Assembly: GCF_000971295.1 (NCBI RefSeq)
Contig: NZ_LANJ01000019.1
Location: forward strand, 1-64,000
Length of the DNA: 64,000 nt
Direction: 5' to 3'
Origin: Devosia epidermidihirudinis
Lineage (GTDB): Bacteria; Pseudomonadota; Alphaproteobacteria; Rhizobiales; Devosiaceae
Positions within the stretch are counted from its first letter, which is position 1, and each line of letters opens with the position of its first letter. Shown here piece by piece: positions 1-64,000 of this stretch. Under the pieces are notes generated by a model. That model was not told the origin of the DNA. It searched no databases and worked only from the letters and a program-made list of their open reading frames with translations. Both the position numbers and the translations under genes were made by a program.

Positions 1-1370
1 ACCTGCTCCCGCCAGCCCCCCACCGCCGCCTGCGGCGTCACAATGTGAGAATGGCCGTGATCATCGTAGTCATGTCCATGATCATGGTGGTGGTCGTGAT
101 GGCGGTGATCATGGTCGTGCTCGCCCTCATGCAGATGCGCGCGCGCCTTCTCTGTCATGTCATGGCTGTGACTATGCCCCCAGCCAAAAATCTTGCGGGC
201 AATCAGCCACAGGCCGAGCAGCGCCACCAGCGCATAGGAGGCAATACCGATCCAGTTGGCCGCGTCGCCCATGGCAATGCTGGTCATTCCGAGAATACCA
301 GCGGCAATCAGCACAAACACCACCGCCACCAGCGACTGCATCATTGCCGACAGCACGCTGAGTGTTACGCCCCGGCGCAGCTGGGTTTCATTGGCCAGCA
401 CGTAGGACGAGATCACCACCTTGCCATGGCCCGGACCGGCGGCGTGGAACACGCCATAGAGGAAGCTCAACCCGCCCAGCAGCCAGAACGCCGTCCAGTC
501 CTGCTTGAGCGAACCCAGCGCATTGTTCATCGCGCCATAAAAGTCGCGCTGCTGGTTTTGCAGCCAGCCAAAAAATCCGGTGCGCGGCAGGTTGAGACCC
601 GGCTCCACCGGCGGCCCACCAAAGGGCATGGTTGGACGGGCCTGCGCCACCTCGGTCACAGCATCCAGCGCGGTCGTTGCGGCAACATGCGGCGCGGGGG
701 CGACACTGCCATCGCAGGTCACGACGATCATACCCTGCGTGCCGCGCATCGCGGCGGCCAGATCGGGTGGCAGTTCGGTTACATCGGCGCCCAGCGCATA
801 GAGGCGGTTTTGCAGCTCCTCGCTCATTTCCTGGGGCGGCACCAACGTCACGCCACACGCGTCCGGCGCGTTCTCCAGCGTCACATCACTTTTGTCGGCG
901 ACCGAAATGGCCACGTAATACTCAGGATCGTAAACGCCCAGCTCAAACGCCTTGCCCACGGGAATTGGGTTCACGGCCTTCAGCGAATAGCTCAGCGTGG
1001 TCTGCTCGTTTTGATAGACCATGCCCTGGTCACCCACCGGGGTGAAATCCATCATGTCGCCTTGCGAGCCGGCAAAGGTGTAAAAGCCGAACTCTCCCAA
1101 GCCGTCCATGTTTTCGTCAGCCAGCGGCTGCAGCTCTTCCGGGCTGGTCGTGCCGTCGCCATTGGTGTCCAACCCCTGTACGACCCAAGCCGAAAATGCG
1201 CGGTCAAAGCTCCAGTTCTGCCGGAGGCCGATGATGTCACCGGCATCGTCGAAAACGATGGTCACCTTGGCGTCGATGAAAATATGCGGGTGGGCAAAGG
1301 CGGGCGCGGTCAAGCCGAGCAGGCCAACAAGGGCGGCGCCGAAACGGCGTCCAACAGTCCGAAAATTCAC
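1..1370 (-). CDS. DUF1007-NicO fusion, nickel/cobalt exporter (partial at left edge)
   Basis: One uninterrupted frame of 456 codons runs from GTG at 1370 off the left edge, so the C-terminus is missing. Residues 1-26 look like a signal peptide ending in AFA before HPH. About 27-220 match the DUF1007 periplasmic domain, with an EF-hand-like loop DTNGDGTTSPEE at 68-79. From about 290 membrane segments begin, with the NicO/RcnA signature HAAGPGHGK at 309-317. Residues 399-442 form a very His/Asp-rich loop, typical of Ni/Co-handling transporters. DUF1007 and NicO are usually neighbouring separate genes; here they are joined. AGGGG lies 6-7 bases before the GTG and overlaps the stop of the LysR gene, so the two are probably cotranscribed. 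Function is assigned by family. It may supply or balance nickel for the urease 14 kb away, which is inference. Confidence 0.85.
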   Translation of the reverse strand, partial: MNFRTVGRRFGAALVGLLGLTAPAFAHPHIFIDAKVTIVFDDAGDIIGLRQNWSFDRAFSAWVVQGLDTNGDGTTSPEELQPLADENMDGLGEFGFYTFAGSQGDMMDFTPVGDQGMVYQNEQTTLSYSLKAVNPIPVGKAFELGVYDPEYYVAISVADKSDVTLENAPDACGVTLVPPQEMSEELQNRLYALGADVTELPPDLAAAMRGTQGMIVVTCDGSVAPAPHVAATTALDAVTEVAQARPTMPFGGPPVEPGLNLPRTGFFGWLQNQQRDFYGAMNNALGSLKQDWTAFWLLGGLSFLYGVFHAAGPGHGKVVISSYVLANETQLRRGVTLSVLSAMMQSLVAVVFVLIAAGILGMTSIAMGDAANWIGIASYALVALLGLWLIARKIFGWGHSHSHDMTEKARAHLHEGEHDHDHRHHDHHHDHGHDYDDHGHSHIVTPQAAVGGWREQ

Positions 1371-1379
1371 AAGCTACCC

Positions 1380-2279
1380 CTAGCTAATCGGATGCGTCGC
1401 AAACCAGTCGACCAGATGGTCGATCAATGCCCGAACCTTGCCCGCGAGGTGACGGCGATGCGGGTAGACCGCCTGCAACGTCTGCCCTGTCGGCAAAAAG
1501 TCGGTCAGCACTGGCACCAGTTCGCCCGTCGCTACCATTGGGTCGGCCAGATAGGACGGCAATATGACAAATCCGAGACCCATCGTGGACGCCTTAAGCG
1601 CGGCCAGTGGAGAATTGACCCGCAGCGGGCCATTGACCGGCACCGAAATGGTTTTGCCATCTTCGATAAACCGCCAGTTCGATTGCCCCTGCAAATTGAC
1701 GTCGATGATGCAGGGCATATGCCTGAGATCTTCGGGATGCTTTGGCGTGCCAATGCGCTTGAGCAGATCAGGCGATGCGCCGGCGATCACATGCATATCG
1801 GCGATCTTGCGGGCGATCAGCGAGCTGTCGGCCATGGTCGAGATGCGCAGGGCAACGTCGATGCCTTCATCTACGAGATCGACGTAACGATCCTCGAGCC
1901 GCAAATCGAGTGTCACCTTCGGATTCTTGGCGAGGTAATCAAAGATCGCCGGAGCCAGTGTCGACTCCCCGAAATTGCGCGGTGCCGACACTCGCAGCAA
2001 GCCACGTGGCTCAGCGGTCTGGTCGGTAATGGTCGCGTCGAGATCGTCAAGCTGCTGCAGCAGGGCGCTGGCTTCGCGATAGTAGGCTTCGCCCGCCTCG
2101 GTCAGGCTGAGCTTGCGGGTTGTTCGGTTCATCAGACGGACCCCGAGATAGTCTTCGAGGTCGGTTACATATTTGCTGAGCAACGCCTTGGAGCGGCCAT
2201 GCTGGCGCGCCGCCGACGAAAATCCGCCGGAATCGAACACCTGAACGAAAGCACGAATGCGAGCGAGGTCCTGCGTCAT
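1380..2279 (-). CDS. LysR-family transcriptional regulator
   Basis: The 299-residue protein begins with a LysR winged helix-turn-helix at about 5-64 (ARIRAFVQVFDSGGFSSAAR). The effector-binding domain starts near residue 90 (LRVSAPRNFGES) and resembles the CrgA/DsdC-like subgroup. I chose ATG at 2279 over GTG at 2285 because GGAAG lies five bases before the ATG and would overlap the GTG. The stop is only nine bases from the start of the Ni/Co exporter fusion, so the regulator is probably upstream in the same transcript. Such linkage may mean it controls that exporter, but no ligand can be read from sequence. It diverges from the MarR-like gene at 2382. Confidence 0.85.
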   Translation of the reverse strand: MTQDLARIRAFVQVFDSGGFSSAARQHGRSKALLSKYVTDLEDYLGVRLMNRTTRKLSLTEAGEAYYREASALLQQLDDLDATITDQTAEPRGLLRVSAPRNFGESTLAPAIFDYLAKNPKVTLDLRLEDRYVDLVDEGIDVALRISTMADSSLIARKIADMHVIAGASPDLLKRIGTPKHPEDLRHMPCIIDVNLQGQSNWRFIEDGKTISVPVNGPLRVNSPLAALKASTMGLGFVILPSYLADPMVATGELVPVLTDFLPTGQTLQAVYPHRRHLAGKVRALIDHLVDWFATHPIS

Positions 2280-2381
2280 GGGCACTTCCGTTCACGAGAG
2301 CATCGTAATCGACGCATAACTCATCTGCGCAAAGTGAACAATAACGCCCCTTGGTCGTTCCACGATTAACGATAGGATGGG

Positions 2382-2849
2382 ATGACCAATCGACGAGACC
2401 AAGGAGTTCGGACTATTTTCCCGCCCATGTCCAAGCCCTCCTCGCGTTCCACGCTCTATCGGCTGATCGAAGCTGGCCAACTCGCCCACAAGGCGTTGCT
2501 GACGCCATTAGTCGAACGCGGCCTGGAACCGGGAGACGATGCCATCCTGTTCGAGCTTGGCCGTTCCGGCACGACAGAAGCCCAACTCGGCAATGAACTC
2601 GGCCTTAGCGACGAAGCTCTGGCCTGGCGCCTGTCGCGCCTAACCGAGCGCGGCCTCGTCACAGCCCAGGCCGTTGGCCCCGAGCTCGCGCCGGGCATTG
2701 CCCTGACCGAGCGCGGCGCCCGCATTCGCAACGGTCTGGCCGATCACTGGAACCAGTTGGAAGAAGCCCTGATGGGCGAATTGAAAAACAAGCAGCGCAA
2801 GAAACTCGGCGCTGCTCTCAAGCGTTTCGTTGATCTGCTGCGCCTGTGA
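2382..2849 (+). CDS. MarR-like winged-helix regulator
   Basis: This 155-residue protein has a MarR-type winged helix at about 60-130. It shows the order helix (EAQLGNELGLS), recognition helix (EALAWRLSRLTERGLVTAQ) and a wing with LTERGARIR. The C-terminus (ELKNKQRKKLGAALKRFVDLL) is the usual basic MarR dimerisation helix. ATG at 2382 has AGGA four bases upstream. A second start at 2427 would give a 140-residue protein close to the usual family size but has no ribosome site. The gene diverges from the LysR gene and stands alone. Ligand and targets are unknown. Confidence 0.75.
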   Translation: MTNRRDQGVRTIFPPMSKPSSRSTLYRLIEAGQLAHKALLTPLVERGLEPGDDAILFELGRSGTTEAQLGNELGLSDEALAWRLSRLTERGLVTAQAVGPELAPGIALTERGARIRNGLADHWNQLEEALMGELKNKQRKKLGAALKRFVDLLRL

Positions 2850-2946
2850 TGGGAACCTGACCGAACCATTCAGCTTCGGTTCATGCCAAAAGGTGTTTTC
2901 TCTCCTCACAGGCAATTAGTGCCCAACAGGGATAAGGAGATCAACA

Positions 2947-3435
2947 ATGGCTTTGAGCAACAAACTCATGGCAGCTGGCCTCGCAGCTCTGGCGCTACTG
3001 GCGACCGCAGGTGCCGCAATGGCTGCACCAGCGTATGCCACCAGCAACGTCAATGTGCGTTCGGGCCCAGGAACCGGCTATGCGGCCATCGATACGCTGC
3101 GTCGCGGCGAACAGGTCGATGTGCAGTACTGCCGCGGCAGCTGGTGCTTCGTCGACAAGCGCGGCCCTTCGGGCTGGGTGTCCTCGAGCTACCTGCAGCG
3201 CGGTGGCAATCCAGGCTGGAATGACCAGCCAAACTGGAACAGCCCTCCAATCTGGAATGCGCCTCCGCGTCCTCCGGTGTGGAACCCGGGTCCCCCACCA
3301 CGTCCACCGCACTGGAACCCAAATCCACGCCCGCCACACTGGAATCCCGGCCCACCACCACGGCCATATCCAACCCAGCCAGGCGGCAGTGTCTGCTTCA
3401 ACGGTCCTAACGGCTATATCTGCATGGGCAACTAG
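2947..3435 (+). CDS. Secreted bacterial SH3-domain protein with Trp/Pro-rich tail
   Basis: The 162-residue protein starts after a clear AAGGAG site. Residues 1-26 are a signal peptide (cleavage near AMA-APAY). Residues 28-85 form an SH3b domain (NVNVRSGPGTGYAAIDTLRRG ... GWVSSSYL) with a Cys pair around YCRGSWC. The tail, about 88-150, is a low-complexity array of Trp-Asn-Pro and Arg-Pro-Pro units such as PHWNPNPRPPHWNPGPPPRP, and ends with two Cys residues. SH3b domains often bind cell-wall peptides, so a periplasmic envelope role is likely. The tail is probably extended. A strong terminator follows at 3443. Confidence 0.8.
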   Translation: MALSNKLMAAGLAALALLATAGAAMAAPAYATSNVNVRSGPGTGYAAIDTLRRGEQVDVQYCRGSWCFVDKRGPSGWVSSSYLQRGGNPGWNDQPNWNSPPIWNAPPRPPVWNPGPPPRPPHWNPNPRPPHWNPGPPPRPYPTQPGGSVCFNGPNGYICMGN

Positions 3436-3442
3436 CCCAAAC

Positions 3443-3471
3443 AAAACGCCGCCCCTCGGGGCGGCGTTTTT
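3443..3471. terminator. Bidirectional intrinsic terminator
   Basis: A CGCCGCCC/GGGCGGCG stem with a CTCG loop is flanked by AAAA on the left and TTTTT on the right. It can end the SH3 gene rightwards and the convergent membrane-protein gene leftwards. Confidence 0.9.
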
Positions 3472-3911
3472 CATTCGACAGTGAGACGATCCACATCAAT
3501 GCCGCGCGCTTCCAGCGGCTCACGCATCCGCCGCGCCAGAAATTCGTTGAGGCCATAGGTCACGACGGCACCAACGACCATGGCAATGCCAAAGCCGCGC
3601 ATGCCATCCTGTGTCGCTGCGACAATAGCCGAAAACAGCGTCACACCGGCCGCGCCCAACAGCGTCCAGCCCTTGCGCTCAGCCGCCACCCGCAGATTAC
3701 GCGCCCCTGAATACAGCACATCGCGCAGTTCGCTGTCGCTCATTGCCGCAAGCGCCACATTGGTCCGCTCGCGCCGGATGGTTTCGATATAGGCATCGAC
3801 CCGCCTAAGGGTCAGCGCCTCGCGTTGATCAGTCCGGCGGCCGCGCGACAACAGCGTCCAGCCGCCTCCAACGAGCAGCAATACCAGCGCCAGTTCGATC
3901 AGCCAGATCAT
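3471..3911 (-). CDS. Small membrane protein of unknown function
   Basis: The 146-residue protein has a hydrophobic N-terminal segment (about 2-20), a charged middle region (DQREALTLRRVDAYIETIRRERTNV) and two further hydrophobic segments at about 85-125, then a basic tail. I chose ATG at 3911 because GGAGG lies five bases upstream; the frame continues four codons further to a GTG that would overlap that site. I do not recognise the family. It is monocistronic, convergent with the SH3 gene, and shares its terminator. Confidence 0.7.
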   Translation of the reverse strand: MIWLIELALVLLLVGGGWTLLSRGRRTDQREALTLRRVDAYIETIRRERTNVALAAMSDSELRDVLYSGARNLRVAAERKGWTLLGAAGVTLFSAIVAATQDGMRGFGIAMVVGAVVTYGLNEFLARRMREPLEARGIDVDRLTVE

Positions 3912-3981
3912 CGTCACCTCCACACAGATGGCGTTGAAATGACCACAAACGCAGCCAAGTTCAAGACAAAGCGTCCGCTGA

Positions 3982-4902
3982 TTACTGCCCGGGCATGGTT
4001 GGGTCGGCTACAATCCGCACCCGCTTGTGGCGTTCACGCGCCATCACCACCAGACCAGCCGCCACAATGATGGCGGCACCACCCAGGGAAATTGGGTCGA
4101 TCAAGTGCCCGAACACCACCGCGCTCAAAACAATCGCCCACGGCAAAGAGAAATAGTTGAACGGCTGCACGACGCTGGCAGGCGCCATCGACAGGGCATA
4201 GATCATCACGCCATGGCCGGCGCAGGTGGTACCAGCAATCACCGCGACGAGCGCCACATCGCCCCAGCCCATCGGCTGCCAGAAGAACACGCCGACAGCA
4301 GCAGACAAGGCCAGCCCTATCACCGCAGTATAGAGCAGGCTGGTAGCCGCGCTATCGAACTGACTGACCTTGCGCGTGATCACAATATAGACGGCATAAA
4401 GCGTTGCCGAGAGCAGCGCGAAGCCCACGCCCCAATCGATCGGCAGCCCACCGGGCCGCACGATCACCAGCGCCCCGACAAAGCCAACGCCAACCGCAAC
4501 AAAGCGGAACACGCCAACCTTCTCGCCCAGAATAGGGATGGCAAACAGCGTCACCAGCAGCGGATAAACCACCGTGATCGCCTGCAGCTCGCCCAGTGGC
4601 ACGGTGCGCAGCGCCAGCCCGAAAAACCAGATGTCGGCCATCAGCAGAATGCCGCGCAAAATTTGCCACCACGGCACCCGCGATGCGAAGGCCGAGCGCA
4701 GCGGCGCCTGCCGCGCCACCAGGATCAGCGCAAAAACAGCAAAGCCCCAATAGCGCATCATGGTGATCTGGAACGGCGAATAGGTCTGAACCAGAACCTT
4801 GGAGATCGCGTCCTGAACGCCAAACACCCCAATGGTGATGAGCGTCAGCACAATGGCGAGGCTCACATTGTCGGTGCGCGAATGGGCAGTGGCGTCGGAC
4901 AT
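3982..4902 (-). CDS. EamA/DMT-family membrane transporter
   Basis: The 306-residue protein is built of two EamA repeats, about 15-150 and 160-295, with around ten hydrophobic helices. It carries family hallmarks such as the GEKVG pattern at the end of the first repeat and WAIVLSAVVFGHLIDPIS in the second. Drug/metabolite-transporter proteins export or import small metabolites, but the substrate cannot be read from sequence. The start lacks a strong ribosome site. It stands alone and lies downstream of a terminator at about 4925-4960. Confidence 0.85.
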   Translation of the reverse strand: MSDATAHSRTDNVSLAIVLTLITIGVFGVQDAISKVLVQTYSPFQITMMRYWGFAVFALILVARQAPLRSAFASRVPWWQILRGILLMADIWFFGLALRTVPLGELQAITVVYPLLVTLFAIPILGEKVGVFRFVAVGVGFVGALVIVRPGGLPIDWGVGFALLSATLYAVYIVITRKVSQFDSAATSLLYTAVIGLALSAAVGVFFWQPMGWGDVALVAVIAGTTCAGHGVMIYALSMAPASVVQPFNYFSLPWAIVLSAVVFGHLIDPISLGGAAIIVAAGLVVMARERHKRVRIVADPTMPGQ

Positions 4903-4924
4903 GGGACATTACAGCGCTTGAATA

Positions 4925-4960
4925 AGAAAACGCCCCGATCCGCTTGGGAACCGGGGCGTC
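4925..4960 (-). terminator. Intrinsic terminator of the small Gly-rich membrane protein gene
   Basis: Read on the minus strand, ACGCCCCG pairs with CGGGGCGT with a short extra stem GGTTCC/GGATC inside, and TTTTC follows directly. Confidence 0.85.
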
Positions 4961-4979
4961 CAATGCGCTATCGCAAAGC

Positions 4980-5300
4980 TCAGGACTTGGCCATAGCCGA
5001 CTTCACAGCCCCGACTATTGCGGTGAGAATGCCGCCGCTGACGAGGCCCGTTGCGCCCTGCCCGACGAGTGCTCCAAGATCGATCCCGCCTGCGGCACCG
5101 CCGGTGGTGGCCGCCGCGCCGATCAGCGAGTCGAGGCCAGGGATCATGCTGGCCAACCAGGTGCCGGCCACGCCACCAAGCGCACCGACAATTGTATTGC
5201 CCGCAGGACCAAGATTGAGTGATTTGATGACCTGCGCCAGAACATTACCGCCGGCACCGCCAGCGATCAGTTGGACGAGAATAGGCACGATGGCTTCCAT
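4980..5300 (-). CDS. Small Gly/Ala-rich hydrophobic protein, unknown function
   Basis: The 106-residue protein is rich in Gly, Ala, Ile and Val, with regularly spaced Gly pairs (IAGGAGGN, IVGALGGVAG, TTGGAAGG) and at least two membrane-compatible stretches. From memory it resembles small proteobacterial membrane proteins with a GGN...LGxxGNxxxGxxGG pattern that have no known role; this could not be checked here. GGGGG lies six bases before the ATG and a terminator follows the stop, so it is a self-contained single-gene unit. The Gly-zipper character suggests membrane oligomerisation, which is inference. Confidence 0.75.
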   Translation of the reverse strand: MEAIVPILVQLIAGGAGGNVLAQVIKSLNLGPAGNTIVGALGGVAGTWLASMIPGLDSLIGAAATTGGAAGGIDLGALVGQGATGLVSGGILTAIVGAVKSAMAKS

Positions 5301-5519
5301 TTATGTCCCCCTTCCTGAAACACCGTGGGCAGCAGCCTCACGATTCCGTGACACGTTACTGCCGAACCGATTTCAACAAAAGGACAAGGCTGCTGTCTGA
5401 AACTGTCAGCATCACGCCCTAGATAGTGCTGAGATCTGACCTGTTGCGCGCCTGCGCGGCATTGAAGATGCCAGCCAAATCCGCCTATGGTCCCGACAAA
5501 GGCATAACATCGCCAAGCC
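5301..5519. other. Divergent intergenic region
   Basis: This 219-base spacer separates the divergent starts at 5300 and 5520. I see no convincing promoter boxes, palindromes or short genes in it; the ribosome site before 5520 is weak. Confidence 0.5.
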
Positions 5520-6302
5520 ATGACGAATCACACACATCCAGACCAAGCCAGACCCGTCGCCCTCGTAACCGGTGCCAGCGATCGCATCGGCGCTGCCATT
5601 GCGCGCACGCTCGCGCAGTCTGGCTATGCCGTGGTCATCCATTATCGCTCCGATGCCGATGGCGCGCGCGCCATGTGCGCTGAGATCACGACCGCTGGTG
5701 GTGATTGTGCCATCCTGCAAGCGGACCTTACCGACAGCCCCCAGCGCAACACGCTGATTGCCCGCGCAGGCGAGCCATTCGGCCCGCTGACGGTACTGAT
5801 CAACAACGCCTCGACCTTCGACCCCGATAGCGCCCACGATGTGGATGAAGAGCTCTGGGACCAGCATTTTGCCATCCACGCCAAGGCGCCGGTGTTCCTC
5901 GCCCGCGACTTCGCCGCACAGCTGCCCGCTGGTACCGATGGCAATATCGTCAATATCGTCGACGAGCGCGTGCTGCATTTGTCGCCAGCCTATTTCAGCT
6001 ACACGCTGTCCAAATCCGCCCTCTGGGCCGCCACCCGCACCCTCGCCCAATCGCTGGCACCGACCATCCGCGTCAATGCCATCGGCCCCGGCCCCGTACT
6101 CCCCCACTCCCGCCAGAGCCAGGAAGAGTTCGACCGTTCCGTCGCTGCCCTGCCCTTGCAGCGCAATGCCGGTCCGTCCGCCATCGCTGATGGCGTTCTT
6201 GTCCTGTTGCGGACCCCATCCATGACTGGCCAAATGCTGGCGCTGGATGGCGGCGAGCACCTCGAATATGCGCCCCGTCAGGCGCCGACACCGCGATCAT
6301 GA
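5520..6302 (+). CDS. SDR oxidoreductase, pteridine-reductase-like
   Basis: This 260-residue short-chain dehydrogenase has the cofactor motif TGASDRIG (about 17-24), the NNAS structural motif and an active-site pair in SYTLSKSAL. The Arg in the cofactor motif and the region [21 protein letters not shown] resemble pteridine reductases and FolM-type dihydromonapterin reductases more than classical FabG-like enzymes. NADPH-dependent reduction of a pterin is therefore a reasonable guess. The stop overlaps the uvrC start by four bases (ATGA), so the genes are translationally coupled. From memory an SDR just before uvrC is common in Hyphomicrobiales. Confidence 0.8.
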
Positions 6303-8176
6303 GCGACACACCTCCCGCCAGCGGACACGAGGTCATCCGTGACTTCGTGCGCACCCTGCCCAATGCACCCGGCGTCTATCGCATGCTCGATGCGGAAGGC
6401 GAGGTCATGTATGTGGGCAAGGCCCGCAGCCTCAAATCGCGCGTCACCAATTACACGCGTCCCGATGGGCTTGAGGTGCGCCTGCAGCGCATGATCGCGG
6501 CCACCACGAGCATGGAGTTCGTGGTCACCGAGACCGAGTCCGAAGCGCTGCTGCTCGAAGCCAACATGATCAAGCGGCTCAAGCCGCGCTACAACGTGTT
6601 GCTGCGCGACGACAAGAGCTTCCCTTACATCCTGATTGCCACCGATCACGAAGCGCCCGAGCTGACCAAACATCGGGGCGCGCGTCGTCGGCCGGGCCAC
6701 TATTTCGGCCCCTTCGCCTCGGCAACCGCCGTTGGCCGCACCATTTCGAGCCTGCAGAAGGCCTTCCTGCTGCGCAATTGTTCGGACAGCTTTTATGCTG
6801 CCCGCACACGCCCCTGCCTGCAATTTCAGATCAAGCGCTGCGCCGCCCCCTGCACTCGCGAAATCAGCCTCGAAGGCTATGGCGAGCTGGTCGACGACGC
6901 CCGTCAATTCCTGTCCGGCAAGTCGCAGGGCGTGCGCGATCACCTCCAGCGAGACATGAACGAGGCCGCCGAACAGCTTGATTTTGAACGCGCCGCACTC
7001 ATCCGCGACCGCCTGTCTGCACTTGCGCTGGTCCAGTCGCAGGGCGACGGCACGGCCAAGACCGTGGAAGAGGCCGACGTATTCGCCATCCACCACGAAG
7101 GCGGTCAGTTCTGTGTTCAGGTGTTTTTCTTCCGCGCCTTTCAGAACTGGGGCAATTACCCCTATCGTCCACGCGCCGACGCCACCCTCACAGATGCCGA
7201 GGTGCTGGAAGCATTTATCGGCCAGTTCTATGAAAACCGCACGCCTGCCCGCCTCGTCCTGATCAGCCATGAACTGGCCGAGCCAGACGTGATGGAAGAA
7301 GCCCTCTCCAGCCGCGCCGGTCGCAAAGTCTACATTGAACAGCCCAAGCGAGGCGAAAAGCGCGATCTGGTCAATCACGCGCTCAACAATGCGCGCGAAG
7401 CACTGGGCCGTCAGCTGGCCGAAGGCGCCACCAACCGGACCCTGCTTGAGGGCGTCGCCGAAACCTTCGGCCTCAAGGAAGTGCCGCGCCGCATCGAAAC
7501 CTACGACAACTCGCACATCTCGGGCACCAACATGGTTGGCGCCATGGTGGTAGCGGGCGAGGAAGGCTTTGCCAAAAAGTTCTACCGCACCTTCAACATC
7601 AAATCCGACATCGCCGCCGGCGACGATTTCGGCATGATGCGTGAAGTGCTGACGCGTCGCTTCACCCGTCTCGCCAATGAAAGCGACAACGACGCCGAAG
7701 ACGACAACACAGGCATGCCCGATTGGCCCGACGTCGTCTTCATCGACGGCGGCGCCGGCCAGATGAGCGCGGTGCGCGGCGTCATCGACGAGATGAACCT
7801 GCCCAAGGAAGTGACCTTTATCGGCATCGCCAAGGGTGAGGAACGCGACGCGGGCCGCGAAAAATTCTTCATGGAGGGCCGCGAAGCCTTCATGCTGCCG
7901 CACCGTGATCCCGTGCTGTACTATGTGCAGCGGCTGCGCGACGAGGCCCACCGCTTCGCCATCGGTACGCACCGCGCCAAGCGCAAGAAAGACCAGATCA
8001 AGAATCCGCTCGACGAAATCGAAGGCATCGGCCCGACTCGCAAGCGCGCGTTGTTGCAGCATTTTGGCTCAGCCAAAGCCGTCGGTCGCGCCAGCCTTGT
8101 CGACCTGGGCAGTGTGTCAGGGATTTCGAGCCAGATGGCGCAGTTGATTTACGATCACTTCAATCGCAACGGTTGA
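6299..8176 (+). CDS. uvrC: UvrC, excinuclease ABC subunit C
   Basis: This 625-residue protein is the nuclease of nucleotide excision repair; it cuts DNA on both sides of a lesion with UvrA and UvrB. The order of domains is complete: GIY-YIG nuclease at about 18-95 ([18 protein letters not shown]), UVR UvrB-binding segment near 205-240, RNase-H-like endonuclease at about 370-520 ([21 protein letters not shown]) and C-terminal helix-hairpin-helices ([18 protein letters not shown]). Length is normal. It overlaps the upstream SDR gene by four bases. Downstream lies the attenuator-controlled DAHP synthase, then pgsA. Confidence 0.97.
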
Positions 8177-8242
8177 GGCAAGTATTCGATTGCCCAAAAG
8201 TCGGAGTCGACAGACCCGGTTTCTCGAGCTACATATCATGCC

Positions 8243-8320
8243 ATGATCCGTTCCATCGCCACCGTTTCGTTTTGGTTTAGCTATCCGCTCCCGGCGGAGG
8301 CTACCGCGCGCTTGATCTGA
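8243..8320 (+). CDS. Aromatic-rich leader peptide upstream of DAHP synthase
   Basis: A 25-codon open frame starts at ATG 8243 and ends with TGA at 8318-8320. Codons 10-14 encode Phe-Trp-Phe-Ser-Tyr, so all three aromatic amino acids, the end products of the pathway opened by DAHP synthase, sit within five codons. The frame is followed by mutually exclusive hairpins and a terminator ending 39 bases before the DAHP synthase start. This is the arrangement of a transcription-attenuation leader peptide. A weakness is the lack of a strong ribosome site: only a distant GAG is seen. Confidence 0.7.
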   Translation: MIRSIATVSFWFSYPLPAEATARLI

Positions 8321-8377
8321 TCTCACAAGGATACGACCAAACCCGAAGCCAGCCGCCCCCTACGAGGCGGCTTTTTT
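8285..8377 (+). promoter_or_regulatory. Transcription attenuator with alternative hairpins
   Basis: The terminator is AGCCGCC (8351-8357) paired with GGCGGCT (8366-8372), followed by six T. A competing antiterminator can form between GGCGG-A-GGCT (8293-8302) and AGCC-AG-CCGCC (8347-8357), nine pairs with a small internal loop; it uses up the left arm of the terminator. A third hairpin, CTCC/GGAG or CCGC/GCGG within 8285-8299, would free that arm when the leader is translated fully. A ribosome stalled at the Phe-Trp-Phe-Ser-Tyr codons (8270-8284) would block this third hairpin and favour readthrough. Pairing was done by eye. Confidence 0.7.
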
Positions 8378-8415
8378 GTTGGCCCCCTCGCTCAAAATTC
8401 TCGAGGAGACCACAA

Positions 8416-9489
8416 GTGCTCAAGTCCACCGACGACCTTCGCATCACCGCCATTAAACCGCTGACGACGCCCATCGAGGTCATGCGCCAGCATCCGCGCA
8501 CCGACGCTGCGACCCGCACCGTCATCAGCGCCCGCCACGACTTCCACAACATCCTGACCGGCACCGACGACCGCCTGGCCGTTGTCGTTGGCCCCTGCTC
8601 CATTCACGATCCAGCCGCCGCCGTGGACTATGCCCGCCGCCTGGTTACGCTGCGTGAACGTCTCGGCGATCGCCTTGAGATCATCATGCGCGTCTATTTC
8701 GAAAAGCCCCGCACCACCGTTGGCTGGAAGGGCTTGATCAACGACCCCAATCTCGATGGCAGCTTCGATATCGATCAGGGCCTGCACACCGCGCGCGCGC
8801 TGCTGCTCGACATCAACAATCTCGGCCTGCCTGCCGCCTGCGAATTCCTCGACATGACGACGCCGCAATACATTGCCGACCTCGTCAGCTGGGCCGCCAT
8901 TGGTGCCCGCACCACCGAAAGCCAGATCCACCGCGAACTCGCGTCAGGCCTCTCCTGCCCGGTCGGCTTCAAGAACGGCACCGACGGCAACTTGCAAATC
9001 GCCCTGGACGCCGTGAAATCGGCTGGCCAGCCGCACCATTTCCTCGCCGTCACCAAGGACGGCCGCTCGGCCATTGCGGCAACCACCGGCAATGAAGACT
9101 GCCACGTCATCTTGCGCGGCGGCAAAGTGCCGAACTATGACGCCGCAAGCGTTGATGCCGCTGCCAAAGCCGCCGAAAAGTCCGGCGTTGCGCCGGCCCT
9201 GATGGTCGACGCCAGCCACGCCAACTCATCCAAGAAGCCCGAGAACCAGCCCATCGTTCTGGCTGAAATCGGCGCTCAGCTGGCCGCTGGCGATCGCCGC
9301 ATCATTGGCGTCATGGTCGAATCCAACCTCGTCGCCGGTCGCCAGGATCTGATCCCCGGCAAGGAACTGGTCTATGGCCAGTCGATCACCGATGGCTGCA
9401 TCGATTGGGACACGACTGTCGTAGCGCTCGAGGCCCTGGCTGACTCCGTCACCCAACGCCGCGCCGCAACCAACCAGCAGGTGGCGTAA
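8416..9489 (+). CDS. aroG: 3-deoxy-7-phosphoheptulonate (DAHP) synthase, class I
   Basis: The enzyme condenses phosphoenolpyruvate and erythrose 4-phosphate, the first step of the shikimate pathway to Phe, Tyr and Trp. The 357-residue protein is of AroG/AroF/AroH type. It has the metal-binding VVGPCSIHD at 57-65 (Cys61), the metal His in MVDASHANSSKK, Glu in GVMVESNL and Asp in ITDGCIDWD. GTG at 8416 has GAGGAG upstream. The symbol is by class, since the feedback inhibitor cannot be read from sequence. It sits between uvrC and pgsA, genes that are often neighbours in related genomes, and has its own attenuator leader. A palindromic repeat follows. Confidence 0.93.
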   Translation: MLKSTDDLRITAIKPLTTPIEVMRQHPRTDAATRTVISARHDFHNILTGTDDRLAVVVGPCSIHDPAAAVDYARRLVTLRERLGDRLEIIMRVYFEKPRTTVGWKGLINDPNLDGSFDIDQGLHTARALLLDINNLGLPAACEFLDMTTPQYIADLVSWAAIGARTTESQIHRELASGLSCPVGFKNGTDGNLQIALDAVKSAGQPHHFLAVTKDGRSAIAATTGNEDCHVILRGGKVPNYDAASVDAAAKAAEKSGVAPALMVDASHANSSKKPENQPIVLAEIGAQLAAGDRRIIGVMVESNLVAGRQDLIPGKELVYGQSITDGCIDWDTTVVALEALADSVTQRRAATNQQVA

Positions 9490-9500
9490 ACGCAGCACCG

Positions 9501-9636
9501 CCTCACCTCTCCCCTGAGGGGAGAGGTCGACCCAAAGGGTCGGGTGACGGGTTCAGAGGCTGAGGCAGCCGCAATGGCATAACCAACCTCTGACCCCCTC
9601 ACCTTAGCCCTCTCCCCTCAGGGGAGAGGGGACGAA
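9501..9636. repeat. Palindromic intergenic repeat, inverted dimer
   Basis: Two nearly identical hairpins lie about 100 bases apart: ACCTCTCCCC-TGA-GGGGAGAGGT (9505-9527) and CCCTCTCCCC-TCA-GGGGAGAGGG (9608-9630). The sequence between is itself inverted: GGGTTCAGAGG near 9550 faces CCTCTGACCCC near 9590, and GGGTGA faces TCACC. The whole can fold as one long imperfect cruciform, like the REP/BIME-type intergenic repeats of proteobacteria. It may also stop transcription after aroG. Confidence 0.8.
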
Positions 9637-9700
9637 GGGACCAGCAGTCCGCCCCCACCAAACCCTTGACCCTCAACGTCCATTCCTGTTCTGTCACCTC

Positions 9701-10267
9701 ATGGCCAAGAACCCACTGCTCCTCGTTCCCAACATGATCACCATCGCCCGTATTCTGGCGATCATCCCCATTGTCTGGCTGGTGATGCAGGGCGATCTCG
9801 TGCTGCGGGGCGTGGCACTGGCCATCTACATTGTGGCCGCTGCGAGTGACTGGGTGGATGGCTATCTGGCCCGTGCCTGGAACCAGTATTCCCCGCTCGG
9901 CCGCATGCTGGACCCGATTGCCGACAAACTGCTCGTCGGCATTCTGATCACCGCTTTGGCATGGGACGGCAGCCTTTCTGGTTGGGATATGATCCCGGTC
10001 TGCGCCATCCTGTTCCGTGAGTTCTTCATTTCCGGTCTGCGCGAATTCCTCGGCAACACCAAGGTCGTGCTGCCAGTCAGCCAGCTAGCCAAGTGGAAGA
10101 CCACCATTCAGCTGGTGGCTTTGGCCATCATCCTGCTCGAACGCATCATACCTGGCCTTGGCCTCGTCAGCGACATCGTGCTTTGGGTCGCCGGTATCCT
10201 GACCCTCTGGACGGGCTGGCAATATCTGCGCGCCAGCTGGCCTCATCTTTCCAGCGACTCACCGTGA
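9701..10267 (+). CDS. pgsA: CDP-diacylglycerol-glycerol-3-phosphate 3-phosphatidyltransferase
   Basis: PgsA makes phosphatidylglycerol phosphate in the inner membrane, the committed step to phosphatidylglycerol and cardiolipin. The 188-residue protein has the CDP-alcohol phosphotransferase motif DxxDGxxAR...G...D...D at 50-75, seen as DWVDGYLAR and LGRMLDPIAD. It has several hydrophobic helices. The stop overlaps the moaD start in GTGA. The order pgsA-moaD-moaE is familiar from other Hyphomicrobiales. Confidence 0.95.
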   Translation: MAKNPLLLVPNMITIARILAIIPIVWLVMQGDLVLRGVALAIYIVAAASDWVDGYLARAWNQYSPLGRMLDPIADKLLVGILITALAWDGSLSGWDMIPVCAILFREFFISGLREFLGNTKVVLPVSQLAKWKTTIQLVALAIILLERIIPGLGLVSDIVLWVAGILTLWTGWQYLRASWPHLSSDSP

Positions 10268-10515
10268 AAATCCTCTACTTCGCCTGGCTGCGCGAACGCC
10301 TCAATCGCGGTGAGGAAGAGGTCAGCTTGCCACCCGGAGTCGCGACCGTCGGCGACCTGATCGATTGGCTTGCATCCCGCGACGAAGCCGCCGAACTAGC
10401 CTTTGCCAAGCGCAGCCTGATCAAGGCAGCAGTCGATGCCAAGCTGGTCAATCATAGCGCTCCGATTGCAGGTGCAAGCGTCGTCGCCCTGTTCCCACCG
10501 ATGACGGGAGGCTGA
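10264..10515 (+). CDS. moaD: Molybdopterin synthase small (sulfur-carrier) subunit
   Basis: The 83-residue ubiquitin-like protein carries a thiocarboxylate on its C-terminal Gly and donates sulfur for molybdopterin formation. It ends in ALFPPMTGG, the required Gly-Gly. It starts at GTG 10264 within the pgsA stop (GTGA), so it is translationally coupled to pgsA; a longer in-frame extension upstream overlaps pgsA and is not used here. moaE follows one base later, as expected for the two-subunit synthase. Confidence 0.93.
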   Translation: MKILYFAWLRERLNRGEEEVSLPPGVATVGDLIDWLASRDEAAELAFAKRSLIKAAVDAKLVNHSAPIAGASVVALFPPMTGG

Positions 10516-10516
10516 G

Positions 10517-10963
10517 ATGGGTGTTCGCGTCTCCACCGGTGCCTTCGACCCCGGCGCCGAAACCAACGCCTTCCTCGCCGCCGGCAATGGCGCTGGCGCG
10601 GCCGTGACCTTCACCGGTGTCGTGCGCTCCAAACCCGACGCCCCGATCACGGCCCTGACGCTTGAGTGCTATCCGGATCTAGCCATCAACCAACTCACCG
10701 CCATCGTCGCCGCCGCCACCGAACGCTTCGGCCTGTTGGCCGCTACTGTGATCCATCGTTATGGCACGCTCGGCCCGGGCGAGCCGATCGTACAGGTGAT
10801 GACGCTCTCCCCCCACCGCGACGCTGCCTTCAAGGGCGCAGAGTTCCTGATGGACTACCTCAAAACCGACGCCCCATTCTGGAAACAGGAAACTGGACCG
10901 ACCGGAACCCATTGGGTCGAGGCGAAGGCTGAGGACGATGTGGCGAAGGCGCGCTGGGAGTAG
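10517..10963 (+). CDS. moaE: Molybdopterin synthase catalytic subunit
   Basis: MoaE (148 residues) converts precursor Z into molybdopterin with sulfur from MoaD. Family features are visible: FTGVVR near 35, a central LECYPDLA segment, the conserved IHRYGTLGPGEPIVQV strand and the catalytic Lys region TDAPFWKQE. It starts one base after moaD with a GGAGG site inside the moaD 3-prime end. A strong terminator follows. Confidence 0.95.
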   Translation: MGVRVSTGAFDPGAETNAFLAAGNGAGAAVTFTGVVRSKPDAPITALTLECYPDLAINQLTAIVAAATERFGLLAATVIHRYGTLGPGEPIVQVMTLSPHRDAAFKGAEFLMDYLKTDAPFWKQETGPTGTHWVEAKAEDDVAKARWE

Positions 10964-10991
10964 CGCCCACCCTGCTCGCTCTCCCCCAAAA

Positions 10992-11023
10992 ACAAAAAAG
11001 CCGGGCACTGGGCCCGGCTTTTT
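10992..11023. terminator. Bidirectional intrinsic terminator between moaE and ilvE
   Basis: AGCCGGGC (10999-11006) pairs with GCCCGGCT (11012-11019). An A-run lies left and TTTTT right, so it can stop moaE rightwards and ilvE leftwards. Confidence 0.9.
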
Positions 11024-11041
11024 CAATTCATCGCCTTCAAC

Positions 11042-11932
11042 TTATTCAGCTGCAGCGCGCTTGGGCTGAACTTCAGCCGAGTAGGCGTCGATCAGGGTGC
11101 GGCAGCCTTCGGCTGGCGTGAAGCGGTATTCACCGATCTCGCTGACAGGCGTCACTTCAGCGGCAGTGCCGGTGAGGAAGCACTCGTCGAACTGGCTCAG
11201 CTCTTCGGGCATGATATGACGCTCGGTAACCGTGTAGCCATTGCGCTTGGCAAGCTCAATCAGCGTCTGGCGCGTAATACCGTTCAGGAAGCAATCCGGC
11301 GTTGGCGTCGTGATGTCCTTGCCCTTGATGAAGAACACGTTGGCGCCAGTGGCTTCTGCCACATAACCACGATAGTCCAGCATAAGTGCGTCGGCATAGC
11401 CGTTGGCCATAGCCGCGTCCTTGGACAGGGTGCAGATCATATAGAGGCCAGCAGCCTTGGCCGAAGACGGAATCGTCTCTGGCGATGGGCGCTTCCACTT
11501 GCTCCACTCGAGACGAATGCCCTTGAGCTTCTCCTCGACCGAGAAATAGCTCGGCCAAACCCAGGCAGCGATCGCCAGATGCACGGTGTTGTTGCGCGCC
11601 GGAACGCTCAACTCTTCAGAACCGCGCCACGCAACAGGACGCAGATAAGCATCGACAAGGCCGTTCTTTTCCAGAACCTGGCGCTTGGCTTCCTCGATCT
11701 GCTCAACCGACCAGGGCATGGGCATATCAAGGGTAGCCGCCGAACGGATCAGCCGCTCGGTATGTTCGCGGGACTTGAAGATTTCGCCGCCATAGGCGCG
11801 CTCGCCTTCAAACACCGAGCTGGCATAGTGCAGCCCGTGCGTCAGTACGTGAACCTTCGCGTCCTTCCAAGGTTTGAACTCGCCATCAAACCAGATCCAG
11901 CCTTCACGCTGGTCCATAGGCACGCCTGCCAT
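11042..11932 (-). CDS. ilvE: Branched-chain amino-acid aminotransferase
   Basis: This PLP enzyme transfers the amino group between glutamate and the keto acids of Leu, Ile and Val. The 296-residue class IV aminotransferase has HGLHYASSVFEGERAY near 32-47, the PLP lysine in IPSSAKAAGLYM (Lys159) and the downstream EATGANVFF segment. GAGAGG lies just before ATG 11932. It diverges from a MarR regulator at 12070; TTGACA at 12095-12090 on the minus strand could be its -35 box but the -10 is poor. That -35 overlaps a palindrome, so the MarR protein may affect ilvE. Confidence 0.93.
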   Translation of the reverse strand: MAGVPMDQREGWIWFDGEFKPWKDAKVHVLTHGLHYASSVFEGERAYGGEIFKSREHTERLIRSAATLDMPMPWSVEQIEEAKRQVLEKNGLVDAYLRPVAWRGSEELSVPARNNTVHLAIAAWVWPSYFSVEEKLKGIRLEWSKWKRPSPETIPSSAKAAGLYMICTLSKDAAMANGYADALMLDYRGYVAEATGANVFFIKGKDITTPTPDCFLNGITRQTLIELAKRNGYTVTERHIMPEELSQFDECFLTGTAAEVTPVSEIGEYRFTPAEGCRTLIDAYSAEVQPKRAAAE

Positions 11933-12069
11933 GATCCTCTCCCGGATACATATGATATAGGCTCACCGCTTCGGCGAACCACTTGGCGCCGATCATGCCC
12001 CAGGCCCAAGGCCTTGGCAAACCACAAAGGCTGAGGGATAAGACGAAACGGCGTCCCGATGGAAAGACA

Positions 12070-12588
12070 ATGGCAGCCCACCAAATAAATGTCAACATAG
12101 CTGACATAAATTCCGCCTTGCCTGGCGACAAAGCCCTGCCACTCGACATCATGGGCTTGTTCTTTTTCGCCTATCGAGATTTTACCGGCGATGCCGACGC
12201 CATGCTGGAGCGTCAGGGATTTGGCCGTGCGCACCATCGTGTGCTGTATTTCGTCAATCTGCGGCCCGGCATGCCCGTGGCCGACCTGCTCGACATTCTC
12301 AAGATCACCAAGCAGAGTCTGGCGCGTGTGCTGCGCCAGCTGATCGACAACGGATATATCGAGCAAAAGACCGGTCATTCCGATCGTCGCCAGCGGCTGC
12401 TCTACGCGACCGACAAGGGGCGTGGGTTCTTTTCGACCCTGTCCGCGACCCAATCGAGCCGCATCAATGCCGCCATAGCCAGCTTGCCCCCGGACTCGCG
12501 GCAAATCGTGACCCGCTTTCTTGCCAGCATGGTCGATCCATCCGACCACACTGTGCTCGATCGCCTGAACCTGACCAACGGAATCTAA
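12070..12588 (+). CDS. MarR-family transcriptional regulator
   Basis: The 172-residue protein has a MarR winged helix at about 60-125: VADLLDILKITKQSLARVLRQLIDNGYIEQ, then the wing with DRRQRLLYATDKG. The preceding PLDIMGLFFFAYRDFTGDADAML segment is a typical N-terminal dimerisation helix. ATG 12070 has GGAAAG four bases upstream. A palindrome ATGTCA-N7-TGACAT lies at 12089-12107, inside the first codons from this start. If it is the operator, translation may really begin further down, for example at ATG 12150. It diverges from ilvE and is convergent with the Lrp gene, whose stop is two bases away. Confidence 0.85.
   Translation: MAAHQINVNIADINSALPGDKALPLDIMGLFFFAYRDFTGDADAMLERQGFGRAHHRVLYFVNLRPGMPVADLLDILKITKQSLARVLRQLIDNGYIEQKTGHSDRRQRLLYATDKGRGFFSTLSATQSSRINAAIASLPPDSRQIVTRFLASMVDPSDHTVLDRLNLTNGI
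12089..12107. promoter_or_regulatory. Candidate MarR operator palindrome
   Basis: ATGTCA (12089-12094) and TGACAT (12102-12107) are perfect inverted arms around seven bases, within an AT-rich patch between ilvE and the MarR gene. The TTGACA read leftwards overlaps the left arm. Confidence 0.45.
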
Positions 12589-12590
12589 CG

Positions 12591-13055
12591 CTAGACCGGC
12601 AATCCGGTCCGCGCCTTTACGGTGCGGATGCTCATGTTGGAATGGATGCGCGCCACACCCGGCAGACGCGCGCTCAGTCGCCGGTGCAGCCTTTCGAAAT
12701 CGTCGTGGTCCTGGCAGACAACGCGCAGGATATAGTCGGATTGCCCCGCCATCAGGTGGCACTCGAGGACCTCGGGAATATCCTGCACGGCGGTTTCAAA
12801 CGCTTCGAGCGCCGTCTCACTCTGGCTGGTCAGGCCAACCTCGATGAAAAACTGCATCGAGTAGCCGAGCTTGCCAGCGTTAAGCACGGCGCGATAGCCC
12901 TCGATCAGCCCCTGCTCTTCCAATGCTTTGAGCCGTCGGTGGCAGGCTGAGGCTGATAACCCGACGCCCTCTCCCAGCACCTGCACGCTCTTGCGACTAT
13001 CCTCCTGCAAGGCACGCAAAAGCTTTCGATCCACGGCATCAATCTGCAAGGTCAT
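12591..13055 (-). CDS. Lrp/AsnC-family transcriptional regulator
   Basis: The 154-residue protein opens with the Lrp helix-turn-helix (LQIDAVDRKLLRALQEDSRK ... LSASACHRRLKALEEQGLIEGYRAVL) at about 3-65. The RAM ligand-binding fold follows (FFIEVGL, VLECHLMAGQSDYILRVVC). I chose ATG 13055; GTG 13058 is an alternative and neither has a strong ribosome site. An 11-bp inverted repeat lies just upstream at 13071-13095, where autoregulation is expected. The amino acid sensed is unknown. Confidence 0.88.
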   Translation of the reverse strand: MTLQIDAVDRKLLRALQEDSRKSVQVLGEGVGLSASACHRRLKALEEQGLIEGYRAVLNAGKLGYSMQFFIEVGLTSQSETALEAFETAVQDIPEVLECHLMAGQSDYILRVVCQDHDDFERLHRRLSARLPGVARIHSNMSIRTVKARTGLPV

Positions 13056-13070
13056 CACGGCAAGTCGCCC

Positions 13071-13095
13071 ATTCCTCGAACTTCGTTCGAAGAAT
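13071..13095. promoter_or_regulatory. Candidate autoregulatory operator of the Lrp gene
   Basis: ATTCCTCGAAC (13071-13081) and GTTCGAAGAAT (13085-13095) are inverted arms with one mismatch and a three-base centre. They lie 16 bases before the Lrp start, and a TTGACC sits further upstream on the minus strand. Confidence 0.5.
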
Positions 13096-13131
13096 TCGCG
13101 GAAACGGTCAATTTTTGCAACACCAATGATT

Positions 13132-13167
13132 ATGGGCCCGGCCCAGATTGAACCGGGTCGGGCCCAT
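13132..13167 (-). terminator. Strong hairpin after the Gly-rich protein gene
   Basis: ATGGGCCCG (13132-13140) pairs exactly with CGGGCCCAT (13159-13167), with a further CCC/GGG stem inside. It lies ten bases past the stop at 13177. No T-run follows, so it may protect a 3-prime end rather than terminate alone. Confidence 0.45.
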
Positions 13168-13176
13168 TGGGGAGCC

Positions 13177-13965
13177 CTAGTAAACAAACAGCGTCAGCTG
13201 CGCGCCGGAGCGCTGCACCGCAAAGACACGATCGGCACCGTAGGACGTGCGTGACAATGATGCACTCGCCAGCACGTCATTGCGCAGAGCCCATTGCAGC
13301 TGGGCGCCATAGTTTGAGCCCTTGACCTGATTGGCCAACCAAGCCTTCACATCGGGGCACACGGCAACCTGCTGGATGGCCACATTAGACGCGCGCTGCC
13401 ACGAGGCGTCGACGCGCGTTGAGCGGATCAGCTTGTCGATTTGTGCGACTGGCGTGCCAAGACATGGCGCGCTGTCAGAACCGGACGAACTGGCGCTACC
13501 GTTTCCACCGACAGCGGGGCCATTGCCGGGGCCGTTGCCGCCGCCACCACCGTTACCACCACCACCATTGCCAGGCCCCGGCCCGTTGCCGCCACCGCCG
13601 CCGCCGATACCGACACCAACATTGGCAAGACTACCGCCGCCGACCGACGCGTCAACGCGGACATTGTTGTTGAGCAACCCCACATTGGCACCCAACACAC
13701 TGCCACTCGAACCACCCGACGAGACATTGGCCTTCACGACGGAATTGGAACCGCTGCCGCCAACATTGGCATCAACCAAATTGCCACCGCCACCACCGAG
13801 CCCGACATTGACAAGGCCGGAGCCAGACGCACTGCCTGATCCAATCGTGACCAGCGCTCCGCTATCCTTCCCGCCGATAATACCGAGCAGACTTCCTGCG
13901 AAAACAGATGAAGTAGCGCCGAACAGCAAGACGCCAGCGAGAACAGCTTGTGAAGCGATTTTCAT
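13177..13965 (-). CDS. Secreted Gly/Asn-rich low-complexity protein
   Basis: The 262-residue protein starts at ATG 13965, with AGGAGG six bases upstream. Residues 1-23 are a signal peptide (SSVFA-GSLL). Residues about 25-130 repeat units rich in Gly, Ser, Val and Asn (VNVGLGGGGG, DANVGGSG, ANVGVGIGGG). A Pro/Gly/Asn tract of roughly 40 residues follows, then a charged C-terminal domain (IDKLIRSTRVDASWQRASNV ...) ending in LTLFVY. It resembles extracellular or surface low-complexity proteins, but I do not recognise a family. Cys appears only in the C-terminal part. The upstream region is unusually structured. Confidence 0.75.
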   Translation of the reverse strand: MKIASQAVLAGVLLFGATSSVFAGSLLGIIGGKDSGALVTIGSGSASGSGLVNVGLGGGGGNLVDANVGGSGSNSVVKANVSSGGSSGSVLGANVGLLNNNVRVDASVGGGSLANVGVGIGGGGGGNGPGPGNGGGGNGGGGGNGPGNGPAVGGNGSASSSGSDSAPCLGTPVAQIDKLIRSTRVDASWQRASNVAIQQVAVCPDVKAWLANQVKGSNYGAQLQWALRNDVLASASLSRTSYGADRVFAVQRSGAQLTLFVY

Positions 13966-14037
13966 GTCATACCTCCTATTAGCGACCACTATGGCCACAT
14001 GGGAGATACGCCCCTCGCTTGGGATTGTTTCAACACA

Positions 14038-14102
14038 CTTCAGCAACCGGTGAGTGTGCTGAAGGACGGGAAAACACAGCCCTTACGGTTTGATACGTAT
14101 CA
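14038..14102. promoter_or_regulatory. Hairpin and perfect 12-bp palindrome upstream of the Gly-rich gene
   Basis: CTTCAGCA (14038-14045) pairs with TGCTGAAG (14057-14064). TGATACGTATCA at 14091-14102 is a perfect palindrome. Both lie 70-140 bases before the start at 13965 and look like regulatory sites; no binding protein can be named. With the candidate RNA and promoter at 14129-14314 they fill most of the gene-free stretch 13966-14430. Confidence 0.4.
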
Positions 14103-14128
14103 TCAGAAAATGCTGTGTATCGGCCACG

Positions 14129-14283
14129 AAAAAGGGGCGCGAAACAGAGTTTCACGCCCCCACCGGAGACACCACAAAGGAGCGTCAGCCTCTGCAGCAG
14201 TCCACCGCTCGTTTAGCGCTCTGGAGGACATAAGCGCCAAAGTCAGTTCGGTTCAGGCTGCACCACGCGCCCTCCCGGTTCGA
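14129..14283 (-). ncRNA. Candidate small RNA ending at an orphan terminator
   Basis: On the minus strand GGGGCG-T-GAAAC (14160-14149) pairs with GTTTC-G-CGCCCC (14145-14134) and TTTTT follows, a good intrinsic terminator. No protein gene lies upstream of it on that strand. An EcfG-like promoter at 14290-14314 points at it, predicting an RNA of about 155 bases. The only reading frame inside (ATG at 14231) has no ribosome site and runs through the terminator. It could instead be an attenuated leader of the Gly-rich gene. Confidence 0.4.
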
Positions 14284-14289
14284 TGAGAC

Positions 14290-14314
14290 AACGGCGCCAA
14301 AGTCCATCGGTTCC
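14290..14314 (-). promoter_or_regulatory. EcfG-type (general stress response) promoter match
   Basis: Read on the minus strand, GGAAC (14314-14310) and CGTT (14293-14290) are 16 bases apart, the alphaproteobacterial EcfG consensus. About one such match per 64 kb is expected by chance, so the weight comes from its intergenic place and the terminator downstream. Confidence 0.4.
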
Positions 14315-14430
14315 CAACGATCTCATCTGTGATCGAAGGTTTTTGAGCGGGCTCGGTCTCGCCTGCATACGCCGCTTAGGAAAAATGCTAAGTGCCACTG
14401 CAGTATCGGCAAACAAGCAGGAGGTTGAAC

Positions 14431-14850
14431 GTGAAGACCCACAGACTGCGCGGCTCTTTTTATGCCCTCGCCATCTTGGCAACGCTGACCGCTCCGGCAC
14501 TGGCTGACGGACAGGAGCCAGACCGCGACCTCGCGGGCACCAAGTGGACGCTGGTGTCCCTCAGCGGCACGCCGACTGATCCAGCGACAACAACCACGCT
14601 CAACATCACCGCAGGCGGGGTCGGCGGCAATGGCGGCTGCAACACATATGGCGGCAAGCTGGTCTACACTGCAAACGGCATCGAAATCAGCGACGTGTTC
14701 TCGACCATGATGGCCTGCGAAGGCCTCTCGCAAGAACAGGCCTATTTCAAGGTGCTGTCCGACGCCACCGGCTACGTCATCGACGACGGCAACCTCCATT
14801 TGACCGACACCGAAGGCAAAACCCTCGCGGAACTTGCCCCGTCCGAGTAG
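14431..14850 (+). CDS. META-domain (HslJ-like) exported protein
   Basis: The 139-residue protein starts at GTG 14431 with AGGAGG six bases upstream. Residues 1-24 are a signal peptide (APALA-DGQE). The rest is a META domain: LAGTKWTLVSLSGTP, then GGNGGCNTYGG and MMACEG, whose Cys residues mark the HslJ family, and YFKVLSDATGYVIDDGNLHL. HslJ proteins are outer-envelope proteins linked to heat and novobiocin tolerance in E. coli; the role here is unknown. It is a single gene with a promoter region shared with the candidate RNA on the other strand. Confidence 0.82.
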   Translation: MKTHRLRGSFYALAILATLTAPALADGQEPDRDLAGTKWTLVSLSGTPTDPATTTTLNITAGGVGGNGGCNTYGGKLVYTANGIEISDVFSTMMACEGLSQEQAYFKVLSDATGYVIDDGNLHLTDTEGKTLAELAPSE

Positions 14851-14986
14851 CGGGGCCACGCACCTTGGCAAGCTTCGTTTTCAAGCGCTGTCAATGTTCA
14901 CCATTGGCGGCGTTTGCGCATCGCAAGCATCGTCTGCTCAATATTTAGCCAAACTGAGCCAAATCCAACCAATTGATCGGCAGGCA

Positions 14987-15083
14987 AACCAGTGCACTCG
15001 CTGATCGTACTGGTTCAATCCGATCGATACTCATTTAATTCAACGCCTTATGCCGCCGCACAAGCGCTGGCACGGCCTTTGCA
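14987..15083 (+). promoter_or_regulatory. Sigma-54 promoter with upstream inverted repeat and IHF-like site
   Basis: CTGGCACGGCCTTTGCA (15067-15083) fits the sigma-54 -24/-12 consensus exactly, with GG and GC ten bases apart. About 67 bases upstream of the -24 GG is a perfect inverted repeat AACCAGT-N15-ACTGGTT (14987-15015), a position usual for an enhancer-binding protein. Between them ATTCAACGCCTTA (15038-15050) matches the IHF consensus with one mismatch. It points right, across the minus-strand gene at 15162-15506 and then ureD. It fills the gene-free stretch 14851-15161. Confidence 0.65.
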
Positions 15084-15101
15084 TTTGTATCTGCATAGAT
15101 T

Positions 15102-15130
15102 GAAAAGGCGCCCGACGGATGTCGGACGCC
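15102..15130 (-). terminator. Intrinsic terminator of the small secreted protein gene
   Basis: On the minus strand GGCG-T-CCGAC pairs with GTCGG-G-CGCC around an ATCC loop, followed by TTTTC. Confidence 0.85.
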
Positions 15131-15161
15131 CTGGATGTGAGTTATGCAAAGCTGGCTTCGA

Positions 15162-15506
15162 TTACTTGACGAGACCTGCGGCCTTACAATCATCGAGGTT
15201 GATTGTTTCGAGATCGAAAGTGGTGGTGCCCGAGTCTGTCAGGGCTGGAACGCTTTCGATATTGGCGTCGGCATCAGCGGAGGTCGTAGGGTCCTGAGCC
15301 TTGTCTTCGCTAGCTTCATCGCTATCGGTGGTCGAGATGGACTGGGTCTCAGCAGCATTGGCAATTACATTGCAACGCTCCTGAACTGCAGGCAGGTCAG
15401 CAGGAAGAACTTCTACCCCACCAAGTGTGGTCTGGGCAAAGGCAGCACCCGAAAAGGACATAGCAGCCGAAAGGGCAAATGCAGAAATAAGAACCTGAAT
15501 ACGCAT
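15162..15506 (-). CDS. Small secreted acidic protein, unknown
   Basis: The 114-residue protein starts at ATG 15506 with AGAAGTGG upstream. Residues 1-24 form a signal peptide (SGAAFA-QTTL). The mature part is acidic and Ser/Thr/Asp-rich (STTDSDEASEDKAQDPTTSADAD) with two Cys residues, one at VQERCNVI and one at LDDCKAAG, which could form a disulfide. I do not recognise the family. The gene diverges from ureD with a 59-base gap and has its own terminator. A sigma-54 promoter downstream points back through it, so antisense transcription is possible. Confidence 0.75.
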   Translation of the reverse strand: MRIQVLISAFALSAAMSFSGAAFAQTTLGGVEVLPADLPAVQERCNVIANAAETQSISTTDSDEASEDKAQDPTTSADADANIESVPALTDSGTTTFDLETINLDDCKAAGLVK

Positions 15507-15565
15507 GTTAAAATCCACTTCTTATATAATTGGGGAGCGCTTGCTCGCAGTAGGAACGCAGCTTC

Positions 15566-16429
15566 ATGACTTTCGTTGCGGAAAAATATTCCAACGTTGT
15601 TGGTAACGACGCTGGGCCGGTCCGGATGCAGCGGGCGCGTGGCGACGGGAAGATTTCGACTAAAATGCGTGGTGATGCGACGCGCCTGGCGACGCTGTAT
15701 CAGGATGGCTGCGCCAAAATTCGCCTGCCCCACACGCACAGCACCTCCCTTGAGGCCGTTTTGATCAACACCGCCGGCGGCCTGACCGGCGGCGATGAGA
15801 TGCACTGGTTAGCCGATTTATCCGATGATGGAAGCCTGGTTTTGACCACGCAGGCCTGCGAGCGCATCTATCGTTCGATTGGTGGCCCGGCCCGCGTCAG
15901 GACGAAGCTCTCCGTCGGGAGCAATGCCCACCTCGATTGGCTACCGCAGGAAACCATCCTATTCGCCGCGAGCCAGCTGGACCGCCGGATCGACATTGAC
16001 CTGGCCACTGGAGCAAGCCTGACGGCCGTCGAGGCGATCCTGCTCGGGCGCGACGCCATGGGCGAGCTGGCGCTCGATGCGCGCCTGCGTGACAACTGGC
16101 GCGTCCGGCGCAATGGCCGCTTGATCCACGCCGAAGCAACCCAACTGAACGGCACCCGAGCCGAGCGCGATGGGCTTTCCCTGCTCGCTGGCCGCCGCGC
16201 CCTCGCCACCGTGCTGCATATTGCGCCCGATGCTGACCAATGCGCGGCCCAACTCACTCGAGTTCGCGCGCTCCTGCCCCGTGACGGCCGCATCGCTGCA
16301 AGTGCCAATGGTGAGCGGCTAGTGGTTAGGGCTTTGGCAGATAGTGGGCTTGCACTGCGCCGCCTCATCGTTCCAATTTTGGCTGAACTCTCCGGCGCGG
16401 GCAGTTTGCCGCGCCTCTGGCATCTCTAG
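15566..16429 (+). CDS. ureD: Urease accessory protein UreD
   Basis: UreD (287 residues) is the scaffold that, with UreF and UreG, delivers nickel to apo-urease. Recognisable segments are RLATLYQDGCAKIRLP, NTAGGLTGGD and LTTQACERIYRS. ATG 15566 has AGGAACG upstream. The family match begins only at about residue 21 (MQRARGDGKIS), so ATG 15626 is an alternative start. It is first in the urease operon. A perfect TATAAT lies at 15525-15530 but no -35 box is clear. Confidence 0.95.
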   Translation: MTFVAEKYSNVVGNDAGPVRMQRARGDGKISTKMRGDATRLATLYQDGCAKIRLPHTHSTSLEAVLINTAGGLTGGDEMHWLADLSDDGSLVLTTQACERIYRSIGGPARVRTKLSVGSNAHLDWLPQETILFAASQLDRRIDIDLATGASLTAVEAILLGRDAMGELALDARLRDNWRVRRNGRLIHAEATQLNGTRAERDGLSLLAGRRALATVLHIAPDADQCAAQLTRVRALLPRDGRIAASANGERLVVRALADSGLALRRLIVPILAELSGAGSLPRLWHL

Positions 16430-16438
16430 GACACGTCC

Positions 16439-16741
16439 ATGAACCTGACGCCGCGTGAAAAAGACAAACTGCTGATCGCCATGGCGGCCATCGTTGCGCG
16501 CAAGCGCCTCGAGCGCGGCGTCAAGCTCAACCATCCCGAAGCCATTGCCTTGATCACAGACTTCGTCGTCGAAGGCGCCCGCGACGGCCGCCCGGTGGCC
16601 GAACTGATGGAAGCAGGTGCCCATGTCGTCACCCGCGCACAGGTCATGGATGGCATCGCCGAGATGATCCCCGACGTGCAGGTCGAGGCGACATTTCCCG
16701 ACGGCGCCAAACTCGTCACCGTTCACGAACCGATACGGTGA
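16439..16741 (+). CDS. ureA: Urease gamma subunit
   Basis: The 100-residue structural subunit matches UreA over its full length: [67 protein letters not shown]. It assembles with UreB and UreC into the (alpha-beta-gamma)3 enzyme that hydrolyses urea to ammonia and carbamate. It starts nine bases after ureD. Confidence 0.97.
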
Positions 16742-16744
16742 GCC

Positions 16745-16999
16745 ATGCTTGAACTGCGCCCCTCCTGCGAATGCTGCGACAAGGCCCTGCCCCCATCGGC
16801 GGCCGACGCCATGATCTGCAGCTTTGAATGCACCTTTTGCGCCGACTGCGTTGAGCAGAGGCTCGGCGGCAAATGCCCCAATTGCGGCGGCAATTTCGCC
16901 TCACGACCAATTCGCCCCGCAGGCAAGCTCGCCAACAACCCAGCCTCGGCTGTCCGCGTGTTCAACCCAGCGGGCTGCACCCCCGCCAATTCAGCGTGA
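16745..16999 (+). CDS. DUF1272 zinc-ribbon-like protein in the urease operon
   Basis: This 84-residue protein belongs to DUF1272: [20 protein letters not shown], then [26 protein letters not shown]. Eight Cys residues in CxxC-like pairs suggest two zinc sites. It begins three bases after ureA and ends seven bases before ureB. From memory a similar gene sits in rhizobial urease clusters. A metal-related helper role is inference; no function is established. Confidence 0.88.
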
Positions 17000-17006
17000 G
17001 GACACC

Positions 17007-17312
17007 ATGATCCCCGGCCAGGTCTTTCCCCAATCAGGCGACATCGAGCTCAATGTCGGCGCGCCCCAAATCACGCTCGAAGTCGCCAACACCGGCGATC
17101 GCCCCATTCAGGTGGGCTCGCACTACCATTTCTTTGAGACCAATGCCGGGCTGCGCTTTGATCGCGCCCAGGCGCGCGGCATGCGCCTAGATATCGCTGC
17201 CGGCACAGCCGTGCGCTTCGAGCCCGGCCAGACGCGCGAGGTGCGGCTGATCCCGCTTGGCGGCACGCGCACCGTCTATGGCTTCCGCCAGCAGATCATG
17301 GGACCACTGTGA
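17007..17312 (+). CDS. ureB: Urease beta subunit
   Basis: The 101-residue protein matches Ure[58 protein letters not shown] and the C-terminal [14 protein letters not shown] 17007 has GAGGA five bases before it; a longer upstream extension of the frame overlaps the DUF1272 gene and is discarded. Confidence 0.97.
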
Positions 17313-17396
17313 GGCGCGCCCCAACACAGTCGGCATGGCGCGATGCGTCTCGAAATGCTTTAAGGGCCCCGATTTGCCTTTTCGGGGACCGGCCAC

Positions 17397-17795
17397 ATGA
17401 CGACCGCGCAAGAAGACTTCAAGATCCGCTTTGCCAAGACACTGCAGCATATCGAGCAGGAAGGCAGCAAGGACCAGGAGACCATGTGGCTTCTGGGCAG
17501 CCTTGCAGCCGACTTGGCCGACACGACCGGACAGACCTCGTGGAGCGCCGCCAAGGCAACCATGGCGCCACAGGCCAGCCAAGCGTTGCTCAAGACCATC
17601 GTAGCAGAGGGCAACGAACATCAGGCGGGTGGTCGCCTCAAGGCAGCCTACGCCATTCAGGCGCTTGGCGCCTCGCTGATCGTCAGTACTCAGCGCAGCG
17701 ACCCACACATGGTGACCGGCGAACAGTTGCTCGACGCCCTGATCGATCGGGCCGTTGCGGTCTATCGCACGTCGAAAGCCGCCACGGTCAACTAA
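17397..17795 (+). CDS. Unknown helical protein between ureB and ureC
   Basis: The 132-residue protein has no signal or membrane segment and is predicted mostly helical (KIRFAKTLQHIEQEGSKDQE, AYAIQALGASLIVST). I do not recognise a family. It lies 84 bases after ureB, with a CCCCGA/TCGGGG hairpin before its start, and is followed by a hairpin with a T-run before ureC. From memory, unassigned genes occur at this position in rhizobial urease clusters. Confidence 0.75.
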   Translation: MTTAQEDFKIRFAKTLQHIEQEGSKDQETMWLLGSLAADLADTTGQTSWSAAKATMAPQASQALLKTIVAEGNEHQAGGRLKAAYAIQALGASLIVSTQRSDPHMVTGEQLLDALIDRAVAVYRTSKAATVN

Positions 17796-17821
17796 CCGCC
17801 GACCCCAGTTTTAGAACCTTC

Positions 17822-17857
17822 AGCATCCCGTCGCGCTATGCGCAGCGGGATGCTTTT
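17822..17857 (+). terminator. Intra-operon terminator-like hairpin before ureC
   Basis: AGCATCCCG (17822-17830) pairs with CGGGATGCT (17846-17854), with GCGC/GCGC inside and TTTT at the end. It lies 41 bases before the ureC start, so it may reduce or condition ureC expression. Confidence 0.55.
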
Positions 17858-17898
17858 GCACGCCCATATCGCCGCTCTTGGCCGCACGGAGCCTGATC

Positions 17899-19608
17899 AT
17901 GCCCGCCCGCATTTCCCGCGCCACTTATGCCGACATGTACGGCCCCACCACCGGCGACCGTGTGCGCCTCGCCGATACAGAACTGATTATCGAGGTGGAA
18001 AAGGACTTCACCACCTATGGCGAAGAGGTCAAATTCGGTGGCGGCAAGGTGATCCGTGATGGCATGGGCCAGTCCCAGGCCACGCGCGCCGAAGGCGCTG
18101 TCGACACCGTCATTACCAATGCTCTGATTGTCGACGTCACCGGCATCTACAAGGCCGACATCGGCCTGCGTGACGGCCGCATCCACGCCATCGGCAAGGC
18201 GGGCAATCCCGACACCCAAAGCGGCGTCAACATCATCATCGGCCCTTCAACCGAGGCGATAGCCGGAGAAGGCAAGATCATCACTGCGGGCGCCATGGAC
18301 GCCCATATCCACTTCATCTGCCCCCAGCAGATCGAAGAGGCCTTGATGAGTGGCGTCACCACCATGCTCGGCGGCGGCAGCGGCCCGGCGCACGGAACGC
18401 TCGCCACCACCTGCACGGGCGCTTGGCACATTCAGCGGATGATCGAGAGCTTCGACGCCTTCCCGATGAACCTCGCGCTCGCCGGCAAGGGCAATGCCTC
18501 CCGCCCTGCTCCGCTCGCCGAAATGATCCTTGCCGGGGCGTCCTGCCTCAAACTGCACGAAGACTGGGGCACCACCCCCGCCACCATCGACAATTGCTTG
18601 ACCGTCGCCGACGAGTTCGACGTGCAGGTGATGATTCACACCGACACGCTGAACGAAAGCGGGTTTGTCGAGGACACGATCGGCGCCTTCAAGGGCCGCA
18701 CAATTCACGCCTTCCACACCGAAGGCGCGGGCGGCGGCCACGCCCCCGACATTCTCAAGGTCGCGGGCCTGCCCAACGTCATTCCCTCATCGACCAATCC
18801 AACGCGGCCTTACACCAAAAACACCATCGCCGAGCATCTCGATATGCTGATGGTATGCCACCACCTCTCGCCGTCGATCCCCGAGGATGTTGCCTTCGCC
18901 GAAAGCCGCATCCGTAAGGAAACCATCGCGGCGGAGGACATCCTCCATGACATGGGCGCGCTCTCGATCATCTCGTCAGACAGCCAGGCCATGGGCCGCG
19001 TGGGCGAAGTGCTGATCCGCACCTGGCAGACCGCCGATAAGATGAAAAAGCAGCGCGGCAAGCTGGTGCAGGAAACTGGCGACAACGACAATTTCCGCGT
19101 CAAACGCTATATCGCCAAATACACCATCAACCCCGCCATCGCCCACGGCATGAGCCAGCACATCGGCTCAATCGAGGTCGGCAAGCGCGCCGATCTGGTG
19201 ATCTGGGACCCTGCCTTCTTTGGGGTGAAGCCCGATATGATCCTGATGGGTGGCTCGATTGCCGCCGCCCCCATGGGTGATCCAAATGCCTCCATCCCGA
19301 CGCCCCAGCCCATGCACTATCGGCCCATGTTTGCCGCCTATGGCAAACTGCTGACCAATTCCTCGGTCACCTTCGTTTCGCAGGCTGCCTATGACGATGG
19401 CCTGCGCAACAAACTCGGTGTCGCCAAGCGCATGCTGCCGGTTTCCAACACCCGCAGCGGCATCGGCAAGGCGTCGATGATCCACAATTCTGCGACGCCG
19501 AACATTGAGGTCGATCCGGAAACCTACGAGGTCCACGCCGATGGCGAACTGCTAACCTGCGAGCCCGCCACCGTCTTGCCGATGGCACAGCGCTATTTCC
19601 TGTTCTAA
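17899..19608 (+). CDS. ureC: Urease alpha (catalytic) subunit
   Basis: UreC (569 residues) holds the two-nickel active site. Visible are the metal histidines in DAHIHF (136 and 138), the lysine that is carbamylated in CLKLHEDWG near 218, [10 protein letters not shown], the GHAPDI region and the mobile-flap Cys in [22 protein letters not shown]. Length is normal. ATG 17899 has GGAG seven bases upstream; a frame extension to 17878 adds seven residues not seen in the family. Confidence 0.98.
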
Positions 19609-19644
19609 AGGTCCGCGCAGTTCGATTTCAGCATAGGCAGCCCA

Positions 19645-20613
19645 ATGACGACGGACGTCACAACGCTTACTCAGGCGGTCCAGGCCGAACCGGACTCTGC
19701 TGGACCATTGGTTCAGCTGGGCAATGCGCTGTTGGCGAACAATCGCCCGGCTGAGGCGCTAACGTCGTTCGAGAAGGCACGCGACCTCCGTCCCAAGGAC
19801 GGCGCAGTCCTGCGCGGCCTGGCGCAGTCGCAACTCGACGTCGGACTGCGCGACGACGCCCTGGCGAGCTTTCGTGCGCTCCATGCGCTCATCCCCTATG
19901 ATCGCTACGCCACCTACATGATCGGCGCCCTATCGGGCTCAGCCGACGCCCGCGCCCAAAGCTACGTGCCAGACCTGTTCGACGCCTATGCGCAAACCTT
20001 CGACGAGCACCTGACCGGCCCGCTGCAATACCGGATCCCGGAAATCATCCGCGACACGCTCGCTGAGATACAGCCCATCGGCAGGGTGCTCGATCTCGGT
20101 TGCGGCACCGGTCTCGTCGGCGTGGCGCTGGAGGGTCTGGCGTCAGCGATAGACGGCATCGACATCTCATCCCAAATGGTCCGAAAGGCCGAAGAACGCG
20201 GCCTTTACCGCACGCTGCGATCTGGCGACATTGTAAGCGTATTAAACGCCGCCACCGAATTCGCTGGCCCCTATGAAGTTATCATCGCCGCCGATGTCTT
20301 CGTTTATGTCGGCCCACTCGACGCCGTCTTCACCACGGTTGCCGAACGCCTCGGGCCAGACGGGAAATTCATCTTCTCAGTGGAGGACCTTGTTATCGAC
20401 GGCCTCACTGTGCGCTCCAGCGGGCGCTACGCGCATTCCGTGAGTTACATCACCCAGATGGCAGAACAACATGGTCTGGAAATCGTCGAACGCCAACCCG
20501 TCACAATCCGGCAAGAGCGCGATCAGCCCATCCCAGGCTCACTCTATTTGACGCGACGGGCTGGAACAGACAAAGATCGGTCGGCACTCGCATTGGAGAC
20601 CGCGCCAAAGTGA
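19645..20613 (+). CDS. TPR-repeat SAM-dependent methyltransferase in the urease operon
   Basis: The 322-residue protein has N-terminal tetratricopeptide-like repeats (about 5-90, PLVQLGNALLANNRPAEALT). A class I methyltransferase domain follows, with the SAM loop VLDLGCGTGLVG at 148-159 and IDGIDISSQMVRKAEE. The link YVPDLFDAYAQTFDEHLTGPLQYR is typical of COG4976 predicted TPR methyltransferases. Its substrate is unknown. It lies 36 bases after ureC and overlaps the next gene in GTGA, so it is part of the operon, although no such gene is required for urease. Confidence 0.85.
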   Translation: MTTDVTTLTQAVQAEPDSAGPLVQLGNALLANNRPAEALTSFEKARDLRPKDGAVLRGLAQSQLDVGLRDDALASFRALHALIPYDRYATYMIGALSGSADARAQSYVPDLFDAYAQTFDEHLTGPLQYRIPEIIRDTLAEIQPIGRVLDLGCGTGLVGVALEGLASAIDGIDISSQMVRKAEERGLYRTLRSGDIVSVLNAATEFAGPYEVIIAADVFVYVGPLDAVFTTVAERLGPDGKFIFSVEDLVIDGLTVRSSGRYAHSVSYITQMAEQHGLEIVERQPVTIRQERDQPIPGSLYLTRRAGTDKDRSALALETAPK

Positions 20614-20906
20614 TTTACGTCGTCGCCACGTTCCACCTGCATCCGGGCAAGCTCGAACCCTTTGTGGTGGCCGCTCACGCCGCCATCGACGCATCGCGCC
20701 GCGAGACTGGCTGCTTCCTCTATGATTTGCATGCCAGCGTGACTGACCCTGACCGCGTCGTAATGTTGGAGCAATGGGAAACCCGCGAGGCGCTGGACCG
20801 GCATTTGAGTTCCAATCACATCGCCAACTTCACCCACACCAACAAGCCCTATGTGGTCTCGGTCAAAGTCGAAGTCATTCACCCGCAGCGCATTGAAGTG
20901 CTGTGA
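20610..20906 (+). CDS. ABM-domain (antibiotic biosynthesis monooxygenase-like) protein
   Basis: This 98-residue protein is a ferredoxin-like ABM fold: MIYVVATFHLHPGKLEPF, SRRETGCFLYDLHASVTDP, MLEQWETREALDRHLSSNHI. Such small proteins are often quinol monooxygenases or heme/quinone-binding proteins; the substrate cannot be told. It starts at GTG 20610, coupled to the methyltransferase stop. Confidence 0.85.
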   Translation: MIYVVATFHLHPGKLEPFVVAAHAAIDASRRETGCFLYDLHASVTDPDRVVMLEQWETREALDRHLSSNHIANFTHTNKPYVVSVKVEVIHPQRIEVL

Positions 20907-20964
20907 CCCCAATTTCGCCGCGCGCCGATGTTCATCTCCGCGCAACGATCAACGGAGTCTAACC

Positions 20965-21348
20965 ATGTCACCCAAGCTGCCCGCCGCCCTCGCCGCTCTG
21001 CTGCTCGCCACTGCTGGCGCCCACGCCGCACAATCCAGCTTGCAGCTTGAACTGAGCAGCGAAAGCGGTGATTTCGAGCGCCACACCATCCACTACGATT
21101 GCGGCACCGAAACCCCGATTTCGGTGAACTACATCAACGCTGCGCCGAACTTCCTCGCGCTGGTCCCCGTGGCCGATCAGCCGCAACCGCTGATCTTCAC
21201 CGCCGTGATTTCGGCCTCCGGCGTGCGCTACGCTTCCGGCCAGTGGATCTGGTGGTCCAAGGGCGCCGACGCCAGCCTTTACGATGAAACGCTTGATGCA
21301 GATGCTGAGCCGGTCCTGACCTGCACCGAAGTCAACAACACGCCCTGA
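20965..21348 (+). CDS. MliC-family lysozyme-inhibitor-like periplasmic protein
   Basis: The 127-residue protein begins at ATG 20965 with GGAG seven bases upstream. Residues 1-22 are a signal peptide (GAHA-AQSS) without a lipobox. The mature part matches MliC: IHYDCGTETPISVNYINA, VSASGVRYASGQWIWWSKGADASLYD pattern, and a final Cys (VLTCTEV) to pair with the first. MliC proteins inhibit c-type lysozymes. Its place inside a urease operon is unusual, but similar insertions occur in rhizobial clusters from memory. Confidence 0.83.
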   Translation: MSPKLPAALAALLLATAGAHAAQSSLQLELSSESGDFERHTIHYDCGTETPISVNYINAAPNFLALVPVADQPQPLIFTAVISASGVRYASGQWIWWSKGADASLYDETLDADAEPVLTCTEVNNTP

Positions 21349-21374
21349 TCGGCGCAGCCAGAGAGGCCTTGCCT

Positions 21375-21839
21375 ATGCTCCGTGCCGTCGCCATTTTGCC
21401 GCCCGATCATGGTCAGGGAATTCCGTTCGATCTGATCGTGCTGCAGCATGACGAACGACGGCTGCGCCGCAAGCTGCTGGTGCTGCAGCACGGCGACGAA
21501 GTGCTGGTGGATTTTCCTCAGACCATCACGCTGCAACCCCGGAGCGCGCTGCAGCTTGAAGATGGCCGTCTGGTGGAAATCATCGCCGCCGAGGAATTGC
21601 TCTACGACGTGCGCGCCCGCGACACCGAACACCTGGTTCAGCTGGCCTGGCATATCGGCAACCGCCACACCTCGGCTCAACTGGAAGCCAAACGCATCCT
21701 CATCAAGCGCGATCACGTCCTCAAGACCATGCTGCTTGGCCTCGGCGCCACCGTCAGCGATGTCTGCGAGCCCTTTTTCGCCGAGCATGGCGCCTATCAT
21801 AGCCACACCGACACCGGACATGCGCTCCTCGCCCGATGA
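21375..21839 (+). CDS. ureE: Urease accessory protein UreE (nickel metallochaperone)
   Basis: UreE (154 residues) carries nickel to the UreDFG complex. The N-terminal domain (about 1-70) and the C-terminal metal domain (LVQLAWHIGNRHTSAQLEAKRILIKRDHV) are present. The tail HGAYHSHTDTGH has only four His, much shorter than the Klebsiella His tail. I chose ATG 21375 with GAGAGG eight bases upstream over TTG 21369. It overlaps ureF by four bases. Confidence 0.95.
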   Translation: MLRAVAILPPDHGQGIPFDLIVLQHDERRLRRKLLVLQHGDEVLVDFPQTITLQPRSALQLEDGRLVEIIAAEELLYDVRARDTEHLVQLAWHIGNRHTSAQLEAKRILIKRDHVLKTMLLGLGATVSDVCEPFFAEHGAYHSHTDTGHALLAR

Positions 21840-22498
21840 GTACGCCCGGAGACCTGCAAAAGCTGCTGACCTGGCTGTCCCCCGCCTTTCCGGTGGGCGC
21901 GTTCGCGTGGTCTGCCGGCCTTGAGGCCGCCATTGCTTCGCGGACAGTGCATGATCGCATGACTACCCAGCAATGGGTCACCGGCGGGCTCCACCACGGC
22001 TCCATGCGCACAGACGCGATCCTCTTTGCTCACGCACACCGCAGCGCCAACGACAAAGCCGCCCTGCAGGACCTTGCTGATCTGTGCCTCGCACTGACGT
22101 CCGCACGCGAGCGGCACGACGAGACCACCATCACCGGCCATGCCTTCGTCAGCGCCGCGAAGGCATGGCCCACGCCCGTCCTCGACAACCTGCCAACGCC
22201 TTGCCCCTACCCCATCGCCGTAGGGGCGACTGCCGCCGGACATGCGATCGAGCTGCACTCTGCGCTGCTCGCCTGGCTTACCGCTGCGGTGCACGGGCAA
22301 GTCTCTGTCGCCGTGCGCCTCGTTCCCATCGGTCAATCCGACGGGCTCGCCATCATGGCTGCGCTCGAGAGCGATATCGCCACCATGGCCGATCTGTGCC
22401 AGCATGCCGCACTGGACGATATTGGCTCGGTCGCCTACGCCGCTGATATCGCCCAAATGTCCCACGAAACTCTGACGACGAGAATCTTCCGCTCATGA
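21836..22498 (+). CDS. ureF: Urease accessory protein UreF
   Basis: UreF (220 residues) joins UreD and UreG in the activation complex. The hallmark N-terminus LLTWLSPAFPVGAFAWSAGLE is present, with helices such as CLALTSARERHDETTITGHAF and a C-terminal Arg. It overlaps ureE and the following DUF3995 gene by four bases each, so the genes are translationally coupled. Confidence 0.95.
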   Translation: MSTPGDLQKLLTWLSPAFPVGAFAWSAGLEAAIASRTVHDRMTTQQWVTGGLHHGSMRTDAILFAHAHRSANDKAALQDLADLCLALTSARERHDETTITGHAFVSAAKAWPTPVLDNLPTPCPYPIAVGATAAGHAIELHSALLAWLTAAVHGQVSVAVRLVPIGQSDGLAIMAALESDIATMADLCQHAALDDIGSVAYAADIAQMSHETLTTRIFRS

Positions 22499-22926
22499 GC
22501 ATGCTCATCGCCGCCTTCATGTTCATCGCCCTTCTGGCCGTGTCCTTCGCCCACTTCCTCTGGTCTATCGGCCGCACATGGCCCATCCGCAATGAAAAAC
22601 TGTTGGCACAGACGGTGGTTGGAACCGCTGGCGTCGAGCGCATGCCGCCACGGCTCGCATCCTTTGGCATTGCCGTTCTGCTGTTGGTCGCGGGCGTCTT
22701 CGCTCTCGCTCTCGCGGACCACGACGGCGGCGGACAGCTGCTGACTGTCTGCGGCTTTGGCCTGGCATTGGTGTTCCTCGCGCGCGGCGTCGTCGGCTAC
22801 ACGTCCTGGTGGGCAGCTCAAACGCCGGAGCCAAACTTCCGGCTCAATGATCGCCGTGTCTATTCCCCGCTCTGCCTGTTTTTGGGCGTCGGCTTCGTCG
22901 CTCTCGCCATCATGAGGTTGCTATGA
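22495..22926 (+). CDS. DUF3995 membrane protein between ureF and ureG
   Basis: The 143-residue protein has four hydrophobic segments (about 3-25, 55-75, 80-100, 125-142) and matches DUF3995 by pattern: [12 protein letters not shown] near 19-30, [31 protein letters not shown]. It overlaps ureF at the start and ureG at the end by four bases, so it is inseparable from the operon. Function unknown. Confidence 0.83.
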
Positions 22927-23555
22927 AATCACTCAACGGCCCCCTGCGCATCGGCATTGGCGGCCCCGTCGGCTCGGGCAAAACGACGCTCTGCGAAATG
23001 TTGCTCAAGGCGATGCGCGACCGTTACTCGATGGCCGTCGTCACCAATGATATCTACACTCGCGAAGACGCGCTGATCCTTGCACGCGCTCAGGCCATTT
23101 CCGAAGACCGCATAGTCGGCGTGGAAACCGGCGGCTGCCCACACACCGCGATCCGCGAAGATGCGTCACTCAACCTTGCGGCCATCAATGACCTCAACCG
23201 CAAATTTCCCGATCTCGACATTATCCTGATCGAAAGCGGCGGCGACAATCTGGCCGCCACCTTCTCGCCCGATCTGGCTGACCTGACCATCTATGTGATC
23301 TCGGTGGCCCAGGGCGAAAAGATCCCGCGCAAGGGCGGCCCTGCCATCTCCCGTTCGGACCTGTTGGTCATCACCCACACCGATCTCGCGCCCTATGTCG
23401 GCGCCAGCCTTGAGGTGATGGGGAGCGACACGCAAAAGGTGCGCGAGGGGCGTCCCTATGTGTTCACCGACCTGCTGCGCCGCGAAAGCCTCGACACCAT
23501 CATCGCCTATATCGAGCGCTCTGGCGGGCTGGCCGATAGTGTGGCTGCGGAGTAG
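22923..23555 (+). CDS. ureG: Urease accessory GTPase UreG
   Basis: UreG (210 residues) hydrolyses GTP to drive nickel insertion. It shows the P-loop [13 protein letters not shown], the nickel-binding CPH in [31 protein letters not shown] and the G4-like [10 protein letters not shown]. It overlaps the DUF3995 gene by four bases. A GNAT gene follows three bases later and ends the operon. Confidence 0.98.
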
Positions 23556-23558
23556 CCC

Positions 23559-24014
23559 GTGGCGTCAGACTACTTGCTGCTGCGCAAGCCGCTGGACACG
23601 CCCCTGCTCGCCCCTGTCTGGCCGGATGGCATAGCGCCCGCGCGCTTTGCCAACGTCGACTCAAGGGCCATCCACGCCGTGCTGGAGATTGCCTTCCCCG
23701 GCGGCCAAATCGCGGCCTTTGCCGACTGGTACGGCAACCTCACCACTGACTTTGAGTTCGACCCCACCCTGTGCGTCCCCGCTTTGGCGCAAGACGGCAG
23801 CGTCGCCGGTTTAGTTCAGTGCTGGACGTCTGACTTCATCAAGGACTTCGCTGTCGCGCCGGCCCATCGCGGCAAGGGGCTGGGTGAAGCGCTTATGCTC
23901 CACACCTTCGCCCTCTTCGCAGCGCGCGGCTCCGCTCATGTCGACCTCAAGGTCGAAACCAGCAATCAAACAGCGCGCCGCCTTTATGCTCGGCTAGGAA
24001 TGATTGAGGTCTAA
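23559..24014 (+). CDS. GNAT-family N-acetyltransferase
   Basis: The 151-residue protein carries the acetyl-CoA-binding pattern FAVAPAHRGKGLGEALMLHTF and the C-terminal NQTARRLYARLGM of GNAT enzymes. GTG 23559 follows the ureG stop by three bases. A GNAT domain at the end of a urease operon also occurs elsewhere from memory; the substrate is unknown. Its stop is four bases from that of the convergent glgX. Confidence 0.85.
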   Translation: MASDYLLLRKPLDTPLLAPVWPDGIAPARFANVDSRAIHAVLEIAFPGGQIAAFADWYGNLTTDFEFDPTLCVPALAQDGSVAGLVQCWTSDFIKDFAVAPAHRGKGLGEALMLHTFALFAARGSAHVDLKVETSNQTARRLYARLGMIEV

Positions 24015-24018
24015 GACC

Positions 24019-26025
24019 TCAATTAGCTTCCGCCCGAACCAACGCCACTACCGAGCGCGGCGTCAGCGTTGCGGTGCCTTCCGAAAATCCGACCTCAGCC
24101 GAATTGTCCGACTGCAGCCCGACGGCCCAATGCCCTTCTGGCAGGCGTGCCACCACCGGCTCGACCTTGCGGTTAAACCAGATCAGCACTTCATCGTCCT
24201 TGTGACGCAACTGCATGCCCAGCACCGACGCGCCGGAATAGTCCCAGTCACCCTGATTCATTTCTCGCCCATCGGGGTGCAACCACACCACGTCGCGCAC
24301 ACCAGCTTTGTCCTGCCCTGTGAGGAAATGGTCATGCGTTAGCGCCAGATGCTCCTTGCGGAAATTCATGGCCGCTGCGACGAAGTCGACCAGATCGCCA
24401 TCGCTGTTTTCCCAATCCAGCCAGGTGATTTCGTTGTCCTGCGCATAGGCATTGTTATTGCCACCCTGCGTGCGGAACATCTCATCGCCCTGCTGCAACA
24501 GCGGCACGCCGCGCGCAACGAACAGCGTGGCCAGCAGCGCCCGAACATCCCGCTTGCGGGCAGCGACGATGCCGGCGTCGTCGGTTTCACCTTCGACGCC
24601 GCAATTCCAGGATGCGTTGTGGCTGTGGCCGTCGCGGTTCTCTTCGCCATTGGCCTCGTTGTGCTTATCGGTGTAGCTGACGAGATCACGCAATGTGAAC
24701 CCATCATGCACCGCCAGCATGTTGACGCCATGGCTTGGCTTACGGCCGTTGAAATTGAAGATTTCGGCCGAGCCGGCAACCTTGCCGGCGAGCGCGCCAA
24801 TCTTGCCGTCTTCGCCGCGCCAGAACTCGCGCACATCGTCGCGGAACGTGTCGTTGTGTTCCTTGAATTCCTTGCCGAACTGGCCCAGCGCATAGCCGCC
24901 CGGACCTGGATCCCAGGGCTCAGCAACCAGAATGCATTTGCTCAGAACGGGATCGGCTTTGATCTTTTCGAGCATGATCGCGTTCGGATTGAACCCGGGG
25001 TCACGCCCCAGAACCGTCGCCAGATCGAAACGGAAACCGGATACACCCATTTCCTCGACCCAATAGCGCAGACTATCGATCACCAAGCGCTGCGTCGCGG
25101 GATGGTCGCAGCGCAGCGTATTGCCAGTGCCGGTGTCGTTGACCAGATGCTGCTTCCCGTCGACTTCGACGAAGCGATAGTAAGTCTTCGCGTCCAGTCC
25201 CATCAGGCTCAACATCGGACCGTTGGCGTCGCTCTCCCCGGTGTGGTTGTAGACCACGTCGAGGATCACCGAGATGCCGTTCTTGCGATAAAGGTCGGTC
25301 ATGTTCCGCAGTTCCTGCGGGCCACGGGGCGCCAGACGCGGGTCAATGGCCGAATAGGCTACCGGGTTGTAACCCCATGCATTGGTCAACCCAAGCACCG
25401 GCAGGTGCCCCTCATCGATCCAGGCGGCCGTTGGCATCAGCTGCAGCGTATCAACGCCGATATATTTGAGGTGATCGATCACCCGCTGCGTCGTGAGTGC
25501 CGCGATAGTGCCGCGCAATGGTCCCTGCACGCTTGGGTGGCGCATGGTGTAGCCGCGCACGTTCATCTCATAGAACATGCCCGGTGCTTTCTTGCGCGGC
25601 AGGATGTTCTCGCCACTATCGCTGACGACGATGGCCTTGGGGATCAGCGGCGCGGTGTCGACTGCCTCGGCGCGATCCAGCCGGAGGCGGGGCGAGCGCA
25701 CGAACACGCGATCCAGCCGCTTGGCATAGGGATCGACCAGCAGCTTCATTGGATCAAAGAAATAGCCCTGATCCGGATTGTACTCACCATCGGCCCGCAG
25801 CCCGTAGCGCGTGCCAGCACCAATGCCCTCGATCAGCCCGGCGCGGATATTGTCCTGATGCACATCGAGCTCGAAGCGGTCAGTTTCCTGATCCTGCTCG
25901 TCAAATAGCGACACCCAGATGGCGGTCGCGCTCTCCGAATAAACGGCGAAGTTTACGCCCACCTCGGTGAGCGTGGCCCCCAGATGTTGGATACTGCCCC
26001 CATTGGGGACCAGCGTAGGTTTCAT
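24019..26025 (-). CDS. glgX: Glycogen debranching enzyme
   Basis: GlgX removes alpha-1,6 branches from phosphorylase-limited glycogen. The 668-residue GH13 protein has an N-terminal CBM48-like domain (FAVYSESATAIWVSLFDE) and the barrel with VVYNHTGE, the nucleophile Asp in GFRFDLATVLGRD and the acid Glu in ILVAEPWDPG. It is last in the leftward glycogen cluster, 13 bases after pgm. Confidence 0.94.
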   Translation of the reverse strand: MKPTLVPNGGSIQHLGATLTEVGVNFAVYSESATAIWVSLFDEQDQETDRFELDVHQDNIRAGLIEGIGAGTRYGLRADGEYNPDQGYFFDPMKLLVDPYAKRLDRVFVRSPRLRLDRAEAVDTAPLIPKAIVVSDSGENILPRKKAPGMFYEMNVRGYTMRHPSVQGPLRGTIAALTTQRVIDHLKYIGVDTLQLMPTAAWIDEGHLPVLGLTNAWGYNPVAYSAIDPRLAPRGPQELRNMTDLYRKNGISVILDVVYNHTGESDANGPMLSLMGLDAKTYYRFVEVDGKQHLVNDTGTGNTLRCDHPATQRLVIDSLRYWVEEMGVSGFRFDLATVLGRDPGFNPNAIMLEKIKADPVLSKCILVAEPWDPGPGGYALGQFGKEFKEHNDTFRDDVREFWRGEDGKIGALAGKVAGSAEIFNFNGRKPSHGVNMLAVHDGFTLRDLVSYTDKHNEANGEENRDGHSHNASWNCGVEGETDDAGIVAARKRDVRALLATLFVARGVPLLQQGDEMFRTQGGNNNAYAQDNEITWLDWENSDGDLVDFVAAAMNFRKEHLALTHDHFLTGQDKAGVRDVVWLHPDGREMNQGDWDYSGASVLGMQLRHKDDEVLIWFNRKVEPVVARLPEGHWAVGLQSDNSAEVGFSEGTATLTPRSVVALVRAEAN

Positions 26026-26038
26026 GTTTTATCCGATA

Positions 26039-29113
<3,075 letters not shown>

Positions 29114-29117
<4 letters not shown>

Positions 29118-30385
29118 CGGCTTTCCAGATACTTATTGATCATCGGCTGCGTGATCAGGGTCACCCCCTCCTCACTGCGGCGGAACCACTTGGCGTCGAA
29201 CTCGGGGTCTTCACCAACGACGAGCCCCTCTGGGATATTCACCCCTCGGTCGATCACCACTTTCTTCAACCGCGCACTGCGCCCGATCTCGCAATAGGGC
29301 AGCACCACCGCCTCATCAAGCACCGAATAGGAGTGCACACGCGAACCCGTGGACAGCAGCGTGCGCTGCAAATGACCACCGGAGATAATGCAGTCGCCCG
29401 AAACCAGGGAGTTCACCGCCGAACCACGGCGACCATCAAAGTCGTGCACGAACTTGGCCGGAGGCGTGATCTCGGCATAGGTCCAGATCGGCCAGTCGCG
29501 ATCGTAAAGATCGAGTTGTGGCTTGATGTCGGTGAGATCGATCGAAGCCTTCCAATAGGCATCGATGGTGCCGACGTCACGCCAGTAGCTGACCTCTTCA
29601 TTGCTCGACCGCACGCAGGAGCGTGGGAAGCGATGCGCCCAGGCGGTACCGTTCTTGACGATATAGGGAATGATGTCCTTGCCGAAGTCGCGGCTGGAGC
29701 CTTCGGTGGCAGCGTCGCGGCGCAGCTGTTCCATCAGGAAGCGCGTCTCGAACACGTAGATGCCCATCGATGCCAGTGCCATGTCTGGCTTGTCCGGAAT
29801 GCCTGGAGGATCCTTGGGCTTTTCGACGAAATCGACTACGCGGTCGCGACCATCGACATGCATCACGCCAAAGCCAGAAGCTTCAGTGCGCGGCACTTCG
29901 AGACAACCGATGGTCACGTCTGCGCCCGTGTCGACATGCTGACGCAGCATGATTTCGTAGTCCATCTTGTAGATGTGGTCGCCCGCCAGAATGACGATAT
30001 AGCGCGCGCCGTAATCCTCGATGATATCGATGTTCTGATACACCGCGTCGGCTGTGCCCGCGTACCACATGTCCTCGGCGACGCGCTGGCTCGCGGGCAG
30101 CACATCGAAGCTTTCGTTACGCTCCTGACGGAGGAAGTTCCAGCCGCGCCCCAAATGGCGGATCAGGCTGTGCGCCTGATACTGCGTGGCCACCGAGATA
30201 CGGCGAATGCCCGAATTGATCGCGTTGGAGAGCGCAAAATCGATAATGCGCGACTTACCGCCGAAATAAACGGCAGGCTTGGCGCGCCGATCCGTCAATT
30301 CCATGAGACGCGTGCCGCGCCCACCGGCCAGAACGTACGCCATTGCCTCGCGGGCGAGCGGTGATGGAACCCTATAGTCTGCCAT
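29114..30385 (-). CDS. glgC: Glucose-1-phosphate adenylyltransferase
   Basis: GlgC makes ADP-glucose from ATP and glucose 1-phosphate, the regulated step of glycogen synthesis. The 423-residue protein shows [34 protein letters not shown], the sugar-phosphate site [11 protein letters not shown] and a left-handed beta-helix C-terminus. ATG 30385 is seven bases after GGAGGG; GTG 30400 and ATG 30391 are also in frame but poorly spaced. It overlaps glgA by ATGA. Confidence 0.97.
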
Positions 30386-30442
30386 AATCATACCCTCCAC
30401 TAATGCCCGGATGACTCCGGAACGTATCCCCTCAGAACCGGA

Positions 30443-32644
30443 TCATTCCGGCTCGTATTTCAAAAACAGTGTCGACAGCGGCGGCAGGAAAACCTCGGCC
30501 TCCGCAGGCCAATGCTTGCCCTCAACAGCATAAGCCGTCACCGCACCCTGATTTCCGGTGTTGGACCCCGCATACCAGCCTGCATCAGTGTTGATCCGCT
30601 CAACCCATTTGCCGACCAGTGGCATCGGAATTTTGTAACCGGCACGTGGCACTGGCGTGAAGTTTGCAACAACCAGCACCGGATCGGCCCCTGGGGCCTT
30701 GCGCAACCAGGCAAAGACCGAATTGGTGTGGTCATTGCCAATCACCCACTCAAACCCCTCCGGCTCGCAATCCCGCTCATAGAGCGCGGGAAGCTGACGG
30801 TAGGCAGCATTGAGATCGGCTATCAGGCGACGCACCCCCTCGTGCATCGGAGATTCCAATAGGTACCAGTCGAGCGCCTTGCTATCGGCCCACTCGTCGC
30901 GCTGGGCGAACTCCTGGCCCATGAACAACAGCTTTTTGCCCGGATGGCCCCACATGAACGCGTAATAGGCACGCAGATTGGCAAACTGCTGCCAATCATC
31001 GCCGGGCATCTTCTCCAACAGCGACCCTTTGCCATGCACCACTTCATCATGGCTCAGCGGCAACACGAAGTTCTCCGAGAACGCGTAGACCGTGCCGAAC
31101 GTCATGTCGTTGTGATGGTACTTGCGATGCACCGCCTCGCGGCTCATGAAGCGCAACGTGTCGTTCATGAAGCCCATGTTCCACTTGAAGCCAAAACCCA
31201 GCCCACCCGTATGCACAGGATGGCTGACGCCAGGCCAGGACGTGGATTCTTCAGCGATCATGAACGTGCCGGGGTGGAGCCGATAGGCCTCCGAATTGAC
31301 GCGTTTGAGAAATTCAACCGCTTCCAGATTCTGGTTGCCACCATGCTTGTTGGGCACCCATTCGCCCGGTTGGCGGGAGTAATCGAGATAGAGCATTGAG
31401 GCCACAGCATCGACCCGCAGCCCGTCAATGTGGAACTTCTCTAGCCAGAACAGCGCATTGTTGACGAGGAAGCTGACGACTTCCTTGCGACCAAAATTGT
31501 AGATCGCCGTGTTCCAGTCCGGGTGGAAACCCTGTCGCGGATCCGCATGTTCGTAGAGCGCCGTGCCGTCAAAATGGGCGAGACCATGCGCGTCCGTCGG
31601 GAAGTGTGCAGGCACCCAATCCAGGATCACGCCAAGCCCAGCCTCATGCGCCGCGTTGACAAAACGCGCAAAGCTCGCCGGATCGCCAAAGCGCGACGTT
31701 GGTGCAAACATGCCCGTCGGCTGATAGCCCCAGCTTGGATCATACGGATGCTCGCTGATCGGCATCAGCTCGATATGGGTGTACCCCATGTCCGCAGCGT
31801 AAGGCACCAGCTGCTCGGCCAACTGATCATAGGTCAGGAACCCGCCGTCGGGCCGACGACGCCAGCTGCCGGGGTGAACCTCGTAAATCGACATCGGCGT
31901 GCGGCGCCAATCGCGTGTGCCCCGCTCTTCGATATATTTGTCGTCCGTCCAAACGAACGGCGTTGGATCGGGTACGACGGACGCCGTGCGTGGGCGCAGT
32001 TCAGACTGGCGCGCATAAGGGTCCGCCTTCAGCGGCTGCACGACGCCATCAGGCCCAACGATTTCGTATTTGTAGATCGTGCCAGTTCCCAGCACCGGGA
32101 TGAACACTTCCCAGATGCCGTTCTCGAACCGATTACGCATCGGATGGCGGCGACCGTCCCACTCGTTGAACGCACCAACCACGCTGACGCGCTGTGCATT
32201 GGGCGCCCAGACCGCAAAATGGGTGCCATGAATGCCTTCGAATTCCATTTCGTGGGCACCAAGGCGGTCGAACAGTCTGAGATGGCTGCCTTCGCCCATG
32301 TAGTAGTCATCCATCGGACCAAGCACGGGCCCAAAGGAATAGGGGTCATACACATCCCACTCCCCGCCCGCATTTTTGGCGTGATAGCGGATCGGCTGGC
32401 GCTGATCGATCGAAACTTTACCCTCGAAAAACCCGCCAGCATGGCGTGGAAAGAGGTGCCCAAGCTCGGTCCCGTCGAGCTTGAAAGCAGTGACAGTTTC
32501 AGCATGCGGAATGAAGGCGCGCAGCACCCATTGTCCGTTGACGTTCTGCAGCCCCAAAAACGCAAAGGGGTTGGGATGGCGGCCGCCGACAACGGCTTCC
32601 ACTTCCCGAGAATCTGCTTGCCACTCTTCTTTGCTCACAGGCAC
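30443..32644 (-). CDS. glgB: 1,4-alpha-glucan branching enzyme
   Basis: GlgB introduces alpha-1,6 branches. The 733-residue GH13 protein has two N-terminal beta domains (about 10-230; NPFAFLGLQ, FAVWAPNAQRVSVVGAFNEWDGR), then the barrel with VPAHFPTDAHGL, the nucleophile in HIDGLRVDAVASMLYLDYSR and the acid Glu in FMIAEESTSWPG. GTG 32644 or GTG 32638 may be the start; GGGGGG is two or eight bases before them respectively. Confidence 0.97.
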   Translation of the reverse strand: MPVSKEEWQADSREVEAVVGGRHPNPFAFLGLQNVNGQWVLRAFIPHAETVTAFKLDGTELGHLFPRHAGGFFEGKVSIDQRQPIRYHAKNAGGEWDVYDPYSFGPVLGPMDDYYMGEGSHLRLFDRLGAHEMEFEGIHGTHFAVWAPNAQRVSVVGAFNEWDGRRHPMRNRFENGIWEVFIPVLGTGTIYKYEIVGPDGVVQPLKADPYARQSELRPRTASVVPDPTPFVWTDDKYIEERGTRDWRRTPMSIYEVHPGSWRRRPDGGFLTYDQLAEQLVPYAADMGYTHIELMPISEHPYDPSWGYQPTGMFAPTSRFGDPASFARFVNAAHEAGLGVILDWVPAHFPTDAHGLAHFDGTALYEHADPRQGFHPDWNTAIYNFGRKEVVSFLVNNALFWLEKFHIDGLRVDAVASMLYLDYSRQPGEWVPNKHGGNQNLEAVEFLKRVNSEAYRLHPGTFMIAEESTSWPGVSHPVHTGGLGFGFKWNMGFMNDTLRFMSREAVHRKYHHNDMTFGTVYAFSENFVLPLSHDEVVHGKGSLLEKMPGDDWQQFANLRAYYAFMWGHPGKKLLFMGQEFAQRDEWADSKALDWYLLESPMHEGVRRLIADLNAAYRQLPALYERDCEPEGFEWVIGNDHTNSVFAWLRKAPGADPVLVVANFTPVPRAGYKIPMPLVGKWVERINTDAGWYAGSNTGNQGAVTAYAVEGKHWPAEAEVFLPPLSTLFLKYEPE

Positions 32645-32744
32645 GTCCCCCCGAATGCAGCTCTGGACTGTATGCCCCAGCTGTTCGAATTCAAATGTGC
32701 GGCAGGCCTGATCTTGATCGCCAGGTTAGCCCCGCCGCTCTCAA

Positions 32745-35222
32745 TCATTCCGCTGCGGCCGGAACACCCCAGATGTCTTGCGCATACTGGCGGATCGTCC
32801 GGTCAGAAGAGAAGAACCCAACCCGCGCCGTGTTACGGATAGCCATGGCGTTCCAGCGCGCTTTGTCGGTCCAGATCGCGTCGACTTCTGCCTGCGCTGT
32901 GGCGTAGGCGTCAAAGTCCCGCGCAACCATGAACCAGTCGTGGTCATAAAGGCCGCCGATCAGGTCACGATAACGATCCGGATCATCTGGCGAGAACACG
33001 CCCGACGAAATGGACTCCAGCGCTTCCTTGAGACGCGGCGACGCTTCGATGGCCGAACGCGGCGTTTCACCCTGGGCGCGCTTTTCGTTCACTTCCTCGG
33101 TCGTCAGGCCGAAGATAACGATGTTGTCGGCCCCCACTTCCTTGTGCATCTCCACATTGGCGCCATCCATCGTGCCGATGGTGATTGCACCGTTGGCCAT
33201 GAACTTCATGTTGCCGGTGCCCGACGCTTCCATGCCGGCAGTCGAAATCTGTTCGCTGAGATCGGCAGCAGGCACGATCACTTCAGCCAGGCTCACATTG
33301 TAGTTCGGCAGGAACACAACCTTGAGCAATCCACGCACCGCCGGATCATTGTTGATGACCTTCGCCACATCGTTGATCAGCTTGATGATGAGCTTGGCAT
33401 TCCAGTAGCCCGGCGCCGCCTTGCCCGCAAAAATCTTAACGCGCGGAACCCAATCCCGTTCCGGATGCGCGCGAATTTCATCATACAGCGCAACGGCTTG
33501 GATAATGTTGAGTAGCTGACGTTTGTATTCGTGAATGCGCTTGATCTGCACGTCAAACATGGCATCTGGCGACACCACGATATTGAGACGGTCTTTGATC
33601 AGGCGGGCCAACTTTTCCTTGTTGGCACGCTTCACCTGGGCGAACTGCCCCTGGAAAGTCGGGTCCTCGGCATGTGCATCGAGCCCACGCAGCAACTCGA
33701 TATCGTCGAGGAATTCAGGCCCAATGGTATCGGTGATCAGCTTGGTCAGATCAGGGTTACACTGCATCAGCCAGCGGCGCGGGGTAATGCCGTTGGTCTT
33801 GTTGTTGATGCGGTCAGGGTAGAGCTTGTGCAGGTCCGAGAACACGGTCTGCTTCATCAGCTCGGTGTGTAGCGCTGATACGCCATTGATCGAGTGCGAT
33901 CCTACAAAAGCCAGCTGGCCCATACGGACACGACGGCCACCAGCCTCGTCGATCAACGAAACATTGGCTATCTGGCTGTCGGTGAACTTGGCGCGCTGAC
34001 GCGCTTCGGCCAAAACGTCGGCATTGATCTGATAGATGATTTGCATGTGGCGCGGCAGCAGCCGCTCCAACAGCGCAACCGGCCAGCTTTCCAGCGCTTC
34101 TGGCAGCAAAGTGTGGTTCGTGTAACCGAACGTGCCCTTGCACAGCTTCCAGGCCTCAGCCCATTTGAGCCCGTTGTCATCGACGAGGATGCGCATCAGC
34201 TCGGCAATGGAGATTGCGGGATGCGTGTCGTTGAGCTGGATCGCGACTTTGTCTGGCAGCGAACCAAGATCGCCATACTGTTGCAGGTGGCGACGAACGA
34301 TGTCCTGCAATGACGCAGACGAGAAGAAGAACTCCTGCCGCAGGCGCAGCTCCTGCCCTGCCGCCGTCGAGTCTGCCGGGTAGAGAACCCGCGTAATGGC
34401 TTCGGCCCGCGCACTTTCGGCCAGTGCACCGATATGGTCACCGGAATTGAACTTGTCGAGCAGGATAGGATCGATCGGCTGCGCACTCCAAAGGCGCAAC
34501 GTATTCACCCGCGCCCCGCGCCAGCCGACGATTGGTGTGTCATAGGCCACCGCCAGCAGATGATCGTTGGGGCGCCATTCCTGACGCACTTCACCATCAG
34601 GGTCAGTAACAGGCTCGACGTGACCGCCAAAGCCGATCTCATAAGCGCTTTCGCGGCGCTCGAATTCCCATGGATTGCCGTGGGCAAGCCAGTCTTCTGG
34701 CAGCTCAACCTGCCAGCCTTCGCTCATTTCCTGACGGAACAGGCCATGGACATAGCGAATGCCGTAGCCATAGGCCGGGATTTTCACCGAGGACATAGAT
34801 TCCAGAAAGCACGCAGCCAGACGGCCAAGGCCGCCATTGCCCAAGGCCGCATCGGGCTCGAGATTGATCAGGTCACCCAGATCAACATTGAGGTTTTTGA
34901 GAGCGTCACGGACGGGTTCGATCAGGCCAACATTGCTCATCGCGTCGCGCATCAGCCGACCGATCAGGAACTCGAGGCTGAGGTAGTAGACCCGCTTATG
35001 CGAGGTCCGCCAAGTTTCGCGGGATGACTCCATCCAGCGATCCATGACACGGTCGCGCACCGCCATGATGGTCGCAGCGAGCCAGTCGTGTGGCCGCGCA
35101 ACAATAGGGTCTTTCCCAACTGAATAGATCAGTCTTTCAAGGATTTCGGCCTGGATGGCTTCAACTGTGCTGGCACGGGGTTCGGGCGTAGGGGCGTCGT
35201 ATACGATTGGCGTTTGCGGCAT
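32745..35222 (-). CDS. glgP: Glycogen/maltodextrin phosphorylase
   Basis: GlgP releases glucose 1-phosphate from glycogen ends using PLP. The 825-residue protein has normal length, LEFLIGRLMRDAMSNVGL near the N-terminus, the catalytic NDTHPAISIAELMR, and the PLP lysine in EASGTGNMKFMANGAITIGTMDGANVEM. It is first in the leftward cluster glgP-glgB-glgC-glgA-pgm-glgX; glgB follows after 100 bases with no visible terminator. Confidence 0.97.
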   Translation of the reverse strand: MPQTPIVYDAPTPEPRASTVEAIQAEILERLIYSVGKDPIVARPHDWLAATIMAVRDRVMDRWMESSRETWRTSHKRVYYLSLEFLIGRLMRDAMSNVGLIEPVRDALKNLNVDLGDLINLEPDAALGNGGLGRLAACFLESMSSVKIPAYGYGIRYVHGLFRQEMSEGWQVELPEDWLAHGNPWEFERRESAYEIGFGGHVEPVTDPDGEVRQEWRPNDHLLAVAYDTPIVGWRGARVNTLRLWSAQPIDPILLDKFNSGDHIGALAESARAEAITRVLYPADSTAAGQELRLRQEFFFSSASLQDIVRRHLQQYGDLGSLPDKVAIQLNDTHPAISIAELMRILVDDNGLKWAEAWKLCKGTFGYTNHTLLPEALESWPVALLERLLPRHMQIIYQINADVLAEARQRAKFTDSQIANVSLIDEAGGRRVRMGQLAFVGSHSINGVSALHTELMKQTVFSDLHKLYPDRINNKTNGITPRRWLMQCNPDLTKLITDTIGPEFLDDIELLRGLDAHAEDPTFQGQFAQVKRANKEKLARLIKDRLNIVVSPDAMFDVQIKRIHEYKRQLLNIIQAVALYDEIRAHPERDWVPRVKIFAGKAAPGYWNAKLIIKLINDVAKVINNDPAVRGLLKVVFLPNYNVSLAEVIVPAADLSEQISTAGMEASGTGNMKFMANGAITIGTMDGANVEMHKEVGADNIVIFGLTTEEVNEKRAQGETPRSAIEASPRLKEALESISSGVFSPDDPDRYRDLIGGLYDHDWFMVARDFDAYATAQAEVDAIWTDKARWNAMAIRNTARVGFFSSDRTIRQYAQDIWGVPAAAE

Positions 35223-35316
35223 ATCGCAATCCAGTTTTCATGACGATCAGTTCCCCTCTGATACTTAAGTCTTGCACTTTATTTGAGCATGCGGAAGCCC
35301 CTTCGCGCTTCTCCTT

Positions 35317-37176
35317 TCAAGCAGGGTGACCGGGTGCGGTACTTTTGGCGACTTGCTCTTCAACATCCTCTTCGGACACAGCCACACCGCCTTCACGCGC
35401 CTGTTCAACTGCGTTGCTGATCAGCAGGTCGCGCCCACCCGCGCGCAAGTCTCCGGCCATCTGCAACTCAAGCCGCTGACGGTCACGGTCACGCACGCCG
35501 TCGATGACCTCTTCCGCCTCCTCGGCCGTAGCCCCCAGCCGCTGGATAGCTTCGCCACCAAACGCCAAAGCTGATTCGAACACTTCGCGCAGCTGGTAGT
35601 CGACGCTGGCATTGATCAGTTCGATGGCATGACCACGGTCAAACGCACGGGCCATGACCCGAGCCAGTGGAAACTCATCGCGCAAAAGTTCGGCGATCCG
35701 CGTCGTCTGCTCTTTCTTGTCGGTGCAGATCAAAATCACCTCGGCCGTGCCTGCCCCCGCGGCCCGCAGAATATCGAGGCGCGTGCCATCGCCATAATAG
35801 ACCTTGAAACCCAGCTGAGCAGCGACGCGCACCATCTCTGTGTCGTTGTCGATGATGGAAACGCTGTGGCGCATGGCCAGTAAGGGCTGGCTGGCAATCT
35901 GCCCAAATCGCCCGAATCCGATCAGCAACACCTTGCTGCTCAGGCCATTGGCGGTTTCGACGCCGTCCATGGACTGCTCAGCGGCCTTGGGCATGACGTA
36001 GCGTAGCCCGATGATGAAGAACGGCGTCAGCACCATCGAGACGATGACAGTCGCCGTAAAAATCGCATTGGTCGGGCCGTCGATTAGGCCGGCTGTCGCT
36101 GCAGTCGTATAGAGCACGAAGGCGAATTCGCCGCCCTGCCCCATAAGCACCGCGCGCTCCAGCGCCTCGCCATGGCTCGATTTGAGCAGGCGCGCGATCA
36201 CATAGATCGCCAGCGCCTTGACCAGCATATAGGCCACCACGCTCATCGCGATGATCGCCCAGTTCTCGGCGACGATGCTCAAATTCAGCGACATCCCGAC
36301 GGCAAGGAAGAACAGCCCGAGCAGGATGCCACGGAATGGCTCCACGTCAGCTTCGAGTTGATGCTTGAAGGTCGAGGTCGACAACAGCACGCCGGCAAGA
36401 AACGCGCCCATAGCCATGGAGAGCCCACTGGCCTGAAACAGCAGCGCCGCGCCCAGCACCACCAGCAGCGCCGCAGCGGTCATCACCTCGCGTAGCTTGG
36501 TGGAGGCCAGCAGCGCAAAAAACGGGTTCATGATGCGGCGGCCAAGGAAGATCAGCAGCAATATGGCGCCCAGCGCGATACCGAAACCAGCGAAACGGGT
36601 AAACAGGCTGTCCTCAGTGCCCGAGGGCGCGAGAATGGCCACCACCGCCAGCAAGGGCACGATGGCGAGGTCTTCGAGCAACAGGATGGACACCATCTTC
36701 TGCCCGCTATCGCTGGTCAACTCACCGCGTTCGCCCAAAATCTGCATGACAATGGCGGTCGAGGTCAGAACGAAGCCCATGCCAAAGATGAACGCCACCA
36801 CCGGTGCAAAACCCAGCAACACCCCGACGCCCGTCAGCAGAGCGCCGCAGGTCGCCACCTGGACGACGCCCAGCCCAAAGATCTGCTTACGCAGCGCCCA
36901 CAGCTTGGACGGCTCCATCTCGAGCCCGATGATGAACAAAAACATCACCACGCCAAGTTCTGCAGTCGTCAACACGGATTCCGGGTCGCTGATCAACCCA
37001 ATCCCGGATGGCCCCAGCAGCAGACCCGCTGCCAGATAGCCCAGCACCGACCCCAGCCCGAAGCGCTTGAACAAAGGCACGGCAATAACCGCCGCGCCCA
37101 GCAACATCACAATCGGGAACAGGTCCACGCCATGTCCGGCCGCTTCCGCGGCATGCCCTACTACTTCACCTGCCAC
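35317..37176 (-). CDS. Kef-type monovalent cation:proton antiporter (CPA2)
   Basis: The protein of about 619 residues has a hydrophobic CPA2 exchanger domain of some 12 helices (about 15-385; ELGVVMFLFIIGLEMEPSKLW). A TrkA-N/RCK domain follows (VLLIGFGRFGQIASQPLL, IDNDTEMVRVAAQLGFKVYYGDGTRLDILRAAGA) that binds NAD(H), and the tail is charged. Such proteins expel K+ and acidify the cytoplasm during electrophile stress. I favour GTG 37176, with GGAG six bases upstream, over GTG 37188. No glutathione-binding partner (KefF/KefG) lies nearby. Confidence 0.9.
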   Translation of the reverse strand: MAGEVVGHAAEAAGHGVDLFPIVMLLGAAVIAVPLFKRFGLGSVLGYLAAGLLLGPSGIGLISDPESVLTTAELGVVMFLFIIGLEMEPSKLWALRKQIFGLGVVQVATCGALLTGVGVLLGFAPVVAFIFGMGFVLTSTAIVMQILGERGELTSDSGQKMVSILLLEDLAIVPLLAVVAILAPSGTEDSLFTRFAGFGIALGAILLLIFLGRRIMNPFFALLASTKLREVMTAAALLVVLGAALLFQASGLSMAMGAFLAGVLLSTSTFKHQLEADVEPFRGILLGLFFLAVGMSLNLSIVAENWAIIAMSVVAYMLVKALAIYVIARLLKSSHGEALERAVLMGQGGEFAFVLYTTAATAGLIDGPTNAIFTATVIVSMVLTPFFIIGLRYVMPKAAEQSMDGVETANGLSSKVLLIGFGRFGQIASQPLLAMRHSVSIIDNDTEMVRVAAQLGFKVYYGDGTRLDILRAAGAGTAEVILICTDKKEQTTRIAELLRDEFPLARVMARAFDRGHAIELINASVDYQLREVFESALAFGGEAIQRLGATAEEAEEVIDGVRDRDRQRLELQMAGDLRAGGRDLLISNAVEQAREGGVAVSEEDVEEQVAKSTAPGHPA

Positions 37177-37364
37177 GATTGTCTCCACGCTCGTCTGAGC
37201 TGATCTATTTTTCCCTCCGTGTGACAGGCGTCAAGCGCCATCAATGCATGGAGGCCAGTCGCGCAGCGGATTTGATTTGAGGGCCTGCCTCGGAGCCCAG
37301 TCGACCACGCAAATATCGCGAGCTAGTGTGCTGGCAACTCGACTCGAACCTGCAAGGCCCTGCA

Positions 37365-38306
37365 ATGCCCCGTAAAATCATTATCGACACCGATCCCGGT
37401 CAGGACGATGCCGTTGCCATTCTCTTGGCGTTGGCTTCCCCAGAGGAGCTGGACGTCATTGGCATTGTGGCCGTCGCGGGTAATGTCGGGCTGCACCACA
37501 ATGCCAACAATGCCCGCAAAATCGTCGAGCTCGCCGGCAAGACCGATGTTCCCGTCTACGCTGGCTGCGCGCGTCCGATGCGCCGCCAGTTGGTGACGGC
37601 TGAGCACGTCCACGGCGACACCGGCCTTAACGGCCCCGACCTTCCCGATCCCACCATTCCCCTGCAGGTCCAGCACGGCGTCGACTATATCATCGACACC
37701 CTGATGGCCGCAGAGCCCGGCACCATAACGCTTTGCACGCTTGGGCCACTGACCAACATCGCCATGGCGCTGATCAAGCAACCCGCCATCGCCGAGCGCA
37801 TCGCCGAACTCGTCATGATGGGCGGCGCTTATTTCGAGGTCGGCAACATCACCCCCGCCGCCGAATTCAACATCTATGTTGATCCCGACGCTGCCGACGT
37901 TGTCCTGCGCAGTGGCGTGCCGATCACCATGCTGCCGCTCGATGTGACCCACCAGATCCAGTCGACGCCCGAGCGTCTTGCCGCCATCCTCGGCCTAGGC
38001 AACAAGTCCGGCAAAGCCGTCTACGACATGCTGACCTTCTCGGAATCCTTTGATCTCAAGAAGTACGGCTGGGCCGGTGCGCCGCTGCACGATCCCACGG
38101 TCATTGCCTATCTGTTGCAGCCCGAGCTATTCGAGGGGCGCCAATGCAATGTCACGATCGAGACGGCCAGCGAGCTCACTATCGGTATGACCGTTGCAGA
38201 TTATTGGCATGTCACCGGCAAGGTGGCGAACGCCAATTTCCTGCGCAACGGCAACGCGGACGGCTTCTACAAGCTCCTCACTGAGCGCCTTGCTCGTCTG
38301 CCCTAA
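37365..38306 (+). CDS. Nucleoside hydrolase (inosine-uridine preferring type)
   Basis: The 313-residue enzyme cleaves ribonucleosides to base and ribose. It has the Ca-binding DTDPGQDDAVAILLAL, the tight GNVGLHHNANNAR loop, LTNIAMAL, MMGGAYFEVGNITPAAEFNIYVDPDAA and the catalytic-loop APLHDPTVIAYLL. The start at ATG 37365 removes 13 upstream residues that do not fit the family. It likely serves nucleoside salvage or catabolism and precedes a LysE exporter after 62 bases. Confidence 0.93.
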   Translation: MPRKIIIDTDPGQDDAVAILLALASPEELDVIGIVAVAGNVGLHHNANNARKIVELAGKTDVPVYAGCARPMRRQLVTAEHVHGDTGLNGPDLPDPTIPLQVQHGVDYIIDTLMAAEPGTITLCTLGPLTNIAMALIKQPAIAERIAELVMMGGAYFEVGNITPAAEFNIYVDPDAADVVLRSGVPITMLPLDVTHQIQSTPERLAAILGLGNKSGKAVYDMLTFSESFDLKKYGWAGAPLHDPTVIAYLLQPELFEGRQCNVTIETASELTIGMTVADYWHVTGKVANANFLRNGNADGFYKLLTERLARLP

Positions 38307-38338
38307 GAGCCAATTGCCCATCGGTCCAACCAAGCGTA

Positions 38339-38364
38339 GTGTCCGCCGCAAATCAGGCGGACAC
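38339..38364 (+). promoter_or_regulatory. Perfect hairpin overlapping the LysE ribosome site
   Basis: GTGTCCGCC (38339-38347) and GGCGGACAC (38356-38364) are exact inverted arms around an eight-base loop, four bases before the start codon at 38369. The right arm contains the only SD-like run (AGGCGG), so folding would hide it. There is no T-run, so it is not a terminator. Confidence 0.55.
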
Positions 38365-38368
38365 GACT

Positions 38369-38980
38369 ATGGACCTCTTCACTCTTCTCACCTTCACCAT
38401 TGCATACGCCATCGCGGTTCTGGTCCCAGGACCAGGCGTCGCCGCAGTGGTCGCGCGTGCATTGGGCGGCGGGTTCAAGGGTGCTTTCCCCATGGTTCTC
38501 GGCATTCTGGCCGGTGACCTCGTCTACTTCGTCTTTGCTGTGTTCGGCCTTGCCGCCGTCGCCACCTATTTCGGCCCGGTGTTCACCATCGTCCGCTGGG
38601 CTGGCGCTGCCTACCTGCTTTATATCGCCTATCGCTTCTGGACCGCCCGTCCTGGGGCCGAGCAGATGAAGCCGAAAAACGAAGACCGCCTGAAGACGTT
38701 CCTCGCAGGCTTCTCCCTCACCATGGGCAATCCCAAGACCATCGTTTTCTATCTGGCCATCCTGCCAACGGTCATCCCGCTCGACCAGATGAACCCTGTC
38801 GCCTTTGCCGAACTGACCTTCATCGTGGTCATTGTTCTGCTGATCATCGGCTGTGGCTACGCATGGCTGGCCTCGGCGGCCCGCGAAATGTTCCAGAGCC
38901 CAAAGGCTCTCGGGCGCCTCAACAAGACTGCGGGCGCCATGATGGCAACTGCCGCAGGCTTCGTCGTCTGGCAGCACTAG
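38369..38980 (+). CDS. LysE-family amino-acid/metabolite exporter
   Basis: The 203-residue protein has about six membrane helices and LysE/RhtB hallmarks: VLVPGPGVAAVVARAL, GFKGAFPMVLGILAGDLVYF, LLYIAYRFW, FLAGFSLTMGNPKTIVFYLAILP. It exports amino acids or related compounds; the substrate is unknown. ATG 38369 is used; an in-frame GTG at 38339 would place the hairpin inside the coding region. Confidence 0.88.
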   Translation: MDLFTLLTFTIAYAIAVLVPGPGVAAVVARALGGGFKGAFPMVLGILAGDLVYFVFAVFGLAAVATYFGPVFTIVRWAGAAYLLYIAYRFWTARPGAEQMKPKNEDRLKTFLAGFSLTMGNPKTIVFYLAILPTVIPLDQMNPVAFAELTFIVVIVLLIIGCGYAWLASAAREMFQSPKALGRLNKTAGAMMATAAGFVVWQH

Positions 38981-39163
38981 AAGTAGATCACGCAAGGGCG
39001 CTTTCTCGGTCACGTCATCGGCCACTCTAGAATATCGCTCTGCAATCGTCGTAGATGACAGATCAAGTTTACCAGACGTGAACCTTAGGGTTTGCTGCTT
39101 TCTTAAACCAAGACCCCCTAGTCTATAGACCATGAGTGTCTATGGGCGCGGGGGCAGCCGGTT

Positions 39164-40390
39164 ATGGTATCACTGAAATCTTTCCTATCTGCCGACACGG
39201 TCACGACGACTGCTGTCGCAGATTTGCGCGCCCAGACTGCTGCATTGACTGGCGAGCCATCAATGCTCTGCGTGTTCTATGACAGTGACCACCACGATGC
39301 CCCGATCACCGATTTTCTCGCAGAACGCTTCCCCGGCGTCCCCGTGCTGGGCGGAACCTCCTGCGACGGTGGCATGAACCAGCTGGGTCTAGGCGGCCGC
39401 GGCTCAATTGCCCTTCTCGCCATCACCGATCCCGAGGGCGATTATGGCACAGCCAGCGTCCTGCTTGATGGCGATGCTGCAACCTGCGCCGAGAAGGCAC
39501 TTCATGCGGCATTGGACAATGCTGGTTGCCCCGGCGAACTGCCGGAGCTGATCTGGATTTACCAGGCGCCGGGCCATGAAGAAGAAGTCATCGCCGGGCT
39601 GCGCCGGGTGGTGGGCGACCGCTGCCCGATCATTGGTGGCAGTTCTGCCGACAACGATGTCTCCGGAAAATGGCGACAGCTCGGCAGCGACGGCGTCATG
39701 ACGGACGGACTTGTGGTTGGCGTGTTTCTCTCGTCGGGCGGCGTCGGGTTTGCCTTTCAGGGCGGCTATGAACCTGCGGGCGCCAGCGGCGTCGTGACCA
39801 AGGTCGCCTATGCAACCAACGGCGCTACCGGTGTCGTCACCCAGGCGCGCGGGCGCCGCATCATTACCATCGACCACAAGCCTGCGGCCGAAGTGTACAA
39901 CCGTTGGACCGATGGGCTGGTCAGCGGGAAACTCAGCACGGGCGGCAACATTCTGGCTGAAACCAGCATGCATCCCCTCGGCATTGACGCGGGAAAGATC
40001 GAGGACGTGACCCACTATCTGGTCGTCCACCCCGATCAAGTTCTGGAGGGCGGTGTTCTCTCCACCTTTGCCGAGGTTGAGGAAGGCACTCGCCTGTTCT
40101 CGATGCGCGGCGACAAAGCCCGTCTAGTGGAGCGCGCAGGCAAGGTCACCGCCGCCGCTGTGGCCAACATTCCGGGGGGCGCAGCCAATGTCGCCGGCGC
40201 CCTGATTGTCTACTGCGCCGGGTGCAAGATGGCGGTTGGCGAGCAGATGGAAGGCGTCGCTGATGCTGTTACCAAGAGCCTGCGTGGCGCCCCTTTTGTC
40301 GGATGCTTCACCTTTGGCGAACAGGGCGTGGTCTTGAACAAGAATGCCCATGGCAACCTGATGATTTCTGCGGTGGCGTTCGGTCGGTAA
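39164..40390 (+). CDS. FIST-domain sensory protein
   Basis: The 408-residue protein contains FIST-N (about 30-230; VLGGTSCDGGMNQLG, PIIGGSSADNDVSGKW) and FIST-C (about 235-390; NIPGGAANVAGALIVYCAGCKMAVGEQM, GCFTFGEQG). FIST domains are thought to sense small ligands such as amino acids. There is no output domain, but a GGDEF/EAL protein starts five bases after its stop, so the two probably form a sensor-effector pair. The region before it (39090-39160) shows a GTCTAT direct repeat and no clear promoter. Confidence 0.9.
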   Translation: MVSLKSFLSADTVTTTAVADLRAQTAALTGEPSMLCVFYDSDHHDAPITDFLAERFPGVPVLGGTSCDGGMNQLGLGGRGSIALLAITDPEGDYGTASVLLDGDAATCAEKALHAALDNAGCPGELPELIWIYQAPGHEEEVIAGLRRVVGDRCPIIGGSSADNDVSGKWRQLGSDGVMTDGLVVGVFLSSGGVGFAFQGGYEPAGASGVVTKVAYATNGATGVVTQARGRRIITIDHKPAAEVYNRWTDGLVSGKLSTGGNILAETSMHPLGIDAGKIEDVTHYLVVHPDQVLEGGVLSTFAEVEEGTRLFSMRGDKARLVERAGKVTAAAVANIPGGAANVAGALIVYCAGCKMAVGEQMEGVADAVTKSLRGAPFVGCFTFGEQGVVLNKNAHGNLMISAVAFGR

Positions 40391-40395
40391 GCGTC

Positions 40396-42309
40396 ATGGA
40401 AGGCAACGAAGAACTTCGCGAAACCCTGGTCGGCATGCGCCAGGAACTGGATAGTCTGCGCACCGAGGCCGCACATGCCACGCTGCTGCTGCAGGCCCTC
40501 GACACCCTGCTCGTGGTCAAGGAGAACGACGACCCATTCACCGGGGTTTTCGGTGCGCTCCTGCCGGTTTTTGAGGCCAGCCATGCCATCGTGCTTGTGC
40601 AAGCCGAAGAAGGCTCAGACGAGCTCGAGTGCACCGCGTCCAGCCACCCTGCGCTCCTCTCATTGCGCTGCAAGGCCGATGCCCTTTTGACCAAGGTGCT
40701 GGGGGGCCGCATCGTGACGACGCTGACCGACAGCGCCCTGCCCGATTGGTTGCTCGACACCTCAGATGACCTGAGCAAGTCCCAACCCGCGCTTTACCTT
40801 CCCCTGGGCGTGCGTGACCGGCGCGGGATGCTGGTCCTGCTGCGGCGCCCGGATCAGGACGGTTTCGATCGCGCCCATGTCGCGCTCGCCCGAAAGTTTT
40901 CGCTGCTGGCGTCACACGCCATGGCAGCCAGCCGCGCGCACCAGACCGAGGCGGAAAGCCATCGCCTGAAGCACCTGACCGATCAGCTGACCCAGAGCCA
41001 GAGCGCACTGGCTCATCGCGTCAATCACGACCAGCTCACTGGCCTTGCCAACCGCGCTTATGTGCAGGAATTGGTCGACAAGCGCTTGTCGACGAAGAAG
41101 GACGGCGAGCGGCTCGCCCTGGCCTTTATCGATCTCGACGACTTCAAGCGGGTCAACGATTTCTACGGGCACGCTGTGGGGGATGCCCTCCTCTGCGGTG
41201 TGGCAGAGCGAATCCAGTCGCAGTTGCGCATGACCGATATTCTGGGCCGTATCAGTGGTGATGAATTCGTCCTAGTTCTCGATCCATTCGTGGAGCGCCG
41301 TGAGATTTCGGTGCTGGTCAACCGCGTGCGCGACCTGCTGAAAAAACCCTTCGCCATCGAGGGTCTCAGCGTCAAATGCTCCGGCTCCGTCGGTGTGGCC
41401 ATTTTTCCCACCCATGGCAGAGACTATGAAACTCTGCGCCGCAATGCCGACGCGGCCATGTACAGCACCAAAAGCACGGCCAAAGGCAATGTGACCTACT
41501 TCAGCAAGGCCATGGGCCAGCAGATGGACGAGCGCATGTCCCTTGAGGAGCGCTTGCGCAACGGCTTTGCCGAGCGGCAGTTCCGCTGCGTGTTGCAGGC
41601 CAAGGTCGACATGGGCACGCGGCGCGTTGTGGGCTTTGAAACCTTGGCCCGCTGGGTCGATAGTGAGGGGGTCGTGCACCCGCCTGCGACCTTCCTGCAA
41701 CCTGCCGGTGAGTTGGGGCTGCTCGACGGCATTACCGGCATGTTGCTCGACGAGCTGATCCAGAAACTGCCCACCCTGAACAAGACCTTCGGGCGCGACA
41801 TGCGCTACAGCGTCAATGTGTCGGCAGCCCAGGCGAGCCGCCCCGGCTTCATGCGTTCGATCGTGCGGCAGGTTCAGTCCAGCGGCAGTGCCGGCAATTT
41901 CATGCTGGAGCTGACCGAGGAATCCCTCATCACCGCCAGCGTGTTCCAGACCCAGACCCTGCCGATGATGCGCGAGGCCGGCGTCGGCATTTCCATCGAT
42001 GACTTCGGCACTGGCTATTCCAGTCTGTCCACGTTGGCTGATATCACAGCGGACGAGCTCAAGATCGACCGCTCGTTCATCTCTTCGATCCATCTGCGCC
42101 CACGCAGCCAGTCCATTTTGCGCGCCATTGAATCTCTCGGCGCAGCGCTCGGAATTTATCTAGTCGCCGAGGGCGTCGAGACTGAAGAAGAGCTGCACTT
42201 TTTGCAGGACAATACGGCCATCACTCTTGGCCAAGGATACCTGTTCCACCGTCCCGAGTTTATCGATGATCTGGTGGCCAATAGCGGCCTTGGTGTCCAC
42301 GCGGCATAG
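40396..42309 (+). CDS. GAF-like/GGDEF/EAL cyclic-di-GMP protein
   Basis: The 637-residue cytosolic protein has a short coiled-coil start (5-40), a GAF-like domain (40-180), a diguanylate cyclase domain (205-370) and an EAL phosphodiesterase domain (385-630). The cyclase signature is SGDEF (287-291) with an inhibitory-site RMTD at 278-281. The EAL motif reads ETL (415-417), with ELTEES, IDDFGTGYSSL, LKIDRSFI and AEGVETEEE intact. Both activities are therefore possible. The FIST gene ends five bases upstream. Confidence 0.92.
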   Translation: MEGNEELRETLVGMRQELDSLRTEAAHATLLLQALDTLLVVKENDDPFTGVFGALLPVFEASHAIVLVQAEEGSDELECTASSHPALLSLRCKADALLTKVLGGRIVTTLTDSALPDWLLDTSDDLSKSQPALYLPLGVRDRRGMLVLLRRPDQDGFDRAHVALARKFSLLASHAMAASRAHQTEAESHRLKHLTDQLTQSQSALAHRVNHDQLTGLANRAYVQELVDKRLSTKKDGERLALAFIDLDDFKRVNDFYGHAVGDALLCGVAERIQSQLRMTDILGRISGDEFVLVLDPFVERREISVLVNRVRDLLKKPFAIEGLSVKCSGSVGVAIFPTHGRDYETLRRNADAAMYSTKSTAKGNVTYFSKAMGQQMDERMSLEERLRNGFAERQFRCVLQAKVDMGTRRVVGFETLARWVDSEGVVHPPATFLQPAGELGLLDGITGMLLDELIQKLPTLNKTFGRDMRYSVNVSAAQASRPGFMRSIVRQVQSSGSAGNFMLELTEESLITASVFQTQTLPMMREAGVGISIDDFGTGYSSLSTLADITADELKIDRSFISSIHLRPRSQSILRAIESLGAALGIYLVAEGVETEEELHFLQDNTAITLGQGYLFHRPEFIDDLVANSGLGVHAA

Positions 42310-42626
42310 CAAGTCGGGGGCAGAGTTGTTTGGGAACGCAAGCTGTTGAGCCGCAACAATTCTGCCCCCAACCACGCCTTCTGGGGTGAAGAAGTCGGTG
42401 ACTTTACCCGGGCCTAAACCCTGGTCGGGAGGTCCGACCATTCTCCGAGGGACGAATCAAAGATAGGTGCTAAGCGACTGATTCTTAATCGTAAGGTTTT
42501 CCCTTGCGGTTTTTTACCTCGGTACTTTTTCCAGTGGCGTTTGTATCCACCCCCCAATAATTTCAGATGCATGGTCGCGATTCTTCCTCAACGGGAAGGG
42601 CTTTCGCCAGTGGGGCAAAACCGGCA
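42310..42626. repeat. Gene-free stretch with a long inverted repeat
   Basis: GGGGGCAGAGTTGTT (42316-42330) faces AACAATTCTGCCCCC (42355-42369), 15-base arms with one mismatch around 24 bases. It starts seven bases after the GGDEF/EAL stop and has no T-run. The remainder up to the LuxR start holds nothing I can assign. Confidence 0.6.
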
Positions 42627-43322
42627 ATGCTAGCGCTTGTAGAAGATTATTTGGCACGTACGCTTGCGGCGAAGGGCGATGAAGACATCGTCCTTGTCCT
42701 GGGGCAACTCGCTTCGAAACTCGGTTTCCGAAGCGGGTATCTGGTTGAGTACACGAGCACGCTACGGGCAGCTCTGCAGGTGCTCGACAGCGACCCCGGC
42801 CGCACCGAATGGTGGGACCGTTTCTTCGCCTACGGCGCCCGCTCCAACGCACTCTTTGATGCCCGACGTAACCCTGATGCGCTCCTGCATTATCTCGATG
42901 CGTCGCGTTTCCACCAACCCAACGATCCCGTTCTGACGCTGGCGCGCCAGATGGATATGATCAACACCCTTTTGCTGCCCATCGACTTCGACGGTGAGGT
43001 GGTTGGTTTGTTGGGCTTTTGTGGAGAGAAACGCCTGACGCCGGATCAGGAAATTGCGCTGCAGCTGATCGGTTATAACCTATTCTCGCAGACCCGTTCG
43101 TTCCGCGTTCCGGGCATCAAAACCTCTGCGACCAGCCTGACACCCCGCGAGCGTGAAGTGCTGGGCCTGTCGGCAAAAGGACTGACCTCACAAGAAGTGG
43201 CCGAGCGCCTGGGGATGTCGCCACGCACAGTCAATCACCACGTGGATAACGTGGCGATCAAGCTGGGCACCAGGAACCGCGTTCACACGGTTGCCGAGGC
43301 GATCCGGCGCGACCTGCTTTAG
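42627..43322 (+). CDS. LuxR-type response regulator, solo (copy 1)
   Basis: The 231-residue protein has an N-terminal GAF/autoinducer-like fold (about 1-160; LGQLASKLGFRSGYLVEY, LDSDPGRTEWWDRFF) and a C-terminal LuxR helix-turn-helix (SLTPREREVLGLSAKGLTSQ, SPRTVNHHVDNVAIKLGTRNR). The acyl-homoserine-lactone residues of TraR are not evident and no luxI lies here. ATG 42627 has GGGGCA upstream; 42567 would add 20 unconserved residues. It is convergent with a paralogue, their stops overlapping in TTAG. Confidence 0.88.
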   Translation: MLALVEDYLARTLAAKGDEDIVLVLGQLASKLGFRSGYLVEYTSTLRAALQVLDSDPGRTEWWDRFFAYGARSNALFDARRNPDALLHYLDASRFHQPNDPVLTLARQMDMINTLLLPIDFDGEVVGLLGFCGEKRLTPDQEIALQLIGYNLFSQTRSFRVPGIKTSATSLTPREREVLGLSAKGLTSQEVAERLGMSPRTVNHHVDNVAIKLGTRNRVHTVAEAIRRDLL

Positions 43323-43999
43323 CGCAACAGCCCGCGCCGCATAGCTTCCGCGACCGCATGGACGCGATTGCGGGCATTGAGCTTACTGGACACATTATCG
43401 ACATGCTGGTTGACCGTGCGCGGGGACATCCCCAGCTCGTTCGCAACCATTTCGGATGTGAGCCCAGCCGCGGATAACTCCATCACCTGATGCTCGCGCG
43501 GGGTCAGGGCGACGTGCGGGCGGGAGCTCGACGCCAGGTAATTTGCCTGGACCAGCAACGAGTAGCAGACGATCTCCAGCGCAACCTCGAAATCAGTGTG
43601 GTCCATCCGCTCGCCGGTGAAACAAACCATCCCGCGGAGTTGGGTGTCGAAGGTGACTGGGACGACGGTTACGGTGGTGAAGTCGTAGGTCGCCGCGTAG
43701 GGATAGCTCGCGTCGTCAGGCGATATTTCGACAAAGTGGATGCCGCTGAGCGCCATCCTGTCCGTGGCAGCGCGGACAGAGGATATCAGGGCACCCTCAG
43801 GGTCCCCATGCCACCAGATTGAGCGATTCCTGTCGCTGTCCCAAAGCCTTGTGGCCAGCGAACGATCTTGCGGAAAAACAACGAGAAATGCCCCCCGATA
43901 CCCGAGGTGCTCGGCCAGGTGACCGAGCAGCAAATCGATATCGGCGCTTTCGCGTACATCGGGGATACGGCGCAATATTGCATCTACAAACGCATGCAT
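43319..43999 (-). CDS. LuxR-type response regulator, solo (copy 2)
   Basis: The 226-residue protein aligns along its length with the neighbouring LuxR protein: LGHLAEHLGYRGAFLVVF, LWDSDRNRSIWWHGD, then LTPREHQVMELSAAGLTSEM and SPRTVNQHVDNVSSKLNARNR. The pair look like diverged copies placed tail to tail. Again there is no luxI gene and no clear lactone pocket, so the signal is unknown. Confidence 0.88.
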   Translation of the reverse strand: MHAFVDAILRRIPDVRESADIDLLLGHLAEHLGYRGAFLVVFPQDRSLATRLWDSDRNRSIWWHGDPEGALISSVRAATDRMALSGIHFVEISPDDASYPYAATYDFTTVTVVPVTFDTQLRGMVCFTGERMDHTDFEVALEIVCYSLLVQANYLASSSRPHVALTPREHQVMELSAAGLTSEMVANELGMSPRTVNQHVDNVSSKLNARNRVHAVAEAMRRGLLR

Positions 44000-44276
44000 T
44001 CAGAACGGCCCCCCTATTCATCTTGCACCACTAAGGTAAGCGATTTGCGGTAATCAATCCAGTGCGTCCGCCCGCCGCACGGCACTCACATGGTGTGAAC
44101 ATAGTGCGATAGGCGCGGTTAGCCGTATCGGGCGATAATGCGGGAGGTTCGGAAACACGCTCAAAAACGCCGGAAATTACTCATGCTCAACAGAAAATTC
44201 ATCGCGCTCACCGACAGCGATGGACGCCGGGGCAATCATACCTTTTGATGACGCGATAATTTCTTGGGGGTGGGCA
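44000..44276. other. Divergent intergenic region
   Basis: This 277-base spacer contains a short palindrome TCACA-TGG-TGTGA near 44087-44099. A 21-codon frame lies at 44184-44249 with only weak ribosome-site support. Nothing else is recognised. Confidence 0.4.
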
Positions 44277-44612
44277 ATGACGAATTACGAGCCAGGCGAG
44301 CAGCGGGTTGAGCTGCTGTTCCGCAACGGTACGGTCACCGTTGTGGGAATCGTTCTGGCATTCTCACTGGGCTTTCTAACTCAGTGGGCGAGCAACCCGA
44401 TTCCCTGGACGATGGTTGACCTGCCCACCGTGGGACTGATCTCGCTGGGCATTACGTTGCAGACCATTGCGCTACTCAAACTGCTCCAACATACCTCGCT
44501 CGAACGAACCAAATTTGATCGCGCCACATCCCAGTTCGTGGCTGGCGTGGTGTCGACCGTGATCGGCGTGATCTCCGCCATCATCATCGACTTCATCCAG
44601 CTGGTGACCTAG
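44277..44612 (+). CDS. Small membrane protein, unknown
   Basis: The 111-residue protein has three hydrophobic segments (about 18-35, 48-65, 85-108) linked by short charged loops (SLERTKFDRATSQ). ATG 44277 follows GGGGGTGGG; an upstream ATG at 44220 adds 19 residues without such a site. I do not recognise a family. Its stop shares the palindrome CTAG with the convergent barstar-like gene. Confidence 0.7.
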   Translation: MTNYEPGEQRVELLFRNGTVTVVGIVLAFSLGFLTQWASNPIPWTMVDLPTVGLISLGITLQTIALLKLLQHTSLERTKFDRATSQFVAGVVSTVIGVISAIIIDFIQLVT

Positions 44613-45001
44613 CGCGCGATCAGCGTGATGTTGGGATGATCGCCAATGATCTCCAGCAGGATTTCAAAATAGGTTTGCCCCTCGCCCGCATCGAGCGCCG
44701 CAAGGTCGCGCTCGATACGCGCAGTGTCGAACCTGTCGGGATGGGATAGTTTGGCGCTCAGAAACCGTCGCGTCACATCCCGCCCCAGGCGATCCCTTGA
44801 CCGCTCGAACTCGGTCCAGACCAGATCAATCGCCTCGTTCCCCTCAATGGCGCCAAACCCGCCATAGAGCAGATCGTTGAAGGCATCGAGGCTTTCACCC
44901 AGCTGCCAGTCGACACCTACCATGAACACGCGATTGATCTCGGCGTAGAACGAGCCAATGTCGTCTATGGCGCCGCCGTCGATGGTGATGGTCTTGCTCA
45001 A
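44609..45001 (-). CDS. Barstar-family (ribonuclease inhibitor-like) protein
   Basis: The protein of about 130 residues matches barstar: TITIDGGAIDDIGSFYAEIN, then DWQLGESLDAFNDLLYGGFG, the Asp-rich helix that blocks barnase in the founding member. I chose TTG 45001 because AGGGAG lies seven bases upstream; ATG 45031 would add ten residues. No ribonuclease toxin gene is beside it, so it is an orphan inhibitor or has another partner. Confidence 0.82.
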   Translation of the reverse strand: MSKTITIDGGAIDDIGSFYAEINRVFMVGVDWQLGESLDAFNDLLYGGFGAIEGNEAIDLVWTEFERSRDRLGRDVTRRFLSAKLSHPDRFDTARIERDLAALDAGEGQTYFEILLEIIGDHPNITLIAR

Positions 45002-45065
45002 CGCGCAACTCCCTGCCGTGTCGCCCAGCAATGCGCAGATGATTTCGACGATTTTCGGACAAATG

Positions 45066-45094
45066 AAAAACCCGACCTCCGTGAAGGTCGGGTT
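45066..45094 (-). terminator. Intrinsic terminator of the pentose operon
   Basis: On the minus strand AACCCGACCT pairs with AGGTCGGGTT, followed by TTTCATTT. It lies nine bases after the gguC stop and ends the regulator-dehydratase-SDR-gguC operon. Confidence 0.88.
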
Positions 45095-45102
45095 CCTGTT
45101 GC

Positions 45103-46113
45103 CTAGAGCGCTGTGACGCTCACGAGGCCCTCATCTTCAACAAGCTCCATGCGGTTGCGCAGTGGTTTGCCGAAGGCTGGGGCTTCGATGATGTATTCGT
45201 CGCCGGGTTCGGTTTTCACGGCGAAGGCGTAGCTCATGACGGCCGCGCCAAAGAAGTAGGCATGCAGATCGCCGGGGCGGCGGTGCATGGGGTAGCGGAA
45301 ATGGTAGTGCTCCAGATTGCCGATGGAGTGCGACATGTGCGCTTCGCCCGACAGGAACTCCTCATCCCAGACCACTGCCCCATCGCGCACGATGCGTGAG
45401 CGCCCGCGCACTTCCTGCGGCAGCTCACCTATCAGCAGCTCAGGTCCGATCGAGCATGAGCGCAGCTTGGAATGAGCGAGGAACAGATAGTTCTCGCCTT
45501 CCGTCACATGGTCGGAATACTCGTTTCCGAGCGCATAACCGATGCGATAGGGCTTGCCGTCCGGGTCGTTGATATAGAGCCCGACGATCTCGGCCTCCTC
45601 AGCGCCCGCCTTGGCAAAGGCCGGCAGTGGCAGCGGCGCACCGGGCGGCACGACGCATGTGCCGACGCCCTTGAAAAACCACTCCGGCTGCACACCCAGC
45701 TGACCTGCTGCCGGCTTGCCGCCCTCAAGACCCATACGGAAGATCTTGAGCGAGTCAGACTCGTCGGCATCTTCGCCGTGGGTCAGCACATGCATCTTGT
45801 CGCGGGCATTAGCGCTGCCGGTATGGGTCAGGCCCGTGCCGGTGATGAGGAAACGCGCAGGCTCGTCATGATCGAGCGGCGCCAAGACGCGATTGTGCTG
45901 CAACAGCGCATCGTAATCGACGCTCTCCGTGGTGACGCGCTCCGTGACCACAGTGCTGAGCGCCACCTTGCGCGCAATGGCCGCTTCGGCCAGCTCGCGA
46001 ACCGACTGCGTATCCTTGAGCGGGTGCAGGTGATTGCCGTCAGCCGAGACCTGGCCGACGCGGCGCTGGCCACTTTCGCTGAGATATTGAACGAGACGCA
46101 TGGACAGGCTCAT
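45103..46113 (-). CDS. gguC: GguC/AraD1-type FAH-family enzyme of pentose catabolism
   Basis: The 336-residue protein belongs to the fumarylacetoacetate-hydrolase fold, GguC/AraD1 branch: MRLVQYLSESGQRRVG, GVQPEWFFKGVGTCVVPPGAPLP, EEAEIVGLYINDPDG, GYALGNEYSDH, SIGPELLIGELP. Relatives include XylX, which dehydrates 2-keto-3-deoxy-xylonate to 2-ketoglutarate semialdehyde. That reaction fits the neighbouring dehydrogenase and dehydratase. ATG 46113 has GGAGG six bases upstream and overlaps the SDR stop by ATGA. Confidence 0.85.
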   Translation of the reverse strand: MSLSMRLVQYLSESGQRRVGQVSADGNHLHPLKDTQSVRELAEAAIARKVALSTVVTERVTTESVDYDALLQHNRVLAPLDHDEPARFLITGTGLTHTGSANARDKMHVLTHGEDADESDSLKIFRMGLEGGKPAAGQLGVQPEWFFKGVGTCVVPPGAPLPLPAFAKAGAEEAEIVGLYINDPDGKPYRIGYALGNEYSDHVTEGENYLFLAHSKLRSCSIGPELLIGELPQEVRGRSRIVRDGAVVWDEEFLSGEAHMSHSIGNLEHYHFRYPMHRRPGDLHAYFFGAAVMSYAFAVKTEPGDEYIIEAPAFGKPLRNRMELVEDEGLVSVTAL

Positions 46114-46889
46114 ACCCAGCCTCCATCGACGATAAATTGCTGGCTGGTGCACATGCGGCTGTCGTCGGCCGCGAGAAACAGCGCCATGCGCGCAATATCA
46201 GACGGCTGCAAGCGATCTGGCAGGCACTGGCGTTCTTCGATCTGGCGTTCGCCTGCCTCGTTCAGCCACAAGCGAACCTGACGCTCGGTCATTACCCAAC
46301 CGGGCACCATGCAATTGACGCGGATGCGCTCGGGACCGAGTTCGCGCGCCAGCGCACGGGTCATGCCATAGACGGCTGCCTTGGCCGTGACGTAGGCCGG
46401 GCAATCGGGATCGCCCACCATCCAGGTGATGGAGCCGAAATTGATGATCGAACCGCCGCCCTGCGCCTTCATGTGCGGGCGCACGGCCTGCGCGGCAAAG
46501 AACTGATGGCGCAGATTGACCGCCATGCGATCATCCCAATAGGCCACCGTCACATCTTCGGTCTGGTGACGATCGTCGCTGCCGGCATTGTTGCAGAGAA
46601 CATTGATCGGACCATTTTCGGCCACGGCGCGGTCAACCGCGTCGCGCAGATCGTCGACATTGCGCAGATCGCAGGGGATGAACAGCGGCGCAGGATCGCC
46701 GGCGGCGGCGATGTCGGCCACCAGCTTCTGGGAAGCTTCCTCGGCAATATCGACAAAGGTCACGCGGCTCTTTTGCGCGCAGAAGTGGCGAACCAGGCTT
46801 TCCCCGATGCCGCTGCCGCCCCCGGTGATGAAGACACTCTTGCCTGCAAGGCTGGCATAGACTGCCGGATGGGTGATGTCGGTGCTCAT
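46110..46889 (-). CDS. SDR pentose dehydrogenase, XylB-like
   Basis: The 259-residue SDR has the cofactor motif TGGGSGIG (22-29), NNAGSDDRH, catalytic Ser153 and Y166xxxK170. NNAG-x-DDRH and YWDDRMAVNLRH closely resemble Caulobacter XylB, the D-xylose 1-dehydrogenase that opens the Weimberg pathway. D-xylose, L-arabinose or another aldose may be the substrate. A GGGAGGGG site precedes ATG 46889. No sugar lactonase gene is nearby. Confidence 0.88.
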   Translation of the reverse strand: MSTDITHPAVYASLAGKSVFITGGGSGIGESLVRHFCAQKSRVTFVDIAEEASQKLVADIAAAGDPAPLFIPCDLRNVDDLRDAVDRAVAENGPINVLCNNAGSDDRHQTEDVTVAYWDDRMAVNLRHQFFAAQAVRPHMKAQGGGSIINFGSITWMVGDPDCPAYVTAKAAVYGMTRALARELGPERIRVNCMVPGWVMTERQVRLWLNEAGERQIEERQCLPDRLQPSDIARMALFLAADDSRMCTSQQFIVDGGWV

Positions 46890-46901
46890 AAGGCCCCTCC
46901 C

Positions 46902-48629
46902 TTAGTGCGAGTTTCGGGGGATGCCGGCATCGCGCCGCCCCACGAGAAAGTCGAAGTCGCAGCCGGCATCAGCCTGCAGCACCCGTTCGACATAAAGACT
47001 GCGATAGCCGCTGGCCGGAGGCTCGAGCGGCTTCCACTCGCGGCGGCGCAGCTCCAGCTCTTCGTCGGACACCATCAGCTCAAGGCGCCGTCCGGCCACA
47101 TCGAGCTCGATGATGTCGCCATCCTTCACCAGCGCGAGATTGCCACCGGCGGCCGCTTCGGGCGCAACATGCAGCACCACCGTGCCATAGGCCGTGCCGC
47201 TCATGCGCGCGTCGGAAATGCGCACCATGTCGGAGACGCCCTGCTTGAGCAGCTTGGCCGGCAGGGGCATGTTCCCCACCTCGGCCATGCCGGGATAGCC
47301 TCGTGGCCCGCAATTCTTCAGCACCATCACCGACGTCGCGTCGATATCGAGCTCGGGATCATCGATGCGGGCGTAATAGTGCTCGATATTTTCGAACACC
47401 ACCGCCTTGCCGCGATGCTGCATCAGCTCGGGCGTGGCCGCCGATGGCTTGATGACAGCGCCGCTGGGCGCAAGGTTGCCCTTAAGCACCGCAATGCCGC
47501 CTTCCTTGGTCAGCGGGTTGTCCCACTCGCGGATGACGTCCTTGTTGTAGTTGGGCGCATTGCGGATGTTTTCGCCGATAGTCTTGCCGTTGACGGTCAA
47601 TTCATTGGCGTGAAGCATTCCGGCTTCATCGAGCGCCGACATCACCGTCGACAGCCCGCCAGCGTAGTAGAAGTCTTCCATCAGGAAGCGACCCGACGGC
47701 ATCAGGTCGACAATGGTCGGCACGCCGCGCCCCAGGCGATCCCAATCACCCAGATCCAGTTCAACACCGATGCGACGCGCTATGGCGATCAGATGCAGCA
47801 CGGCATTGGTCGAGCCACCGATGGCACCATTGACGCGAATGGCGTTCTCAAACGCGGCCTTGGTGAGGATCTGCGCAATCTTGACGTCCTTGCGCACCAG
47901 ATCGACGATCTGGCGACCGGCCAGATGCGCCAGCACACCGCGTCGCGCATCAACCGCCGGAATGGCAGCGTTGTCGGGCATGCCAATGCCCAAAGCTTCA
48001 ACCATGCTGGCCATGGTGGAGGCCGTACCCATGGTCATGCAGGAGCCCGCCGACCGGCTCTGGCCCTGCTCGGCCGACACGAAATCCTCTTCGGACATGC
48101 GCCCGGCTTTCACCTCTTCGGCGAACTTCCACACATGGGTACCCGAGCCGATATCCTGGCCGCGGAACTTGCCATTGAGCATGGGGCCGCCCGAAATGGC
48201 GATTGTTGGCAGATTGGCCGAGGCCGCGCCCATCAGCAGGGCCGGCGTGGTCTTGTCGCAGCCAACCAGCAGGATGACGCCATCGAGCGGATTGCTGGTG
48301 ATGGATTCCTCAACGTCCATGCTGGCGAGGTTACGGAACAGCATGGCCGTGGGGCGCATATTGCTTTCGCCCAGCGACATCACCGGAAATTCCAGTGGCA
48401 AGCCGCCAGCTTCATAAACGCCGCGCTTCACATGCTCGGCGATGCCGCGCAGATGGGCGTTGCAGGGGGTCAGCTCGGACCAGGTATTGCAGATGCCGAT
48501 CACCGGACGCCCATCAAAGGCATCGTCGGGCAGACCCTGGTTCTTCATCCAGCTTCTATGCATGAAGGCGTTTTTGCCATTGCCGCCGAACCATGCGGTG
48601 GAACGGAGGCGACGTTTTTCGTCGGTCAC
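46902..48629 (-). CDS. Sugar-acid dehydratase, IlvD/Edd family (pentonate type)
   Basis: The 575-residue protein dehydrates a sugar acid to its 2-keto-3-deoxy form. Cluster cysteines are at 56 (SELTPCN), 124 (LVGCDKT) and 197 (AGSCMTMG), the pattern of 2Fe-2S L-arabinonate/D-xylonate dehydratases. ARMSGTAYGTVVLHVAPEA in the C-terminal domain is typical of the same group. GTG 48629 overlaps the regulator stop in GTGA. Confidence 0.92.
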   Translation of the reverse strand: MTDEKRRLRSTAWFGGNGKNAFMHRSWMKNQGLPDDAFDGRPVIGICNTWSELTPCNAHLRGIAEHVKRGVYEAGGLPLEFPVMSLGESNMRPTAMLFRNLASMDVEESITSNPLDGVILLVGCDKTTPALLMGAASANLPTIAISGGPMLNGKFRGQDIGSGTHVWKFAEEVKAGRMSEEDFVSAEQGQSRSAGSCMTMGTASTMASMVEALGIGMPDNAAIPAVDARRGVLAHLAGRQIVDLVRKDVKIAQILTKAAFENAIRVNGAIGGSTNAVLHLIAIARRIGVELDLGDWDRLGRGVPTIVDLMPSGRFLMEDFYYAGGLSTVMSALDEAGMLHANELTVNGKTIGENIRNAPNYNKDVIREWDNPLTKEGGIAVLKGNLAPSGAVIKPSAATPELMQHRGKAVVFENIEHYYARIDDPELDIDATSVMVLKNCGPRGYPGMAEVGNMPLPAKLLKQGVSDMVRISDARMSGTAYGTVVLHVAPEAAAGGNLALVKDGDIIELDVAGRRLELMVSDEELELRRREWKPLEPPASGYRSLYVERVLQADAGCDFDFLVGRRDAGIPRNSH

Positions 48630-49411
48630 GGCTTGTGTCCTTGACTAGGGGTGCGCGCCTCGATCCAGCGCCGCACGTCTTGTTCTGCATTGTCGATGAG
48701 CACCAGCATCGCGTCGCGCGCGCCGGTCTCGTCGCCAGCTTCAATTTTTTCAGCCACCGCCCGGTGGAGCGGCAGGGAGTGGCCCTGCCCTTCCGGGTTG
48801 TCATTGGACAGGCGGAAGCTGAGGATGAGTGCGGTTTCAATCAGAGCCGCCAGCGAGCCAATCAGCTCATTGCCGGTCATCCGCAAAATCGTCTGGTGGA
48901 ACACCAGGTCGGGCTCGGCGAAACGATCGCTGTCGTCGCCAACCTCTTCCATGCGCTCCAAAGCGGTATTGAGCTGGGCCACCTGCACCGGGCTTGCCCG
49001 ACGCGCCGCCAGCGCTGCCGACATCGGCTCGATGGCCCGACGCAATTCGAACAGCGCGTTGACATCGTCCGGATTGCCCACGCTGGCGTAACGCCATGAC
49101 AGCACGTCCGGATCGAGGAAATTCCAGTCGGCACGGGGGCGAACCCGCGTCCCGGTCTTGGGGCGGGACTCGACCAGCCCCTTACCCGCCAGAACCTTGA
49201 TTGCTTCGCGCAACACCGTGCGACTGACGCCCATCATCTCGCTGGTTTCGTCCGCCGTTGGCAGCGTCTCACCGGGCTGGAAATCACCCGCCACAATACG
49301 TCGGCCAATCTGGCTGACCACCGTGTGATGCAGGCTCACGCCTGGGGCCTGGGGACCACCCGAAACGACTGGACGGGCAGTGCTGAACGCTTTCACAATC
49401 TTATTCTTCAT
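48626..49411 (-). CDS. FadR-type (GntR family) regulator of the pentose locus
   Basis: The 261-residue regulator has a GntR winged helix (about 25-95; QIGRRIVAGDFQPGETLPTA, VSRTVLREAIKVLAGKGLVE) and an FCD effector domain (about 110-240; FELRRAIEPMSAALAARRAS, DLVFHQTILRMTGNELIGSL, HRAVAEKIEAGD) whose His and Asp residues bind a metal and a carboxylate ligand. It starts the four-gene operon. Its ATG lies inside a 15-bp palindrome directly behind a perfect TATAAT, so the mRNA may be leaderless and self-repressed. A sugar acid or its keto acid is the likely ligand. Confidence 0.9.
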   Translation of the reverse strand: MKNKIVKAFSTARPVVSGGPQAPGVSLHHTVVSQIGRRIVAGDFQPGETLPTADETSEMMGVSRTVLREAIKVLAGKGLVESRPKTGTRVRPRADWNFLDPDVLSWRYASVGNPDDVNALFELRRAIEPMSAALAARRASPVQVAQLNTALERMEEVGDDSDRFAEPDLVFHQTILRMTGNELIGSLAALIETALILSFRLSNDNPEGQGHSLPLHRAVAEKIEAGDETGARDAMLVLIDNAEQDVRRWIEARTPSQGHKP

Positions 49412-49447
49412 ATGATATGAATTATACCTGAAAGGCAGATGCGTCAA
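49407..49447 (-). promoter_or_regulatory. Promoter and operator of the FadR-type regulator gene
   Basis: TTCATATGATATGAA (49407-49421) is a perfect palindrome of 7-bp arms around one base. Read leftwards it directly follows TATAAT (49426-49421), with TTGACG (49447-49442) or TTGTTG (49450-49445) as -35. The start codon (49411-49409) is within the palindrome. Confidence 0.65.
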
Positions 49448-49551
49448 CAATTTGGACGCCCGCGATTGTCGTTTACCGGCCGACTTGCCGCGCTCGACAG
49501 TATTCCCCGAGCGCCGCAAATTGTCCGATGGTGGCTGTTGGCAAAACTTCT

Positions 49552-50610
49552 CTATCGAGCAGAGAAGCTGAACACCATCGTATGATGATAATGCTCGCCT
49601 GGGTGCAGCTCACAATCGGGGAAGTGCGCATTATTGGGCGCATCCGGGAACTTCTGCGTTTCCAGCGTAAAACCGGCATATTTGCAGAGTTTCAGGCCCT
49701 GCTTGCCGACGATGTCGGTGTTGAGATAGCCGCCAGTATAGAACTGCACGCCAGGCTCGCTCGTTTCCAGCCGCATCACGCGACCTGAGGCCGGATCAAA
49801 CGCCTCGGCGCAGGGGCGCAGGCTCTGGCCGGCATTGTCGAGGCACCAGTTGTGGTCATAGCCACCGCCCTCGCCAAAGATGCCGCTGCCAACCGATTCC
49901 AGCTTGGCGATTTCCCCGCCGATGGGGCGCAGGGTGCGGAAGTCGTATGGCGTATTGGCGACTGACAGGATTTCCCCGGTCGGCATCAGTTCATCATCGA
50001 TTGGGGTGAAAAAGCGGCTGTTGAGGTGGATCTGCTGATCGAGCACCGAGCCCGACCCCTGACCCGCCAGGTTGAAATACGAGTGGTGCACGAGGTTGAG
50101 GATGGTGTGTTTGTCGACATCGCCTTCCATGTCGATCCGCAGCACATTGTCCTCGCCCAGCGTATAGGTAGCGCGCAGCTCGGCCTTGCCCGGAAAGCCC
50201 ATCTCGCCATCGGGCGAGACGCAGGTGAAGGCGACGCTATTGGCGGCCTCGTTGATTTCGAAGGCCCAGTTCTTGCGGTCCAGCCCGTCAACGCCACCAT
50301 GCAGATGGTTCGGCGCCTCGTTCACGTCCAGCTGAATGGCCTCGCCTTCGAGCGAGAACTGGCCATTGGTGATGCGGTTGCCATAGCGGCCACAGGTGGC
50401 ACCGAAAAAGGTGTCGGTGGCCACGTAGCTGTCAACGTCATCAAAGCCGAGCACAATGTCAGCCAGCGCGCCGTTACGGTCGGGCACCCACAATTCGGTG
50501 AGGCGCGCGCCATAGGTGATGAGCTTGGCCTTCACGCCATTCTTGTTGCTGAGGATGATCGCGGTAACGGCCTCGCCGCCGAGTGCGCCAAATACTTCCT
50601 GGGTAATCAT
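49552..50610 (-). CDS. Aldose 1-epimerase (mutarotase)
   Basis: The 352-residue enzyme interconverts alpha and beta anomers of aldoses. Visible are the substrate-binding NHLHGG (His), VHHSYFNLAGQG with the catalytic His, YDHNWCLD and the catalytic Glu in TLETQKFPDAPN. It ends the ABC-importer operon, 30 bases after the permease gene, and would feed the beta-anomer to the XylB-like dehydrogenase. Confidence 0.92.
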   Translation of the reverse strand: MITQEVFGALGGEAVTAIILSNKNGVKAKLITYGARLTELWVPDRNGALADIVLGFDDVDSYVATDTFFGATCGRYGNRITNGQFSLEGEAIQLDVNEAPNHLHGGVDGLDRKNWAFEINEAANSVAFTCVSPDGEMGFPGKAELRATYTLGEDNVLRIDMEGDVDKHTILNLVHHSYFNLAGQGSGSVLDQQIHLNSRFFTPIDDELMPTGEILSVANTPYDFRTLRPIGGEIAKLESVGSGIFGEGGGYDHNWCLDNAGQSLRPCAEAFDPASGRVMRLETSEPGVQFYTGGYLNTDIVGKQGLKLCKYAGFTLETQKFPDAPNNAHFPDCELHPGEHYHHTMVFSFSAR

Positions 50611-50640
50611 TATCTTACTCTATGCTTTGAAATCAGTGAT

Positions 50641-51690
50641 TTAGGAGCGGCCCAACCCACGGCGGGCGAAGATGTTGAAGGCAACGGCCAGCACGATGAT
50701 CAGCCCGACAATGATCTGCTGCCAGTAGACGTTGACGTTGAGCATCACGAGGCCGTTGAGCAGAACACCGATCAACAACGCGCCGATGACTGTGCCGCCA
50801 ATGCCGCCGACGCCGCCAAAAAGGCTGGTACCACCGATGACCACGGAGGCGATGACGCGCAGCTCAAACCCGGCCCCGGCCACCGCTTCGGACGAGCCGA
50901 GGCGCGCGCTGAGCAGGAACCCGGCAAGCCCGGCCAGAAGGCCCGAAATCAGGTAGACCCATGTGATGGTGCGATCGACATTGAGACCGGCGAGACGGGC
51001 CGCCTGGGCGTTGCCGCCCACGGCATAAACGTCACGGCCAAACTTGGTGTAGCGCAGCGTGAGATGGGCCAGCAGGGCCACCACGATAAAGATCACCACC
51101 GGGGTCGGCACGGTGTCGAAAAGGACGCGGCCCTGCCCCCACCAACGGAAGGCCGGATCGGACGTGGCAATCGGGCCGCCGCCGCTGATGACCAGTGTGG
51201 CGCCGCGAAACGCCGACATGCCGCCCAGCGTCACGACGAACGCCGGCACGCGCAGCTTGGTGGTGGCCAGACCCTGAAGCCCGCCGCAGGCAGCGCCCAC
51301 AGCCAGAGCCGCAAGAAACGCCGCCGCCCAGCCGAAACCCTGCGCCGCAGCGCCATCGATGCTGAACGAGCTCATGGTGCCGCCGGTCAGCACCACGGCA
51401 GCCACCATGCCGGCCAGTGCCAGAATGGAGCCAACGGACAGATCGATCCCCGCTGCGAGAATGACGAAGGTCGCGCCCACGGCCATCAGGCCGAAGACGG
51501 AGACTTCATTGGCGATGTTGAACAGATTGCGCACGCTGAAGAAGCGCTCGTTCATCAGCCCGAAAAACACCACGATGACCAGCAGGAACAGCAATGGCGC
51601 GAGCTTGATCGCCCGGCTGGCCAATGCCCCCTTGGTATTGCTGCCAGCGCTGCTCTTGATGGCCTCGGCCATCCCCTCCGAACTGCTCAC
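50641..51690 (-). CDS. Sugar ABC transporter permease
   Basis: The 349-residue protein has about nine to ten hydrophobic helices and the RbsC/AraH signature: GIDLSVGSILALAGM, TLGGMSAFRGATLVISGGGP, GGNAQAARLAGLNVDRTITWVYLISGLLAGLAGF. It forms the membrane channel of the importer. GTG 51690 has GGAGGAG upstream. The gene is 88 bases after the ATPase gene. Confidence 0.93.
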   Translation of the reverse strand: MSSSEGMAEAIKSSAGSNTKGALASRAIKLAPLLFLLVIVVFFGLMNERFFSVRNLFNIANEVSVFGLMAVGATFVILAAGIDLSVGSILALAGMVAAVVLTGGTMSSFSIDGAAAQGFGWAAAFLAALAVGAACGGLQGLATTKLRVPAFVVTLGGMSAFRGATLVISGGGPIATSDPAFRWWGQGRVLFDTVPTPVVIFIVVALLAHLTLRYTKFGRDVYAVGGNAQAARLAGLNVDRTITWVYLISGLLAGLAGFLLSARLGSSEAVAGAGFELRVIASVVIGGTSLFGGVGGIGGTVIGALLIGVLLNGLVMLNVNVYWQQIIVGLIIVLAVAFNIFARRGLGRS

Positions 51691-51778
51691 CTGTGTTCTC
51701 CTCCATTATTCTGCTTGCTGCATATCCCCGACCTGCCCGGCGGCCTCTGCCAGCCCGGACGGCGGTGTTGTTCTGAAT

Positions 51779-53299
51779 TCAGTGTGTGGCGCCGGGCAGC
51801 ATGAGACGCGCAACGTTGGTTTCGTTCGCGGCCTCGCCCTCCAGTTCGCCGGTAACGCGGCCCTCGCACATCACAACAATGCGGTCGCTGACTGCCAGAA
51901 TCTCCGGCAGCTCCGACGAAATGACGATGACCGAGACGCCCTCGTCGGCGATGGCACAGAGCAAGGCATGAATCTCCGCCTTCGCCCCGACATCAACGCC
52001 GCGGGTCGGCTCATCCACGATCAGAAGGCGCGGCTTCAGCGCCAGCCAGCGCGCAAGAATGATCTTCTGCTGATTGCCGCCCGAGAGATTGCCGACAAGC
52101 TGGTCGGACGACGACACCTTGATGGCCAGCTTTTTGCGGAAGTCCTGAAACAGCCGCTTTTCCTGCCGCTCGCGCACCCAGCCGAACCAGCCGGTGAGCC
52201 CCGACAGCGTCGTGACCGACAGGTTGGTGCTTGAGCTGAGATCGAGAAACAGCGCTTGCTGCTTGCGATCCTCAGGCACGAGCCCAATGCCGGCGGCGAT
52301 GGCGTCGCGAGGCGAGGCAATAGTTGTGGCGTGACCATCAAGCTTGATGGTGCCCCTGGAGGGCAACTCGGCGCCAAAGATCAGCCGCGCCAACTGCGTG
52401 CGCCCCGCCCCGACCAGCCCGGCGATGCCCAGCACTTCGCCGCGACGAACTTCCAGATTGATATCGTGCAGGCTGATGGCATCGGCGCCATGCCCGGCAT
52501 AGCTGAGATTTTCCACCCGCAGCAGCGGTGAGGCAGCATCGGCCTTGCGTGCTGCGCGCTTGAAGGTTGGCGCGCTTTCGCGCCCGACAATGCTGGCCAC
52601 CAGCCTGGCCACGGACGTGTCGGCAACCCGCCCCGCCCCAACCAGCCGCCCATCGCGGAGCACTGTGTAGGAGTCGCAGACATCCATCACCTCGGACAGG
52701 CGATGGCTGACGAAGATGATGGTGACGCCGTCTGCGCGCAGCGCGCGCATCAGTTCGAGCAGACGCGTCACTTCCGGACCACTCAATGCGGCGGTCGGCT
52801 CGTCCATGATGATCAGGCGCGCGTCCATCGACAGCGCTCGACTGATCTCCACCAGCTGCTGGTCGCCCACGCTGAGATCACGCACGATGGCGCGCGGATC
52901 GAGTGTGCGGCCAACGCGGCGACAGATATCGCCGGCCAACTGGATCATGCGATCCCAATCGACCACGCCATTGCGCAGCGGCTGGCGGCCCAGAAAGATA
53001 TTTTCCGCGACGGTGATGTCGGGGATAAGGCTGAATTCCTGATAGATCGTCACGATGCCGGCGCGCTGGGCAGCAATCGGGCTGGAGGGCTCATAGCTCT
53101 CTCCGGCGAAGGTGATCGCCCCGCTGCTGGCTGATTGAGCGCCCGACAGGATCTTGAGCAGGGTCGACTTGCCCGCGCCATTTTCACCCAGAAGGGCATG
53201 AATTTCCCCTTCCGGCACTTCCAGATCGACACCACCCAGAGCGATGACGCCGGGAAACATCCGGGTGAGATTCTCAACTTTGAGCAGCGGTGCATGCAT
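51779..53299 (-). CDS. Sugar ABC transporter double ATPase
   Basis: The 506-residue protein contains two ABC domains, as in AraG, RbsA and GguA. The first has Walker A GENGAGKST (38-46), LSVGDQQLVEISRAL and MDEPTAAL. The second has GLVGAGRTQL, a degenerate Walker A, with LSGGNQQKIILARWL and VDEPTRGVDVGAK. AGGAAA precedes ATG 53299. It powers pentose or hexose uptake with the binding protein and permease beside it. Confidence 0.95.
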   Translation of the reverse strand: MHAPLLKVENLTRMFPGVIALGGVDLEVPEGEIHALLGENGAGKSTLLKILSGAQSASSGAITFAGESYEPSSPIAAQRAGIVTIYQEFSLIPDITVAENIFLGRQPLRNGVVDWDRMIQLAGDICRRVGRTLDPRAIVRDLSVGDQQLVEISRALSMDARLIIMDEPTAALSGPEVTRLLELMRALRADGVTIIFVSHRLSEVMDVCDSYTVLRDGRLVGAGRVADTSVARLVASIVGRESAPTFKRAARKADAASPLLRVENLSYAGHGADAISLHDINLEVRRGEVLGIAGLVGAGRTQLARLIFGAELPSRGTIKLDGHATTIASPRDAIAAGIGLVPEDRKQQALFLDLSSSTNLSVTTLSGLTGWFGWVRERQEKRLFQDFRKKLAIKVSSSDQLVGNLSGGNQQKIILARWLALKPRLLIVDEPTRGVDVGAKAEIHALLCAIADEGVSVIVISSELPEILAVSDRIVVMCEGRVTGELEGEAANETNVARLMLPGATH

Positions 53300-53361
53300 G
53301 GTCAGTTTCCTGCTGGCAGACGGTTCCGGGCGCTCGCGCTGGCAAGCGCCCGGCTCGGCAA

Positions 53362-54315
53362 CTACTGGACTTCACCCAGGCGTTCGGCCTTATCCAGATT
53401 GGCGGCGTCGATCGCGAAGGGCTTGAACACGCGGTCTTCCTGCGGCTCGTTGGTCTTGAGGTGAGCCACCATCAGGCGCAGGGCCTCGCGGAACTGCTCG
53501 CCGAACTCCATTTCGATGGTGGCATCGAGTTGGCCGTCGCGAATGCTGGCGAGTGCTGGTGGCAGGGCATCAAAACCGATCACTGCAACCTTGCCGCTGA
53601 GATTGGCCGCTTCGAGTGCCTCGATGGCACCCAGCGCGCTATCGTCGTTGGCGGCCACGATCACATCAGGTGGGGTATCGAGGCTCTGCAGTACGTTCTG
53701 GGTGACTGTCAGACCGTCGGTGCGCAGGAAATTGGCAGTCTGCTCGGCCACGATTGGATACTTATCCGACATGGCGTCGAGGACATTGTGAATGCCACGG
53801 TTGCGATCGATGGCTGGGCTCGAACCGGGCTGGCCCTGCAGATGCAGCACGCGTGCGCCATCTGGGAACTTTGCCACGATCCAGTTGGCCTGCGCCTCGC
53901 CACCGGCGACGTTATCAGCACCGACAAAGGCCAGCAGGTTATCGACATTCTCAACGCGGCGATCGACGTTGATCACCGGAATGCCTTCGCTGATGGCACC
54001 CGAGGTCACCGACGTCAGAGCATTGACGTCGATGGGCGACAGCAGGATGCCATCAACGCCCTGAACGATCATGGTCTCGATATCGGCGACCTGCTTGGGC
54101 GAGCTGTTCTGCCCGTCGAGCTGGATAATTTCGACATCACCGATAAGGCCAGCCTCTTCCACCACCGAGTTCAGTGCGTGAACAAAGATGGGAAAGCCCA
54201 GGAAGGGTACAGAGACGGCGATCTTGTAGGTTTCGGCCTGCGCAACAGAGCCAGAAGCAAGCGCGAACGAGGCAGCAGCAGCCAGCACTGCCAGACGCGG
54301 ATAGCGTTTTTGCAT
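53362..54315 (-). CDS. Periplasmic sugar-binding protein of the ABC importer
   Basis: The 317-residue protein has a signal peptide (1-27, SVAQA-ETYK) and a type I periplasmic-binding fold: VPFLGFPIFVHALNSVVEEAG, DGILLSPIDVNALTSVTSGAI, GIPVINVDRRVENV, PDVIVAANDDSALGAIEAL, VIGFDALPPAL. This resembles RbsB-like proteins that bind aldoses. ATG 54315 follows GGAGGAG; the in-frame upstream extension is not part of the protein. First gene of the operon. Confidence 0.93.
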   Translation of the reverse strand: MQKRYPRLAVLAAAASFALASGSVAQAETYKIAVSVPFLGFPIFVHALNSVVEEAGLIGDVEIIQLDGQNSSPKQVADIETMIVQGVDGILLSPIDVNALTSVTSGAISEGIPVINVDRRVENVDNLLAFVGADNVAGGEAQANWIVAKFPDGARVLHLQGQPGSSPAIDRNRGIHNVLDAMSDKYPIVAEQTANFLRTDGLTVTQNVLQSLDTPPDVIVAANDDSALGAIEALEAANLSGKVAVIGFDALPPALASIRDGQLDATIEMEFGEQFREALRLMVAHLKTNEPQEDRVFKPFAIDAANLDKAERLGEVQ

Positions 54316-54876
54316 GGATAGTCTCCTCCGGGAGTTTTTCTTGTTTTTCGTGTCGAGCCCAGCCTCCCCGCCGGAGACACGACACACCCTCCATCGCCCA
54401 CTCAACCCGGGCGATAAATATAGCTTGCACGCTTTCAGCCCAGGCTATTTCACCGGAGCCGAATTACTTCAGATCAGTTCAGTCACATGAAATGCAGATT
54501 GCACTACAACTCGATCATCCAGAAATATTGACGCAGTTGAACACCCATCAAAAACGTCAGCCTCATCAAAGAGGAGCGTTTAAATTAGATGCTAGCCGTC
54601 ATGTTTTCTGAGTGATGCCGCCCTCCTCCAAGAGAACTGCGAGAAAAAATGCCCCTCTACATATTTTCATATCTTATGAATAATAGGGGTGATGGGAGCT
54701 GTCAATCGGCTTTGACGAACTTGGCCATCCACCGAGCGTCTGGGGAAAACCGGCGCAAGACCGCCGAAATCAGGGCGAAACAGGACGCATCATCGGCTTG
54801 AGGCAGCTTTCTTCCCGGCCCAATTGCGCCGTGGAGCGATGCACCATAGGGAAAGTGCCAGACAACGAGACCCGCC
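54316..54876 (-). promoter_or_regulatory. Long leader and promoter region of the sugar importer operon
   Basis: TTCATATCTTATGAA (54666-54680) matches the palindrome at the FadR-type regulator gene in 13 of 15 positions. Read leftwards it follows a TATTAT and a perfect TTGACA (54705-54700), so it is probably the operator and promoter. This implies a leader of about 345 bases, which holds a weak AAACG-CCTC/GAGG-CGTTT hairpin near 54550-54590 and no convincing reading frame. The rest of the stretch up to 54876 holds nothing recognised. Confidence 0.6.
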
Positions 54877-55449
54877 ATGACTCAAGCCACCACTGCTCTG
54901 GCCGCCGCCCTGCAGGATGACCCCTTCTATCGCGCCGTCACCATCACCGCGGAAAACGAGGCCGCGCGGCTGGATATGCTGGCGCAGTATTTCGACCATG
55001 CGCTGGAGGAAGCGCGCCATGTGGGCGACGTCCAAATTGCCGGAGATGATGGCGCCGCCATCTGGGTGACCGATATCGCTGATGCGGCGACGGTTGCCGC
55101 TGAGTCCGCGCGCCGCACCGCTGCGCTTGGCGTTGTTCTGGGAGATAAGGGTGTTGCGGCCTATGCCGAAATCGGGGCGGCGATGGAGGCTCTGGTGCCA
55201 GACCACCTTGCGGACAGCTGGTATCTATCCATTCTGGGTGTGCGGCCCGAGGCGCGCGGGCGCGGCATTGCTCGCGATCTGTTGGCGCCAACGCTGGCCA
55301 AGGCTGATATCGCGGGCGCCACGAGCTTTCTGGAAACCTTCAATCCCCTCAGCTTGCCGTTCTACCAGCGGCTGGGATTTGTCGATCAGATCGCCCTGCA
55401 TGAGCCGGTCACCGACCGGCCCTATTGGCTGATGTGGCGCCAGCGCTAG
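54877..55449 (+). CDS. GNAT-family N-acetyltransferase
   Basis: The 190-residue protein has the GNAT acetyl-CoA loop LSILGVRPEARGRGIARDLLAPTL and the C-terminal FLETFNPLSLPFYQRLGF. The N-terminal half (about 10-100) is longer than in minimal GNATs and helical. Substrate unknown. Its TAG stop shares the palindrome CTAG with the convergent AhpD-like gene. Confidence 0.85.
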   Translation: MTQATTALAAALQDDPFYRAVTITAENEAARLDMLAQYFDHALEEARHVGDVQIAGDDGAAIWVTDIADAATVAAESARRTAALGVVLGDKGVAAYAEIGAAMEALVPDHLADSWYLSILGVRPEARGRGIARDLLAPTLAKADIAGATSFLETFNPLSLPFYQRLGFVDQIALHEPVTDRPYWLMWRQR

Positions 55450-55901
55450 GCGTGCTTGGCCGCGGCTGGCTGGGCACGAAACGCTACACCTAGTCGATTA
55501 TAGGCATTCATCAAGCCAATGGCGAAGGTGAGGTCGGCAAGTTCCTTATCGCTGAACGCGGCGGATGCGGCAGCATAGTCGACGTCGGGCACATTGGTTT
55601 CCGCAACACGGGTCACGACCTCCGCCCAGGCCAGCGCTGCCCGCTCACGTTGGTCAAACACGGCTCCGGCTTCACGCCACACTGGCACCAGCACCAGCTT
55701 GTCCACCGACAGGCCCGACTTGATCAGGTCGCGCGAGTGCATGTCGATGCAATAGGCGCAGCCATTGATCTGCGAGACGCGCAGATAGACCAGGTCGATC
55801 AGTGGCTTGGGCAGGCCAGAAGCGTCGATGGCGGCATGAACGGCGCCAAAGGCTCGGTACACTTCGGGCGAAACCTTGGCATATGCAATGCGGTCACTCA
55901 T
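55446..55901 (-). CDS. AhpD/carboxymuconolactone-decarboxylase-family protein
   Basis: The 151-residue protein has the redox pair Cys48 and Cys51 in INGCAYCIDMHSRDL, with His55, the catalytic pattern of AhpD-like alkylhydroperoxidases, and the helical CMD fold. Family members remove peroxides or protect metabolism during oxidative stress. AGGAG precedes ATG 55901. It is the last leftward gene before the GNAT gene. Confidence 0.9.
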   Translation of the reverse strand: MSDRIAYAKVSPEVYRAFGAVHAAIDASGLPKPLIDLVYLRVSQINGCAYCIDMHSRDLIKSGLSVDKLVLVPVWREAGAVFDQRERAALAWAEVVTRVAETNVPDVDYAAASAAFSDKELADLTFAIGLMNAYNRLGVAFRAQPAAAKHA

Positions 55902-55994
55902 GACGACTCCTATGGATTTTCGACGCTGTCATCGGCCGTTCCGCGCCCAAACCCAAGCCAGAAAACACTGCACACTCTGTCGTCAGGAAGCGCC

Positions 55995-57044
55995 CTAATC
56001 GCTGTTCGCGTTAAGCTGGGCGGCGAGGCGCGCGACGATTTCGGCAGCGGGCAATGCCTCGGCACGCCCTACACCCGTGCCAGACCACTGCGCGCCATAA
56101 CCACCCTCGCCGGCCGCCTTGGCCGCCTGATTGAGCGCCTTTCCGGCATCGTATGTCCGGGGATAATCCGGCGCGACGAGCCGCGTTTGTGCGCCCCATG
56201 CGGTAAAGCGATTGACCACGCAGCGCGCCGGGCGGCCCGAAATCGCTGTCGTCATGACAGTGGTATCAGCCCGGGCCATCGCCGCGCGGTAAAACGCGTC
56301 TGCGCTGCTCTCGGGTGACAGCACAAAAGCCGTGCCCAATTGTGCGGCGACCGCACCGGCATCGAGCGCCGCCCGGATATCGCGCCCGTCCATCAACCCA
56401 CCGGCCGCGATGACCGGCAGCCGCGTCGTGTCCGTGAGCAGCCGCACCAGCGCAAGCGCGCCCAATTGTTCGTCGCGCGCATGGGGATCGAACATGCCGC
56501 GATGGCCACCGGCCTCATAGCCCTGCGCCACAATGGCATCGATGCCCGCCACCTCAATGGCACGGGCCTCTGCCAGATTTGTCGCCGTCGCCAGCAGGAC
56601 GCAGCCGACATCCTTGAGGCGCGATATCACCGCGGCATCAGGCAGGCCGAAATGAAAGCTGACCACGGGCGGGGCGAGATCGACCAGCAGATCCTGCATG
56701 GCGCGGTCGTCGGCAAAGCTCTTGTAGATGGTCCGAAGATGCGTGGGCGGGCTGGCCTGATAGGCCGAAAACAGCGGCGCGAGGTCGTCCAGCCAGGCCG
56801 TCTCGCGCGCCGGATCGGCCAGCTCAGTGGCATGGACGAACACATTGACGTTGAACGCGCGCCCGGTCAGCTGCCGCGTCTCGGCGATCATGGCGCGGGC
56901 ACCATCGCTATCGGTAGCGCCAATGCCGATCGAGCCAAGCGCGCCAGCATTGGACACCGAAGCGGCCATGGCCGGGGTCGACACACCCGCCATGGGGGCC
57001 TGGATGATCGGGAGGGCAATCCCGATCCGTTCGAGGAGCGTCAT
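55995..57044 (-). CDS. Nitronate monooxygenase-like FMN enzyme
   Basis: The 349-residue TIM-barrel flavoprotein matches the NMO/2-nitropropane dioxygenase family: PIIQAPMAGVSTPAMAASVSNAGALGSIG, DAIVAQGYEAGGHRG, VIAAGGLMDGRDIRAALDAGAVAAQLGTAF. The segments bind FMN and its phosphate. The substrate may be nitronate or another compound. ATG 57044 has GGAGG six bases upstream. It lies 126 bases after the AllA-like gene and may be separately transcribed. Confidence 0.9.
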   Translation of the reverse strand: MTLLERIGIALPIIQAPMAGVSTPAMAASVSNAGALGSIGIGATDSDGARAMIAETRQLTGRAFNVNVFVHATELADPARETAWLDDLAPLFSAYQASPPTHLRTIYKSFADDRAMQDLLVDLAPPVVSFHFGLPDAAVISRLKDVGCVLLATATNLAEARAIEVAGIDAIVAQGYEAGGHRGMFDPHARDEQLGALALVRLLTDTTRLPVIAAGGLMDGRDIRAALDAGAVAAQLGTAFVLSPESSADAFYRAAMARADTTVMTTAISGRPARCVVNRFTAWGAQTRLVAPDYPRTYDAGKALNQAAKAAGEGGYGAQWSGTGVGRAEALPAAEIVARLAAQLNANSD

Positions 57045-57170
57045 GAATTGCCTCCTGCAGATCAGATCGATTGACGGCAGCGATGAGATCACGGCTAGCC
57101 GCTTCTACGGCCCCACCCATAATCCCATCACCACCATTTGCAATCACCGATGCAGGTACACCGCCTTGGC

Positions 57171-57647
57171 TCAGATAGTGACGGCGATCGGCGTGTCGAG
57201 CTGATGGAGAATGCCGTCATCGCCAGCATCGGCCTTCCACATCACCATGCCGAATTCGGCTGGCTGATCAAACACAGTCAGACCGGCGTGCCAGACGTTG
57301 CGGCCAATGCAGATGGCATCTTCGGGACCTGCGACGAAGGCCTTGGCCCCAGACAGATTGGGCGAGCCATCGGCCGCCGTCGGCGCGACGAGAACCAGCC
57401 AGCGGCCCGCCGTGATAGGCAGGAAGCTCTGGGTGGAATGGGCATGCCGCTCCAGCGCCGACACGCTGATCACGCTGGCATCAACCGGGTTCGGGCACAG
57501 GATGGTGAAGGCGTGATGGCCGGGAACGTCGCCCTTTTCCAGCACCTCGGGCAACACGACCGCCTTGCGCTCGGGGGCGCGCAGCACGGTGGCGTAAGGC
57601 GCCAGCGCAGCAGCGGTCAGGGGGGCGGCTTTCAAGACGTAATTCAT
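57171..57647 (-). CDS. Ureidoglycolate-lyase (AllA)-like protein
   Basis: The 158-residue cupin-like protein resembles ureidoglycolate lyase: ALERHAHSTQSFLPITAGRWLVLVAP, AFVAGPEDAICIGRNVWHAGLTVFDQPAEFGMVMW. AllA releases urea and glyoxylate from ureidoglycolate. Here no allantoin genes are nearby, so the substrate may differ; release of urea would connect it with the urease operon, which is speculation. It follows the aminotransferase by 11 bases and is probably cotranscribed with it. Confidence 0.8.
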   Translation of the reverse strand: MNYVLKAAPLTAAALAPYATVLRAPERKAVVLPEVLEKGDVPGHHAFTILCPNPVDASVISVSALERHAHSTQSFLPITAGRWLVLVAPTAADGSPNLSGAKAFVAGPEDAICIGRNVWHAGLTVFDQPAEFGMVMWKADAGDDGILHQLDTPIAVTI

Positions 57648-57658
57648 CGCAGGATTTC

Positions 57659-58963
57659 CTAGTTCAGGCGTTTGAAGCCGCTGTGGCAGACGGGGCCCTT
57701 GAGCAGGCTCATGACGTCGCGACCATTCTCGCATTCAGCGATGAGGCCAAAGACCGGGTCGAGCGCGTCGAAATAGCCGTCGACAATGTCGGGGGTGTGC
57801 TGGGTGCAGACATAGACGCTGTTGCCCGCAAGATAGCCCTTGGCTAGCATTTCCTGGGTGATCAGCGTCTTGTAGGCGAGCGCGTTGGGCCCGGCAAAAC
57901 TAAAGCCGGTGAGCGCGGGCAGGCCAGCGGTGGTGATGGTCAGGCCATGCTTTGTGGCGAGCGTTTTCCAGCGCTCGGTGATGGCGCGGCCAGTCTGGGT
58001 GATGAACTCCCAGGACTGCTCCCGCTCCATTTCCTTGAGTGTCGCCAGCGCCGCCACCGACCCAATCCGCTCGGTCCAGAATGTGCTGCTGATAAAGGTA
58101 TTCTGCGCGGCCTGCATGACCTCCCGCCGCCCGATGACGGCGGTCACCGCATAGCCATTGCCCAGCGCCTTGCCGAACACCGCCATATCGGGATCGACCC
58201 CGTAAAGCTTGTGCAGACCGCCAAAGCTCTGACGGAACCCGGAGGTGCATTCGTCGAAGATCAGCACGATGCCGTTGGCCGTGGCGAGGTCGCGCACCTT
58301 TTGCAGGAACGGGATCGATGGCTCGAAATTGCGCGACACTTCCATCATGATCACACCGATCTTGCCGGTAGCGATCAGGGTCTCAAGGCCCGCCGTGTCA
58401 TTCGCGGCAAAGGGATAAACGCTGCCGCGTAGCGAGCGCGGCACGCCCTGCGGGTTGAGGCCGGGGAGCAGGTGACCAGCCAGGCTATCGTCTTCGCCCA
58501 GATTGCTGGCCAGATACCAGTCGTGCCAGCCGTGATAGCCGCAAATGGCCACGCCATCGCGACCGGACGCAGCGCGGGCAATACGCACGGCGACGGCGTC
58601 AGCCTCGCCACCGCTTCGGGCAAAACGCGCCATGTCGGCCCAGGGGTGCAGCTCGATCAGACGCTCGGCCAGCTCGACTTCTTCGGGAGCGTTGAGCGTC
58701 GACATGTTGCCGTCCGCGACGGTGCGCATCACCGCGGCATCCACCGCCGCATTGCCATAGCCCAGCGTATTGGCACCGACACCCATAATGGTCATGTCGA
58801 TCAGCTCGACCCCGTCGAGGTCCCAGACGCGACAACCTTTTGACTTGCTGAAATAGGCTGGCCACTGCTCAGGCAGGAACATTTCCGGGCGCTTGGACAA
58901 CAGCATATTGCCCCCCGGAATGAGTGTCTGCGCCTTGCGCCACAGGTCTTGCCCCTTACCCAA
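57659..58963 (-). CDS. Class III aminotransferase, glutamate-1-semialdehyde-aminomutase-like
   Basis: The 434-residue PLP enzyme has the class III signature LIFDECTSGFR (Asp237) and PLP lysine K265 in FGKALGNGYAV, with ARSGGEADAVAVRIARAASGRDGVAICGYHGWHDWY. It is closer to HemL-like enzymes than to acetylornithine aminotransferase, but lies in a catabolic cluster, so it is not likely the tetrapyrrole enzyme. The start diverges from the amidohydrolase gene at 59110 with overlapping promoters between. Confidence 0.88.
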   Translation of the reverse strand: MGKGQDLWRKAQTLIPGGNMLLSKRPEMFLPEQWPAYFSKSKGCRVWDLDGVELIDMTIMGVGANTLGYGNAAVDAAVMRTVADGNMSTLNAPEEVELAERLIELHPWADMARFARSGGEADAVAVRIARAASGRDGVAICGYHGWHDWYLASNLGEDDSLAGHLLPGLNPQGVPRSLRGSVYPFAANDTAGLETLIATGKIGVIMMEVSRNFEPSIPFLQKVRDLATANGIVLIFDECTSGFRQSFGGLHKLYGVDPDMAVFGKALGNGYAVTAVIGRREVMQAAQNTFISSTFWTERIGSVAALATLKEMEREQSWEFITQTGRAITERWKTLATKHGLTITTAGLPALTGFSFAGPNALAYKTLITQEMLAKGYLAGNSVYVCTQHTPDIVDGYFDALDPVFGLIAECENGRDVMSLLKGPVCHSGFKRLN

Positions 58964-58988
58964 AATCTTCCTCCCAGAATGAGCTTGA

Positions 58989-59031
58989 TTGACAACTTAT
59001 ATGGTTATCAGCGTAATATGATAGCCGTCAA
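58989..59031. promoter_or_regulatory. Overlapping face-to-face divergent promoters
   Basis: TTGACA (58989-58994) faces right and TTGACG (59031-59026) faces left, so TTGAC/GTCAA form outer arms of an inverted repeat. Between are AT-rich steps TTATATGGTTATCA and TAATATGATAG that supply possible -10 boxes both ways. Spacings are not ideal, and a shared operator is likely. Confidence 0.45.
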
Positions 59032-59109
59032 TTCATCGGTCTTTGGGGAGAGGCGGATGAGACGTTCACGACACCTGGTTATCCGTCCCCACCAGACAGG
59101 ATTTCATTC

Positions 59110-60156
59110 GTGACCCACTACGCCCCCACCGACCTCGATACCCGCATCTGGACCGAAGAGCTCGACAGCTTTGTGCCGCAAAAGGTGTTCGATGTGCACA
59201 CCCACATCTATCGCTGGGATTTCAATATCGACCCGGACAAGGCCACCGGCCCCTATCATGCGAGCATCGGGCGCTATTTCCCCGAGGTCAGCTGGGAAGT
59301 GGCGGACGCCTTTGACGCGGCGCTGATGCCGGGGCGGCAGGTGGACCGACTGGCCTTTCCATTCCCCTTCCCCCAGCCCTGCGATTTCACTGCGTCCAAC
59401 GCCTATATCGCCGAGCAGACCGCCAAGGCCCCGACCTCGTCTGGCCTGATGCTGGTGCATCCGGGCATGAGCGATGCCGAGATCGAAACCACCATTCGTC
59501 GCCATGGCCTGATCGGCCTCAAGCCCTATCTGCTCTACGCCACCAATGGCGACCGCGCCGAAGCCGGGATCACCGACTTCCTGCCGGAGCGCCAGATCGC
59601 GTTGGCGAACCGGCTGGGGCTGCTGGTGATGATGCACGTGTCCAAGCGCCTCGCCATCAGCGACCCCGACAACATCTCCGAACTTCGCCGCCTCAGCGAG
59701 AAATACCCCAATGTGAAATGGATCCTGGCCCATTGCGCGCGCAGCTACTCCGCCTGGGCCATCGAGAAGGCAGCGACCAGTCTGCGTGGTCTGCCCAATA
59801 TCTGGTACGACACCTCGACCGTGTGCGAGGCCGATGCACTGGACGCGCTATATACCGGCGTTGGCGTTGACCGCGTCATGTATGGCGGCGACGACATGAT
59901 CGGCCCGACGCGGGGCAAATACATTGCCTTCGGCTATGCCTGGGCCTTCCTCTCGCCCGAAAACCACAGCCTGAGCCTGGGCCACTGCGACAGCCGGATG
60001 ACCTATATCCGCTATGAGCAACTGCGCGCGATGAAGCGCGGTGCCCGCCAAATCGGCCTCAGCACGTCCCAGCGCGAAGCCCTGTTCTACGACACGGCCC
60101 GCAATCTGGTGGATCAGGTGCGGGCCGATGTCAGTACGGCGCTCAGTCGCGTCTAG
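59110..60156 (+). CDS. Amidohydrolase-family metal-dependent hydrolase or decarboxylase
   Basis: The 348-residue TIM-barrel protein (COG2159 type) has the metal pair His30 and His32 in FDVHTHIYRWD, a His in LLVMMHVSKRL, another in WILAHCARSYSAW and the catalytic Asp in MYGGDDMIGPTRGK. Members hydrolyse lactones or amides or decarboxylate aromatic acids. It starts at GTG 59110 with only a distant AGG. It is transcribed opposite to the surrounding genes and its stop shares CTAG with the next gene. Confidence 0.87.
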   Translation: MTHYAPTDLDTRIWTEELDSFVPQKVFDVHTHIYRWDFNIDPDKATGPYHASIGRYFPEVSWEVADAFDAALMPGRQVDRLAFPFPFPQPCDFTASNAYIAEQTAKAPTSSGLMLVHPGMSDAEIETTIRRHGLIGLKPYLLYATNGDRAEAGITDFLPERQIALANRLGLLVMMHVSKRLAISDPDNISELRRLSEKYPNVKWILAHCARSYSAWAIEKAATSLRGLPNIWYDTSTVCEADALDALYTGVGVDRVMYGGDDMIGPTRGKYIAFGYAWAFLSPENHSLSLGHCDSRMTYIRYEQLRAMKRGARQIGLSTSQREALFYDTARNLVDQVRADVSTALSRV

Positions 60157-61046
60157 GGCGCGACGAACCAGCGGATGGCGTGTCGGGTGCGGCTGCGCTC
60201 AAACTTGAGCGTATAGGGATTGCACAGCCAGCGCTCGACTTCGCCATCGGTACGGGCAACCAGCCAGCCAAAGTCCCAACCCTGGCTGGTATAGCGCAAG
60301 GGCATGTCGGGGCGCACGCGCACAACGGGGTGGGTGCCGGTGAGAAACAGCTTCTGCTCGGTGTAATAGTAGCAGGACCCGGCATGGACGAAGACTTCGT
60401 GCGCCAGCGGGGCATCCGGCGCCAGATCGGAGCAGAGACCGGCGATAGCCAGCTTGACCGGCAGCCCCTGCTTGAAGGCGTCCGTCAGATCGGAGAGCTC
60501 ACCCGAGACAGCTCGTCCGGCGCTGTCATGGGCGAACACCTCCTGCCAGCGATCATTGACGAGAAAGCCATAACTGTCGAAGTCATAGATGAAGTTGCTG
60601 CTCGGCGCGTTGGTGCCCGCGTCCCAGCTATCGGCCTGGTGATAGCGCGGCATGGCGCTGTGATCATCGAGCGGCGACGGTCCCAGTGCACCATTGGCAG
60701 GCTGGCCATCCAGAAACGGACGAGCGATGGCCTGGTGGGCGTCCTGATTGTAGATGAAAAACGACATGGACGGGCGCGGGCCAAAGCCCGTCGGGATTTC
60801 CACCGGCATGCGGAGCGTCATGATCCCTGCCGACCATTGATCGTCCAGAAGCAGGGTCTGGCGAAACTCGGCTACCTCATCAACCAGCTCGGCGCTCGAT
60901 GAGCTGGGATCGATATGTTCGTTGTGGCGGAAAGCCGTGCGCACGCGCAGATCGCCGCCGCGCCTGATGGCATCGGCCAGTGCAGACGCGCTGCCATTGC
61001 GCACGCTGCGGTCGCCATTCAGCGTCAGTGGATTGATAATGGGCAT
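60153..61046 (-). CDS. Unrecognised 297-residue protein of the second catabolic locus
   Basis: I do not recognise this protein. It is soluble, without signal or membrane segments, and aromatic-rich (SMSFFIYNQDAHQAIARPFL, SNFIYDFDSYGFLVNDRWQEV, AGSCYYYTEQKLFLTG). The many beta-prone stretches suggest a beta-sandwich or cupin-like fold; His and Asp pairs could bind a metal. GGAGGGG precedes ATG 61046. It lies 69 bases after the NanA-like gene, in the same leftward operon. Confidence 0.75.
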   Translation of the reverse strand: MPIINPLTLNGDRSVRNGSASALADAIRRGGDLRVRTAFRHNEHIDPSSSSAELVDEVAEFRQTLLLDDQWSAGIMTLRMPVEIPTGFGPRPSMSFFIYNQDAHQAIARPFLDGQPANGALGPSPLDDHSAMPRYHQADSWDAGTNAPSSNFIYDFDSYGFLVNDRWQEVFAHDSAGRAVSGELSDLTDAFKQGLPVKLAIAGLCSDLAPDAPLAHEVFVHAGSCYYYTEQKLFLTGTHPVVRVRPDMPLRYTSQGWDFGWLVARTDGEVERWLCNPYTLKFERSRTRHAIRWFVAP

Positions 61047-61078
61047 GCTCAGGTCCCCTCCCTCACGCCAGATTATGG

Positions 61079-61105
61079 AGCCACCGCCGACGGATCGGCG
61101 GTGGC
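61079..61105 (-). other. Intra-operon perfect stem-loop
   Basis: CCACCGCCGA (61081-61090) pairs exactly with TCGGCGGTGG (61095-61104) around CGGA, plus one outer G-C pair. There is no T-run. It may set relative mRNA stability between the NanA-like and unknown genes. Confidence 0.55.
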
Positions 61106-61115
61106 AACGACAGGC

Positions 61116-62045
61116 TTACAGAGCGTCGAGGAACGCCACGCCGGTCAGACCGCGATCACGCTTGAGCCCACGGAAGTCTTCCTTGAGCTTGGCTTCGGAC
61201 TCTGCGTCATAAAAATTGCCGAACGGCTTGCGGCAGTAGCCAGCATCGGCGCCGAGCCAGGCCATGCCGCGCTTGATGGCGGCGATTGGATTGCGGCTGA
61301 GCGAGAAGAAGATGATGGCGTTGGCCGTTTCCTGCAGGTCCTTGGCGCGCGCCATGTCGCCCGATTTGACGGCGTCATAGATGCCCAGGAACGTCTCGGG
61401 GATCAGGTTGTAGAACGAGCCGATAATGCCATCGGCACCGAACGACAGGCCCGACATCGCCATCTCGTCGGCACCCGAATAGATGATGAAATCCTTGCCG
61501 ATTTCCGCCTTGATGCGCATGATTTCGAAATGCGTGGGGGCGGTATATTTGATGCCTTCCACGCCCTTGATCTCGGACAGGCGCTTGATCATGTCGAAGC
61601 CGAACAGACCTGCCAGCGGCACGTTGTAGGCGATCATCGGCAAGTTGGTGGAATTGGTGATGTCGGTGTAGTAGCCGATCACCTGATCCTGCGAGAAACC
61701 CCAATAGAACGGCGGCACTGAGGACAGCGCATCCGCACCTGCCTTTTCGGCGTGCTGCGCCAACTCGATGGACAAACGCGTGCTGATCGCGCCGATATGG
61801 GCGATCACCGGAATCCGGCCCTTGACCTGATCCACGACGACTTCGAGCGCACGCTTGCGCTCTTCGAGCGTCATCATGAACGCCTCGCCGGTGCTGCCGG
61901 TGAGATAGAGACCGTTGATGCCGCGCCCGATGAGGAACTCGACGATCGAGCGCATGCGCGCTTCGTCGAGATTTTCATTCTCGTCAAACGGGGTCACCAG
62001 CGCCGGGATGACGCCAGTTATTTCAGACAGCTTGAAGGCACACAT
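61116..62045 (-). CDS. NanA/DapA-family aldolase, N-acetylneuraminate-lyase-like
   Basis: The 309-residue class I aldolase has the keto-acid loop GSTGE (50-54), Tyr140 in IAYNVP and Schiff-base Lys166 in GIKYTAP. YLTGSTGEAFMM and GIKYTAPTHFEIMRIK resemble N-acetylneuraminate lyases more than dihydrodipicolinate synthase. It would cleave a long-chain keto acid to pyruvate and an aldehyde. GGAG precedes ATG 62045. It follows the ABC ATPase gene by 23 bases. Confidence 0.88.
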   Translation of the reverse strand: MCAFKLSEITGVIPALVTPFDENENLDEARMRSIVEFLIGRGINGLYLTGSTGEAFMMTLEERKRALEVVVDQVKGRIPVIAHIGAISTRLSIELAQHAEKAGADALSSVPPFYWGFSQDQVIGYYTDITNSTNLPMIAYNVPLAGLFGFDMIKRLSEIKGVEGIKYTAPTHFEIMRIKAEIGKDFIIYSGADEMAMSGLSFGADGIIGSFYNLIPETFLGIYDAVKSGDMARAKDLQETANAIIFFSLSRNPIAAIKRGMAWLGADAGYCRKPFGNFYDAESEAKLKEDFRGLKRDRGLTGVAFLDAL

Positions 62046-62068
62046 ATTGGCTCCGGGAACAGATAGGC

Positions 62069-63115
62069 TCAGGCCGAGATCGCCAGCGGCGCTGGCTCCA
62101 TCTCGGGAAGATCGATGCGATGGCAGGAGGCAAAATGCTCATGACCATTGGTTTCGTAGCGCTTGAGCGGCGGCACGACGCTGCTGCACATCTCGATTGC
62201 CTTGGGGCAGCGCGGATGAAAGGGGCAACCGGACGGCGGGTTGACGGGGCTGGGAACGTCACCCTGCAGCACGATCCGGTCGGTCTTTTTATCGAGATCG
62301 GCCACCGGGATCGCCGATAGCAGAGCCTCGGTATAGGGGTGCAGATTGCCCTCGAAGAGATCTTCCGAACGGCACAGCTCAACCACGCGACCAAGATACA
62401 TCACCGCGATACGGTCGCAGATATATTCGGTGACACTGAGATCGTGGGTGATGAACACATAGGTGAGGTTTTTCTCACGCTTCAGCTTCATCAACAGCTG
62501 CAACACCTGCGCCTGGATCGACACGTCGAGCGCACTCACAGCCTCGTCGCAGACGATCAGTTCTGGCTCGATGCTGAGCGCACGGGCGATGCCGATGCGC
62601 TGACGCTGGCCGCCCGAAAATTCATGCGGATAGCGATCCATATATTCGCGGCGCATGTTCACCGCTTCAAGCAGATCGCCGATGATCTTGCGACGTTCTT
62701 CGCGCGATTTGACCCCGTATTTCTTCAGCGGATCTTCGAGCGAACCAAAGATCGTAAAGGCCGGGTTGAGCGAGGAATGGGGGTCCTGAAAGACGATCTG
62801 CAGCCGCTTGCGGAACGGCACAAGGCCGGGATCATCCAGCTTGGTCAAATCGGTTTCTTCCGCTTCGGGTGAGCGATAGACGATCTCGCCATCGCTGGAA
62901 CGCACCAGTTGCAGGATGGCCTTGCCCAATGTGGTCTTGCCGCAGCCGCTCTCGCCGACAAGGCCGAGCACTTCGCCGCGATAGATGTCGATATCGACGC
63001 CGTCGACCGCCTTGACGTGGCCGACGGTGCGCTTGAACACACCCTGCTTGACCGGAAAATGCGCCTTGACCCCGCGTAGCCGCAGGATGACGTCCTTGTC
63101 CTTACTCTGCTGCAT
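62069..63115 (-). CDS. Oligopeptide-type ABC transporter ATPase, DppF/OppF-like
   Basis: The 348-residue ATPase has Walker A GESGCGKTTLG, the Q-loop IVFQDPHSSLNP, signature SGGQRQRIGIARAL, Walker B LIVCDEAVSALD and the C-terminal oligopeptide extension with GCPFHPRCP. ATG 63115 overlaps the upstream gene by 14 bases. With the DppD-like gene it powers import of peptides or other ligands of this family; permease and binding-protein genes should lie beyond the right edge. Confidence 0.95.
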   Translation of the reverse strand: MQQSKDKDVILRLRGVKAHFPVKQGVFKRTVGHVKAVDGVDIDIYRGEVLGLVGESGCGKTTLGKAILQLVRSSDGEIVYRSPEAEETDLTKLDDPGLVPFRKRLQIVFQDPHSSLNPAFTIFGSLEDPLKKYGVKSREERRKIIGDLLEAVNMRREYMDRYPHEFSGGQRQRIGIARALSIEPELIVCDEAVSALDVSIQAQVLQLLMKLKREKNLTYVFITHDLSVTEYICDRIAVMYLGRVVELCRSEDLFEGNLHPYTEALLSAIPVADLDKKTDRIVLQGDVPSPVNPPSGCPFHPRCPKAIEMCSSVVPPLKRYETNGHEHFASCHRIDLPEMEPAPLAISA

Positions 63116-64000
63116 GGCCCGAGAGCTCCTTATAGCGCCAGCACATGACCCGATGGGTCGGCGTGATGTGGGTTTCGGCGGGCATGGCCTCGCACTGGGC
63201 GGTGGCAAAGTCGCAGCGCGCCGCGAACTGGCACCCCTTGGGTCGATCATAGGGATCGGGCGTGGAGCCACGGATCGCCTGAATGTCCTGGTTCTTGCCC
63301 TTGCCGAGCACCGGCACCGAAGCCAGCAGCGCCCTGGTATAGGGGTGGGCCGGATTGCGCAGCACTTCGTCGACCGTGCCGGCTTCCACGATATTGCCCA
63401 TATACATGACGGCCACATCGTCAGCGAGTTCGGCCACCACACCCATATCGTGGGTGATCAGCATGATGCCGGTGCCATGCTCGCGCTTGAGCTTGTCCAT
63501 CAGCTCAAAGATCTGCGCCTGAATGGTCACGTCGAGGGCCGTTGTCGGTTCGTCGGCGATCAGCACTTTGGGGCTGCAGGACATGGCCATGGCGATCATG
63601 GCGCGCTGGCGCATGCCGCCCGAGTACCGATGAGGAAAGTCGTTGACGCGCTTTTCGGGCATCGAAATACCCATCTCGCGCAGCAGGTCCACGGCCTTCT
63701 CATGCGCCTTCTTGCGCCCGAGATTGGTGTGGTATTTGAGGCTTTCCTTGATCTGAAAGCCCACCGAATAGACCGGGTTCAGCGCGGTCATCGGGTCCTG
63801 GAAGATCATGGCGATCTCGGACCCGCGAATGCGCCGCATGTCCCGACCATTGCGCTCCAGCGCGTGCAAGGGAATGTCCCCGTCCTCGCTGTGATAGATG
63901 ATCTCGCCTTCCTCGATCCGCGACAGGCGCGGCAAAAGCTGCATGATGGTCGCCGCCGTCACGCTCTTGCCGCAGCCGCTTTCCCCGACGATGCACAGCG
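63102..64000 (-). CDS. Oligopeptide-type ABC transporter ATPase, DppD/OppD-like (partial)
   Basis: The gene is cut by the right edge; its N-terminus is missing. The readable part begins inside Walker A (GESGCGKSV) and includes [13 protein letters not shown], signature [15 protein letters not shown], Walker [13 protein letters not shown] and the C-terminal Cys-containing [15 protein letters not shown]. It is the first of the paired ATPases of a peptide-type importer, translationally coupled to the DppF-like gene. Confidence 0.95.

Follow-up and report, generated by a model that had tools for sequence, protein, structure and literature searches.

The DNA analyzed here is a 64,000-nt stretch of the Devosia epidermidihirudinis genome, referred to below as the window. 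It contains aroG (8416–9489, forward strand), encoding a class I DAHP synthase of 357 aa (TIGR00034, E-value of 3.6e-157, over its cut-off), with a Shine–Dalgarno sequence, GAGGAG, read at 8403–8408 on the same strand. The upstream neighbor is uvrC (6299–8176) and the downstream neighbor is pgsA (9701–10267). A leader peptide ORF lies between uvrC and aroG, beginning 66 nt after the end of uvrC and running in the same direction. Two near-identical palindromes of 21–24 nt, CCTCTCCCCTGAGGGGAGAGG, resembling REP-type elements, are located between aroG and pgsA (9503–9526 and 9609–9632). Among the matches listed, the closest named relatives by aroG belonged to Devosia (Alphaproteobacteria).

An aroG protein match was found in 74 of the 75 genomes of the genus, the window's own counted; genome G068 had none. 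Beyond the genus, class I aroG was patchy in Alphaproteobacteria, with a full-length match in 7 of 288 other genomes (class draw). The sequence-only reading had taken aroG for the first gene of the shikimate pathway; the enzyme is indeed a class I DAHP synthase, but not the sole entry enzyme, as a class II DAHP synthase was matched as well in 73 of the 75 Devosia genomes. No aromatic leader was found upstream of the class II DAHP synthase gene, trpE or pheA of the window's genome, and the leader at aroG is the sole one among the four loci examined there. Since the class II gene of this genome has no such leader, the aroG attenuator would control one of two DAHP synthase isozymes.

The leader ORF (8243–8320, forward strand; stop codon at 8318–8320) encodes MIRSIATVSFWFSYPLPAEATARLI. 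The 25 codons and the run Phe-Trp-Phe-Ser-Tyr at codons 10–14 (F10 W11 F12 S13 Y14; 8270–8284), both claimed earlier, were read directly in the window from the ATG at 8243. At least four aromatic residues within eight codons were found in 7 of 1038 short ORFs (8–75 codons, both strands, 64 kb), and the aroG leader was the only one of the seven with F, W and Y together, a criterion set post hoc, after the leader had been seen. Across 185 distinct upstream regions, a number that includes paralogs without a leader, 157 contained an eight-codon stretch with four or more aromatics (4.2% of 3700 dinucleotide shuffles) and 138 one with five or more (0.6% of the shuffles).

Of the 74 genomes of the genus in which aroG was matched, 72 supplied upstream DNA (G048 and G072, with fragments only, were left out); together with named Devosia records, mostly duplicates, it gave a set of 86 loci, 75 of them distinct. 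In the spacer alignment proposed as a check of the attenuator, the leader frame, the terminator and codons for all of Phe, Tyr and Trp were kept in 75 of the 75 distinct Devosia loci. When codons were tabulated for 59 distinct leaders of Devosia, Trp and the codons immediately before and after it were aromatic in all 59, with synonymous TAT/TAC and TTT/TTC changes among these three codons. The usual peptide has the form ATxSFWYFSYPLPAEAxARLI, while the window is of the SFWFSY type: in 10 of the 59 leaders, the window's included, no Tyr codon separates W from F. Loss of a single base 3′ of the aromatic block puts the rest of the leader in another frame in L151 and in L014 (identical to L147), and the GGCGGAGGC RNA motif is retained despite the shift. 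Because these frame-shifted loci keep the motif, the aromatic part of the leader looks conserved at the codon level, and the C-terminal part at the level of the RNA. A Devosia subgroup (L010, L012, L013 and L015) has a different region 2 without the GCGG core; the leader and terminator remain, and the peptides end in GSRWQPKGRV or GSRWQPEGRV.

Three RNA elements on the forward strand compete for the same bases in the window. Pairing, conservation and minimum free energy (MFE) folding delimit region 2, the antiterminator 5′ arm (GGCGG A GGCT, 8293–8302), within the leader ORF; pairing, covariation analysis and MFE folding delimit region 3, the 3′ arm (8347–8357), which overlaps the 5′ arm of an intrinsic terminator with its T run (regions 3:4, 8351–8377; terminator scan and helix covariation). 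The 9-bp antiterminator of the sequence-only reading was confirmed: GGCGG (8293–8297) pairs with CCGCC (8353–8357) and GGCT (8299–8302) with AGCC (8347–8350), and the helix sits in the MFE fold of 8289–8357. So was the competing terminator at 8351–8372, with a 7-bp stem and Ts at 8372–8377. A possible third hairpin had been placed at 8285–8299; folding gave it a larger extent. When the leader is folded naked, the MFE structure contains this hairpin 1:2 at 8278–8303 with 11 bp (8278–8282 with 8299–8303 and 8284–8289 with 8293–8298); it covers the entire antiterminator strand and would sequester it; its sequence is nearly invariant in most Devosia and thus gives no covariation signal. The antiterminator core is a repeat of part of the terminator 3′ arm. 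Folding energy alone was not significant in single-sequence tests (z of −0.61, −0.12, and −1.21 to 0.90), and one terminator-like site was found in 801 bases vs 0.7 expected from shuffles; the strong evidence is conservation, rather than folding energy or terminator count.

A promoter is predicted immediately upstream of the leader, with a −35 element TCGACA (8207–8212), a 17-nt spacer and a −10 element TACATA (8230–8235) 7 nt before the leader ATG, all on the forward strand. Devosia loci share GACA at 33–36 nt upstream of this ATG. Among 74 distinct Devosia upstreams, 72 have a −10-like box that ends 6–7 nt before the ATG, and in 52 of 85 others the distance is 6–8 nt; these are raw counts of the best-scoring pair within 60 nt, without a shuffle control. 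In several Oxalobacteraceae loci, the −10-like box lies farther upstream. A sigma-70 consensus scan found no promoter at the leader. Shine–Dalgarno-like 4-mers precede 5 of 170 leaders vs 135 of 157 aroG starts (duplicates included; the 157 are loci whose aligned start is ATG, GTG or TTG). As the −10-like box adjoins the leader ATG and no Shine–Dalgarno sequence precedes it, the leader mRNA is probably leaderless, starting at or next to the ATG.

Outside Devosia, 115 loci were collected (114 distinct, 112 with enough upstream DNA). The leader was present in 86 of the 112 testable loci, including named alpha-, beta- and gammaproteobacteria, and the terminator accompanied it in 84; at L186 and L190, where the terminator is absent, the leader calls are doubtful. 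By source, leaders were found in 65 of 65 testable named records (drawn from the best 80 aroG matches, minus 14 Devosia), in 5 of 6 testable loci of the class draw, and in 16 of 41 of the phylum draw, whose 42 loci were hand-picked to spread over families, paralogs included. The 26 loci without a leader (L154 of the class draw and 25 of the phylum draw) showed 42–57% identity over the approximately 100 residues compared; our guess is that many of them are gammaproteobacterial paralogs. Leaders with F, Y and W numbered 51. In a quick protein tree (74 rows), the branching agreed for the most part with the classes, two Caulobacteraceae rows falling on the side of the beta- and gammaproteobacteria; given this mostly class-like tree, horizontal transfer of an aroG–leader cassette is not claimed. 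Accounting for which leaders contain Trp takes at least seven changes on the same tree (73 rows labelled). Rhizobium-type leaders without Trp (L051, L070, L071, L072 and L079) have the GCGG motif in another frame, and in part of them an antiterminator G–C pair is replaced by A–U. The record named Mycobacterium sp. KBS0706 (L017) has an aroG that groups as sister with the Inquilinus gene (support 99), and its leader is closely similar; the record is probably misnamed or contaminated.

Covariation was analyzed in an alignment of 44 leaders (A1), thinned by hand from 70 candidates; those left out were mostly near-duplicates, but also L010, L015, L034 and L080. In the terminator helix, 91.1% of the cells were paired, two-sided changes occurred in 17 cells vs 3.6 in shuffles (0 of 500 as high), and the covariation score was 0.154 vs 0.081 (0 of 500 as high). 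The antiterminator had 76.8% paired cells vs 16.7–52.9% in slid positions, and 4 of 500 shuffles were as high. Cells changed on both sides numbered 9 vs 5.0 in shuffles (19 of 500 as high), while the number of pairs so changed (4 vs 3.1; 170 of 500 as high) and the covariation score (0.065 vs 0.063; 190 of 500 as high) did not stand out. The check had asked whether compensatory pairings are kept. This holds for the terminator helix; the antiterminator core hardly varies, and its covariation is weak for that reason. Consensus folding of A1, which gives one structure only, recovered the terminator and did not choose the antiterminator; it also paired region 2, over 3 bp, with bases downstream. 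A partly conserved GCGC at 8308–8311 of the window (A1 columns 49–52), with one G nearly invariant, lies in many leaders 14 nt downstream from where the region 2 core begins; the consensus fold pairs bases around it with region 2, and it is possibly a second protector.

Matching between regions 2 and 3 was also assessed by permuting partners among leaders, a procedure that ignores relatedness: 794 paired cells were found in 95 distinct leaders vs 751 ± 8 after permutation (0 of 1000 as high), 313 vs 304 ± 2.5 in Devosia alone (36 leaders; 0 of 1000), and 481 vs 461 ± 6.6 in the non-Devosia leaders (59; 3 of 1000). Eleven of 170 loci without exact GCGG/CCGC anchors, five of them Devosia (L010, L012, L013, L015 and L116), were skipped in the permutation, core-geometry and folding-state counts. 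Duplex shuffles at single loci were weak, with p ≤ 0.05 in 65 of 170 loci, a median of 0.09 and a value of 0.09 for the window.

Alternative-structure folding, suggested earlier as a check, was run on 142 distinct leaders with exact anchors. The stalled state was folded from the RNA just ahead of the ribosome to the end of region 3, the GCGG core always being left free; the antiterminator core was in the MFE structure of 128 of the 142 leaders transcribed to this point. The terminator was in the MFE structure of 139 leaders with region 2 covered and of 136 naked leaders. At full length with region 2 free, the MFE structure was the terminator in 119 and the antiterminator in 19, the terminator being favored by a median of 4.4 kcal/mol; therefore, antitermination would have to be co-transcriptional. 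The trpL leader of E. coli K-12, a proven attenuator, gave the same four folding results in a like computation.

Taken together, leader-frame conservation, covariation of the terminator and the alternative folds in silico support the trp/phe-type attenuator logic of the sequence-only reading, and we put the probability that a ribosome-mediated transcription attenuator of the classical mechanism controls aroG at about 0.88. Transcription would begin at the leader ATG or immediately beside it, with the ribosome loading on the leaderless RNA. When charged tRNA-Phe or tRNA-Trp (in most relatives, tRNA-Tyr as well) is scarce, the ribosome would stall at codons 10–12 and open hairpin 1:2, freeing region 2; this would pair with region 3 before region 4 is made, so that the terminator is pre-empted and aroG is read through. 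With charged tRNAs at hand, the ribosome would cover region 2 during the synthesis of regions 3 and 4, the terminator would form, and transcription would stop near 8377. If the leader is not translated, hairpin 1:2 and the terminator should both form, and transcription would stop too. A point against the model is the position of region 2 within the ORF, where 24 nt separate its core from the stop codon in 60 of 95 leaders; masking would therefore depend on a ribosome in transit, not on one parked at the stop codon.

Which amino acids are sensed is a separate matter. The earlier suggestion that the leader would respond to each aromatic end product needs a qualification, Tyr being the doubtful one in the window strain. 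The leading edge of a ribosome lies approximately 10 nt beyond its A-site codon, and the antiterminator core usually begins 9–12 nt 3′ of the last aromatic codon (9 nt in 38 of 95 leaders, 12 nt in another 27, and 18 nt in a further 12). A stall at F10, W11 or F12 would bring the edge to about 8282, 8285 or 8288, leaving region 2 (from 8293) free. Y14 (8282–8284) is the only Tyr codon of the window leader, and a stall there would put the edge at about 8294, on the antiterminator strand. For this reason, Tyr sensing is doubtful in the window strain, where Trp and Phe sensing fits the geometry better; it is plausible in other Devosia. It could be that only one or two of the aromatic amino acids are sensed by the attenuator and that the remaining aromatic codons are passengers or relics; we consider this a serious contender, if somewhat short of even odds. 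Trp is absent from 35 of the 86 non-Devosia leaders, which have F and Y only; in Devosia, however, F, Y and W are all kept in each of the 75 distinct leaders. A precedent is the AroR leader of aroF in Corynebacterium glutamicum, reportedly described by Neshat et al. in 2014. In the passages cited, AroR has Phe-Tyr-Phe codons and responds to Phe limitation, yet Tyr availability is without effect (PMC11802643, a review; PMC4046766).

Other explanations of the locus fare worse. The leader peptide or a trans-acting sRNA might be the functional product, with attenuation of aroG secondary, as is reported for rnTrpL/peTrpL of S. meliloti; termination would yield a leaderless RNA approximately 135 nt long, comparable to rnTrpL as portrayed in the cited part of the source (PMC7298713). 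We find this unlikely. The C-terminal peptide is not conserved: L014/L147 and L151 end in a PLRRRLTRA-type sequence with the RNA motif intact, and the region 2 core stands in other frames in other lineages (frame 0 in 82, frame 2 in 10 and frame 1 in 3 of 95 leaders) while the motif stays. Even less probable is a plain uvrC terminator, or a constitutive one, with aroG expressed from its own promoter downstream. The proximity of the co-directional uvrC and the chance expectation of a single terminator-like site would agree with it; however, uvrC was matched (E ≤ 1e-5) at 30 of the 86 Devosia loci and at none of the 115 others (flanks of up to approximately 1500 nt in the latter), the terminator lies only 38–46 nt from aroG in 59 distinct Devosia loci, and the promoter-like pair keeps a fixed distance from the leader ATG. 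This reading was rejected, as the hairpin tracks aroG across loci, not uvrC. A metabolite-binding riboswitch or T-box before aroG is most improbable of all: alternative terminator/antiterminator folding is common to these classes, but the conserved in-frame aromatic codons would lack an explanation, and an Rfam 15 scan of the window (8100–8500) and 20 of the loci gave no family at the gathering threshold, all window matches lying below it, so that identity with an Rfam riboswitch or leader was rejected.

A search of the open-licence literature, with most subscription journals outside its scope, found no paper on a proteobacterial aroG leader family, and the broad family seems undescribed, with a classical mechanism and a known kind of target. 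The earlier remark that no example was described in this group thus stands for the proteobacterial family, in which neither a paper nor an Rfam match was found, but DAHP synthase attenuators have been described outside Proteobacteria. With E. coli trpL, the aroG leader shares the terminator, antiterminator and 1:2 logic and the computed folding states; trpL differs in sensing one amino acid (Trp-Trp), in having region 2 after the stop codon, and in the gene controlled. The trpL of S. meliloti is a Trp leader before trpE(G). It is an alphaproteobacterial attenuator whose transcript, in the cited part of the source, starts at the leader ATG (PMC7298713). The start predicted for the Devosia leader is likewise leaderless; the window leader, in contrast, has FWFSY and precedes aroG, and trpE of the same genome has no such leader. 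AroR is also a leader-peptide attenuator with Phe/Tyr codons before one of two DAHP synthase genes, the attenuated aroF standing beside a second DAHP synthase according to the passage cited (PMC4046766). AroR differs in being actinobacterial and, as far as the cited descriptions go, in having no Trp codon mentioned, whereas Devosia leaders combine Phe, Trp and Tyr; the two were compared by description, not by RNA homology. The uORFC-13-1 motif before aroF combines a uORF with a Phe codon, a terminator and a DAHP synthase gene, but has a possible ribosome-binding site in Acholeplasma; the part of the source cited gives it for Acholeplasma and unassigned environmental sequences only, with a function only proposed (PMC8632094). 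Attenuators predicted before Vibrio aroA-Ialpha-Y/tyrA appear in the portion cited of a 2005 table (PMC1173090).

We hold at even odds a broader proposition: that the aroG leaders form an RNA family of ancient origin, hitherto undescribed, in which a leaderless attenuator has remained with class I aroG across alpha-, beta- and xanthomonad-type gammaproteobacteria, one leader integrates any aromatic shortage, the codon menu (Phe + Tyr or Phe + Tyr + Trp) has changed at least seven times on the quick tree, and each leader records the shortage that induces the DAHP synthase of its lineage. Control of entry into the shikimate pathway in Proteobacteria is usually told through TyrR and TrpR of E. 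coli. In the survey passages cited, these regulators are conserved in many gammaproteobacterial groups and absent from other classes (PMC5343134). The aroG leader family would offer an alternative that acts in cis, is complete in itself and requires no regulatory protein. Its sequence would provide a readable prediction of amino-acid specificity that can be tested by codon swaps, and the family would be a ready target for annotation and metabolic engineering. For Tyr sensing, the subclade of the window, in which no Tyr codon separates W from F, serves as a natural experiment. Very probably, a shortage of aromatic amino acids switches on aroG in this Devosia through the leader and its competing hairpins, and the same switch precedes aroG in many other bacteria.
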